DNA of 41,584 bases. Source: an uncultured Erysipelotrichaceae bacterium (GTDB lineage Bacteria; Bacillota_I; Bacilli_A; Erysipelotrichales; Erysipelotrichaceae). The stretch's first letter is position 1; each line of letters begins with the position of its first letter. The position numbers and the translations under genes are program-made. The DNA is taken from assembly GCA_900315065.1 (NCBI GenBank), contig OMXQ01000010.1, positions 1-41,584 on the forward strand, read 5' to 3'. The notes below the pieces were generated by a model. That model made no database searches. It saw only the letters and a program-made list of their open reading frames with translations, and was not told the origin of the DNA. Of this stretch, positions 1 through 41,584 are shown piece by piece.

Positions 1-30
1 CTCATAACAGTAATCATGTTGTCTGAATGT

Positions 31-55
31 AAAAATGGCACCCGCAGGGGCGCCA
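31..55 (-). terminator. Rho-independent terminator after the S1-domain gene
   Basis: Read on the minus strand, TGGCGCCC and GGGTGCCA form an 8-bp stem (one G-U pair) around a CTGC loop, followed by five T. It lies about 50 nt past the stop codon of the S1-domain gene. Confidence 0.8.
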
Positions 56-105
56 GAAATCTGTCAGACTTCTGTTCTCCTTACGGGTACCACTTTAAAG
101 CCTTT

Positions 106-477
106 TTATTTCAGAATTTCTTTTTCTGCTTCGGCAATCCACTGATCCATATGCGAAGCAATTGACTGAAAGCCGATCTTCATGCTTGGCAGGGATGCCT
201 TCTGATGAATATTGTTTTTTCTTCTGTTTCTGACTCTGCTTTTCTGCAATGCCTTCAGGGAAAGACGCGCCTGGTTCATCTTGGGATCAAAGTCGATGAT
301 CTTGACTTTCACCGTATCTCCAACCCTGACATAATTTTCAATATCTCTGACAAAACCATCAGAAATTTCACTGATATGAATCAGGCCTGATGTCTTTTTA
401 TCCAGAGCGACAAAAGCACCGTACGGCTGGATTCCTGTGATTTTTCCTTCTACTACCTGTCCTGTCTGATAAGTCAT
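106..477 (-). CDS. S1-domain RNA-binding protein, CvfD/YugI (general stress protein 13) type
   Basis: A 123-aa cytoplasmic protein with one N-terminal S1 (OB-fold) domain at about residues 4-75. Visible S1 signatures are GQVVEGKITGIQPYGAFVAL, GLIHISEIS and VGDTVKVKIIDFD. A basic linker (SRVRNRRKNN) and a short C-terminal helix ending EAEKEILK follow. Family knowledge: stand-alone S1 proteins of this size (YugI, CvfD) bind RNA or ribosomes and act as post-transcriptional regulators; no target can be read here. I chose the start at the ATG before TYQTGQ because a GGAG lies about 11 nt upstream and the S1 fold begins there; an in-frame ATG at 510 would add 11 poorly conserved residues. It is divergent from the DUF212 gene and ends in its own terminator. 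Confidence 0.85.
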   Translation of the reverse strand: MTYQTGQVVEGKITGIQPYGAFVALDKKTSGLIHISEISDGFVRDIENYVRVGDTVKVKIIDFDPKMNQARLSLKALQKSRVRNRRKNNIHQKASLPSMKIGFQSIASHMDQWIAEAEKEILK

Positions 478-498
478 GATCCGAAAATCTCCGGAACA

Positions 499-534
499 AG
501 TATACCACACCAGGCTTGCGGCAGGTGTTATACT
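499..534. promoter_or_regulatory. Back-to-back extended -10 promoters between the S1 and DUF212 genes
   Basis: On the plus strand TG-T-TATACT (526-534) is an extended -10 box leading to the gene at 555. On the minus strand TG-G-TATACT (499-507) is a mirror extended -10 box leading to the S1 gene. Neither has a convincing -35 box. The two would share about 35 bp and may compete for polymerase. Confidence 0.45.
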
Positions 535-554
535 TTAAAGAAAGAGGATATTCT

Positions 555-1010
555 ATGCGAACGATGTATATTTTCTGGTCTGCTCTGCTGTCAGCTTTGC
601 TGGCACAGTTTCTGAAACCTGTTATTTCTTTTCTTTTTATCAGTCACAAATGGGACTGGAGCCTGGCCCATGCGGCCGGCGGTTTTCCTTCTTCCCATTC
701 CGCAATGGTTGCAGCCTTGTCCTTGTCCGTCGGACTGCAGGAAAAATTTTCTTCTCCTTTGTTTGCGGTAACCCTGACTGTTGCCTGCATCGTTGTCTAT
801 GATGCTGCCAACGTGAGGTATTATTGTGGACAAAATGCGAAAGTTACGCAACAATTAGTCAAGGATCTCAAGCAAAAGGACCCGCAGACCTTCAACAATC
901 CGATCTATGATACCAAGCTCAAAAATGTGCTCGGCCACAGATGGAGTGAAGTTTTCGGGGGCATCTGCCTCGGCGGCCTGATTGCTCTGATCTTCCATAT
1001 CTGTTTATAA
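555..1010 (+). CDS. DUF212 (divergent PAP2 family) integral membrane protein
   Basis: A 151-aa membrane protein with about four hydrophobic segments. Three DUF212 signatures are visible: GGFPSSHSAM (PAP2-like phosphatase motif), VYDAANVRYYCGQNA, and LGHRWSEVFGGICLGG near the C terminus. The PSSH and GH motifs are those used by acid phosphatase/PAP2 enzymes, suggesting lipid- or undecaprenyl-phosphate chemistry at the membrane, but the family (YuiD-like) has no settled substrate. The start at 555 follows an AAAGAGG ribosome-binding site with 7-nt spacing; an upstream in-frame ATG would overlap the promoter. The NifU-like gene begins 20 bp downstream, probably in the same transcript. Confidence 0.85.
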   Translation: MRTMYIFWSALLSALLAQFLKPVISFLFISHKWDWSLAHAAGGFPSSHSAMVAALSLSVGLQEKFSSPLFAVTLTVACIVVYDAANVRYYCGQNAKVTQQLVKDLKQKDPQTFNNPIYDTKLKNVLGHRWSEVFGGICLGGLIALIFHICL

Positions 1011-1030
1011 AGAAAGAGGAACATTGATTC

Positions 1031-1429
1031 ATGACAAGAGAAGAAGAAGAAAAAAAGATTAACGAAGAAGTTGAACAGACTCTGCGTGATCATGATATGC
1101 CGGCTCCAAAGACACCGGAAGTTGATCCTGAAACAAAGGCAGCGATGCAGAATGCAGAAGGAACGCCGGAAAGACAGGACCTGCTTGACCGCATCCAGCA
1201 CACCCTGAACAAGGTTCGTCCTTACATTCAGGCTGACGGCGGTGATGTCCAGCTCATCGATTACAAAGATGGTGTTGTTACAGTATCTATGCTTGGTGCA
1301 TGCGCAGGCTGCATGGCTATTGATGCAACATTGACAGACGGCATTGAAGCCATTCTGATCGATGAAGTACCGGAAGTCAGAAAGGTACAGATGCTGCAGT
1401 CCAACCCATGGGGCTATTCACAAATGTAA
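1031..1429 (+). CDS. NifU-like C-terminal domain Fe-S cluster scaffold protein
   Basis: A 132-aa protein. The first ~50 residues are highly charged and probably disordered (a run of Glu/Lys after the start). Residues ~54-126 form a NifU C-terminal (Nfu) domain: LNKVRPYIQADGGDVQLIDY, then GACAGCMAID carrying the Cys-X-X-Cys that holds a bridging Fe-S cluster, then the closing beta strand VPEVRKVQML. Nfu proteins carry clusters to apo-proteins; candidate clients are not identifiable from context. The acidic N-terminal extension is longer than in minimal Nfu proteins. It lies 20 bp after the DUF212 gene and ends at a clear terminator. Confidence 0.9.
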   Translation: MTREEEEKKINEEVEQTLRDHDMPAPKTPEVDPETKAAMQNAEGTPERQDLLDRIQHTLNKVRPYIQADGGDVQLIDYKDGVVTVSMLGACAGCMAIDATLTDGIEAILIDEVPEVRKVQMLQSNPWGYSQM

Positions 1430-1430
1430 G

Positions 1431-1454
1431 AGATGCAGAAATGCATCTTTTTTT
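1431..1454 (+). terminator. Rho-independent terminator of the DUF212/NifU-like operon
   Basis: AGATGCA-GAAA-TGCATCT: a perfect 7-bp stem with a GNRA tetraloop followed by seven T, starting one base after the stop codon. Confidence 0.9.
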
Positions 1455-1465
1455 CTGCAAAATGT

Positions 1466-1510
1466 AAAAACGGCTGTGTATTTCCCGGCATTCCGGGTCT
1501 TGCACAGCCG
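1466..1510 (-). terminator. Rho-independent terminator of the tandem HTH operon
   Basis: CGGCTGTG and CACAGCCG pair, enclosing a second small stem (CCCGG/CCGGG); on the minus strand the structure is followed by TTTTT. It faces the preceding plus-strand terminator. Confidence 0.8.
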
Positions 1511-1528
1511 CTGTTTCTTCATTTTTAC

Positions 1529-2008
1529 TTAAACTATAATATGCTTGTATTTCGGCTCTTCATCCTGCAGAGCTTTCATTTCTGCTAACTTCTGATCCGT
1601 CAGAATCTGCAGCAGATATTTTCTTCTGATGTGATTCATATGGCCCGCACTTACATCAAATATACGGGATACATTTTCAGTTGAATTGCACTGAATGTAT
1701 GTCATCCACAATAAAGCTTTATATGCAGGTGAAGGGACCAGTTCGATCGTGTCGATAATCCATTTCATCCGCCGCTGATAATATGCCTTCCGGTTTTCCA
1801 GTTCTGTTTTCTTTTCAATCATTTCCGTCACAGGTCTTTCACGACGGGAAGGAGAAGAACCGACTTTTTCAAAAGAAGGAGAATGAACATTCTCCATCTT
1901 GATTTTCAACATCACCAATCTCTTGTCAATATCATCAATTTTGTCACGAAAATCCAGATAGCGGCGGCATTCCTGCCTGAACGCTACTATTTTTTCGTTA
2001 TCCGTCAT
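1529..2008 (-). CDS. DUF1492/ArpU/RinA-type sigma-like HTH protein (second of tandem pair)
   Basis: About 159 aa. The N-terminal half is helical and charged, with a linker KVGSSPSRRERPVTEMI and a coiled-coil-like stretch. The C-terminal half resembles sigma-70 region 4: YKALLWMTYIQ, then a helix-turn-helix around FDVSAGHMNHIRRKYLLQIL. This layout matches phage-type late regulators of the DUF1492/RinA/ArpU group (family knowledge), but no phage genes are nearby. The reading frame overlaps the upstream partner. Three in-frame ATGs exist (2026, 2017, 2008). I prefer 2008 because GGAG precedes it closely and the motif AFxxxCRxY then starts at residue 9, exactly as in the partner. The DNA target is unknown. 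Confidence 0.65.
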   Translation of the reverse strand: MTDNEKIVAFRQECRRYLDFRDKIDDIDKRLVMLKIKMENVHSPSFEKVGSSPSRRERPVTEMIEKKTELENRKAYYQRRMKWIIDTIELVPSPAYKALLWMTYIQCNSTENVSRIFDVSAGHMNHIRRKYLLQILTDQKLAEMKALQDEEPKYKHIIV

Positions 2009-2348
2009 TTTCTCCATGCTCGTCATACTCCAAACTCTGTCTCAGCCATTTATCGAGCGAGTACTGGACCTGACGTCTGGTAACACCGAAAGTCTTTGCT
2101 ACGTCAACCTGTGTTCTTTCCTCAACAAATAACATGTATACCATCAATCTGGCATTTGGTCCGCATTTATGGTCGATCATGTCCAAAGTCTTTTCGACAA
2201 AATCAACGTCCTCCTGTACATACTTATACAGCTGATAATACAACGGACTACTGTCTTTGGAAGCACGCAGTTTCAGAAGATTTTCCTTCTCATTCTGATA
2301 CGCGCGGCAGCTTGCCTTGAATGCATCTACAGTTTCCTTAAAATTCAT
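1998..2348 (-). CDS. DUF1492/ArpU/RinA-type sigma-like HTH protein (first of tandem pair)
   Basis: A 116-aa protein homologous by eye to its downstream neighbour. Both carry A-F-x3-C-R-x-Y at residues 9-17, a central helical part and a C-terminal sigma-region-4-like HTH, here RTQVDVAKTFGVTRRQVQYS followed by LDKWLRQSL. It lacks the neighbour's SPS-rich linker, so it is about 40 residues shorter. The start at 2348 is chosen for the GGGGGAC just upstream; the further ATG at 2363 has no ribosome-binding site. Overlap of the stop with the next gene's start implies translational coupling and perhaps a heteromeric regulator. A role in host rather than phage regulation is inference. Confidence 0.65.
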   Translation of the reverse strand: MNFKETVDAFKASCRAYQNEKENLLKLRASKDSSPLYYQLYKYVQEDVDFVEKTLDMIDHKCGPNARLMVYMLFVEERTQVDVAKTFGVTRRQVQYSLDKWLRQSLEYDEHGENDG

Positions 2349-2381
2349 ATGTCCCCCACACACATATCTGCTTCCGGCCTC

Positions 2382-2390
2382 ATTTTATCA
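2382..2390 (-). promoter_or_regulatory. Extended -10 promoter of the tandem HTH operon
   Basis: On the minus strand TG-A-TAAAAT lies about 35 nt upstream of the start at 2348. No good -35 box is visible. Confidence 0.45.
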
Positions 2391-2414
2391 TAAAAGCACA
2401 AAAAACTCTATACA

Positions 2415-2431
2415 ACACACTGACTTTGTGT
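2415..2431. repeat. Inverted repeat ACACA-N7-TGTGT between divergent promoters
   Basis: ACACA (2415-2419) and TGTGT (2427-2431) form an interrupted palindrome. A related palindrome, GTGT-TT-ACAC, lies at 2488-2497. Both sit between the tandem HTH genes and the FAD enzyme and are candidate operator sites. Confidence 0.35.
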
Positions 2432-2518
2432 ATTTCTTTGTCGATTATACATGATTCAAAATTGTAGCTCAAGTCCAATAATACGAGGTGTTTACACACT
2501 TTATATTCTTTGTCTTAA

Positions 2519-2527
2519 TGTTATAAT
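2519..2527 (+). promoter_or_regulatory. Extended -10 promoter of the FAD-dependent dehydrogenase
   Basis: TG-T-TATAAT is a perfect extended -10 box. Transcription would begin near 2534, giving a leader of about 13 nt that is just long enough to hold the GGAG site used by the start at 2547. Confidence 0.65.
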
Positions 2528-2546
2528 CATGCCGGAGAAAAAGTTT

Positions 2547-4106
2547 ATGATCAGAATTCACCAGATCCATGTACCAGTCACACAGACCCTTTCTGTTTCT
2601 CATATTGCGAAAAAAATCAAAGCTCGTCCTTCGGAAATTCATTCTTATGAAATCGAAAGAGAGTCTCTTGACGCAAGAGGCGATCACCTCCAGTACATCT
2701 ATACTGTTCTTGCCCAGGTAAGCAATGAACACCGCTATCTGAAGCTGAAAGATGTAACGGAAGGAACAAAGGAAACCTACCAGCTGCCGGAACAACTCAC
2801 TGTTTCCACAAGACCTTTAGTTGTCGGCTTCGGACCTGCAGGCATGTATGCAGCACTGATTCTTTCAGAATGCGGACTGCGTCCTCTCATCATTGAACGC
2901 GGCAAAAGCGTCGATGAGCGCACAAAGGATGTGGAGGCCTTCTTCTATCAGGGTCTTCTGAATCCGGAGTCCAATGTCCAATATGGAGAAGGCGGTGCCG
3001 GTACTTTCTCTGACGGCAAACTCACCACCCGCATGAAAAATATCCGCATCACCAAAGTATTTGAAGAATTCATTGAAGCAGGTGCCGATCCGGCCATCAT
3101 GTACCAGCACAGACCGCATCTTGGTACCGATCAGCTCCGCTTTATTGTGAAGAATATCCGCGAAAAAATCATCCGGCTGGGCGGCGAAATCCGCTTTGAA
3201 ACAAAACTGGAAAAGCTCATCATCAAAGACGGTGCAGTAACGGGAGCAGTTACTGACAAAGGCACAATTGAAACCGATACGGTTCTGCTCTGTGCAGGAC
3301 ATAGTGCAGCCGATACTTATACCAGCTTATTTGAACAAGGCATTGAAATTGTCCAGAAGGACTTTGCGGCAGGTGTCAGAGTCGAACACCCGCAGGCCAT
3401 GATTGATCAGAATACTTATGGAAAATACTACGGCCATCCTTCCCTTTCTCCTGCTTCCTATCAGCTGACTGCCAGGACAAGCGCAGGCAGAGGTGTCTAT
3501 TCTTTCTGTATGTGTCCGGGCGGCGTGGTTGTACCGGCCAGTACCATGGAAGAAACCCTGGCTGTCAACGGCATGTCCTATTCTGCACGTGACGGAAAAA
3601 ATGCCAACAGTGCCATTCTGGTTCAGATCCCGCGGACTGATTTTGACCATGGTCACCCTCTCGACGGCTTCCGTTTTCAGAAAGAACTGGAAAAGAAAGC
3701 ATACCGGGATGCTTACCAGGCACCGGCTATGAATATCCGGGACTTTGTCAATTTTCTTCCTGCCTCACAAGCAGTTATTGAAACCAGCTTTCCAAGAGGC
3801 ATCGTGATGGAAGACATGCATGCCCTCTTCAGTGATGCTGTAAATACTGCTTTGCGGGAAGGCTTCCTCAATTTTGACCGGAAGATTCCAGGCTTTGTGG
3901 ATCAGGGCATTATGGTGGGCATGGAATCCCGTTCTTCTTCGCCAATCCGGATTCCGCGCAATGAGGACGGCTGTTGTGAATCCTGCAAAGGTCTTTACCC
4001 GTGCGGAGAAGGTGCAGGCTATGCCGGCGGCATTGTCTCCAGCGCAGTGGACGGCATCCGCCAGGCAGAAAATGCAATCAGAAGCCTGCGCAATGAATTG
4101 AAATAA
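2547..4106 (+). CDS. FAD-dependent dehydrogenase / NAD(FAD)-utilizing protein, COG2509 type
   Basis: A 519-aa flavoprotein. Residues 1-85 form an N-terminal alpha/beta domain typical of the family. The Rossmann dinucleotide-binding motif VVGFGPAGM is at about residues 92-100, followed by an acidic strand-end (IIERG). Other visible family features are GEGGAGTFSDGKLTTR, GAGVRVEH-like FAAGVRVEHP, and a C-terminal FAD-contact segment LYPCGEGAGYAGGIVSSAVD preceded by CCESCKG. Family knowledge: conserved, uncharacterised oxidoreductases; the physiological substrate is not established. The start at 2547 is preferred because GGAG stands 9 nt upstream, whereas the upstream ATGs fall in or before the -10 box. 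It ends at a bidirectional terminator. Confidence 0.85.
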   Translation: MIRIHQIHVPVTQTLSVSHIAKKIKARPSEIHSYEIERESLDARGDHLQYIYTVLAQVSNEHRYLKLKDVTEGTKETYQLPEQLTVSTRPLVVGFGPAGMYAALILSECGLRPLIIERGKSVDERTKDVEAFFYQGLLNPESNVQYGEGGAGTFSDGKLTTRMKNIRITKVFEEFIEAGADPAIMYQHRPHLGTDQLRFIVKNIREKIIRLGGEIRFETKLEKLIIKDGAVTGAVTDKGTIETDTVLLCAGHSAADTYTSLFEQGIEIVQKDFAAGVRVEHPQAMIDQNTYGKYYGHPSLSPASYQLTARTSAGRGVYSFCMCPGGVVVPASTMEETLAVNGMSYSARDGKNANSAILVQIPRTDFDHGHPLDGFRFQKELEKKAYRDAYQAPAMNIRDFVNFLPASQAVIETSFPRGIVMEDMHALFSDAVNTALREGFLNFDRKIPGFVDQGIMVGMESRSSSPIRIPRNEDGCCESCKGLYPCGEGAGYAGGIVSSAVDGIRQAENAIRSLRNELK

Positions 4107-4115
4107 AACATTCTC

Positions 4116-4147
4116 CTCAAAAAAAGAAAGGAAGCCTTTCTTTTGAG
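4116..4147. terminator. Bidirectional terminator between convergent genes
   Basis: CTCAAAA...AGAAAGG and CCTTTCTTTTGAG pair around an AAG loop. T-runs flank it on both strands, so it can end both the FAD enzyme transcript and the convergent minus-strand transcript. Confidence 0.75.
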
Positions 4148-4164
4148 ACGCATTGAACAATTGA

Positions 4165-4551
4165 TCAACGTCCGAAAGCTGCTTCCTTTTTATTGTTATG
4201 ACTATGATGTGAATTGTGTCTTGTCCAGACCAGGTCGCCTTGTCCTTCATCAATCAGAATATCCTGCAGAAACGGATATAGTATTTTGTGGACATATTCC
4301 TTTTCTTCATACAGGACTTTGACCATGGCCGGATTCTGAACCCTTTTTCTGATCAGGACATATCTTTCCGGCGGCAGCTGGCTGCGGATTTCACGATTGT
4401 CCGTTTCCAGTTCGAAGTGATGACCAGACGGCGCAATTGTATAGTGTGCGGAAGCATCCTGCTTCATATCCTCTGCGAAAATTTCCTGAAGAATGTGCAG
4501 AAACCCCTCTTTTTCAGCACGGTAATCAAATATCAGAATGACGCTCTCCAT
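4165..4551 (-). CDS. Conserved hypothetical protein, 128 aa, His-rich tail
   Basis: I do not recognise this protein. It has no signal peptide or membrane segment. The N terminus (MESVILIFDY) reads as a beta strand and the middle alternates short strands and helices (ERYVLIRKRVQ, KEYVHKILYPFLQDILIDEG). The C-terminal tail is rich in His, Asn and Lys (RHNSHHSHNNKK), possibly metal-binding, possibly only disordered. A GGGGGA ribosome-binding site with about 9-nt spacing supports the start. It is 66 bp downstream of the PerM-type permease on the same strand with no obvious terminator between, so the two may be co-transcribed. Confidence 0.55.
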   Translation of the reverse strand: MESVILIFDYRAEKEGFLHILQEIFAEDMKQDASAHYTIAPSGHHFELETDNREIRSQLPPERYVLIRKRVQNPAMVKVLYEEKEYVHKILYPFLQDILIDEGQGDLVWTRHNSHHSHNNKKEAAFGR

Positions 4552-4617
4552 TATCGTATTCCCCCACTCTTCTGATTGTACTATTCTTTTATGTACTGGT
4601 CAGAATTTTCAATCGAA

Positions 4618-5772
4618 TCAGGAGATGTGAATATCTTTTTCTTTCAGTTTCTGGGAAATCTGTCTGCGGATCAGCGTATAGATGACAGAGAACAGCGGAA
4701 CCCCGATCACCATGCCGAAGACCCCGAACAAAGAACCGCCGACAATGATCGCAAACATAATCCATAAAGTAGGCAGACCCATGGAACCGCCGAGAATCTT
4801 CGGACCGATGATGTTGCCGTCAACCTGCTGCAGAATAATGATGAAAATCAGGAATTTCAAAGCAGCTAACGGATCGATCATTACGAGAATGATCAGACAC
4901 GGAATCGCCCCGATAAACGGGCCGAAGACCGGAATAATATTGGTAATGCCGACAATGACGGCAATCAATACCGGATACGGGATCTTCAAAAATGCGACGC
5001 AGATGTAGCAGAGAATGCCGATAATCAGAGAATCTATGATCTTGCCGAAGATGAAGTTATTGAATGCATCACGGCACAGACAAAGAACATAAATGAAGGA
5101 ATCGGCTGCTTTTCTTGGCAGCAGGGCGTAATTGATTTTCTTGAAAGTCCGCTTGAAACGTTCTTCATCATACAGAAGATAAACCATAATAATCAGACCG
5201 ATGAAAAAATTCACGATACCGGTGACGAAATTCATACCGGCATTCATGATCTTCTGCATACCGCCGCTGGCACCGGTAAGCCATTCTTTGGCTGTTGAAG
5301 CAACAGTTTCAATCAGGTTATTGACGTCTGTATTGAATTGGGAATTTTCATCGGCTGCGGAAGGCAGGGAATTGACAAAATCATGAAGATTATCGACGTA
5401 GCTGCTGAAATTATTTACGAAGGTGCCGATACTGGAAATCAGCTGCGGAATCAGAATTGAAAAGAAAGCAGCAATCAGCAGGACAACAAGAATCAGGGAA
5501 GCAGCAACCGCAACCCCTCTTTTTGCCTTTGGAGACCATTTTGTATTCTTCAGCCATCTGTATTCAACCAGTCTGCGGAAGGGCACTGCAAGAAAAGCCA
5601 GGCAGAAGCCGATCAGAAACGGCATCAGAGTTCTGACCAGACTGCTGATGCCATGTCCTATCAGACCCAGATGAGTCAGTAATACATAAAAAAGAACAAT
5701 GATACAGCCGGTGATTGCGTAAACCGCACACTTCTGTCTGTTTTCATCATTCATGAGATCTTTCCAATTCAT
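4618..5772 (-). CDS. AI-2E family / PerM-type membrane transporter
   Basis: A 384-aa polytopic membrane protein. An N-terminal pair of hydrophobic segments (VYAITGCIIVLFYVLL, LMPFLIGFCLAFLAVPFRRL) and a third segment (VAASLILVVLLIAAFF) are followed by an extracytoplasmic helical region (FVNNFSSYVDNLHDFVNSLP). A C-terminal cluster of about five helices contains GITNIIPVFGPFIGAIP and LQQVDGNIIGPKILGGSMGL, which are diagnostic for the AI-2E/UPF0118 family. Members include TqsA (autoinducer-2 export) and Na+/H+ antiporter-like proteins; the substrate here cannot be predicted. The start at 5772 follows GGGGGA with 6-nt spacing; the longer frame to 5802 lacks a site. It is divergent from metK. Confidence 0.9.
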   Translation of the reverse strand: MNWKDLMNDENRQKCAVYAITGCIIVLFYVLLTHLGLIGHGISSLVRTLMPFLIGFCLAFLAVPFRRLVEYRWLKNTKWSPKAKRGVAVAASLILVVLLIAAFFSILIPQLISSIGTFVNNFSSYVDNLHDFVNSLPSAADENSQFNTDVNNLIETVASTAKEWLTGASGGMQKIMNAGMNFVTGIVNFFIGLIIMVYLLYDEERFKRTFKKINYALLPRKAADSFIYVLCLCRDAFNNFIFGKIIDSLIIGILCYICVAFLKIPYPVLIAVIVGITNIIPVFGPFIGAIPCLIILVMIDPLAALKFLIFIIILQQVDGNIIGPKILGGSMGLPTLWIMFAIIVGGSLFGVFGMVIGVPLFSVIYTLIRRQISQKLKEKDIHIS

Positions 5773-5792
5773 AAATCGTCCCCCTTGCGCAA

Positions 5793-5801
5793 ATTTTAAC
5801 A
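5793..5801 (-). promoter_or_regulatory. Extended -10 promoter of the PerM-type gene
   Basis: Minus-strand TG-T-TAAAAT about 20 nt upstream of the start; the -35 region is weak. Confidence 0.4.
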
Positions 5802-5862
5802 TACTCTTATCAGGCCGTTCATGTAATTTTACACAATCAGACTTTTGTATACAGCACCTTTA

Positions 5863-5891
5863 TTGACTTAAATATAGGTGAATGCTTAAAT
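5863..5891 (+). promoter_or_regulatory. metK promoter
   Basis: TTGACT (5863-5868), 17-nt spacer, TTAAAT (5886-5891). The predicted start of transcription near 5898 coincides with the first base pair of the riboswitch P1 stem. Confidence 0.75.
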
Positions 5892-5897
5892 AGTAAC

Positions 5898-6015
5898 GTC
5901 TTTTATCAAGAATGAGTGAGAGAGTCAGCTCTGTGATCTCATACCAACCTGCTTCGTGCGTGGTGGTAAAGCTGACAACGATAAAGAAAGAGTCTAATTA
6001 TCTCTTTCTCTTGTT
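5898..6015 (+). promoter_or_regulatory. Probable SAM riboswitch (SAM-I/IV-like variant) in the metK leader
   Basis: A structured leader upstream of SAM synthetase. P1: TCTTTTATC (5899-5907) with GATAAAGA (5980-5987). P2: TGAGA (5917-5921) with TCTCA (5937-5941). P3: ACC-A-ACC plus TGC (5943-5952) with GCG-T-GGTGGT (5958-5967), loop TTCGT. A 7-bp pseudoknot joins the P2 loop GTCAGCT (5924-5930) with AGCTGAC (5970-5976). This P1-P2-P3-pseudoknot order, the ATCAAGA start and the CCAACC segment match the core of the SAM-I clan, but the P4 helix of classical SAM-I is absent. A following GAAAGAG/CTCTTTC hairpin (5986-6008) overlaps the 3' strand of P1 and has a weak T-tail, so it could be the terminator or could mask translation. 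The class assignment is inference. Confidence 0.65.
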
Positions 6016-6052
6016 TCGTTAAAAAAGACCAGAAAAGAAAGGGAATTTTTTT

Positions 6053-7144
6053 ATGTCAAAAGTATTTTTCACTTCCGAGTCCGTTACCAGCGGCCACCCG
6101 GACAAAGTCTGCGACCTGATCGCTGACTCCATTCTCGACGAAGCTATTCGTCAGGATCCTGAATCCCACATGGCAGTTGAAGCTACCATCAAGGATGATC
6201 TGATTCTCGTTTATGGTGAAGCCGGCACAAAGGCTGACATCGATTATGAAAAGATCGCTCTTAATGTCATGAAGGAAATCGGCTATGACGAAGAATATCA
6301 TGTCATCGTCAAGGTCAACAAGCAGTCTTCTGAAATCAACGGTGCAGTTGCCCATGATCAGATTTCTGCCGGCGACCAGGGTATCATGTTCGGCTACGCT
6401 GATGATGAAACCGATGATCTGATGCCTTTCGCTATCGACTGTGCTCACAAGCTGGCAAAGAAGCTGGAAGAAGTCAGAAGAGCTACACCATGCCTGAGAC
6501 CTGATGGAAAGACACAGGTTACTGCTGAATATGTAGACGGCAAGCTGACCAGGGTTGATACAATCGTCGTTTCCACCCAGCACACAGCTGATGTTACCCA
6601 GGATGAAATCAAAGACATCGTCATGAACAAGGTCATCAAGCCTGTAGTTGATCCAAAGCTCGTTGACGAAAATACAAAGTACCTGATCAACCCGTCCGGT
6701 TCCTTCGTACTCGGCGGCTCCTGGGGTGACTCCGGCACCACCGGCCGTAAGATCGTCGTTGACTCCTATGGCGGATACGCTCCAATCGGCGGCGGCTGCT
6801 TCTCTTCCAAGGACCCGACAAAGGTTGACAGATCTGCAGCTTACTATGCACGTTATGTCTGCCGCAACATTGTTGCTAACGGCCTGGCTCACAAGTGCCA
6901 GATCGAATTGTCCTATGCTATCGGTGAACCGAAGCCGATCTCTGTCTATGTACAGTCCTTCGGTACTTCCAAATACTCCGATGATGAACTGCAGGCAATT
7001 GTTCTGAAGAACTTCGACTTCTCAGTTGCCAACATCATTAAGGAACTGGATCTGAGAAGACCGATCTACAGACAGACAACCAACTATGGTCACTTCGGCA
7101 AGAAGGACCTGCCTTGGGAACAGTTCAAGAAGATCAATCTGTAA
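6053..7144 (+). CDS. metK: S-adenosylmethionine synthetase
   Basis: A 363-aa cytoplasmic enzyme making S-adenosylmethionine from methionine and ATP. Signatures seen: FTSESVTSGHPDKVCDLIAD (N-terminal ATP-binding His and Asp), GAVAHDQISAGDQGIMFGYA (signature 1), and GGGCFSSKDPTKVDRSAAY (P-loop-like signature 2, where GGGAFSGKDP is usual). It is about 30 residues shorter than the ~395-aa E. coli enzyme; the trimmed segments are loops and no core motif is lost. The start at 6053 follows a GAAAGGG site with about 10-nt spacing. The structured leader upstream suggests feedback control by its product. It ends at a strong terminator. Confidence 0.97.
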   Translation: MSKVFFTSESVTSGHPDKVCDLIADSILDEAIRQDPESHMAVEATIKDDLILVYGEAGTKADIDYEKIALNVMKEIGYDEEYHVIVKVNKQSSEINGAVAHDQISAGDQGIMFGYADDETDDLMPFAIDCAHKLAKKLEEVRRATPCLRPDGKTQVTAEYVDGKLTRVDTIVVSTQHTADVTQDEIKDIVMNKVIKPVVDPKLVDENTKYLINPSGSFVLGGSWGDSGTTGRKIVVDSYGGYAPIGGGCFSSKDPTKVDRSAAYYARYVCRNIVANGLAHKCQIELSYAIGEPKPISVYVQSFGTSKYSDDELQAIVLKNFDFSVANIIKELDLRRPIYRQTTNYGHFGKKDLPWEQFKKINL

Positions 7145-7154
7145 GGATCAGACA

Positions 7155-7184
7155 GGACGGCATGCTGTGATGCCGTCCTTTTTT
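7155..7184 (+). terminator. metK terminator
   Basis: GGACGGCAT and ATGCCGTCC form a perfect 9-bp stem with a short loop, followed by six T. Confidence 0.92.
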
Positions 7185-7215
7185 GTATCATCTTTGCGAA
7201 TAAGGAGGAATGCCT

Positions 7216-7638
7216 ATGTTTACGAAACTGATGTACATGATAATCGAAATCATCTATGAATGGCATACAAAGCTTATGCGCCTCAACGATACCAGAGCCA
7301 TTCCTTTCAATGACAAGCAGCTCCACTTTATCGTCATCGGCACCATCGGGATGATCATGATCTTTGTCCTCTATCCCCTTTTCAAATGGCTGGCAAAGCA
7401 TAACCACACTATGGTTGTCACCTGGTTCTATGTCTTTACGTGCATGATTGTTCTGACCTTTGCCATTGAAATCGGCCAGGGCTATTCCCATACCGGTAAT
7501 GTGGAGATGGCAGATGTCATTGCCGGACTTGCTGGTTTTATCTGCTTCTTTGCAGTCTTTTCGCTTGTACGCATGTTATATCATCTGATCTGCAGGATCA
7601 TCGCTCATATGAAAAATCCGGATCAGGAAATTCTGTAA
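7216..7638 (+). CDS. VanZ-like membrane protein
   Basis: A 140-aa membrane protein with three to four hydrophobic segments. The family pattern is visible: DKQLHFIVIGTIGMIMIF (the DKxxHF entry motif), then AIEIGQGY and MADVIAGLAGF near the C terminus (the E-x-x-Q and D-x-x-x-N/A-x-x-G motifs of VanZ-like proteins). VanZ confers low-level teicoplanin resistance in enterococci, but most stand-alone members have no known role. The start at 7216 is chosen because GGAGG stands 7 nt upstream; the ATG at 7210 nearly touches that site. It lies directly after the metK terminator, so it may depend on read-through. Confidence 0.7.
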   Translation: MFTKLMYMIIEIIYEWHTKLMRLNDTRAIPFNDKQLHFIVIGTIGMIMIFVLYPLFKWLAKHNHTMVVTWFYVFTCMIVLTFAIEIGQGYSHTGNVEMADVIAGLAGFICFFAVFSLVRMLYHLICRIIAHMKNPDQEIL

Positions 7639-7646
7639 TGAACTTT

Positions 7647-7671
7647 GCCGGAAATTATTCCGGCTTTTTTT
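7647..7671 (+). terminator. Terminator of the VanZ-like gene
   Basis: GCCGGAA-ATTA-TTCCGGC, a perfect 7-bp stem, followed by seven T. Confidence 0.92.
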
Positions 7672-7688
7672 ATTGGCTTGTTCAGGTC

Positions 7689-7694
7689 TATAAT
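7689..7694 (+). promoter_or_regulatory. Possible -10 box of the IIB-ROK gene
   Basis: TATAAT 22 nt before the start codon and 18 nt after the preceding terminator T-run; no recognisable -35 box, so only moderately supported. Confidence 0.4.
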
Positions 7695-7716
7695 ACAGAA
7701 AAAGGAGGACTTCTTT

Positions 7717-9108
7717 ATGGCCCCTGCTTTTGACTTTCATCAATGGATCCTTTCCAGGCAGAATGCTTCCTATATTATCGAAGAAATCAATGAACGCACG
7801 ATTCATCTGAAGACGGCTTATGCAACTGCTGAGATCAAAAGCTATCCGGAAAACACGTATGAATTTTCCATCCGTTCCAATAATGACGGTGCTGTTACTT
7901 TCTATCTCCATTTTGCTTTGACCAATGAAGATCACGCCGTGACTTTGTTCAATGAACTTGTTGCTTCCTTATTGAAACAGAAGGAAACGGCACCGACAAA
8001 GGTTCTTTTATGCTGTTCCTCCGGCATGACGACAAACTACTTTGCCTCAAAACTCAATGACAGTATGGAATTTCTCCATCACACATACGTATTCAAAGCG
8101 GTCTCTTTCAACAAAGTCTATGAACTCGGTTTCCAATATGACATCATCGTCATTGCCCCGCAGGTTGCTTATCTCTATGCCAAAATCCGCAATGTTCTCC
8201 AAGACAAGCTTGTACTGACGATGCCGGCCCATATCTTTGCGGCTTATGACGTTCCCGCAACGATCCGCTTTCTCGATGAGGCAAGAGCCCCTTTCTATCA
8301 CACACCGGAAGCAGAAACCCTCGGCAAGCCCCGCAATGCGGATATCCGCTTCAATATCCTGGCGGTAGGACTTCTGATTGATCTGCCGAAAACAACCCTG
8401 CTCTATCGGCTTTACAAGGAAGGACAGCCGGTAGAAACCGAGACAACCCTCCGGGAATCCACTTCCCTGCAGGATCTGATTGAGATTATGGACACCCAGA
8501 CAAAGCGGCACCCGGATATTGATATCATCTGTCTTTCCATTCCAGGCACTGTTTCAAGAGGCAGGCTCACCCAGCCTTTCTACGGGATCGAAGACTATGA
8601 CCTGCTGCAGAAGCTGCGTGAAAGATACCATAAGCGGATTATCATATGCAACAATTCCAATGCCATTGTCATGGCCCTGCATGCATATCAGACTTCCTAC
8701 CATTCCCTTGTCTATCATTCCCAGCCTACCGGTTCCCTGATTGCCGGGGAAGGCATTGTCATTCATGATCAGCTCGTAACCGGGAAAAACGGCATTGCCG
8801 GTGAAGTACAATATCTGACGCCGGTCATGTATTTCTCTGATCATCTGAAAGAAAAGATCTGGACGCCCGAAGGCATGGCTGAAATTATCGCCAGGGAACT
8901 CGTTTCCATGATTACCTCCATCGGCCCGGAAGCTGTCTTTATCCGCTGTGCCCTGACGCCGGATATGGACATGATCCGCAATTTCCTGACTAATTATCTG
9001 CCGGTTACCTATATTCCGGATCTGATCTATGTCCGCAATATTACTGAGTACTTATTAACTGGTGAATTGATGATGGTAATCCGTGAATTGCGGAATAATA
9101 ATCTTTAG
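7717..9108 (+). CDS. PTS lactose/cellobiose IIB-like domain fused to a degenerate ROK domain
   Basis: A 463-aa soluble protein in three parts. Residues 1-92 are an unrecognised alpha/beta domain. Residues ~94-190 match PTS lactose/cellobiose-type IIB: VLLCCSSGMTTNYFASKL holds the phosphorylatable Cys (99 or 100), followed by DIIVIAPQVAYLYAKI. Residues ~212-463 match the ROK sugar-kinase/repressor fold: ICLSIPGTVSRGRLTQPF and GEGIVIHDQLVTGKNGIAGE. The usual ROK kinase motif E/D-N-D-A-N-A reads CNNSNA here, so the catalytic Asp is Ser, and the Cys-rich zinc motif is missing. No HTH is present, so it is not a classical NagC/XylR repressor. I infer a sugar or phosphorylation sensor. No PTS IIA/IIC gene is adjacent. 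The start at 7717 follows AAAGGAGG. Confidence 0.75.
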   Translation: MAPAFDFHQWILSRQNASYIIEEINERTIHLKTAYATAEIKSYPENTYEFSIRSNNDGAVTFYLHFALTNEDHAVTLFNELVASLLKQKETAPTKVLLCCSSGMTTNYFASKLNDSMEFLHHTYVFKAVSFNKVYELGFQYDIIVIAPQVAYLYAKIRNVLQDKLVLTMPAHIFAAYDVPATIRFLDEARAPFYHTPEAETLGKPRNADIRFNILAVGLLIDLPKTTLLYRLYKEGQPVETETTLRESTSLQDLIEIMDTQTKRHPDIDIICLSIPGTVSRGRLTQPFYGIEDYDLLQKLRERYHKRIIICNNSNAIVMALHAYQTSYHSLVYHSQPTGSLIAGEGIVIHDQLVTGKNGIAGEVQYLTPVMYFSDHLKEKIWTPEGMAEIIARELVSMITSIGPEAVFIRCALTPDMDMIRNFLTNYLPVTYIPDLIYVRNITEYLLTGELMMVIRELRNNNL

Positions 9109-9114
9109 GAGAAT

Positions 9115-9144
9115 TTGACAAAAACTTTACAGAAATGCAATACT
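9115..9144 (+). promoter_or_regulatory. Promoter of the lipoprotein gene
   Basis: TTGACA (9115-9120), 18-nt spacer, AATACT (9139-9144), giving a leader of about 50 nt. Confidence 0.55.
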
Positions 9145-9198
9145 GATGACAGAGGAAGATGCTTCCGGATTGACAGAAAAAGAAAGGATGTGAAGCGT

Positions 9199-9831
9199 AT
9201 GAAACTCCGTCAATTTCTCCTTGCATCTGTAACAATTGCAATGCTTTGCGGCTGCAGCCCGGCTGCTTCTGCTCCTTCTCAGACAAGTCCTGAACCATCT
9301 GAAAAAGCAGAGGAAAAGGCATTTCTTCAATTTATAGATCTGACTTCACAAGAACACAAAGAAGCTTATTTTATAAACGGTGGACATATCGTTTACTTGT
9401 GGAACTTCTCCTGCAGTCCGTATGGTTCCTATGCAATCGACATGACGACTTATGACCATGGCAATCTCATAAAAAAGGAACACGTCGGCATGATGACTGC
9501 CAATGCACCGCAGAGTGCGGACGGGAAAATCTGTCTGACTTTTCCAAGTCCGTTTGAAGTCACCCTGATTGACGGAACCCTTGAGACCTTCGGCACCATG
9601 ACAATTCCGCTGCTGGAAAATATTGATAAGACAGATTACCTGTGGCTGGCAGATACAAATACCAACCTGCCGTCAGAAGCAGGCGATCAGGAAATCTATT
9701 TTGCCCAGATCGGCTTTGCACGCGAAAAAGGCAGTACTGTTCCTTACGAGTATTTCGGCAATGCTGCCGTAGATACTGATTGCGATTATATTTATGCTTT
9801 CTCCATTCAATTCAAAGACAAAAAATCATAG
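9199..9831 (+). CDS. Putative lipoprotein, 210 aa, function unknown
   Basis: A secreted, lipid-anchored protein. The N terminus has two basic residues, a hydrophobic core (FLLASVTIAML) and a lipobox L-C-G-C with the acylated Cys at about residue 19. A low-complexity Ser/Pro/Ala/Glu linker follows, then a beta-rich domain of about 165 residues with no motif I recognise. The start at 9199 is the ATG giving a proper signal peptide; AAAGGA precedes it by about 11 nt. An upstream in-frame extension would place charged residues before the signal peptide. It has its own promoter and is convergent with glgB. Confidence 0.7.
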   Translation: MKLRQFLLASVTIAMLCGCSPAASAPSQTSPEPSEKAEEKAFLQFIDLTSQEHKEAYFINGGHIVYLWNFSCSPYGSYAIDMTTYDHGNLIKKEHVGMMTANAPQSADGKICLTFPSPFEVTLIDGTLETFGTMTIPLLENIDKTDYLWLADTNTNLPSEAGDQEIYFAQIGFAREKGSTVPYEYFGNAAVDTDCDYIYAFSIQFKDKKS

Positions 9832-9841
9832 CGTTCCAAAT

Positions 9842-9880
9842 AAAAAGCAGGTTTCCCTTCTCAGGAAATCTGCTTTTTTT
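9842..9880. terminator. Bidirectional terminator between the lipoprotein gene and glgB
   Basis: AAAGCAG-G-TTTCC and GGAAA-T-CTGCTTT form a long stem with one internal mismatch and a CTTCTCA loop. T-runs on both strands serve the convergent genes. Confidence 0.85.
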
Positions 9881-9901
9881 CATTGATGCTGCATTCTGTA
9901 A

Positions 9902-11860
9902 TTATTTCTTATCTGCTTTGTCTTCTTTGACATAATCAAACTTGAAGACTGCACACCCGTAAGCAGGCAATGGATAAACAACTCTGTAAGGCTTGTTGTC
10001 ACACTCGCCCTTTTCTGCCTTGAACAGACGCTTCTTGCCGCTCTTTGTGGTTACTGTACCATCCTGGTCAAGGATCAATGTATACTTGCCGGCACATGGA
10101 GCACCAACCATATAATCATCTCTTGCCATTGGCGTCATATTAATGACGAACAACAGGGAATCCTTACCGGTATGGTCTTTACGGATGAAGGAGAAGATGG
10201 ACCTGTCCGCATCATCGGCATTGACCCATTCAAAGCCGTCCCAGGAAGAATCCAGTTCATACAAAGCAGGATACTTCAGATACATATGCATGACATCCTT
10301 CATGTAGTCCTGCAGATTCTTGTGCAGTGGATCGTCCAGTTCATTCCAGCTCAGCTGTACGCTTTCATCCCATTCATGTTCCTGACCGAAGTCCTGGCCC
10401 ATGAAGAGGAGCTTCTTGCCGGCATGTCCGTACATGAAGAGATAACCGCACTTGAGGTTCTTGAACTTGTCTTCCCAATAACCAGGCATCTTGTTGATCA
10501 TGGAACACTTCAGATGAACAACTTCATCATGACTTAAGACAAGGATGAACTTTTCACTGGTTGCATAGGACATGCCGAAGGTCATCTTGTTATGGACGCC
10601 CTTACGGAACAGCGGATCCTGCTTCATGTATTCCAGGAAGTCATTCATCCAGCCCATGTTCCACTTGTATGTAAAGCCAAGCCCGTCGTTTTCCGGTGCT
10701 TCTGTTACCTTCGGCCATGCAGTACTTTCTTCGGCAATCATCATGGAACCGTCTTTTCTGCCGCGGATGACAGAATTCAGATGCTTGAAGAATTCAATCG
10801 CATCCAGGTTGCCGTTGCCGCCGTACTTGTTCGGAATCCATTCACCGGCTTTGCGGCCGTAATCCAGATACAGCATAGAAGCAACTGCATCCACTCTCAA
10901 ACCATCGACATGATATTCATCCAGCCAGAAGAGAGCGTTGCCGATCAGGAAGTTCTTGACTTCGTTCTTGCCGAAGTTGAAGACCTTTGTGCCCCAGTCA
11001 GGATGCTCACCCATTCTTGGATCCGGATACTCATATACCGGTTCCCCGTCGAAATCAGCCAGGCCGTGGGCATCCTTCGGGAAATGAGCCGGAACCCAGT
11101 CCAGAATGACACCGATGTTATGGGCATGGAGATAATTGACCATGTACATGAAATCAATCGGTGAACCGTAACGGGAAGTCGGTGCATAATAGCCGGTTAC
11201 CTGATAGCCCCAGGAACCGTCAAACGGATGCTCGGCAATGCCCATGAGTTCGACATGGGTATAACCCATCTTATTGCAGTAAGAAGCCAATTCCTTTGCG
11301 GATTCACGATAATTCAGGAAACCGTCCGGGGTACCGTCATTCTTCTTGCGCCAGGATCCCAGATGAACTTCATAAATATTCATCGGCATTTTGAAGACAT
11401 CAGTTTCGCTTCTCTTCTTCATCCAGGCGGAATCATGCCATGTAAATGTCAGATCTGCAGTTTTGGAAGCTGTGCCTGGTCTGAATTCGGCTGAGAATGC
11501 ATACGGATCAGCTTTGTAAAGAATTGTGCCGTCCTGGGTTTCAATGGCATACTTGTACAATTCACCATACCCCATATCCGGGATAAAACCCTCAAAGATA
11601 CCGCTCTTTTCCAACGGCATCATATAGTTAGCCTTTACATCCCAGTTGTTTCTTTCACACACGATAGAAACGGCTTTTGCGTGCGGTGCCCAAACAGCAA
11701 AGTGCATGCCCTTCTTCCGTTTCAGAACTGCCTGGTGTGCTCCCATTTTCTGATAGATCTTGTAATCACGGCCGTTGCCGAAAAGATATCTGTCATATTC
11801 CGTCAGGAAAACAGGATCGAGCTTTGTTTCTGTATTATCAGCTTTCTTTTTCTGAGCCAT
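9902..11860 (-). CDS. glgB: 1,4-alpha-glucan branching enzyme, GH13
   Basis: A 652-aa enzyme that makes alpha-1,6 branches in glycogen. A CBM48-like N-terminal domain (residues ~45-130, FAVWAPHAKAVSIV) is followed by the GH13 barrel: ILDWVPAHFPKD (region I), DGLRVDAVASML with the nucleophile Asp near 324 (region II), MMIAEEST with the acid/base Glu near 377 (region III) and VLSHDEVVH (region IV), then a C-terminal beta domain. The length is normal for a short-form branching enzyme. GGGAGG precedes the start by 10 nt. No glgC, glgA or glgP is nearby, so it either works with genes elsewhere or acts on imported alpha-glucans. Confidence 0.95.
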   Translation of the reverse strand: MAQKKKADNTETKLDPVFLTEYDRYLFGNGRDYKIYQKMGAHQAVLKRKKGMHFAVWAPHAKAVSIVCERNNWDVKANYMMPLEKSGIFEGFIPDMGYGELYKYAIETQDGTILYKADPYAFSAEFRPGTASKTADLTFTWHDSAWMKKRSETDVFKMPMNIYEVHLGSWRKKNDGTPDGFLNYRESAKELASYCNKMGYTHVELMGIAEHPFDGSWGYQVTGYYAPTSRYGSPIDFMYMVNYLHAHNIGVILDWVPAHFPKDAHGLADFDGEPVYEYPDPRMGEHPDWGTKVFNFGKNEVKNFLIGNALFWLDEYHVDGLRVDAVASMLYLDYGRKAGEWIPNKYGGNGNLDAIEFFKHLNSVIRGRKDGSMMIAEESTAWPKVTEAPENDGLGFTYKWNMGWMNDFLEYMKQDPLFRKGVHNKMTFGMSYATSEKFILVLSHDEVVHLKCSMINKMPGYWEDKFKNLKCGYLFMYGHAGKKLLFMGQDFGQEHEWDESVQLSWNELDDPLHKNLQDYMKDVMHMYLKYPALYELDSSWDGFEWVNADDADRSIFSFIRKDHTGKDSLLFVINMTPMARDDYMVGAPCAGKYTLILDQDGTVTTKSGKKRLFKAEKGECDNKPYRVVYPLPAYGCAVFKFDYVKEDKADKK

Positions 11861-11923
11861 ATTATGGTAACCTCCCTCAAAAGATACAACGATATTTCTA
11901 GATTAAATATACTACAGAAAACA

Positions 11924-11955
11924 GAAAAACAGAAATGACTTATGTTCATTTCTGT
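11924..11955 (-). terminator. Second tandem hairpin downstream of ileS
   Basis: On the minus strand ACAGAAATGA and TCATTTCTGT form a perfect 10-bp stem (7-nt loop) followed by TTTTTCTGTTTT. It lies between ileS and glgB and could be a backup terminator or a leader element of glgB. Confidence 0.65.
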
Positions 11956-11965
11956 CTGAAAACAA

Positions 11966-12003
11966 GAGAAAAAGGAACTCTTCTGCAAGTGAAGAATTCC
12001 TTT
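11966..12003 (-). terminator. ileS terminator
   Basis: AAAGGAATTCTTC and GAAGAGTTCCTTT form a 13-bp stem with one wobble pair around ACTTGCA, followed by a T-run. Confidence 0.88.
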
Positions 12004-12010
12004 CATATCA

Positions 12011-14725
12011 TTATTCAGCTAAAGCAGCTGCGCATCTTGGACACAAGCCGTCTGCGTTGGCTTCCGTCGTATAGTTCCAGCATCTCGGGCACTTGGTACC
12101 GGCTGCCTTGACAACCTTGACGCTGCGCTCTGCACCTGTCTTTACAACTGCCTTGGAAACAATCAGCCACTGAGCAGCAGCACCCTTCAGGCCCTTTTCA
12201 AGAAGCTCTGCTTCTTCTGCAGGACAAGTCAGATCAACTTCTGCTTCCTGAGCAGTGCCGATTTCCCTGGCAGCTCTGCTGTCTTCAAGAGCCTTCAGAA
12301 CATCTGTTCTGACATCCAGCAAGGTATTGAACTCAGCCTTCAGTTCTTCCGCATTAGCATATTCAGCAACCTCCGGGAATTCGGTGTAATGAACAGATTC
12401 AGCTTCGTCATCATTGAAGTGCATCCACACTTCTTCTGCAGTATAGACAAGGAATGGAGCCCACAATCTTACCAGGGCATCTGTACACTGCCAATAAACA
12501 GACTGTACCTGACGGCGGCGCATAGAATCAAGCTTTTCACAATAGAGGATATCCTTTGTGAAGTCACAATAGTAGGAAGACAATTCATTGACCATGAAGT
12601 TAGTCAATACCTTGGAAGCATCGACATAGTCATATTTGAGAACATCTTCTCTGACAGCCTTGACGACATCATTCAGCTTGACCAGGATATACTGATCAAC
12701 CGGCTCCAGAGCTTCATATGCAACCATGTCCTTCTTCGGATCAAAGTCAGATGGATTGACGTTGCCGAGCAGGAAACGGAAAGTATTTCTGATCTTTCTG
12801 TACTGGTCGGAAACCTGTTTGATGTTGCTTGGACCCAGTTTCAGATCTTCTTTGAAGTCAGAAGTCATTGCCCAGAGTCTGAAGACATCAGCACCGTTCT
12901 TATTGATGATATCCATCGGGTTGACAACGTTGCCGACAGACTTGGACATCTTTTCACCCTTGGAGTCAACGACATAACCATGGGAAAGAACTTCCTTGTA
13001 TGGAGCCGTGCCGTTAACAGCAGTAGAAATGATCAGAGAGGAGTTGAACCAGCCTCTGTACTGGTCAGAACCTTCAAAGTAAATATCACAAGGATAATCA
13101 TAGCCTCTTGCGACAAGTTCATTCCAGGAAGAACCGGAATCAAACCAGACATCCATGATGTCCTTTTCCTTGGTGAAGACACCGTTCGGGCTCTTCGGAT
13201 TTGTATAACCTTCCGGCAGCAGATCCCTGGCTTCTCTTTCAAACCAGACATTGGATCCGTACTTGCCGAATAATTCAGCGACATGGTTGAAGACTTCTTC
13301 TTCCATGATCGGAGAACCATCTTCACAATAGAAGATCGGGATCGGTACACCCCACAGACGCTGTCTGGAAATACACCAGTCGCCGCGGTCAGCGATCATG
13401 TTATGCATTCTCTTCTGGCCGAAGAAATTGTGCCATACGACCTTGTTGTCGATTTCATCGAGCAGCTGCGGCTTCAAAGCTTCAATGGAGCAGAACCACT
13501 GCTTGACGGCACGGAAGATTACCTTCTTCTTCAGACGATCATCATGCGGATAGGAGTGGACGATGTTCTCAACTGCTAACAGAATTCCCTTTTCATTCAT
13601 ATCATGAATGACAGCCTTGGAGCAGTCTTCGAAGAACATGCCCTGGTACTTGCCGGCATTTTCATTCATGTTGCCCTGGTAGTCAACTGTGTTGATCGGC
13701 GCAATGCCGTATTTCATGCAGACGTTGAAGTCGTCAAGACCATGACCGCCGGCAGTATGTACGACGCCGGTGCCGTCTTCATCAGTAACATGATTGCCTA
13801 ACAAAGTCGGGCATTCCTTGTCAAATACAGCATGGTGATATGTGATGCCTTCCAGTTCTCTGCCCTTGAAAGTACGCAGAACACCCTGGTTTTCCAGATG
13901 GAACTTGGCCAGCAGGGTATCGACGAACTTGGCTAAGACAATCAGCTTGCCCTTTTCAGTCTGTACTTCCGCATAGTCGAGATTATCATTCAGACACACA
14001 GCTTCGTTGGAAGGAATGGTCCATGGCGTTGTGGTCCAGATTACATAATAGTCACTGTCATCGAGAACGCCCTTGCCGTCAGCGATCTGGAAAGCCAGAT
14101 AGATGGTGGCATCCTTGACGTCTTTATAAACGATTTCGGAATCAGCGACAGCTGTTTCATTGAATGGAGACCAGTAAACCGGCTTGAGACCCTGGAAGAT
14201 CATGCCCTTCATGGCCATCTTGCCGAAGGTTCTGACCTGTCTTTCTTCGAATTCCTTCTTCAAAGTGATGTAAGGATGATCATAGTCAGCGATTTCACCC
14301 AGTCTCTTTTCAGTTGCCATCTGCTGGGCAATCTGGGTATGAACGAATTCATCGCACTTCTTGCGGAATTCAGCTGCACTCAGCTTCTTGCGATCAACGC
14401 CAAGCTTCTGAATTGCATTTTCAGTCGGCAGGCCGTGGGTATCCCAGCCCGGGAAGAACGGTGTGTAGTAGCCGCTCATTGCGTGTGATCTGACAATGAA
14501 GTCCTTGATAGAACGATTCATGGCAGTGCCGGCATGAAGATTGCCGTTGGCATACGGAGGACCATCATGCAGAATGAATGCCTTCTGTCCCTCGTGATGC
14601 TTCAGAAGATTCTGATAGTAGTTGTTGTCCTCCCACTGCTTCAGGATGCCTGGTTCTTTCTTAGCCAGATTGCCTCTCATCTCGAAGTCAGTATTCGGCA
14701 TGTGCAAAGTCTCTTTGTAGTCCAT
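12011..14725 (-). CDS. ileS: Isoleucyl-tRNA synthetase
   Basis: A 904-aa class I synthetase charging tRNA-Ile. Signatures seen: PYANGNLHAG (HIGH motif) near residue 57, an editing domain in the middle (WTTTPWTIPSNEA, GTGVVHTAGGHGLDD), GEKMSKSVGN (KMSKS), the anticodon-binding helical domain, and a C-terminal zinc finger with two Cys-X-X-Cys pairs (KCPRCWNY and LCPRCAAAL). The presence of the zinc finger and the length fit the ordinary bacterial type. It is the last gene of the division cluster, controlled by its own T-box leader; AAAGAGGAG precedes the start. Confidence 0.97.
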   Translation of the reverse strand: MDYKETLHMPNTDFEMRGNLAKKEPGILKQWEDNNYYQNLLKHHEGQKAFILHDGPPYANGNLHAGTAMNRSIKDFIVRSHAMSGYYTPFFPGWDTHGLPTENAIQKLGVDRKKLSAAEFRKKCDEFVHTQIAQQMATEKRLGEIADYDHPYITLKKEFEERQVRTFGKMAMKGMIFQGLKPVYWSPFNETAVADSEIVYKDVKDATIYLAFQIADGKGVLDDSDYYVIWTTTPWTIPSNEAVCLNDNLDYAEVQTEKGKLIVLAKFVDTLLAKFHLENQGVLRTFKGRELEGITYHHAVFDKECPTLLGNHVTDEDGTGVVHTAGGHGLDDFNVCMKYGIAPINTVDYQGNMNENAGKYQGMFFEDCSKAVIHDMNEKGILLAVENIVHSYPHDDRLKKKVIFRAVKQWFCSIEALKPQLLDEIDNKVVWHNFFGQKRMHNMIADRGDWCISRQRLWGVPIPIFYCEDGSPIMEEEVFNHVAELFGKYGSNVWFEREARDLLPEGYTNPKSPNGVFTKEKDIMDVWFDSGSSWNELVARGYDYPCDIYFEGSDQYRGWFNSSLIISTAVNGTAPYKEVLSHGYVVDSKGEKMSKSVGNVVNPMDIINKNGADVFRLWAMTSDFKEDLKLGPSNIKQVSDQYRKIRNTFRFLLGNVNPSDFDPKKDMVAYEALEPVDQYILVKLNDVVKAVREDVLKYDYVDASKVLTNFMVNELSSYYCDFTKDILYCEKLDSMRRRQVQSVYWQCTDALVRLWAPFLVYTAEEVWMHFNDDEAESVHYTEFPEVAEYANAEELKAEFNTLLDVRTDVLKALEDSRAAREIGTAQEAEVDLTCPAEEAELLEKGLKGAAAQWLIVSKAVVKTGAERSVKVVKAAGTKCPRCWNYTTEANADGLCPRCAAALAE

Positions 14726-14751
14726 TTTTTCTCCTCTTTCCCATGCAAAAT

Positions 14752-14940
14752 AAAAAGCGTCCCTGATCTAAGGACGCTGTTGACGCGGTACCACCTTAGT
14801 TTATGCATGGAATGCATGCATACCCTTGTTCTGTCTGATAACGCCAGACACGCGATTGCTCAAAAAGTGATGTCTTCCTGAAATTCCAGTCCTGCTTTCA
14901 CCACCCGCAGGCTCTCTTTGCTTTCTTTCCAGCAAGCACG
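14752..14940 (-). promoter_or_regulatory. T-box leader of ileS (Ile specifier)
   Basis: On the minus strand the T-box sequence AAGGTGGTACCGCG (14797-14784) precedes an intrinsic terminator AGCGTCC/GGACGCT with a T-run (14778-14752). Upstream, Stem I carries AAAGAGAGCC and GGTGGTGAAAGCAGG (terminal AG-bulge and loop) and a specifier ATC at 14871-14869, an isoleucine codon. Uncharged tRNA-Ile would favour the antiterminator and raise ileS expression. The element begins about 8 nt after the divIVA stop. Confidence 0.93.
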
Positions 14941-14947
14941 TCTTTTC

Positions 14948-15430
14948 TCAGCGCAATTTCTTTTCTGCATCGTACAGCCATCTCAGATCAGGCATCTGCG
15001 GAAGCTTGAATTCATCAAGCTGCTGCAGCAGATCTTCCAGCTGCTGGTTCATCTGACCCTTGACCTGACCGGCGCTCTGATACAACTTTGTCAGATCGAC
15101 AAGAATCATCCTTGCAGTACCCAGAGCTTCTCTGACAATCTCATCAGCGTTGTTCTGAGCGGTGGCAATAATCTCGTTTGCCTCACGAATAGAAAGCCGC
15201 GCAATATGATCCGCTGCTTCCTTGCGGACTTCTTCTGCCTTCTCCATTTCAGCGATCTTTGCCTTTGCCTCGTTCAGTTCCTTTGTCGTTTCGACAAGCT
15301 GTTCCTGATAAAGCTCAAGTTTGCGCTGCAGGGTGTTGACTTCAGCTGCGTAGTGTTCTACTGCATCATCTACCGCAAACCGGTCATATCCATTTTTCAT
15401 GACACGAAATGTCGGTCTCTGTGCTGTCAT
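14948..15430 (-). CDS. divIVA: DivIVA-family cell division/polarity protein
   Basis: A 160-aa coiled-coil protein. The N-terminal membrane-binding motif is visible: F-R-V-M-K-N-G-Y-D near residue 8, then AVDDAVEHYAAEV. A long heptad-rich coiled coil follows (residues ~30-75 and ~85-145, with LIREANEIIATAQNNADEI-like stretches). DivIVA binds curved membrane at septa and poles and recruits division or wall proteins. It lies directly after sepF and ylmH and before ileS, the conserved Bacillota order. It could be called GpsB-like, but the length and position favour DivIVA. Confidence 0.85.
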   Translation of the reverse strand: MTAQRPTFRVMKNGYDRFAVDDAVEHYAAEVNTLQRKLELYQEQLVETTKELNEAKAKIAEMEKAEEVRKEAADHIARLSIREANEIIATAQNNADEIVREALGTARMILVDLTKLYQSAGQVKGQMNQQLEDLLQQLDEFKLPQMPDLRWLYDAEKKLR

Positions 15431-15442
15431 TATCCAACTCCC

Positions 15443-16183
15443 CTAAATGTACTGCAGAAATTCCGCTGCGACTCTGCCGCTTCTGGTCTCATGCAAGATC
15501 CCAAGGAAGACAAATCTTCCTGTACCGCGGATAGAAATCGTAACGTTATTATCGCACAACTTATCTGGCTCTTCAAGCATGACATGATTGACCTGAACCA
15601 TCCCTGCTTTGATCATTTCCTTGGCTTTGGCCCGGCTTTGATGCGTCAAAGCTGCAACCAGGGCATCGGCTCTGTTTCCGGCTGCGACACAGGTGATTTT
15701 CTTTGTCTGGAAGACCTGGACCGGGTGCTCGTCGATTTCTTCAAAGGAAACGCTGAGCTGGTTGATCCTGGTCAGGTTCATGATCAGAAAATCCTTCATG
15801 CCTTCGCTTATATAGAGATAGATATAACCATCTGCCAGCCAGAAATCACCGAAGGAGGAACGATCTATCTGCAGGTGCATCAAAGCACCCAGAATGTCCC
15901 TGTGGCCGATCTTGCGGAAGCGCTGATCAGCCCTTGCCCTCAGACACACAATATCTGAAAAGTCATCCTCCTCATCAAAGAGAAAGATGACTTTCTTTTT
16001 CCGTGCATCAGGATAGCCGCCGTCATATTTCACATAAGCAGATGGCGGAAACAACTTCATCATGGCTGCTGTTTCTTCTTCATTCATGAAAGCAGAAGCC
16101 AGCGTTCTGTGCCACTTTTCACTATTTTCCTGAAGATCTTTGAGATGTGAGGCAAGGGATGAAAAATCACCCTGCTCAGTCAT
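15443..16183 (-). CDS. ylmH: YlmH-type S4-domain RNA-binding protein
   Basis: A 246-aa protein. The C-terminal ~75 residues are an S4 RNA-binding domain (RADALVAALTHQSRAKAKEM, then GMVQVNHVMLEEPD). The preceding part has the family's FLFDEE/DGGY elements (YVKYDGGYPDARKKKVIFLF) and HRDILGALMHLQIDRSSFGD. Family knowledge: YlmH binds ribosomes or tRNA-peptidyl intermediates in ribosome-associated quality control and is encoded in the division cluster. The start at 16183 uses a GGAAAG site inside the sepF end and overlaps the sepF stop by 8 nt; an ATG at 16222 has no site. A 12-bp gap separates it from divIVA. Confidence 0.9.
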   Translation of the reverse strand: MTEQGDFSSLASHLKDLQENSEKWHRTLASAFMNEEETAAMMKLFPPSAYVKYDGGYPDARKKKVIFLFDEEDDFSDIVCLRARADQRFRKIGHRDILGALMHLQIDRSSFGDFWLADGYIYLYISEGMKDFLIMNLTRINQLSVSFEEIDEHPVQVFQTKKITCVAAGNRADALVAALTHQSRAKAKEMIKAGMVQVNHVMLEEPDKLCDNNVTISIRGTGRFVFLGILHETRSGRVAAEFLQYI

Positions 16184-16574
16184 CTTCGCTTTCCAATGTA
16201 ATTTCGCCGTCAACGCCGACATTCTTCGGTGTGCAGAGAATTACATTATGACCGATCTTCTGGATTGTGCCGTCAAGAGCGAATACAACCCCCGTCAGGA
16301 AATCAATTGTACGCTGTGCATAATCTCTCTGCAATCTGTGCAGATTGACAACGCAGGCTCTCTTCTGCTTGAGATGACGAGCAATCTCTTCAGCTTCTTC
16401 AAAGCTGCGCGGTTCAAACAGAACCATCTGGGCATTGGTAGGAACTACCTTTGTCTGCTTTGCTTCATAAGTGCTTACAGGCTTTGTTTCTTCGTCTGTA
16501 TATTCCAGTTCTTCACCTTCGTCTTCTTCTTCATCAACAGGTGCGATAAAATTCTTGATTTTTTCGAATGCCAT
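16176..16574 (-). CDS. sepF: SepF cell division protein
   Basis: A 132-aa protein with an N-terminal amphipathic segment (MAFEKIKNFIAPV), an acidic linker (EEEDEGEELEY), and the SepF domain (residues ~45-130) with MVLFEPRSFEEAEEIARHLK, RACVVNLHRL, and IDFLTGVVFALDGTIQKIG. SepF tethers FtsZ to the membrane and helps build the septum. The start at 16574 follows GGAGG with 6-nt spacing. It is the first gene of the cluster; the ylmE and ylmG genes common in Bacilli are not between sepF and ylmH. Confidence 0.95.
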   Translation of the reverse strand: MAFEKIKNFIAPVDEEEDEGEELEYTDEETKPVSTYEAKQTKVVPTNAQMVLFEPRSFEEAEEIARHLKQKRACVVNLHRLQRDYAQRTIDFLTGVVFALDGTIQKIGHNVILCTPKNVGVDGEITLESEDD

Positions 16575-16605
16575 TCTGAGCCTCCATTTAATATTTATAT
16601 AAAAA

Positions 16606-16634
16606 ATTATATCATCCAATATTTTTCAAAACAA
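16606..16634 (-). promoter_or_regulatory. Promoter of the sepF-ylmH-divIVA-ileS cluster
   Basis: Minus strand: TTGTTT (16634-16629), 17-nt spacer, TATAAT (16611-16606), about 30 nt before the sepF start. Confidence 0.65.
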
Positions 16635-16655
16635 CGATCTGACCGCAGATTCTCC

Positions 16656-16683
16656 TTGAAATCAGCGCATTTGACTGTAAAAT
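16656..16683 (+). promoter_or_regulatory. Promoter of the DUF3899-like gene
   Basis: TTGAAA (16656-16661), 16-nt spacer, TAAAAT (16678-16683). The expected start of transcription (about 16690) falls at or next to the ATG at 16691. Confidence 0.5.
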
Positions 16684-16690
16684 GAGATAC

Positions 16691-17029
16691 ATGAAAAAGA
16701 AATTAACAAAGTTTTTCAACAAGCCTGTTCTGATCATGATGGGGATTGCATTTATCTTTGCAATCATATACGGCTTCATTAACAAGCCTTTCTATCTCAA
16801 CTTCATCAACGGCCTGACCATTGTCAGTATGTTCATGTTGCTGGCAGGCGTCATCCGCTGGGGCTGGATCGAAGGCGACCTTGCTTTCTTTTCCTGGAAG
16901 CCTCAGGATGGATCCTACCGTAAATGGAAGGAAGGCAGAATTGCAGAACACAAGGATAAAAGGAACAATATTCTCAAAGCAGCCGTTGTTCTGGTTGTGA
17001 TTTCGCTTGTATTATCTTTTCTCTATTGA
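16691..17029 (+). CDS. Small DUF3899-like membrane protein
   Basis: A 112-aa protein with three hydrophobic segments: PVLIMMGIAFIFAIIYGF, FINGLTIVSMFMLLAGVI, and the C-terminal VVLVVISLVLSFLY. A conserved-looking loop WGWIEGDLAFFSW follows the second helix, and a Lys/Arg-rich cytoplasmic stretch precedes the third. The layout fits DUF3899, a family without known function; this assignment is tentative. No ribosome-binding site is visible before either ATG (16682 or 16691), and the -10 box lies only 7 nt upstream of 16691, suggesting leaderless translation. It is divergent from sepF and ends with its own terminator. Confidence 0.65.
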   Translation: MKKKLTKFFNKPVLIMMGIAFIFAIIYGFINKPFYLNFINGLTIVSMFMLLAGVIRWGWIEGDLAFFSWKPQDGSYRKWKEGRIAEHKDKRNNILKAAVVLVVISLVLSFLY

Positions 17030-17047
17030 AGACCTGCGGGTCTTTTT
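17029..17047 (+). terminator. Terminator of the DUF3899-like gene
   Basis: AAGACC-TGCG-GGTCTT with a following T-run, overlapping the stop codon. Confidence 0.8.
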
Positions 17048-17228
17048 TCTTTCCGGCTTCTGATCATACACACATCGGATCGCATTGCGCCTTTTCCATG
17101 ATTAGCATTTTCCTGGCAGCGGATCATGATTTCTGCAAACCATGGCCTTTATTTTCCCATCTTTTATCATATATACAGATTTCAAAGAACAGTCCTTATT
17201 TCATAACGATCAAAGTTCGGAGAGCCGT

Positions 17229-17916
17229 ATATCAAGAAGGCTTTTTCTTTTCTGCAGCCGCATTTCTTTTCCTGTCACTTCTGACTGCCTGCTCGTGAGT
17301 CAACAATTCTGTTTCAGCTGCAGGCAGCTATCCTTCCGCAGACGAAACAGTAAATACCGGCACAGATTCTGACGGAAAGGATCCGGAAGTTACTGCCAGT
17401 TCTGATGAGAGAAAGCTGTTTCAAGCAGACGGGATCGTTTATGAAGCTGCTCCGTATATCACTCATGCCGTTACCTGCGGGACGCCTGATGGAACGATTA
17501 CAGCACAGATTCCTGCCGGAGAAATGCCGCAGAAGGACGGCGAGTCCAATTTCTGCAAGGACATCGGCTGGCTGTACACCAGCAGTTCCGACAATATTCT
17601 CGTCTTCCTGCCTGGAGGAAATGTCATCTTCCGCAACATAGAAGCAGATCCCGAGACAATGCAGACCTGCTTGTCTGCATCGATGCATCTGTCACGGTTG
17701 TAAACAAGTACTGCATTGAATGCCCTCGTCACAGCAACGATCAATGATCCGGGAATCGGGCTTGCCCTTACAGGTTCTGAAATCATCATCAGCACCGCAA
17801 ATTCCAAAATCACCGGAAACCTGAAGACCGGCAGTAAAATCCGCATCTGGTTCCCCGGTACCGGTAAGGAAAGCAGTCCTGCTCAGATTGACGCGTACCG
17901 GATAGATATCATTTAG
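17229..17916 (+). pseudogene. Decayed lipoprotein gene (DUF3221-like C terminus)
   Basis: A lipoprotein reading frame with several lesions. GGAG (17219-17222) stands 6 nt before ATA (17229-17231) where a start is expected, followed by S-R-R-L-F-L-F; the signal peptide then continues in another frame as FLFLSLLTACS, so a frameshift has occurred. A TGA at 17296-17298 directly follows the lipobox Cys-Ser. The same frame continues with a plausible mature protein (linker, then WLYTSSSDNILVFLPGG) until TAA at 17701-17703; a neighbouring frame carries better sequence there (DLLVCIDASVTVVNKY). The frame then closes with GSKIRIWFPGTGKESSPAQI to a stop at 17916, resembling the OB-like end of DUF3221 lipoproteins. 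The family name is tentative; the disruption is directly seen. The 17050-17228 stretch before it shows nothing else. Confidence 0.7.
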
Positions 17917-17925
17917 TGTACAGAA

Positions 17926-17948
17926 AAAGCCGCAATTTCAGCGGCTTT
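17926..17948. terminator. Bidirectional terminator at the end of the ami operon
   Basis: AAAGCCGC and GCGGCTTT form an 8-bp stem around AATTTCA with T-rich sequence on both sides, ending the minus-strand ami transcript. Confidence 0.85.
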
Positions 17949-17955
17949 CTTTGTT

Positions 17956-18942
17956 TTATCTATGCTTGTAATGAGCCTGATAATATGCGAATTCTTCATC
18001 GTTGGCGAAGATGAAGTGACCATTGGCAAGCTCACGGAAGGTAGCAGGATGCTCAGCATAGTTCCACTTTGCCATGTGTTCTTCTTCGTTATACGTCAGC
18101 AATGTCTTTGCCTTTTCAATTTCCGGATCCGGAAGCGGAATCGCACTCATCAGAGACTGTGTATACGGATGCATCGGGTTTCTGTAGAGTTCATTTGTTT
18201 CTGCAAGTTCAACAATTCTGCCCTTGTGGATAACCGCAATACGATCAGAAATATAACGCACAACAGACAAGTCATGGGCAATGAAGATCTGAGTCAGACC
18301 CTTTTCACACTTGAACTGGTTCAGCAGATTCAATACCTGGGCACGAATGGAAACATCCAATGCAGAGATCGGTTCATCAGCAATCAGCAATGTCGGCTCC
18401 ATGATCATGGCTCTGGCAATACCGATACGCTGTCTCTGGCCGCCGGAGAATTCATGCGGATAACGGGTAGCGTGTTCTGCTAACAGACCGACGGATTCCA
18501 GCGCATGCATGACCTTCTTCTTACGGTCTTCTTCATCCTTGTAAAGGTGGAAGTTCTGCAGACCTTCAGAAACGATATAGTCGATTGTAGCTCTTTCATT
18601 CAGGGAAGCAGCCGGATCCTGGAATACCATCTGGATATTTCTGACGACCCACTTGTTTTCTTCCTTGCTCAGCTTCTGGTTGATCTTCTTTCCCATGAAG
18701 ATGACATCACCTTCAGAGGTCGGATTGATACGGATAATGGCACGGCCGATGGTTGTCTTGCCGGAACCGGATTCACCTACCAGGGAGAATGTTTCGCCCT
18801 TGTATACATCAAAGTTGATATCATGAACGGCACGGAATTCCTTCTTGCCGTTCTTGAATGTTACCGCAAGGTTTCTGACCTGCAGCAGGATTTCACGTCC
18901 GTTTTCATCCTTTGCAAGAGGTGCTGTTGTTACTTCTTTCAT
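17956..18942 (-). CDS. amiF: Oligopeptide ABC transporter ATP-binding protein, AmiF/OppF
   Basis: A 328-aa cytoplasmic ATPase. Walker [10 protein letters not shown] is near residue 57, the Q-loop is in [10 protein letters not shown], the ABC signature is [15 protein letters not shown], and Walker B is [12 protein letters not shown] followed by the H-loop IAHDLSVV. The C-terminal extension has the family motif [16 protein letters not shown]. It pairs with AmiE to energise peptide import. It starts within the ATGA overlap with amiE, so the two are translationally coupled. The last ~40 residues (from EEHMAKW) exceed pneumococcal AmiF slightly. Confidence 0.95.
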
Positions 18943-20009
18943 TTCAATTCTTCCTCCTGTTCTGCAATGACTTTCTTCATACGTTCATGAAGCTCACGGA
19001 CCTGAACCGGCGGCTCAACCTTCGGCGCGCGAGGATCCAGCAGCCATGTCTTGGCAAAATGGGTATCAGATACGGCAAACATCGGCGGTTCTTCTTCAAA
19101 ATCGATCTTCATTGCATAATCAGATCTTGGTGCGAAAGCATCGCCCTTGATCGTATCATACAGACTCGGCGGGGTGCCGTGAATTGCATACAGAGGCTCA
19201 CCCTTGATGCCTAACTGCGGCAGGGAGCTCAGCAGGCCCCATGTATATGGATGCTTCGGGTCATAGAAGATTTCGTTAACCTTGCCGTATTCAATGATCT
19301 GGCCGGAATACATGATGGCAACACGATCAGCGACATTAGCAACAACCCCAAGGTCATGGGTAATAAAGATAATGGAATAGCCGTAGTCCTTCTGCAGCTT
19401 CTTGATCAGACGGATAATCTGTGCCTGGACAGTAACGTCAAGGGCAGTTGTCGGTTCATCACAAATCAGAATCTTCGGATGGCAGGCAAGCGCAATGGCT
19501 ATGACAATACGCTGTCTCATGCCGCCGGAATACATAGACGGATATTCATCAAATCTGTTGGCAGCGTCGTAAATACCGACTTCTGTCATCAGCTGGATAG
19601 CTTCTTTCTTTGCCTCATCAAAGCTCTTGCCCTGATGCTTTTCAATAACTTCCGTGATCTGCTTGCCGATCGGGATGATCGGGTTCAGAGAGGTCATCGG
19701 ATCCTGGAAGATTGTCGCAATCTTTCTGCCTCTGATCTTTTCCCACTCGGCATCTGTCTTGAGATCGTACAGGTTTTTGCCTTCAAAGATAGCCTTGCCG
19801 CCGGTAACGGAACCATTGGCATCCAGCATGCCTGTAAATGTCTTTGTAAAGACGGACTTGCCGGAACCGGACTCACCTACGATGGCAAGTGTTTCGCCGT
19901 CGTACAAGTCAATAGAGACGCCTCTGATGGCATTCAGCTTTCTGCCTCTGACTCTGAACTGCACATGTACATCGTCAGCTGACAGAATTGTTTTTCTTTC
20001 TTCACTCAT
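18939..20009 (-). CDS. amiE: Oligopeptide ABC transporter ATP-binding protein, AmiE/OppD
   Basis: A 356-aa ATPase, the AmiF partner. Walker [10 protein letters not shown]-loop [11 protein letters not shown], signature [15 protein letters not shown], Walker [14 protein letters not shown]-loop ITHDLGVV are all present. The C-terminal OppD-type extension includes [14 protein letters not shown] and HGTPPSLYD. The Cys cluster that binds Fe-S in many Dpp/Opp ATPases is absent ([12 protein letters not shown]), as in streptococcal AmiE. GGAGG lies about 10 nt upstream of the start, 14 nt after amiD. Confidence 0.95.
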
Positions 20010-20023
20010 CTTTCAGCACCTCC

Positions 20024-20947
20024 TTACATATGGGTTCTCGGATCAGCAGCATCAGCCAGGTTCTGACCAGCTACATAAAGCGAGACAGTGATAACGGCAG
20101 AAACTGCAACCGGAATCCAGAACAGATACGGTGTATTTGTCATGAAAGTACGGTTGGCAGAAATTGTTTTGCCAAGAGACGGGGTTGTTTCACCAACACC
20201 GATGCCTAACCATGCCAGGAAGACTTCCAGAGAAATATAAGAAGGTAAGTCACGTGACACGGAAGTTACGATGACAGAGATCAGATACGGAAGAATGTTA
20301 TTCTTGACGATAGTCCAGGTGGAAGTACCAAGACACTGGGAAGCCAGGTTGTATTCACGGTCACGGATAATCATGACCTGGGTACGGATAAAGTATGCAG
20401 TCATCAGCCAGGAAGTAACGGACATAGCGAAGATCAGCTGCCAGAAACCTCTGCCTAATACGTACATGAGAACGAAGACAACAAGCGTAAACGGAACGTT
20501 TGCAATGATGTTGTAAACTTCGATCATCCACTTATCCATCTTCTTGGAATAACCCCAGACAGCGCCGACGATAACGCCGAGTACCGTAGTGATCAGAGTT
20601 GTCAGACCGGCAATTGCCAGAGAGTTTCTGGAACCAATCCAGACAACATTCCACAAATTGTCGCCGTAGTTATTGGTACCGAAAAGATACTGAAGACACG
20701 GATGAACGAACTTCATCTCTGAGTTGTTGATATTGACGTGGTCAATACCGTTATAACCGGAAATGATCGGATCGATGATAGATAATGCAACGATGGCAAT
20801 CGCAACGATCAATACAGCAATGGTTGCCTTGCTGGAGAAGAACTTCTTGAACACGGCAGACCAATAGGAATACTTCGGAGCTGCAATATGCTCAGAAGCA
20901 CTTTCATCTGTCTTGACGAAGACAAACTTGTTTTCTGCTTCAGACAT
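20024..20947 (-). CDS. amiD: Oligopeptide ABC transporter permease, AmiD/OppC
   Basis: A 307-aa inner-membrane permease. A cytoplasmic N terminus precedes TM1 (IAVLIVAIAIVALSII); an extracytoplasmic loop with NYGDNLWNVVWIGSRNSL follows; a core of five helices includes the EAA-type cytoplasmic loop (IRDREYNLASQCLGTSTWTI) that contacts the ATPases. The length equals streptococcal AmiD (308 aa). The start codon shares one base with the amiC stop (TGATG), so translation is coupled. Confidence 0.95.
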   Translation of the reverse strand: MSEAENKFVFVKTDESASEHIAAPKYSYWSAVFKKFFSSKATIAVLIVAIAIVALSIIDPIISGYNGIDHVNINNSEMKFVHPCLQYLFGTNNYGDNLWNVVWIGSRNSLAIAGLTTLITTVLGVIVGAVWGYSKKMDKWMIEVYNIIANVPFTLVVFVLMYVLGRGFWQLIFAMSVTSWLMTAYFIRTQVMIIRDREYNLASQCLGTSTWTIVKNNILPYLISVIVTSVSRDLPSYISLEVFLAWLGIGVGETTPSLGKTISANRTFMTNTPYLFWIPVAVSAVITVSLYVAGQNLADAADPRTHM

Positions 20948-22443
20948 CAGTGAGCACCTCCTTCTTTCTCTGTCAGCTGAATTCTCGGATCAATTGCAGT
21001 CATCAGCAGGTCGCCGAGCAATACGGAAATGATAGAGAGAGCTGTGAAAATCATTGTCAGAGCAACGATCATCTGGTTATTATGGTCTGTAATTGCATCC
21101 GGCAGAAGCTTGCCAGTACCAGGAATCGCAAAGACTGTTTCAGTCAGGACGGCACCGGTAATGGTCAGAATAATATTGGCAGGAATACCATGAACAATCG
21201 GGATGATTGCGTTTCTCATAATATGTCTGCGGAAGATTTCCTTCTGGCTCAGACCCTTTGCCTTGGCAAACTTGACATAATCGGCACTTTCCTGGTCGAT
21301 CATATAACGTCTGGTCCAAAGCATCAGAGATGCAGTATTCATCAAGGCAAGAATGCAGACAGCCGGAATATAGGAACGGATATCATGCGCACCTAAAGAC
21401 GGGAAGCTCTGCGGGAAACCCAGCAGGTAGAATACCTGACGGCCGAAGAAGATGAATGCCAGAGACGGTACAGCGATCATGAAGTTGATCCATACAGTAC
21501 CGGCAGCGTCCAGTGCCTTGCCCTTGTGACGTGCCATGCCCATGCCGGCAGGAATGGCAATCAGATATGCAAGCACAAGTGCAATGATACCGAATGTCAT
21601 GGAATTGCGGATCATGGACGGATCGTTCTTGAAGGTCAGACATCTTGCATAGTTGTCGTTGAACTTATTGGCATCCAGCTTATCCAATGCGTCTGAGTTC
21701 TTATAACGGCATGTATGCTGGATAATAGCAGACTTGCCGGTCTTGCCGGTTTCAAATGTCTGTTCTTCAATCTTTTCAGTACCCTGGTTGGAAGAAATAA
21801 CTTCCGTAATCGGCGTATATGCGTAAGCCGGATAAGAAAGACCAAGATTCAATGTAACGATGTTCTGATGAACGAACGGGAAAGAACCATCCAGATAAAT
21901 CAGATATTTGTGTTCTGTACCGTTGCCCATCAGAGCAGGCAGACCATTATAATCTTTGCCCCAGTATATTCTTCTATTGGAATCGAGTTCCGTATTGGAA
22001 GCATCCTGAACACGCCAAGGATGATCCACATCAATCAGCTGGGAGAAGAACTTCCAGACAATGCTGGTGATCGGGGTATCCCTGTAGGCATAGTAAAGAC
22101 CAGCCTTGTATTGTTCAATATGATAGCCCTTTGCTTCATACTTCGGAAGAATTTCCTTGATCTGTTTGGAATCAATTGCCATGCAGGCATCATAGGAATC
22201 AGCAGCTTCGGCTTCACACATGTCCTGCTGCTCAATAAAATCTACATAGCCCAATTGTTCATAGGCGTTGTATTTGTATCTGTTACGGTCATCATCCTTG
22301 CCGCCGAGTTTCTGATACGTTGCATCAGTCTTGAAGATCAGTTCACGCGGAATCAGTGTGTAGATCATGACCATTGCAACGGCAGTAACGATGAACACAG
22401 ATAAGATGGCACGTATGATACGGCCCCATATGTATCTTTTCAT
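20947..22443 (-). CDS. amiC: Oligopeptide ABC transporter permease, AmiC/OppB (large form)
   Basis: A 498-aa permease, far larger than ordinary OppB (~300 aa). After TM1 (IIRAILSVFIVTAVAMVMIY) there is an extracytoplasmic insert of about 240 residues (to about residue 275) before the remaining helices. The EAA-type loop (SADYVKFAKAKGLSQKEIFR) and the closing PGTGKLLPDAI region are normal. The insert and length match streptococcal AmiC (about 498 aa), supporting the Ami name over generic Opp. The start at 22443 follows GGGGG with 6-nt spacing; the in-frame TTG at 22458 lies before this site. A hairpin with a U-rich tail separates it from amiA. Confidence 0.93.
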   Translation of the reverse strand: MKRYIWGRIIRAILSVFIVTAVAMVMIYTLIPRELIFKTDATYQKLGGKDDDRNRYKYNAYEQLGYVDFIEQQDMCEAEAADSYDACMAIDSKQIKEILPKYEAKGYHIEQYKAGLYYAYRDTPITSIVWKFFSQLIDVDHPWRVQDASNTELDSNRRIYWGKDYNGLPALMGNGTEHKYLIYLDGSFPFVHQNIVTLNLGLSYPAYAYTPITEVISSNQGTEKIEEQTFETGKTGKSAIIQHTCRYKNSDALDKLDANKFNDNYARCLTFKNDPSMIRNSMTFGIIALVLAYLIAIPAGMGMARHKGKALDAAGTVWINFMIAVPSLAFIFFGRQVFYLLGFPQSFPSLGAHDIRSYIPAVCILALMNTASLMLWTRRYMIDQESADYVKFAKAKGLSQKEIFRRHIMRNAIIPIVHGIPANIILTITGAVLTETVFAIPGTGKLLPDAITDHNNQMIVALTMIFTALSIISVLLGDLLMTAIDPRIQLTEKEGGAH

Positions 22444-22506
22444 AGTAACCCCCTGCAAAATATACGAATATAAGAATATTATAAAATAATAGAAATTACA
22501 AATAAT

Positions 22507-22530
22507 AAGGGAGCTTAAAACAGCTCCCTT
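22507..22530 (-). terminator. Intercistronic terminator between amiA and amiC
   Basis: AAGGGAGCT and AGCTCCCTT form a perfect 9-bp stem with a 6-nt loop. The minus-strand tail TATTATTTG is only partly U-rich, so partial read-through into amiCDEF is likely. This would keep the binding protein in excess over the membrane complex. Confidence 0.75.
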
Positions 22531-22573
22531 ATTTCATACAATCAATTTTACTGAAAGTTTTTACAATTCAGAA

Positions 22574-24523
22574 TCAGTCCTTGGACCATTCTTCATAAGC
22601 CTTCTTGTATTCTTCGGCTGTGATCGGATCGTCCTGGATGATTCTGTTCTTGTATCTTACAGACAGATAGCCGCCCTGGAACGGAACTTCTCTGGAAATT
22701 CTCCAGTTAACTGAACGTGTCCGTGTCTGTACAGGAATGTAAATAGCACTATCGAGGATGAATGCTTCAGCCTTAGCGAATGCCTTGTAACGAGCGTCCA
22801 GATCATCTGTGATAGCATCAGCTTCATCATAGAGCTTCTGGAAGTCAGCCAGACCGGATGCTTCAATAGCAGCCTTGTTTGCATCGTCGCCGTCAGCGAG
22901 GAATTCGAGGCCCATATTCTGACGAAGGATATCGCCGTCAACTGGGGAGAAGATGTGCAGATATGTCTTAGGATCGATGTAGTCATAGCCCCAGCCAGTG
23001 GATGTGGAGATATCCCAGTCGGAATCTTCAGGACCATTGGATGTGTAAGAAGACTTTTCATAGTCATCTTCAGAAACTGGATGTGTATCAATAACGATTG
23101 CACCGCCTGTGGAATCTTCAATAGACTTCTTCAGGGAAGCACCCATAGCTACAGAATTCGGGTTGCCGTCTTCAACAAGAAGATCGAGCTTGACAGGCCA
23201 TGTGACATCAGTCAGTTCTGCCTTTGCCTTTTCAATATAAGAAGCAGATGTCTTTGGATCATAGAATGGATCCTGGCCTTCAGACAGATCAGCACCTAAG
23301 GAAGAAGCTTCTTCAACGAGCTTGCCGTATTCTGTACCGTCAGATGTCTTGACGAAGTTCCAAGGTGTTTCAATGTTACGCAGAGCATTTGCAGCGATGG
23401 ACTTGTCAACTGCTGTTTCCATGTAAGCTGTACGATCCAGACCATACTTCATGGCAAGACGGAAGTTCTTGTTAAGCAATGCCTTGCGTGCATCAGCTCT
23501 GGACTTGTCATCTGTCTTGTCGGATGTTGTGAACTTATCATATGTGATACGGTTCAGGTTGAAGTTGATACCGAATGTGTACTGGTCCTGCAGACCTGTG
23601 TAAGCATTGTCCTTATACTTGTTCAGATATTCTTCGAAGTTATCGGAAGTTGTCAGCAGGACAGCCATGTAGAATGGGTTTTCAGACTGTTCGAAACCCT
23701 TGACTGTAAAAGAAGGATCGGAACCATCATCATAAACCAGGTTTACATTGTTGATGTAAACATGCTCAGCATCCCAGTAAGCTTCGTTCTTTCTGAGCTT
23801 TTCTTCAGACTTGGAAACGAAGGAATCGAGAATGTAAGCACCATTGTAAAGAATTGTATCAGGCTTTGTAGGCTGACCGAACTTACATGTGTTCTTATCC
23901 GGCTTGCCCAGCTTGCAGCCGTCGCCCTGGGACTCGAGGAAGTCACGGTTAACAGGATAGAAGATTGTGTAAGCTGTTAATGTATCAAAGTATGTAGCAG
24001 GATGAGTCAGAGTGTACTTGACTGTGTGGTCATCGACTGCTTCTACCCCGACAGTGGAGAAGTCCTTAGTCTTACCATCAACATAATCCTGCAGACCCTT
24101 GATATGCATTGCTGCCAGAGACAATGTAGCAGAGTCAAAATCTGCAGCGTGCTGAAGACCAGCAACGAAGTCATCAGCGACAACCTTAGCGTACTCTTCA
24201 CCAGTGTTTGTTACCCAGGTAGCACCATCTCTCAGATGGAATGTCCATTCTGTGGAATCGTCATTGTGTTCCCACTTTTCTGCCAGATCGCCGACGTAGT
24301 TGTTCTTAGCGTCAACTTCGACCAGACCATCAACAAGGTTCTGGTTAACCTCGTGGTCAGATGCATTCTGTGTGATCAGATAGTCAGTTGTCTTGACATC
24401 TGATGTGAACACATAATACAGGTCGTTTGATTTCTTTGCTCCACTGGCAGATCCGCCCTTTGCACCGCTGGAGCAGCCAGCAGCGAGCAGGAGTGCTAAA
24501 GAAGCACATAAAATCTTCTTCAT
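22574..24523 (-). CDS. amiA: Oligopeptide-binding lipoprotein, AmiA/OppA
   Basis: A 649-aa solute-binding protein of family 5, anchored outside the membrane. The signal peptide has a lipobox L-A-A-G-C with the acylated Cys at residue 17, then a Gly/Ser-rich linker. Family features are seen: NLVDGLVEVDAKNNYVGDLA, WTFHLRDGATWV, and FRLAMKYGLDRTAY. The length fits streptococcal AmiA (~659 aa). It delivers peptides to AmiC/AmiD. It is the first gene of the operon, with GGGAGG before the start and a near-consensus promoter upstream. Confidence 0.95.
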   Translation of the reverse strand: MKKILCASLALLLAAGCSSGAKGGSASGAKKSNDLYYVFTSDVKTTDYLITQNASDHEVNQNLVDGLVEVDAKNNYVGDLAEKWEHNDDSTEWTFHLRDGATWVTNTGEEYAKVVADDFVAGLQHAADFDSATLSLAAMHIKGLQDYVDGKTKDFSTVGVEAVDDHTVKYTLTHPATYFDTLTAYTIFYPVNRDFLESQGDGCKLGKPDKNTCKFGQPTKPDTILYNGAYILDSFVSKSEEKLRKNEAYWDAEHVYINNVNLVYDDGSDPSFTVKGFEQSENPFYMAVLLTTSDNFEEYLNKYKDNAYTGLQDQYTFGINFNLNRITYDKFTTSDKTDDKSRADARKALLNKNFRLAMKYGLDRTAYMETAVDKSIAANALRNIETPWNFVKTSDGTEYGKLVEEASSLGADLSEGQDPFYDPKTSASYIEKAKAELTDVTWPVKLDLLVEDGNPNSVAMGASLKKSIEDSTGGAIVIDTHPVSEDDYEKSSYTSNGPEDSDWDISTSTGWGYDYIDPKTYLHIFSPVDGDILRQNMGLEFLADGDDANKAAIEASGLADFQKLYDEADAITDDLDARYKAFAKAEAFILDSAIYIPVQTRTRSVNWRISREVPFQGGYLSVRYKNRIIQDDPITAEEYKKAYEEWSKD

Positions 24524-24571
24524 ATTTATTCTTTCCTCCCGTATTCAGGTTTTTTCCTGAACTATGCTTTA

Positions 24572-24600
24572 ATGTTATGGACTTTCACAAAGTGTGTCAA
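24572..24600 (-). promoter_or_regulatory. amiA promoter
   Basis: Minus strand: TTGACA (24600-24595), exact 17-nt spacer, TAACAT (24577-24572). A small TTCAGG/CCTGAA hairpin lies in the leader. Confidence 0.85.
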
Positions 24601-24737
24601 TTCAATTCATAAACGCGAATGTAATTTTTGCTGTAAATCCTTCAGGAAAATGTAAAATTTTCATCTGCTGTTGTACATATCAACAAAACGATAAGATTGT
24701 CGTAATTTATGATTTATCCCTCATTGCATTCTGATCA

Positions 24738-24746
24738 TGTTATAAT
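24738..24746 (+). promoter_or_regulatory. Extended -10 promoter of tRNA-Ser
   Basis: TG-T-TATAAT ends 10 nt before the tRNA 5' end; no convincing -35 box at the right distance. Confidence 0.7.
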
Positions 24747-24756
24747 CATTCCTGCT

Positions 24757-24845
24757 GGAGACGTACCCAAGAGGCTGAAGGGACCGGTTTCGAAAACCGG
24801 CAGGCGTGCAAGCGTGCGAGGGTTCGAACCCCTCCGTCTCCGCCA
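24757..24845 (+). tRNA. tRNA-Ser, anticodon CGA
   Basis: An 89-nt class II tRNA. The acceptor stem is GGAGACG/CGTCTCC with discriminator G and an encoded CCA. The anticodon arm is CCGGT-TTCGAAA-ACCGG, giving anticodon CGA (reads UCG). A long variable arm with GCGTGC/GCGTGC characters and the T-loop GGTTCGAACCC confirm a serine tRNA. A transcription terminator follows at once. Confidence 0.96.
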
Positions 24846-24857
24846 TTTTGCTGAATG

Positions 24858-24880
24858 CTCTGCTTTTGCAGAGTTTTTTT
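24858..24880 (+). terminator. tRNA-Ser terminator
   Basis: CTCTGC-TTTT-GCAGAG followed by seven T, 12 nt after the CCA end. Confidence 0.92.
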
Positions 24881-24893
24881 ATTTTTCCAAAAG

Positions 24894-24929
24894 AAAAAAG
24901 CTGTTCTTCCTAATATATAGAAAAACAGC
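24894..24929 (-). terminator. feoB terminator
   Basis: Minus strand: GCTGTTTTTC and GAAGAACAGC pair across a 10-nt loop and are followed by six T. It is convergent with the tRNA terminator. Confidence 0.82.
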
Positions 24930-24939
24930 AGATAAAACT

Positions 24940-27279
24940 TCAGACAAACAGCAGAATAATATGATAGGCAATCAGCGCACAGATCCAGGCAATGCCGCAC
25001 TGGAAGAGAACCGTACTCAATGCCCATTTTGCGCCAAGTTCCTTGCGGATGGCAGAAATAGCACCAACGCATGGTGTATACAGAAGACAGAAGACCAGTA
25101 AAGAGAAGGCACCAGCCTGGGTAATGACACCGGTAATTGCCTGAGTGGATCCAAACAGAACACTGATGGTTGAAACAACAGATTCCTTGGCCATGAAGCC
25201 GGAAATCAATGCGGTAGATATTCTCCAGTCCGCAAAACCGAGCGGTCTGAACAATGGGGTCAAGGCACCTGCTGCCATTGCAAGAATACTTTCTGAAGAA
25301 TCTGCAACCATATTCAAAGACAGATCGAAAGTTTCCAGGAACCAGATAATAATCGTTGCAATGAAGATGACAGAGAAAGCTCTCTGCAGGAAGTCCTTTG
25401 CCTTATCCCACATCAGCATTAATACGGATTTAGCGGACGGCATTCTGTAATTCGGCAATTCCATGACAAACGGAACTGCTTCCCCTTCAAAGGCAAACTT
25501 CTTGGATACCATGGCAACGAGAATTGCCATCACAATCCCGATCACGTACATGCCTACCATGACAAGTCCAGCCTGGTGAGGGAAGAATGCATTTGCCAGG
25601 AAACCATAAATCGGCAGCTTTGCACTGCAGCTCATAAACGGCGTCAGTAAGATGGTCATTTTTCTATCACGATCGGACGGCAATGTTCGGGAAGCCATAA
25701 CGCCTGGTACTGTACAGCCGAAACCTACCAGCATCGGCACAATACTTCTGCCGGAAAGACCGATTTTTCTTAACAGCTTGTCCATGACGAAGGCAACTCT
25801 TGCCATATAGCCGCTGTCTTCCAGAATGGACAAAAAGAAGAAGAGAATGACAATTAACGGAACAAAACTGATGACCGTACCGATGCCGTTGAAGATGCCG
25901 TCCCGTAAAAAGGAAATGACTACTTCGCTGACATGCATGTTTTCCAATGCGGCAACTGTAACTGCCGAAAGATGATCAATCCATACCTGAAGAAGATCCT
26001 GCAGGAAGGAACCGATGACATTGAAGGTCAGCCAGAAGACCAGAGCCATAATGCCGATAAAAGCAGGAATGGCAGTATATTTTCCCGTCAGGAACTTATC
26101 GATCTTTTCCGATCTTTCCTGTTCTTTGGAAGCGTGCGGTCTGACGACAGTTCCTGCGCAGAGCTTGTCGATAAAGCTGTAACGCATATCCGCAATGGCA
26201 GCAGCTCTGTCCATGCCTCTTTCTTCTTCCATCTGAACAATGATATGTTCCAGCATTTCCTTTTCGTTCTGTTCCAGCGCCAGAGCTTTGATGATTCTTT
26301 CGTCTCCTTCAATGACTTTGGTAGCCGCAAAGCGGATTGGAATGCCTGCCCTTTCGGCATGGTCGGAAATCAGATCCATAATGCCGTGCAGACAGCGATG
26401 AACGGCACCATTGTGATCATTTTCATCACAGAAGTCATGACGTTTCGGCTTTTCCTGATACCTTGCCACATGGATTGCATGTTTGATCAATTCATCTACG
26501 CCCTCATTCTTTGCAGCAGAAATAGCAATAACCGGAAGCCCCAGTTCTTCTTCCATTTCATTGATTCTGACACTGCCGCCGTTGTTATACATCTCGTCCA
26601 TCATATTCAGGGCCAGAACCATCGGCTTGTCCAGTTCCATTAACTGCATGGTCAGATACAGGTTTCTTTCAATATTTGTCGCATCCACAATATTGATGAT
26701 GGCATCCGGCTTTTCTTCCAGAATAAACTGCCGCGAAACAATTTCTTCACTTGTATATGGTGACAGGGAATAAATACCAGGCAGATCTGTTACCTTTGTA
26801 TTCTTTTCTCCCCGGATCGGTCCGCTTTTCTGATCAACCGTAACTCCCGGGAAGTTGCCGACATGCTGGTTGGCACCAGTCAGCTGGTTGAACAAAGTTG
26901 TCTTGCCGCAGTTCTGATTGCCGGCAAGGGCAAATGTCAATACATGATCTTCCGGCAGCGGGTGCTCCGTTTTCTTATCATGAAACCTGCCGCCTTCACC
27001 AAGTCCCGGGTGCGGTACTTCTCTGGCTGGTACAACTTGTTTCTTCACTTTCTTTTTCACTGGTTCGACCGTGATTTTTTCACAATCCGCAAGCCGCATG
27101 GTCAGCAGATACCCGTGCAGAAGAATCTCTACCGGGTCGCCCATCGGTGCATATTTTTCAAAAGTTACTTCCGTAGATGGAATCAGGCCCATGTCCAGAA
27201 AGTGCTGGCGCAAGGCGCCGGAACCTCCTACTTCCGTGACAATGCCGGTCTGTCCGATTTTCAGCTCACTTAATTTCAT
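24940..27279 (-). CDS. feoB: Ferrous iron transporter, FeoA-FeoB fusion
   Basis: A 779-aa protein. Residues 1-75 are a complete FeoA SH3-like domain (KLSELKIGQTGIV, LDMGLIPSTEV, LLTMRLADCEKI). A basic linker of about 35 residues follows. The FeoB G domain carries G1 GNQNCGKT (~120-127), the G2 Thr in PGVTV, G3 DLPG, G4 NMMD, then a helical switch domain and a membrane domain with two Gly-rich gates (VGFGCTVPGVMASR, and CVGAISAIRKE near the end). It imports Fe2+ powered or gated by GTP. Fusion of FeoA replaces the usual separate small gene. The start at 27279 is chosen because it begins the FeoA fold; an AAAGGAA site precedes it. The longer frame to 27318 is unlikely. Confidence 0.95.
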   Translation of the reverse strand: MKLSELKIGQTGIVTEVGGSGALRQHFLDMGLIPSTEVTFEKYAPMGDPVEILLHGYLLTMRLADCEKITVEPVKKKVKKQVVPAREVPHPGLGEGGRFHDKKTEHPLPEDHVLTFALAGNQNCGKTTLFNQLTGANQHVGNFPGVTVDQKSGPIRGEKNTKVTDLPGIYSLSPYTSEEIVSRQFILEEKPDAIINIVDATNIERNLYLTMQLMELDKPMVLALNMMDEMYNNGGSVRINEMEEELGLPVIAISAAKNEGVDELIKHAIHVARYQEKPKRHDFCDENDHNGAVHRCLHGIMDLISDHAERAGIPIRFAATKVIEGDERIIKALALEQNEKEMLEHIIVQMEEERGMDRAAAIADMRYSFIDKLCAGTVVRPHASKEQERSEKIDKFLTGKYTAIPAFIGIMALVFWLTFNVIGSFLQDLLQVWIDHLSAVTVAALENMHVSEVVISFLRDGIFNGIGTVISFVPLIVILFFFLSILEDSGYMARVAFVMDKLLRKIGLSGRSIVPMLVGFGCTVPGVMASRTLPSDRDRKMTILLTPFMSCSAKLPIYGFLANAFFPHQAGLVMVGMYVIGIVMAILVAMVSKKFAFEGEAVPFVMELPNYRMPSAKSVLMLMWDKAKDFLQRAFSVIFIATIIIWFLETFDLSLNMVADSSESILAMAAGALTPLFRPLGFADWRISTALISGFMAKESVVSTISVLFGSTQAITGVITQAGAFSLLVFCLLYTPCVGAISAIRKELGAKWALSTVLFQCGIAWICALIAYHIILLFV

Positions 27280-27296
27280 ACCTGTTTCCTTTTTTC

Positions 27297-27337
27297 TAAC
27301 ATTGTTATTATATAGCATAGTTAGTTATATACAACAA
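27297..27337 (-). promoter_or_regulatory. feoB promoter with a small palindrome
   Basis: Minus strand: TTGTTG (27337-27332), then TATATA at 17-nt or TATAAT at 19-nt spacing. An 11-bp palindrome TAACA-A-TGTTA (27307-27297) lies at the start of the leader and may be an operator. I cannot match it to a Fur or DtxR consensus. Confidence 0.45.
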
Positions 27338-27363
27338 ACTTGCATGACAGGATGCCTTCAAAT

Positions 27364-27392
27364 GAAAAAAAGGACAAGCTTCTGCTCATCCT
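27364..27392 (-). terminator. Terminator of the ABC-F gene
   Basis: GGATGAGC-AGAA-GCTTGTCC (two wobble pairs) followed by seven T on the minus strand; the hairpin overlaps the stop codon. Confidence 0.8.
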
Positions 27393-29266
27393 TCTACTTC
27401 TTCACTCAGTTCTTCCCATCTTTCATACAGATGGGCAAGTTCATTATGAATATCATCAATGTCCTGATCCAGCAGATTCATTTTCTGGTAGTCCTGATAA
27501 TATTCCGGTTCAAACCGAAGCTGACGCATGTCTTCCAGCTCCTGTTCTTTCTTTGTGATCTTCTCTTCCAGTTTTCTGAGTTCTCTCTTTTTCGCTTCCG
27601 GAGAAACCTGACGTCTGGTATCTGTCTTCGGGACTTCCTTCTTTTCTGCTTCCTTTTCACTGGCCATGACCATGGAAGCTCTGGCAGTTTCATTTTCTTC
27701 GTATTCATCCCATGTCTTATCAATATACTCAGCGGTGCCGTTTTCAAACTTCAGCAGGCCGGTAGCTAACTGCTTGATAAAGTAACGATCATGGGAAACA
27801 AAGAGAATGGTGCCGGTAAAGCCGCGCAGGGAATCTTCCAATGCTTCCTTGCCGGGGATATCAAGATGATTGGTCGGTTCATCGAGAATCAGTAAATTAT
27901 TATGCTTCAATAATAATTTGGCAAGCGAAAGTCTGACCTTCTCACCACCGGATAAAACATCAACGGTCTTGAATACATCATCTGCACTGAACAGAAACTG
28001 GCCGAGAATAGAACGCACTTCCGTCTGGTTCATATCCGGATTTTCATCCCATAGTTCATCAAGAACTGTCTTGCCGGAAGAAAACTGAGCCAGCTGCTGG
28101 TCAAAATATCCTTTTTCAATCTGATGGCCGAAAAGATAAGAACCTCCCATCGGCTCAACAATACCCATCAATGTTTTAACGAAAGTTGACTTGCCGGTAC
28201 CGTTAGGACCAATAATGGCAATTCTGTCTCCTCTGCGCATCTTCATGGACACATCTGCAAGAACATGATCATAGCCGATTTTCAGATGCTCCGTTTCCAA
28301 TACCTGTTCACCGCCTTTGATAGCCGGTGTGAAACGGGCATGGAAAGTCTTTGTATCAGCCTGATCAACCGTAAGTTTTTCCATTCTGTCCAGGTATTTG
28401 ATCTTGCTTTGGGCAAAAGCTGCCTTGTTGGTCTTGTAGCGGAATTTTTCAATCAGAGCCTGCAGTCTTTCAATATCTTTCTGCTGGCGGTTATAGGCTG
28501 CCTGCTGTCTTTCCAGGTCATTCTGCTTCTGAACCGTAAAGGAAGAATAGTTGCCGCTGTAGCGCTTCATCTTGCCGAATTCCATGTCATAAACAACATC
28601 GACCGTATGATCCAGGAACATCCGGTCATGAGAGACGATCACAACTGCCTTGGGATAGTTTTTCACATAACCTTCCAGCCATTCAATCGCATCAATGTCA
28701 AGATGATTGGTCGGTTCATCCAGCAATAAAATATCCGGCTTTGAAAGCAGCAGCTTGACAAAGGCAATTCTGGTTTTCTGACCGCCGGAGAATTCACCGA
28801 TTTTTTTCTGCAGCTGTTCCAGAGGAAAACCGAAACGGGAGAAAACTGTCTTCATTTCCGATTCCCAATTGTAGCCGTTCATAGCTTCAAACTTTTCCTG
28901 CAAAGCAGCATATTGATTCATGACCTTTTCCGAATAATCTGATGCCATGGCTTCTTCCAGCTGGTTGAGCTTTTTCTGCATTTCGAAAAGAGGCTGATAA
29001 ATGGTCATCAGTTCCTGCTCGACCGTCCAGTCATCGTGTTCCAGTACCTTCTGGGCCAGATAGCCGATTTCGGTATCCTTCTGTCTGGATACATTGGCAG
29101 AATCAAATTCTTCTTCACCGCACATGCAGCGCAGGAAAGTAGTCTTGCCGCATCCGTTCCGGCCGACGATTGCAATCTTTTCCGTTCCTTTGATTTCAAA
29201 TGTCAGATCCTGGAATACCGTCTCGGCTCCATAGGATTTACTCGCCTTTGAAATAGAATACAGCAT
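27386..29266 (-). CDS. ABC-F family ATPase (ribosome-associated, YdiF/Uup-like)
   Basis: A 626-aa soluble protein with two ABC domains and no membrane segment. Domain 1: Walker A GRNGCGKTT, signature FSGGQKTRIAFVKLL, Walker B LLLDEPTNHLD. The inter-domain linker (LERQQAAYNRQQKDIERLQA) is the P-site tRNA interaction motif. Domain 2: GPNGTGKST, LSGGEKVRLSLAKLL, LLILDEPTNHLD. A C-terminal coiled coil (from about residue 545) follows. ABC-F proteins act on the ribosome to relieve stalling; some give antibiotic resistance, but this form looks like a housekeeping type. The start at 29266 has GGAG 8 nt upstream. It begins just 24 nt after the asnS terminator T-run. Confidence 0.9.
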   Translation of the reverse strand: MLYSISKASKSYGAETVFQDLTFEIKGTEKIAIVGRNGCGKTTFLRCMCGEEEFDSANVSRQKDTEIGYLAQKVLEHDDWTVEQELMTIYQPLFEMQKKLNQLEEAMASDYSEKVMNQYAALQEKFEAMNGYNWESEMKTVFSRFGFPLEQLQKKIGEFSGGQKTRIAFVKLLLSKPDILLLDEPTNHLDIDAIEWLEGYVKNYPKAVVIVSHDRMFLDHTVDVVYDMEFGKMKRYSGNYSSFTVQKQNDLERQQAAYNRQQKDIERLQALIEKFRYKTNKAAFAQSKIKYLDRMEKLTVDQADTKTFHARFTPAIKGGEQVLETEHLKIGYDHVLADVSMKMRRGDRIAIIGPNGTGKSTFVKTLMGIVEPMGGSYLFGHQIEKGYFDQQLAQFSSGKTVLDELWDENPDMNQTEVRSILGQFLFSADDVFKTVDVLSGGEKVRLSLAKLLLKHNNLLILDEPTNHLDIPGKEALEDSLRGFTGTILFVSHDRYFIKQLATGLLKFENGTAEYIDKTWDEYEENETARASMVMASEKEAEKKEVPKTDTRRQVSPEAKKRELRKLEEKITKKEQELEDMRQLRFEPEYYQDYQKMNLLDQDIDDIHNELAHLYERWEELSEEVEG

Positions 29267-29289
29267 GTTCATCTCTCCTTTCTGCATAT

Positions 29290-29329
29290 AAAAAAACAGA
29301 ATGCGCTATGTAAGAGTAGCGCATTTCTG
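29290..29329 (-). terminator. asnS terminator
   Basis: CAGAAATGCGCTA and TAGCGCATTCTG form a long, nearly perfect stem with an 8-nt loop, followed by seven T on the minus strand. Confidence 0.92.
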
Positions 29330-29345
29330 TTGTGATTTCAAATTT

Positions 29346-30746
29346 TCAGAACTGCAGATTTCTTGGTGTTCTTGCGAAAGGAATGACATCACGGATGTTT
29401 TCCATGCCGGTAACATACATGATCAGTCTTTCGAAACCGACGCCAAAGCCTGCGTGTGTGCAGCCGCCGTATCTGCGCAGATCCAGATACCACTGATAGT
29501 GTTCCTTTGTCATGCCCAGTTCATCCATTCTCTTTTCAAGAAGATCAAGTCTTTCTTCTCTCTGAGAACCGCCGACCAGTTCGCCGACACCCGGTACCAG
29601 ACAGTCAACTGCAGCTACGGTCTTGCCGTCATCGTTCTGTCTCATATAGAAGGCCTTGATGTCCTTCGGATAGTCTGTTAAGAACAGAGGGCCCTTGGCA
29701 ATGTTCTCACACAGATAACGTTCGTGTTCTGTGTTAAGATCCATACCCCATTCGATGTTGCAATTATCAAACTTATGACCATCAGCGACAGCCTTCTTCA
29801 GATATTCAATGCCTTCTGTATAGGTCATACGGCGGAATTCACTGTTTCTGACGTGATCCAGTCTTTCCTTCAGGGTTGTATCGATACGTTCATTGAAGAA
29901 CTTCATCTCTTCCGGACATGTATCATAGACATAGTTGATGCAGAACTTGACCATGTCCTCAATGACAGCCATATCATAATCCAGATCTGCGAATGCCATT
30001 TCCGGCTCTACCATCCAGAATTCTGCCAGGTGGTTTGTCGTATTGGAATTTTCAGCACGGAAAGTAGGACCGAATGTATAGACATCACGGAATGCCATTG
30101 CATATGCTTCCGCCTGCAGCTGACCAGATACAGTCAATGTAGCGTGCTTGCCGAAGAAATCCTGGTCATACCTGCCGTCCGAACGGGTTGTGACGGTAAA
30201 TGTTTCACCAGCACCTTCTGCATCATTGGAAGTGATCAGCGGGGTGTTGACATAAACAAAGCCTTGTTCCTGGAAGAAAGTATGGATAGCCATAGCCAGC
30301 GCACTTCTGACTCTGAAGACTGCTGAGAAAGTATTTGTACGCGGACGCAGATGGCCGATTTCACGCAGATATTCGAAAGAATGTCTCTTCTTCTGCAGCG
30401 GATATGTAGAATCGCAGGCACCTTCCAGTTCAATCACAGTAGCCTGGATTTCAAAAGGCTGCTTGTTTTCCGGCGTACGTACAAACTTGCCGATGACGCT
30501 GATGGCAGTTCCGGTTCCATACTTGCATGCTTCTGCGTAATTCGGCAATGTGTCAGCACTATAAACAATCTGTGCATTCAGGAAATAAGTACCGTCATTC
30601 AATGCCGCAAAGGACACGTTCTTGCCGGCTCTGTTGGTTCTGATCCAGCCCTGCAGCTGTACATATTCCAGCTGGTCTTTTTCCAATTCACTTCCATCCT
30701 GAACCAGTTCATATAGTTCCCGGACGCTCATCATTTCTGTTGACAT
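29346..30746 (-). CDS. asnS: Asparaginyl-tRNA synthetase
   Basis: A 466-aa class II synthetase charging tRNA-Asn. The N-terminal OB anticodon-binding domain ([20 protein letters not shown]) is followed by the catalytic domain with motif 1-type sequence, motif 2 ([20 protein letters not shown]) and motif 3 ([13 protein letters not shown]). The Asn-specific run [10 protein letters not shown] separates it from AspRS. It starts 23 bp after rex, so it is probably in a rex-asnS operon, and ends at a strong terminator. Confidence 0.97.
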
Positions 30747-30769
30747 AATTCTATTCTCCTGATTAATAG

Positions 30770-31396
30770 TTACTTCTTCATTGCATTTGTCTCAAAGACA
30801 AGTTCCTGAATTGAGGAAACGACATCCACTGAACGGACATAGACTCCCTGCGGAACACTGAAATGTTCCAAAGAGAAGGAAACAAAGCCGCGGATGCCTT
30901 CTTTTACAAGCAGATCGACAGTTTCCTGTACGTTCTGGTTAATGCAGAGGATCGCAATTCTGCATCCCTGCGGCATCTTTTCATGAAGATCATGGATATC
31001 GTATACCGGTACTCCGGCTCCTTTTACATTTTCCGGCTTCAGATCAAAAGCACAGACAATTTCACCAACCACATGATTCCAGTGATTGTAGTTCAGAATG
31101 GCTTTGCCCAGGTTGCCGGCACCGACCAGAATAATCTTTTCATCAAAGCTGACGCCCAGCTGATCAGAGAAAATCTGAATCAGAGAATCAACATTATAGC
31201 CGTATCCCTGTTTACCAAGATTGCCGAGAAAAGAGAAATCACGGCGGATTGTCGTGGACTCAATGCCTACGTAATCAGCCAGCTGTCTTGACATGATTCT
31301 GTCAACGCCGTCTGCTTTTAATTTACGTAAAGCCTTCAGATAGACAGGATATCTCTGAAGCGTTGCGCGCGGTACTTTTTTTTCATTACTTTCCAT
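30770..31396 (-). CDS. rex: Redox-sensing transcriptional repressor Rex
   Basis: A 208-aa DNA-binding protein sensing NADH/NAD+. The N-terminal winged helix shows [26 protein letters not shown] and [11 protein letters not shown] (recognition helix). The C-terminal Rossmann domain has [10 protein letters not shown] and ends in a domain-swap helix. Rex represses fermentation and anaerobic respiration genes when NADH is low. The start at 31396 has a GGTGAT site; the longer frame has no site. TTGTGA repeats over its promoter suggest self-regulation, and a Rex-like site precedes nrfA about 6 kb away. Confidence 0.95.
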
Positions 31397-31412
31397 ATTT
31401 ATCACCGTAACA

Positions 31413-31464
31413 ATATTACCACGCAAGCCTTACTTTGTGAAAAAATTTGTGAATTTTTACGCAA
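31413..31464 (-). promoter_or_regulatory. rex promoter with probable Rex operators
   Basis: Minus strand: TTCACA (31441-31436), 17-nt spacer, TAATAT (31418-31413). On the plus strand TTGTGA occurs at 31435-31440 and 31447-31452, and TTGTGAA-N4-TACGCAA (31447-31464) matches the Rex consensus TTGTNAA-N4-TTNACAA with two mismatches in the right half. The -35 box is inside the first half-site. Confidence 0.6.
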
Positions 31465-31475
31465 CTTTGAAAATC

Positions 31476-32492
31476 TTATTCTTCACCCGGCATCATCAGA
31501 CCCGGATCAGCCGCAACATCAAAGGTTCCGAAAAGCTTGTGCTTGTAAGCAACATAACCGGAAGCACCAATCATAGCGGCATTATCTGTGCAGTATTTGA
31601 TCGGCGGCTGGGAAAGTTCAATATCCGGATACTTCTTCATGCCTTCTGCCAGCATAACTCTGAGTCTGCTGTTGGCAGCGACGCCGCCGGCAGTGATAAC
31701 CATTGCCGGATGCAGATCTTCAACTGCCTTCAGAGTTCTTCCAATCAACATATTCAAAGCTGTTTCCTGGAATGCATAAGCGACATCTTCCTTGACGATT
31801 TCATTGCCTGCCTTTTCTTCACGGGCAATCATCTGGGTAACAGCAGTCTTCAGACCAGAGAAGGAGAAGTCATACTTTCCTTCAACTCTTGGGGTAGGAA
31901 GCTTGTAATGCGGCTTGCCAAGCTTTGCCATTTTATCAATGATCGGGCCGCCTGGATAACCGGTGCCAAGTACTCTGGAAACCTTATCATAAGCTTCCCC
32001 GATGGCATCGTCCATGGTTGTGCCGATGACCTTGAAATCCCAGTCATTGTCCATCCAGACCAGCTGGGTATGACCGCCGGAAATAACCAATGCCAGCAGC
32101 GGGAAACGCAGATCATGATCAATCGCAAACCGATTGGCATAAATATGACCGGTCATATGATCGATCGGGATCAGCGGCTTGTGATATTCCCATGCCAATG
32201 TCTTGGCAGCCTGAACGCCGACATGCAGAGAACCGATCAGACCCGGCCCCTGCGTGAAAGCAACTGCATCGATGTCATCCATGGAAACGCCGCTTCTCTT
32301 CACAGCTTCCGTGACGACAGTCGAAATATTTTCAACATGGATCCGGCTTGCGACTTCCGGCACCACCCCGCCATACTGGGTATGTACATTTATCTGGCTC
32401 GATACAACCGAAGAAAGGATTTCGCAGCCATCCTTTACAACTGCACAAGCTGTTTCATCACAACTTGATTCAAGCGCTAATATCATTGTCAT
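31476..32492 (-). CDS. tsaD: tRNA N6-adenosine threonylcarbamoyltransferase TsaD
   Basis: A 338-aa ASKHA-fold enzyme installing the threonylcarbamoyl group of t6A37 on tRNAs reading ANN codons. Visible motifs: LALESSCDETACAVV, VVPEVASRIHVENI (first metal His), IDHMTGHIYANRF (HxxxH metal ligands), VISGGHTQLV and TAGGVAANSRLR. GGGAGG stands 8 nt before the start, which lies inside the rimI end (23-bp overlap). It works with TsaB and TsaE, both encoded upstream. No terminator separates it from rex. Confidence 0.97.
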   Translation of the reverse strand: MTMILALESSCDETACAVVKDGCEILSSVVSSQINVHTQYGGVVPEVASRIHVENISTVVTEAVKRSGVSMDDIDAVAFTQGPGLIGSLHVGVQAAKTLAWEYHKPLIPIDHMTGHIYANRFAIDHDLRFPLLALVISGGHTQLVWMDNDWDFKVIGTTMDDAIGEAYDKVSRVLGTGYPGGPIIDKMAKLGKPHYKLPTPRVEGKYDFSFSGLKTAVTQMIAREEKAGNEIVKEDVAYAFQETALNMLIGRTLKAVEDLHPAMVITAGGVAANSRLRVMLAEGMKKYPDIELSQPPIKYCTDNAAMIGASGYVAYKHKLFGTFDVAADPGLMMPGEE

Positions 32493-32937
32493 ATTCTATT
32501 CCTCCCAACGGCTTGATCATCAGATATGCATCTTCACCGTCTTCATAATAATGTTTTCTTACTGCGGCATTGATAAACCCGTTTTTCTGATACAGGCTGA
32601 TTGCCGGTGCATTGGAGACTCTGACTTCAAGAGTCAGATTTTCACACCCTTCTTTTACTGCCTGGCTGATCATCCACTTCATCAATTTCTGACCAATGCC
32701 ATGTTTCTGTGCTTCCCTGACCACTGCAATATCAGCAATCTGAGCCTGCTCATATGTGATCCAGAAATCAGCATAACCCAGGATTTTTCCGTCTTCTTCA
32801 TAAACGATCAAAGTCGCAAACGGATTGTCATTGAATTCATAGAGAAATTCTTTTTCACTCCAGGGATCAGAAGGAAACAGATCTTTTTCCAAAGCAGCTA
32901 AAACAGAAAGCTCATCTTCTCTGATCTTGCGGATCAT
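32470..32937 (-). CDS. rimI: Ribosomal-protein-alanine N-acetyltransferase RimI (GNAT)
   Basis: A 155-aa GNAT enzyme. The acetyl-CoA motif IADIAVVREAQKHGIGQKLM (motif A, R/QxxGxG/A type) is at about residues 67-86, followed by LTLEVRVSNAPAISLYQKNG (motif B). RimI acetylates the N terminus of ribosomal protein S18 and possibly other proteins. It sits between tsaB and tsaD with overlaps on both sides (ATGA with tsaB). Confidence 0.92.
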   Translation of the reverse strand: MIRKIREDELSVLAALEKDLFPSDPWSEKEFLYEFNDNPFATLIVYEEDGKILGYADFWITYEQAQIADIAVVREAQKHGIGQKLMKWMISQAVKEGCENLTLEVRVSNAPAISLYQKNGFINAAVRKHYYEDGEDAYLMIKPLGGIEYDNDISA

Positions 32938-33530
32938 TTCTTCTTAACCATGTAGGATTCACTTGGCTTGAGATATTCCGGTACTACCAGATGCACGTTT
33001 TCTGCCTTCTTCCATTCCGTTTTCAAGGCAAGGAAGTTTTCAACAAGATCCGGCCATTTGTCCTGGCGGCCGACCAGACTGCCGTCACCGATGACTTCTT
33101 CCTCTGCCGGAATCTGAAGATCAGCAATTGCGACCGCCTTCTGTTCTTCCAGAGCCTTGCCGTTTTCATACCGGCAGGTATAGACTCTTTTACCTCTGGC
33201 ATCCGTTACGACTCTGCACTTTTCCATGCCGGCATAAAGATTCAAAGTACCGATTGTATATAAAGGCAGATCTCTCATTGCACAGAATACCTTGGCAATC
33301 GTCATGGCAATTCTGACGCCTGTATAGGAACCCGGACCTTCACTAATGACTATCTGATCAATGTCATCCGGCCCGAGATTGACGCTTTCCGTCATTTCAA
33401 TCAGCTTCGGGAAGATTTCTTCACTCTGCTTTTTCCAACATTCTTCCTGAACTTTGGCAATGACCTGGTCATCTTTGATCAATCCCAGAACCAGCCACTT
33501 GTGACTTGTATCCATGCATAATGTAATCAT
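32934..33530 (-). CDS. tsaB: t6A biosynthesis protein TsaB
   Basis: A 198-aa non-catalytic ASKHA-fold partner that dimerises with TsaD. Typical sequence: MITLCMDTSHKWLVLGLI at the start, and ISEGPGSYTGVRIAMTIAK. The C-terminal half is shorter than E. coli TsaB (~231 aa), as in many Bacillota. It overlaps tsaE upstream and rimI downstream by 4 nt each, so the cluster is tightly coupled. Confidence 0.95.
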   Translation of the reverse strand: MITLCMDTSHKWLVLGLIKDDQVIAKVQEECWKKQSEEIFPKLIEMTESVNLGPDDIDQIVISEGPGSYTGVRIAMTIAKVFCAMRDLPLYTIGTLNLYAGMEKCRVVTDARGKRVYTCRYENGKALEEQKAVAIADLQIPAEEEVIGDGSLVGRQDKWPDLVENFLALKTEWKKAENVHLVVPEYLKPSESYMVKKK

Positions 33531-33979
33531 CGTATTACCTCCAGCAGCTTTTCATACTGGCTGCCCTTTGCTTCAAAATCAAATTCACGTGCGTTTTCTT
33601 CCAGCAAATGGATGGAAATCCGCATATATTCTTCCGGAATCAGATCCGGTACAAACTGTGACCACTCAATGACAGTCAGGCCGTCATCATAGAAATATTC
33701 ATCAAAGCCGAGATCCTGGGAAATTCCTTCCAGACGATAGGCATCAATGTGATACAAAGGCATTCTGCCTTTATAGATTTTCTGAATGGTAAAAGTCGGA
33801 CTGGTGACATTGCGCTTTACGCCAAGTCCCTTTGCAATTCCCTGAGTCAGGGAAGTCTTGCCTGCACCCAGATCGCCATCAAGCAGGAAGACCATATTTT
33901 CACTCACATTTGCGCCGAGTTTTTCACCAAGCGCATGTGTTTCATCAAGACTATTTGTCTTTATTGTCAGTTTATTCAT
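33527..33979 (-). CDS. tsaE: t6A biosynthesis ATPase TsaE
   Basis: A 150-aa P-loop ATPase. Walker A GDLGAGKTSLTQGIAKGLG, then VTSPTFTIQKIY, YHIDAYRLEG and the C-terminal VIEWSQFVPDLIPEEYM are family hallmarks. TsaE drives turnover of the TsaBD complex. The start at 33979 has GAGG 9 nt upstream; an in-frame GTG at 33994 is possible but less likely. It is the first gene of tsaE-tsaB-rimI-tsaD. Confidence 0.95.
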   Translation of the reverse strand: MNKLTIKTNSLDETHALGEKLGANVSENMVFLLDGDLGAGKTSLTQGIAKGLGVKRNVTSPTFTIQKIYKGRMPLYHIDAYRLEGISQDLGFDEYFYDDGLTVIEWSQFVPDLIPEEYMRISIHLLEENAREFDFEAKGSQYEKLLEVIR

Positions 33980-34002
33980 ACTCTTATGCCTCACGCCTCG
34001 AT

Positions 34003-34032
34003 ATTATACCTCGATTAACTGCAGGCAGTAAA
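34003..34032 (-). promoter_or_regulatory. Promoter of the tsaE-tsaB-rimI-tsaD operon
   Basis: Minus strand: TTTACT (34032-34027), 18-nt spacer, TATAAT (34008-34003). The -10 box is flanked by a direct repeat ATCGAGG on each side. Confidence 0.65.
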
Positions 34033-34033
34033 A

Positions 34034-34054
34034 GAAAAAGCCGGAATTTCCGGC
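34034..34054 (-). terminator. Terminator of the nrfA-resB-ccsA cluster
   Basis: GCCGGA-AAT-TCCGGC with six T on the minus strand, directly after the ccsA stop codon and just upstream of the tsaE promoter. Confidence 0.85.
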
Positions 34055-34056
34055 TC

Positions 34057-34869
34057 TTACAGCAGATTATTGATGACAGCGCTTCCATAGGAATGAAGGC
34101 CTGGAATCAATGTGTTGACGCCGATGAACGTAAACAGAACTACCGGCACAGCAACAACGGCATACACTGCCATCATCTTTCCGTTCTTCTTTCTTGCCAG
34201 GTGCAGATGCAGATAGACCGCATAAATGATCCAGGTAATCAATGCCCAGACTTCTTTCGGATCCCATGTCCAGAAGGCAGACCAGGCTTCTTCTGCCCAG
34301 ATGGCACCAGTCACAATCGTCACTGTCAATAAGACAAGGCCCAGTGCCTCAAGACGATAGATGGTATAGTCAATTTCCATCAGCTTTTCTTCATCTGCAT
34401 CTTTTTTCGCTGCCATCAGATACCGGATGCCTGCCCCGCCTGCCAAAGTAAAGGAAGCATAGGAGAAAGCGGCAGTACCGATATGGAAACCAAACCATGC
34501 ACTCCGCAAAGCCGGCATCAGATCGGTAACCTGTCTTGGCTGCAAAGCTGCATAGGAAATCATCAGGAAAGTCATCACCGTACCCGGCACATCAATCCAA
34601 TCTATATGGAAATGATAATGCATGACCAGCATGATCAGGAAAATGCACCAGGAGAAGGCAACTGCAAATTCAAACTGGTTGCTCAAAGGAAGCCGGTGAG
34701 CAATGATGCCTCTGGCAATAAAATAAATTGTTTCAGCACTGCCAGCCGCAATGACACCGCCCCAGGCAATCCTGCGCAAAGTTTCTTTATGAAAGACTCT
34801 GGATACAAGCATCAGAATCATACTGGCAAAATACAAGGCAACACAGGTAAAGAACAAAATATCAAGCAT
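34057..34869 (-). CDS. ccsA: System II cytochrome c biogenesis protein CcsA/ResC (CcsB family)
   Basis: A 270-aa membrane protein with about eight helices. The periplasmic Trp-rich haem-handling motif WSAFWTWDPKEVWALITW is near residues 205-222. Conserved His candidates are in FHIGTAAFSYASF and in the C-terminal LIPGLHSYG. It exports or presents haem and, with ResB, joins it to apo-cytochrome c. Its start overlaps the resB end by 8 nt. Its only likely client visible in the window is NrfA, encoded upstream. Confidence 0.93.
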   Translation of the reverse strand: MLDILFFTCVALYFASMILMLVSRVFHKETLRRIAWGGVIAAGSAETIYFIARGIIAHRLPLSNQFEFAVAFSWCIFLIMLVMHYHFHIDWIDVPGTVMTFLMISYAALQPRQVTDLMPALRSAWFGFHIGTAAFSYASFTLAGGAGIRYLMAAKKDADEEKLMEIDYTIYRLEALGLVLLTVTIVTGAIWAEEAWSAFWTWDPKEVWALITWIIYAVYLHLHLARKKNGKMMAVYAVVAVPVVLFTFIGVNTLIPGLHSYGSAVINNLL

Positions 34870-36124
34870 TGGATTTTCCTCTTTCTTTTCCGTCTTTGTT
34901 TTCTTTTTCTTTCTTTTCTTTCTTTCTATTCATCAAGGCAAGCCGGATGCCTTCCTGCCTGTTTCCAAGCAGGGCATATCCCTGATCAGAAATTACGACC
35001 GTCAAAGGTGACATAAACAAGGATACCACAAGCCCGAACGTCAGAATCAGAACAGAAATACCTAACAGATAATTGATGAATTCCGGACTCTTCTTGATAC
35101 GCAGGCCCGGATACTCAACCGGCTGCTCAAAATGGAAAGTAAAACCTCCCAATGTAACTTCATCTTCCGGAAAGGCAAGCAGAACTTCTTTCTGAATTCC
35201 ATCTTCTATGGTTGTAAAGACATAGACAGGATTGTCATAGCGGCCGGAAGTTGATGTTTCCAAAGACATTTTTCCATCCTGGATTGTATAGCCAGGATAG
35301 AGATTATCGTACAGAATCCCGTTTTTCCCGTCTGCCGAAAGAAGATCATTGGCTTCCAGTACAAAGGAATCCTGTTTGCCGCTGCTATCTGTCACAGTAA
35401 TTTTTCCTTTGGTTCCGTAAGTCTGCTGGTAAATTTTGTAAGGACCGAATTTATAAGGATGATTGACAGAGATTTCATGCATGTCAGATTCTCTGCCGTC
35501 AGCTAATGTAACTTTGATATCAGAACGATAATCCAGTTTGCCGGAACTATCTTCAATATGAAAGGAATCCACATAAATCTGACTGCCGTCATCGAGGGTA
35601 ATGGAATCCTGCGGCATGCAGCTCTGATCAACTGTTACCGGCAGATACATCGCCAATGAAAAGAAAATAACGGTCAGTAAAATACCCAGATGGGTAATAA
35701 AGGTGCCGTATCTTCCAAAAGCAGCCGAAGAATAAATCGTCCCATCTTTCTTTTCTTCTTTCCGAAAATGATGAACTTCCAGATATTTTTTCAGGTACTT
35801 TCTGCCGGTTTCATCCAGTGCTTCGTATTTTAAACCCGCAGGATTTACTTCTGGTTTTTTCCGGATTTTATTGAAACGGATCAGGGAACAGAAAGTCAGA
35901 TTCAGACACAGCAGAACCGTTACCGCAATAAAATACCAGCTGGTAAAAATATGATCTGCCCCTGTTTTCAATATGATCTGATACCAGTCAGGATACTTTG
36001 TTACATAATACATGGCATCCTGTCCCTGCTGGATCAGAGAACCAACGGCTGAAATCAGGGACAGAACAGCCAGAAGGATGCATCCGAATTTCATCGATTT
36101 GAGAAAATTCCAGATTTTCTTCAT
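34862..36124 (-). CDS. resB: System II cytochrome c biogenesis protein ResB/Ccs1
   Basis: A 420-aa membrane protein. Three N-terminal helices (FGCILLAVLSLISAVGSLI, WYFIAVTVLLCLNLTFCSLI, and YGTFITHLGILLTVIFFSLA) precede a large extracytoplasmic beta-rich domain (VTVDQSCMPQDSITLDDGSQ onwards) and a last helix (FINYLLGISVLILTFGLVVS). The C-terminal tail is strongly Lys/Glu-rich. HLGI in the third helix is the conserved His region. It forms the CcsBA haem lyase with the next gene. The start at 36124 follows AGGAG with 8-nt spacing; a terminator-like hairpin lies between it and nrfA. Confidence 0.9.
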   Translation of the reverse strand: MKKIWNFLKSMKFGCILLAVLSLISAVGSLIQQGQDAMYYVTKYPDWYQIILKTGADHIFTSWYFIAVTVLLCLNLTFCSLIRFNKIRKKPEVNPAGLKYEALDETGRKYLKKYLEVHHFRKEEKKDGTIYSSAAFGRYGTFITHLGILLTVIFFSLAMYLPVTVDQSCMPQDSITLDDGSQIYVDSFHIEDSSGKLDYRSDIKVTLADGRESDMHEISVNHPYKFGPYKIYQQTYGTKGKITVTDSSGKQDSFVLEANDLLSADGKNGILYDNLYPGYTIQDGKMSLETSTSGRYDNPVYVFTTIEDGIQKEVLLAFPEDEVTLGGFTFHFEQPVEYPGLRIKKSPEFINYLLGISVLILTFGLVVSLFMSPLTVVISDQGYALLGNRQEGIRLALMNRKKEKKEKENKDGKERGKSNA

Positions 36125-36142
36125 GAAATACTCTCCTCTTCT

Positions 36143-36171
36143 AAAAAAAGACGACGTATACGCGCCGTCTT
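36143..36171 (-). terminator. Intercistronic terminator between nrfA and resB
   Basis: Minus strand: AAGACGGCG-CGTATA-CGTCGTCTT, a 9-bp stem with one wobble pair, followed by seven T. It would end most nrfA transcripts and allow limited read-through into resB-ccsA. Confidence 0.88.
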
Positions 36172-36182
36172 GCAAATTTAGT

Positions 36183-37514
36183 TTATGCGCCTAAATAACT
36201 ATTGGCTTCTTTCAGATAAGATTCACACTTTTCGAAACAATGTGATGTCAACTGGTTATTGTGGAATCCATCACTGTTTTCAACGAAGACATAATCCCAA
36301 TACCACTGGGCATTGCGATATGCCATCCGGCACTTTTCAAGATCTTCACCGGAAATCTTATTGGCAGAAATTGCGGCAGCCAGATCAGCATCCAGCTTGA
36401 CAATCTTATCAGCCAGTTCGTTCTGCTGCTTGATGGTATTTTCCTGAATGGACTTTACCTGCTTCTTCAAAGCTTCGGTATCACTGCCATGGCACTTTGC
36501 ACAGGTACCGGTCATGATGGATTCATCCTTGAGCGGAGATACCCAGTCGTGACTCGTATATGTCTTGCCGGAATCATCAGTCTTTTTGGACATATGGCAG
36601 TCTGCACAGGTAAGACCCTGCATGTAATGAATGGAACCGGAAACGAAAGTTTCGAATTCAGGATGCTGAACCTTGAGCTTTCTGGTACCGGTATCTTCAT
36701 CTACCCAGTCGCAGAAGAGATTCCCGTCTTTATCCGTAAGGCTGTTTTCATATTCCAGTTCGGCATCCGGTCCCATCTTGTCCAGACCATGATAAGCAAC
36801 AGAAGTTGCACTGGTGGAAGGATCGAAGTAATACTCAGTATGGCACTGGGCACAGCTCAATGTAGCTCCGTCAACTTTGCTCAGATCATCACCCATGCCC
36901 GCGGCAACATAACCATGGGTTACATATAAAGTGCCTGGTTCATTTTCGTGGCAATGGAAGCAGCCGAACGGATCGGTACCAGTATAAAGATCAGCGTAAT
37001 CCTCAAACTTCATTGCGTACGCCTGATCACCATTGTTCAATACATAATTTGTATATTCACTTGTTTTGCAGGTGAAGCAGTTAGCCAGCTTATGAGGACG
37101 CCCTGTATTGTACAGGTCATCAATGACATAAGTATGGCCGCGTGCAGAACTATAGCTCTTGGCAAAACCGTATCCTTTATATAAATCCTTCAGATACGGA
37201 TATTCCTGCAGATAATCAACGGTATCCTTGTTTTCGGCATTGAGCTGGAATGAATTATATTCATCCGGGAACTTTTCAGCCCAATCATCAGCGGACATCA
37301 GCTTGATGCCGGTACCGGATTCAGCAACCTTGGCAACGGTAACTTCCCTGGTGGTCTGCTCACCGCCCTGATTTTCTTCCTTTTCACTGCTATTTGTTTC
37401 ATTTCGATTGGCAACGACTTCAACCGGTCCCAGCTTGGCAGATACAAGACCAAGCACAAGACCTGACGCCATCAGTCCTGCCCAGAATATCTTCTGATCT
37501 GGTTTTCCTGTCAT
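36183..37514 (-). CDS. nrfA: Ammonia-forming cytochrome c nitrite reductase NrfA
   Basis: A 443-aa pentahaem enzyme reducing nitrite to ammonium with six electrons outside the membrane. An uncleaved-looking N-terminal helix (FWAGLMASGLVLGLVSA) probably anchors it. The haem-binding motifs are CFTCK (146-150, the catalytic Lys-ligated haem), then CFHCH (185-189), CAQCH (221-225), CADCH (303-307) and CAKCH (338-342). Active-site residues by family analogy: Arg125 in ARGH, Tyr228/229 in TEYYF, His284 in VQHPEF. GGGGGA stands 8 nt before the start. It heads nrfA-resB-ccsA. No nrfH quinol dehydrogenase is adjacent, which is unusual. Confidence 0.96.
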   Translation of the reverse strand: MTGKPDQKIFWAGLMASGLVLGLVSAKLGPVEVVANRNETNSSEKEENQGGEQTTREVTVAKVAESGTGIKLMSADDWAEKFPDEYNSFQLNAENKDTVDYLQEYPYLKDLYKGYGFAKSYSSARGHTYVIDDLYNTGRPHKLANCFTCKTSEYTNYVLNNGDQAYAMKFEDYADLYTGTDPFGCFHCHENEPGTLYVTHGYVAAGMGDDLSKVDGATLSCAQCHTEYYFDPSTSATSVAYHGLDKMGPDAELEYENSLTDKDGNLFCDWVDEDTGTRKLKVQHPEFETFVSGSIHYMQGLTCADCHMSKKTDDSGKTYTSHDWVSPLKDESIMTGTCAKCHGSDTEALKKQVKSIQENTIKQQNELADKIVKLDADLAAAISANKISGEDLEKCRMAYRNAQWYWDYVFVENSDGFHNNQLTSHCFEKCESYLKEANSYLGA

Positions 37515-37583
37515 ACAATTTTTCCCCCAACAGCGTTAATAATTAATAGCAATTCCTGAAACTAGTAATATATTAGCATATTT

Positions 37584-37611
37584 ATAATACAAAATGTGAT
37601 AGTTTTAACAA
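37584..37611 (-). promoter_or_regulatory. nrfA promoter overlapping a Rex-like site
   Basis: Minus strand: TTGTTA (37611-37606), 16-nt spacer, TATTAT (37589-37584). The 18-nt element TTGTTAA-AACT-ATCACAT (37611-37594) has a perfect left Rex half-site and a degenerate right half, covering the -35 box and spacer. Confidence 0.5.
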
Positions 37612-37642
37612 TGTAAGATTTCAGTAAAGCACATAGTTGACT

Positions 37643-39952
37643 TTACTTTTCAATAGAGATGCTGCAGGATGCCGATTTGTCTGCTGAACTTACCTCAACC
37701 GTAACAGTTCCTTCTCTGCAGGATTTTACCACGGCAAGTGCTCTTCCGAAATATGTCGTAAAGCTGCCGGATGTATATTTTTCTTCTGCAGAAGGCCTGG
37801 CAGAACCAAAGGCCAGCAGTTCTCCGTTTGTACATTTTACGGACAGTTTCTGATCTTTATTTCCTTCAAACCATTTTTCGTCACCGATAGATACCGGAAT
37901 ATAGAGAACTTCTCCAGGATATACTGTCTTCTTTTCCGGATGGATTGTAATTTCTGCAGAAGCTGCAGTTTCCAGAACATCTCTGCCGGCTTCATGATTT
38001 TCGCTGTCATAGCAGACAACTTCCAGTTTTCCAGGCTGGTATTTTGTCTTAAAGATACCGCGGCAGTCCTTCATCTTTGTTTTGCCGACCTTCTTCCCGT
38101 TCAGGAATAATTCCGCCCGGTAACAATCATAGAATACTTCGACGACTGCTTTCTTTCCTTCACACCCCTGCCAGCTCCAGCACGGAATGGAATCGGTTCC
38201 TCTCCATGCAGATTTTGCCGGCCGGATATGAGATAGGGAGACTGGTCTTACGGCAAGATAAGGATGAGAAAGCTTATTCCAGACGGCAGCTGCCCAATAT
38301 GCTTCCCCGCCCGGATTGCCGAGAATATCGATGGCACCGGATTGTGCCAGCATCCATGGATATGGCTTTTCAAAACCTTTTTCTTCCGGTTTGTAAGTCC
38401 AGGCGCCTGCTCCAACCTCACCGATATAATCCCAGGCAGCCCACATGAAATCACCAATTAAATAAGGATATTTCTTTACCATCGCCCAGTTCTTTGCAAT
38501 TTCCGGCGGGAAGGTTTCAGAACCAACGACAATTCTTTCCGGATGTGCTTTTCCTTCTAATGGATAGCGGCCGGAGGCATAGTTGTAGCCGGCAATATCA
38601 AGTGAATCCAGAACCGGTGAAGTAATTTTGTCAGCTTTTTTCGAATTGGCACCCTTGTTCATGGAAGAGCCGATCATACTGGTGAGAATATTGAACATCA
38701 GGGAATTCATGCCTGCTGTTTTCTGATCATTGCTCTGATCACGACCGGACCCGTCATCTTTATAGACGGATTTGCCAGATGCTGCCCGACTCAGGATAAA
38801 GAGATTGAAACCGCCGGTAACCGGACGCGTATGATCCATCTCATGTAGAAGTGAAACCATTTCCTGTGCCAATGCAACTCCTTCATGTGAAGCCGGCTCA
38901 GAAACTTCATTGGCAATGGAATACATGAGAACACAAGGATGGTTATAGTCTCTCGAAACCAGTTTCTTCAGATCTGAACGATAATTCTGGCGGAAAGACA
39001 AAGCATAATCTGCTTTGCTCTTGCGGGTATACCACATATCCCATGTTTCATCCAAGACGTACATGCCGTAATAATCACAAGCATCCAGCAGTGCAGGTGA
39101 AGCAGGATTATGGGCACAGCGGACCGCGTTCTAGCCTGCTTCTTTCAGAATTCTGACTCGCCGCCATTCTGCTTCTTTCCAGGATGCTGCGCCAAGAATA
39201 CTGTTATCATGATGAATGCAGCCGCCTCTTAACAAGGTATTCTTTCCATTGACAGATAATCCTTCGGCAGACCATGTAATCCGACGGATACCGAAGTTTT
39301 CTTCCCAGATGTCTCCGTTTTTTTTAGCCCTGCAGGTATATAAATATGGTGTTTCATCACTCCAGAGTTTTGCGTCCGGGAGCGTAATTTCATTACCGTT
39401 ACCAATCACATTTTCGTGATCGAGAATTCCGATTTCTGCACCTTCCGGGGCATCGATATGAACTGTCGGCGGATTGCAGCTGAGTGTTGTAATTCTGATC
39501 GTTTCCGGACCAATTCCATCTTCATCACATACCCACAGCCAGACTTGTCTATAGATACCGCCGCCGGAATACCAGCGGGAATTCGGTTGTTCGGAATTAT
39601 CTGCAGTCAGTTTCAGAATATTTTTTCCTGGTTTGAGGAATGGCTTCAGATCAACAAAAAACGGAAAATATCCATTCAGACAGCCGCCTGCTTCCTGTTC
39701 ATTGACATATACTTTTGTTTTCCGGTAGACGCCTTCAAACTGCAGGACCACATTTTTATGGAGCCATTCTTCCGGACATTCAAATGTTTTCTCGTATGTA
39801 TAGATACCGCCCGCAAAAAATGCACCAGCAGAACCAGACGGATTATTCTTATTCCGGTCTGCTCCTAACATGGCATCATGCGGTAAAGTGACAGGATTTC
39901 CCTGGTAAGTCCAGTCATCATTAAAAGAATAACGGATATTCTGCTTATTCAT
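37643..39952 (-). pseudogene. GH2 beta-galactosidase gene interrupted by one in-frame TAG
   Basis: One continuous frame of about 769 codons broken only by TAG at 39131-39133. The N-terminal part (39131-39952) is a GH2 sugar-binding and Ig-like region (SRWYSGGGIYRQVWL, FGIRRITW, LRGGCIHHDNSILGAA) ending LKEAG-stop. The frame resumes at once with NAVRCAHNPASPALLDACDY, then the acid/base region SIANEVSEP and the nucleophile region VGSETF, and a C-terminal DUF4982/Ig-like part. The intact protein would read G-(aromatic)-NAVR, so a Tyr or similar codon probably mutated to TAG. The downstream frame from the ATG at 39064 lacks the N-terminal half. The start at 39952 follows AGGAG. The remaining sequence shows no other lesion, so the break looks recent or could be a sequencing error. 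It is divergent from an AraC-type regulator. Confidence 0.85.
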
Positions 39953-40144
39953 ATGCAACTCCTTCGGATCAATTAGAATCTTCGATAAAATAATGATAGA
40001 TAGGACGATAGCCATCAGTTATCAGATTTGAAAGATAATTATGAATAATCACAGGCAATTACGATTTTAATATTGTTTCTTTGTTTTCTTATATTATTAT
40101 GATTTTATTAATAATGCATTGCTGTGAATAAAGAGAACATAATT

Positions 40145-41380
40145 ATGATTACGCGTGAAGAAAAGATTGAAGTTATGGAAGAACTGCTGGACAGTGCCGG
40201 CGGTATCCGGTTGTGGAAATATACCAGAGACGGCTGCTTAAGCAGAAATGCTGATGATGAAAGTCCTCTTTTTCAGCAGCTTTTTGATGCAGGCGCAAAG
40301 ACTTGTCTCGTAAAGGCAGCTGAACAGGATTCTCTTCCGAAAATCATGACTGACAATTTCTTTCTGACGTGGATGTCGGTTCCTTTAAAAGAAGGCAGCA
40401 GGATCTCCGCATTGTATGTAGTTGGTCCGATTCTGTCTTCTGCAGTTTCAGAAGACAGCCTTTATTACCAGATACAGATCTCCGGTATTGCATCAAAATG
40501 GGAGAAATCCTCCTGGCAGGCTATTCGCTCTATCCCGGTCATTCCGCACCAGCTGCTGATTCATTATGCAATGATGCTGTATGACTGCATGAATGAAAGC
40601 AGAATCACAGAAGCACAGGTTACCATGCTTTCGAGCAATACAGATTCTCAGAAAGAAAGATCTGAAGAGTTCAAAGTATCCAAAGAAGCTGATTACGCAA
40701 TAGAGCAGGAAATTATGCGGGCAATTGAACAAGGCAACATAAATTATTCTCACCCCCGTTCTTCCTTGGCAGTCAAAGTTGGGCATCTCAGTGAACGTGA
40801 TCCCCTGCGGCAGGCTAAAAATACAATCATTATTTCAATATCTCTTGCCTGCAGAGCAGCGATCAGAGGCGGACTTCCAGCGGATGCTTCTTATGAAATG
40901 GCAGACTATTATATCCAGAATTGTGAACGAAGCAGAAATGTAAATGATGTATATCAGATCTGGATAGAAGCTCAGAATGATTACACAATGCGTGTTCATC
41001 AGCTTCATAAAAATAACTATCCGGCGGCTGTTAATGCATGTATCGGACATATAGTAAATCACATTAATGAAAATATTACAATGAAACAGCTGGCAGAAAA
41101 AGCTGGATACAACAAAAACTATCTGGGTGCCCTCTTCCATCAGGCAACCGGTATTTCGATAAATCAATATATAATGAAGGAAAGACTATCTTTGGCAGCA
41201 CTTCGTCTGCAGAATTCAAATCAAAACATTTCTGATATCGCCCAGGATTTGGGTTTCCGCTCTCTGAGCTATTTCGGAGTCCAATTCAGAGAAGTATATC
41301 AATGTACGCCATCTGAATACAGAGAGAAAAGAATTCAGCAAAACAGGAAATCTTCAGATAAATCAGGAATAAAAATATAA
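40145..41380 (+). CDS. AraC-family transcriptional regulator
   Basis: A 411-aa regulator. The C-terminal ~100 residues hold two AraC HTH motifs: MKQLAEKAGYNKNYLGALFH and ISDIAQDLGFRSLSYFGVQF, followed by the family end TPSEYREKR. The N-terminal ~300 residues are a long sensor region that I cannot assign to a named domain. The start at 40145 (ATG) is preferred to the in-frame GTG at 40124; the ribosome-binding site (AAAGAGAA) is weak for either. The divergent GH2 gene, 190 bp away, is the likely target, suggesting control by a galactoside or plant/host glycan; that is inference. The 190-bp spacer is AT-rich, with no clear operator seen. Confidence 0.88.
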   Translation: MITREEKIEVMEELLDSAGGIRLWKYTRDGCLSRNADDESPLFQQLFDAGAKTCLVKAAEQDSLPKIMTDNFFLTWMSVPLKEGSRISALYVVGPILSSAVSEDSLYYQIQISGIASKWEKSSWQAIRSIPVIPHQLLIHYAMMLYDCMNESRITEAQVTMLSSNTDSQKERSEEFKVSKEADYAIEQEIMRAIEQGNINYSHPRSSLAVKVGHLSERDPLRQAKNTIIISISLACRAAIRGGLPADASYEMADYYIQNCERSRNVNDVYQIWIEAQNDYTMRVHQLHKNNYPAAVNACIGHIVNHINENITMKQLAEKAGYNKNYLGALFHQATGISINQYIMKERLSLAALRLQNSNQNISDIAQDLGFRSLSYFGVQFREVYQCTPSEYREKRIQQNRKSSDKSGIKI

Positions 41381-41475
41381 GGATATTACTTTATATATAT
41401 GGAACATCCTTTTAATGACTATCCAAAATAAGTTTGAAGAAAATGATTCCTCAAAATTTACATAGGGAAATGTTC

Positions 41476-41553
41476 AAGGAGGAGAATTATAGAACGGCAA
41501 TTTATTTACAGCTAAGAAGTCAGATTATTTACAGATAGTTTGACTTCTTTTTT
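41476..41553 (+). other. Orphan ribosome-binding site plus terminator at the window edge
   Basis: AAGGAGGAG (41476-41484) is a strong site followed 4 nt later by ATA (41489-41491), not a normal start. The short frame encodes eight residues and stops at TAA (41513-41515). A hairpin AAGAAGTCA/TGACTTCTT with six T (41514-41553) follows, a good terminator. This may be the remnant of a small gene or a leader-peptide-like element. Nothing else is visible from 41381 to the end of the window. Confidence 0.4.
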
Positions 41554-41584
41554 AACGCCTAATCATTTTATCATCCGGTGATAG

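Follow-up and report, generated by a model that had tools for sequence, protein, structure and literature searches.

In an uncultured Erysipelotrichaceae bacterium, a single gene encodes a protein of 463 residues in which an N-terminal domain (N domain), a PTS IIB domain of the lactose/cellobiose type and a ROK domain of the pseudokinase type follow one another in one chain. The gene lies in a stretch of 41,584 nt of contig OMXQ01000010.1 (assembly GCA_900315065.1), which is here called the window and to whose positions the coordinates refer unless another locus is named. We lean towards the view that this fused protein is a cytoplasmic sensor of both the PTS phosphorylation state and a ligand of its ROK domain, which would act by protein contact. 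The evolutionary basis of this reading is that the fused ROK is sister to ROK proteins with an HTH region that are encoded beside a separate N-IIB gene.

Gene and Protein Architecture

The start codon of the fused gene, as read from the sequence, is ATG 7717, and a Shine-Dalgarno sequence stands upstream (Table 1). A terminator-like stem precedes the gene and a promoter-like match, also from a pattern scan, follows it at 9115-9144; together they weakly suggest that the gene is probably transcribed alone, as its own transcript, the terminator-like sites of the scan being near chance in number (5 observed vs 4.0 expected). The scanned neighbouring genes of the window belong to metabolism, transport and translation. 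The upstream neighbour (7210-7638, plus strand) reads, by a sub-threshold match, as a small VanZ-like membrane protein, and the downstream one (9190-9831, plus strand) as a lipoprotein-like protein whose family was not recognised; a SAM riboswitch (RF00162, 51.2 bits) is found at 5900-5987 (plus strand), 5' of the S-adenosylmethionine synthetase gene (6053-7144). A plasmid search gave no match.

A first-pass annotation of the window had proposed a fusion of a IIB-like domain with a ROK domain, and this proposal is borne out by two lines of evidence. Pfam assigns both PTS_IIB and ROK to the protein above their curated cut-offs and gives no further match, neither to a PRD nor to an HTH. The AlphaFold2 model of the whole protein, built on an alignment of 73 sequences (mean pLDDT 89.4), matches known structures of both families, with the IIB fold found at residues 93-195 and the ROK fold at residues 212-458. 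An assembly artefact as the source of the fusion was ruled out by the three full-length paralogues present in the same genome (31-35% identity) and by the many full-length relatives elsewhere.

Table 1. Features of the fused gene and its product, in window coordinates.
Feature	Position	Strand	Evidence
Terminator-like stem with T tail, between upstream VanZ-like ORF and fused gene	7647..7664	+	Pattern scan
Shine-Dalgarno AGGAGGA, 7 nt 5' of the start codon	7703..7709	+	Read from sequence
CDS of the N-IIB-ROK fused protein, 463 aa	7717..9108	+	ORF and translation, Pfam, AlphaFold2 model m6b691e2e70e2
N domain, residues 1-92, alpha-beta5-alpha, TriTu-like fold	7717..7992	+	Separate AlphaFold2 model, structure matches, conservation
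PTS IIB domain, lactose/cellobiose type, residues 93-195	7993..8301	+	Pfam PF02302, structure matches
Cys100 codon, predicted phospho-acceptor	8014..8016	+	Alignment to phospho-Cys of 1h9c, conservation
ROK domain, pseudokinase type, residues 212-463	8350..9105	+	Pfam PF00480, structure matches
N312-N313-S314-N315-A316, degenerate N-D-A-N-A motif	8650..8664	+	Alignment columns
Glu363, aligned with Glu of the sugar-binding GE-x-GH motif, His lost	8803..8805	+	Alignment to 5nck, conservation

The IIB Domain and Its Phosphate Supply

The Pfam match to PTS_IIB covers residues 95-155 (E 2.9e-5; 25.1 bits vs a cut-off of 23.6), and in the model the whole domain superposes on IIB-chitobiose (2wy2; Z 18.4, rmsd 1.2, 103 of 103 residues) and on IIB-cellobiose (1iib; Z 17.9). 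A Cys placed as in these carriers had been noted at first, Cys99 and Cys100 both being proposed for a test of phosphorylation; of the two it is Cys100, not Cys99, that aligns with the phosphorylated Cys of 1h9c. Among relatives collected by BLAST and HMM searches, Cys100 is found in every one of the 62 fused and 17 standalone proteins (79/79), and Pro148-Gln149, the P-Q motif, likewise in all 79, whereas Cys99 is variable and is replaced by Ser in 30 of the 62 fused proteins. These counts leave aside alignment A2, whose loci had been fetched with a pattern containing that very Cys. The active site of the IIB domain thus looks live, as judged from its conserved residues.

As to the supply of phosphate, HPr, one IIA-Lac and several IIBs were found in the genome of the window. 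The EI N-domain (PF05524) was not found in this MAG (G000, 96.5% complete), and its presence in 59/60 relatives suggests that an assembly gap may be the reason. In the same genome (L174 430-1731, minus strand; G000:C91) an HPr domain is fused to a D-2-hydroxyacid dehydrogenase-like protein in a chain of 433 aa, the dehydrogenase part being recognised by reading the sequence, with no profile match.

The ROK Domain

In the C-terminal part, the Pfam ROK match covers residues 248-364 (E 6.4e-8; 32.9 bits vs a cut-off of 22.9). The closest folds to the model are those of N-acetylmannosamine kinases, with NanK (6jdc) at Z 23.1 and rmsd 3.0 over 232 residues, while residues 212-458 also match MecR2 (4ija, Z 20.9), Lmo0178 (5f7r, Z 20.4) and Mlc (1z6r, Z 18.3). 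The losses noticed at first sight are general in the family: the ATP-site motif DxGGT and the zinc motif CxCGxxGC are each present in 0/134 fused proteins, and neither Pfam nor the AlphaFold2 model reveals an HTH in the protein of the window, in agreement with the earlier reading that a DNA-binding domain is lacking. The N-D-A-N-A motif had been described as shortened to N-S-N-A; it is indeed degenerate, but it is complete in length and reads N-N-S-N-A, with Asn in place of the Asp that is the catalytic base and Ser in place of Ala. In the column of the catalytic base, D is present in 47/73 sequences and N in 26/73, the window protein having Asn313. Two residues of the sugar site are kept, Asn312 in 67/73 sequences and Glu363 in 73/73. 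From these residues the kinase seems inactive, with some of its ligand site retained.

The same residues bear on two catalytic alternatives. In the first, the protein would be a conventional ROK sugar kinase, dependent on ATP and with a diverged ATP site, as the closeness to N-acetylmannosamine kinases (Z 23) might suggest; the replaced catalytic Asp and the absence of the DxGGT and zinc motifs throughout the fused proteins make this most improbable. In the second, which is still quite improbable, the protein would be a soluble, PEP-driven sugar kinase in which phospho-Cys100 passes its phosphate directly to a ROK-bound sugar, so that the PTS replaces ATP. This would explain why Glu363 and Asn312 are kept when DxGGT is gone, and one chain does carry both a donor and an acceptor domain; it is at odds with the Asn that occupies the catalytic position in the window protein and in 26/73 sequences, and with the position of the lineage, nested among HTH-ROK repressors.

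The N-Terminal Domain

The first 92 residues had been set down as an extra domain of unknown nature, and the former part of this description stands. The latter does not: modelled alone with AlphaFold2, residues 1-93 give a confident alpha-beta5-alpha fold (pLDDT 91.3), whose nearest structural counterpart is TriTu, an immunity protein (7zhm_C; Z 8.9, rmsd 2.5, 78 residues; Foldseek E 6.6e-3), followed at Z below that of TriTu by frataxins and secretion chaperones. The likeness is one of fold, at about 10% identity. Sequence searches of the PDB with the N domain gave no significant match, and its matches in BFVD were all weak. His65 and Phe66 are near-invariant across the fused proteins, His65 being kept in 77/79 of the fused and standalone relatives collected by BLAST and HMM searches, and among the relatives searched the domain was met only alongside IIB. 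It is probably a small protein-contact domain.

The best fold match could instead point to a protein related to toxin immunity, the more so as Pfam TriTu is matched by 4/73 family members (best E 1.9e-5), the window protein not being among them. We give this reading hardly any credence, as the likeness does not go beyond the fold, the domain keeps company with IIB, and the scanned window neighbours serve metabolism, transport and translation.

Origin of the Fusion

The two halves of the fused protein are also found as separate genes. In three loci from three genera (L037, L038 and L039), a gene for N-IIB (203-217 aa) is followed by a gene for a ROK protein (309-337 aa), and the two genes overlap by 1-29 bp; these split N-IIB/HTH-ROK pairs are new here. 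The ROK of L038 has a significant winged HTH in Pfam (E 8e-7), which is sub-threshold in that of L037 and not called in that of L039; the N-terminal regions of the latter two align with the HTH region of L038 and of other HTH-ROKs.

In the ROK tree, rooted on kinases and one XylR-like protein, the fused proteins group in a single clade (UFboot 100/SH-aLRT 95), as do the split ROKs (UFboot 100/SH-aLRT 97), and the two clades are sisters (UFboot 88/SH-aLRT 93), both standing among HTH-ROKs; this careful version of the tree excludes five long-branched HTH-ROKs and one third of the fused rows. Broad agreement with it is found in the N-IIB tree, where the fused clade also contains two standalone N-IIBs, which look like secondary losses of ROK. 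Many standalone N-IIB genes have no adjoining ROK, a point against the proposed sensor. Because the split ROKs are sister to a single fused clade, the simplest history is apparently one fusion event, starting from a cassette of N-IIB and an HTH-ROK repressor and accompanied by loss of the HTH, so that the split cassettes look like the evolutionary precursor of the fused protein.

Paralogues and Distribution

The fusion is not a one-off: beyond the three paralogues in its genome there are many full-length copies in Erysipelotrichales, and 49/60 relatives carry a match to the fused protein, many of them full-length fusions. Among the matches listed for 247 genomes of the class, those spanning both N and IIB come from the window's order only, and hits outside this order cover the IIB part only. 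The named loci are mostly from Erysipelotrichales, with several paralogues per genome, and further copies are found in MAGs labelled Selenomonadaceae, Veillonellaceae, Lachnospiraceae, Clostridiaceae and Coriobacteriaceae. Since the fused clade of the ROK tree includes copies whose MAGs are labelled Negativicutes and Coriobacteriia, a transfer is suggested, in so far as the labels of the MAGs are followed. In one MAG labelled Selenomonadaceae (L094 7983-11416, plus strand) an N-IIB gene and two fused genes stand in tandem, with gaps of 6 and -4 bp.

Lost motifs and a low identity to relatives, about 35%, would also be the marks of a decaying relic without function. The likelihood of this is very slight, in view of the open frame, the good ribosome site, the strict conservation of Cys100, His65 and Glu363 and the several paralogues per genome.

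Neighbours and Candidate Partners

A comparison of near and far genes found no constant neighbour of the fused genes. RpiR seemed by eye to be a recurrent neighbour and was rejected by this comparison, its frequency within two genes of fused genes being at background (p 0.56); plain IIB and PHP genes show a marginal excess (p 0.05 and 0.04, respectively), and HAD phosphatases near fused genes gave p 0.057. The neighbour statistics are weak. In L177=L087 and L091, which are two MAGs, an HTH-ROK gene lies directly 3' of the fused gene at a gap of 127 bp, and a plain PTS IIB gene lies 2-15 bp 5' of the fused gene in four separate contexts (L076/L132, L197, L206/L135 and L096), L132 being from Faecalibacillus faecis, a relative that can be cultured. 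As a separate observation, a PHP phosphoesterase gene often stands 3' of HTH-ROK genes on the same strand (e.g., L259, L177, L049 and L050), two PHP clusters giving 7 and 10 hits at most two genes from 34 HTH-ROKs (near vs far p 0.005 and 0.004).

The genome of the window itself encodes an HTH-ROK that belongs to the same wider lineage (G000:C102:6185-7159). In the window's genus, fused genes co-occur with HTH-ROKs (9/14 vs 1/22 genomes, p 1.8e-4, a statistic that ignores the relatedness among genomes), and in 5 of the 14 genomes bearing fused genes no HTH-ROK was seen; in family f2 the co-occurrence is absent (p 0.55). The association in the genus may reflect shared ancestry.

The plain IIB genes upstream could also be taken to mean that the fused protein is a soluble subunit of PTS transport, whose IIB hands phosphate to a membrane IIC and whose ROK domain is a substrate or allosteric add-on. 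The intact IIB active site and its P-Q motif would suit such a role, and a gene reading as PTS IIC does lie a few genes 3' of the paralogue C117 (L061). However, fused genes show no excess of IIC genes in their vicinity (1/233 near vs 5/445 far), no PTS gene is present among the scanned neighbours of the window's copy, and the split form of N-IIB pairs with HTH-ROK, not with IIC, so that we regard a transport subunit as unlikely.

Proposed Function

In the favoured reading, that of a sensor acting by protein contact, a PTS IIA of the lactose/cellobiose type would pass its phosphoryl group to Cys100, and by this phosphorylation the state of Cys100 in the IIB domain would report sugar flux through the PTS. 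The ROK pseudokinase domain would bind, without phosphorylating it, a ligand that is probably a sugar or a sugar phosphate, and the TriTu-like N domain would probably serve as the protein-contact surface. As the fused protein has no DNA-binding domain, it would act on a partner by protein contact, by analogy with Mlc and EIICB-Glc and with the HTH-less MecR2; this partner would most likely be a regulator bearing an HTH, for example the HTH-ROK encoded in the same genome. The fused protein would then be a regulator that lost its own grip on DNA and works through its partner.

A phosphorylation-dependent sugar sensor or anti-regulator with its partner elsewhere, as first supposed, is consistent with the evidence. 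The analysis shows the folds, as predicted models, the lost kinase motifs, the conserved Cys100, the split cassettes and the topology of the trees; the phosphorylation, the ligand, the partner and the direction of control are inferences.

Relation to Known Systems

In the fused protein both the domains and the principle are known, and the architecture is new. In Escherichia coli, Mlc is sequestered and held off DNA by dephosphorylated EIICB-Glc (PtsG) (PMC3901232). The control proposed here from gene pairing and fusion is alike in that a ROK protein of related fold would be subject to a PTS IIB; it is unlike in that the IIB is soluble, of the lactose/cellobiose type and joined to a ROK domain without HTH. 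Glc-type IIB differs in fold from IIB of the lactose/cellobiose type.

MecR2 of Staphylococcus aureus is a XylR/ROK homologue whose HTH is lost in strain N315 and which works as an anti-repressor, binding and destabilising MecI (PMC3406092). The fused protein shares with it the ROK fold and, with the form in N315, the lack of an HTH, the latter acting by binding a repressor. A third group is that of PRD-type regulators such as MtlR and CelR, whose IIB domain has a Cys that can be phosphorylated, CelR being composed of HTH, Mga, PRD and mannitol-family IIB and IIA domains (PMC3478281). Such a Cys within a regulator is predicted for the fused protein too, while no HTH or PRD is seen in it by Pfam. 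With the IIB carriers for cellobiose and chitobiose (1iib, 1h9c and 2wy2) the likeness extends to the fold of the whole domain, the loop of the active-site Cys and the P-Q motif, but these are standalone proteins of about 100 aa, whereas the IIB domain described here sits between two other domains. MecR2 is not known to have a IIB or an N domain. TriTu (7zhm) shares the alpha-beta fold of the N domain and little of its sequence, and no toxin partner was seen for the fused protein. No description of a IIB-ROK fusion was found among titles and abstracts of the open-access literature on such fusions or on IIB-bearing regulators, which is weak evidence.

Control of ROK regulators by the PTS is known from Mlc and a membrane IIB; here the IIB is soluble, and it occurs with ROK both in two overlapping genes and, in the sister clade, in one HTH-less chain. 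If the proposal is true, this would be a second, independent control pair of IIB and ROK, and the separate repressor and the fused sensor would form a natural series for learning how the phosphorylation of IIB alters a ROK protein. Many Erysipelotrichales of the gut carry the family in several paralogues per genome, so that it may shape sugar preference in these bacteria.
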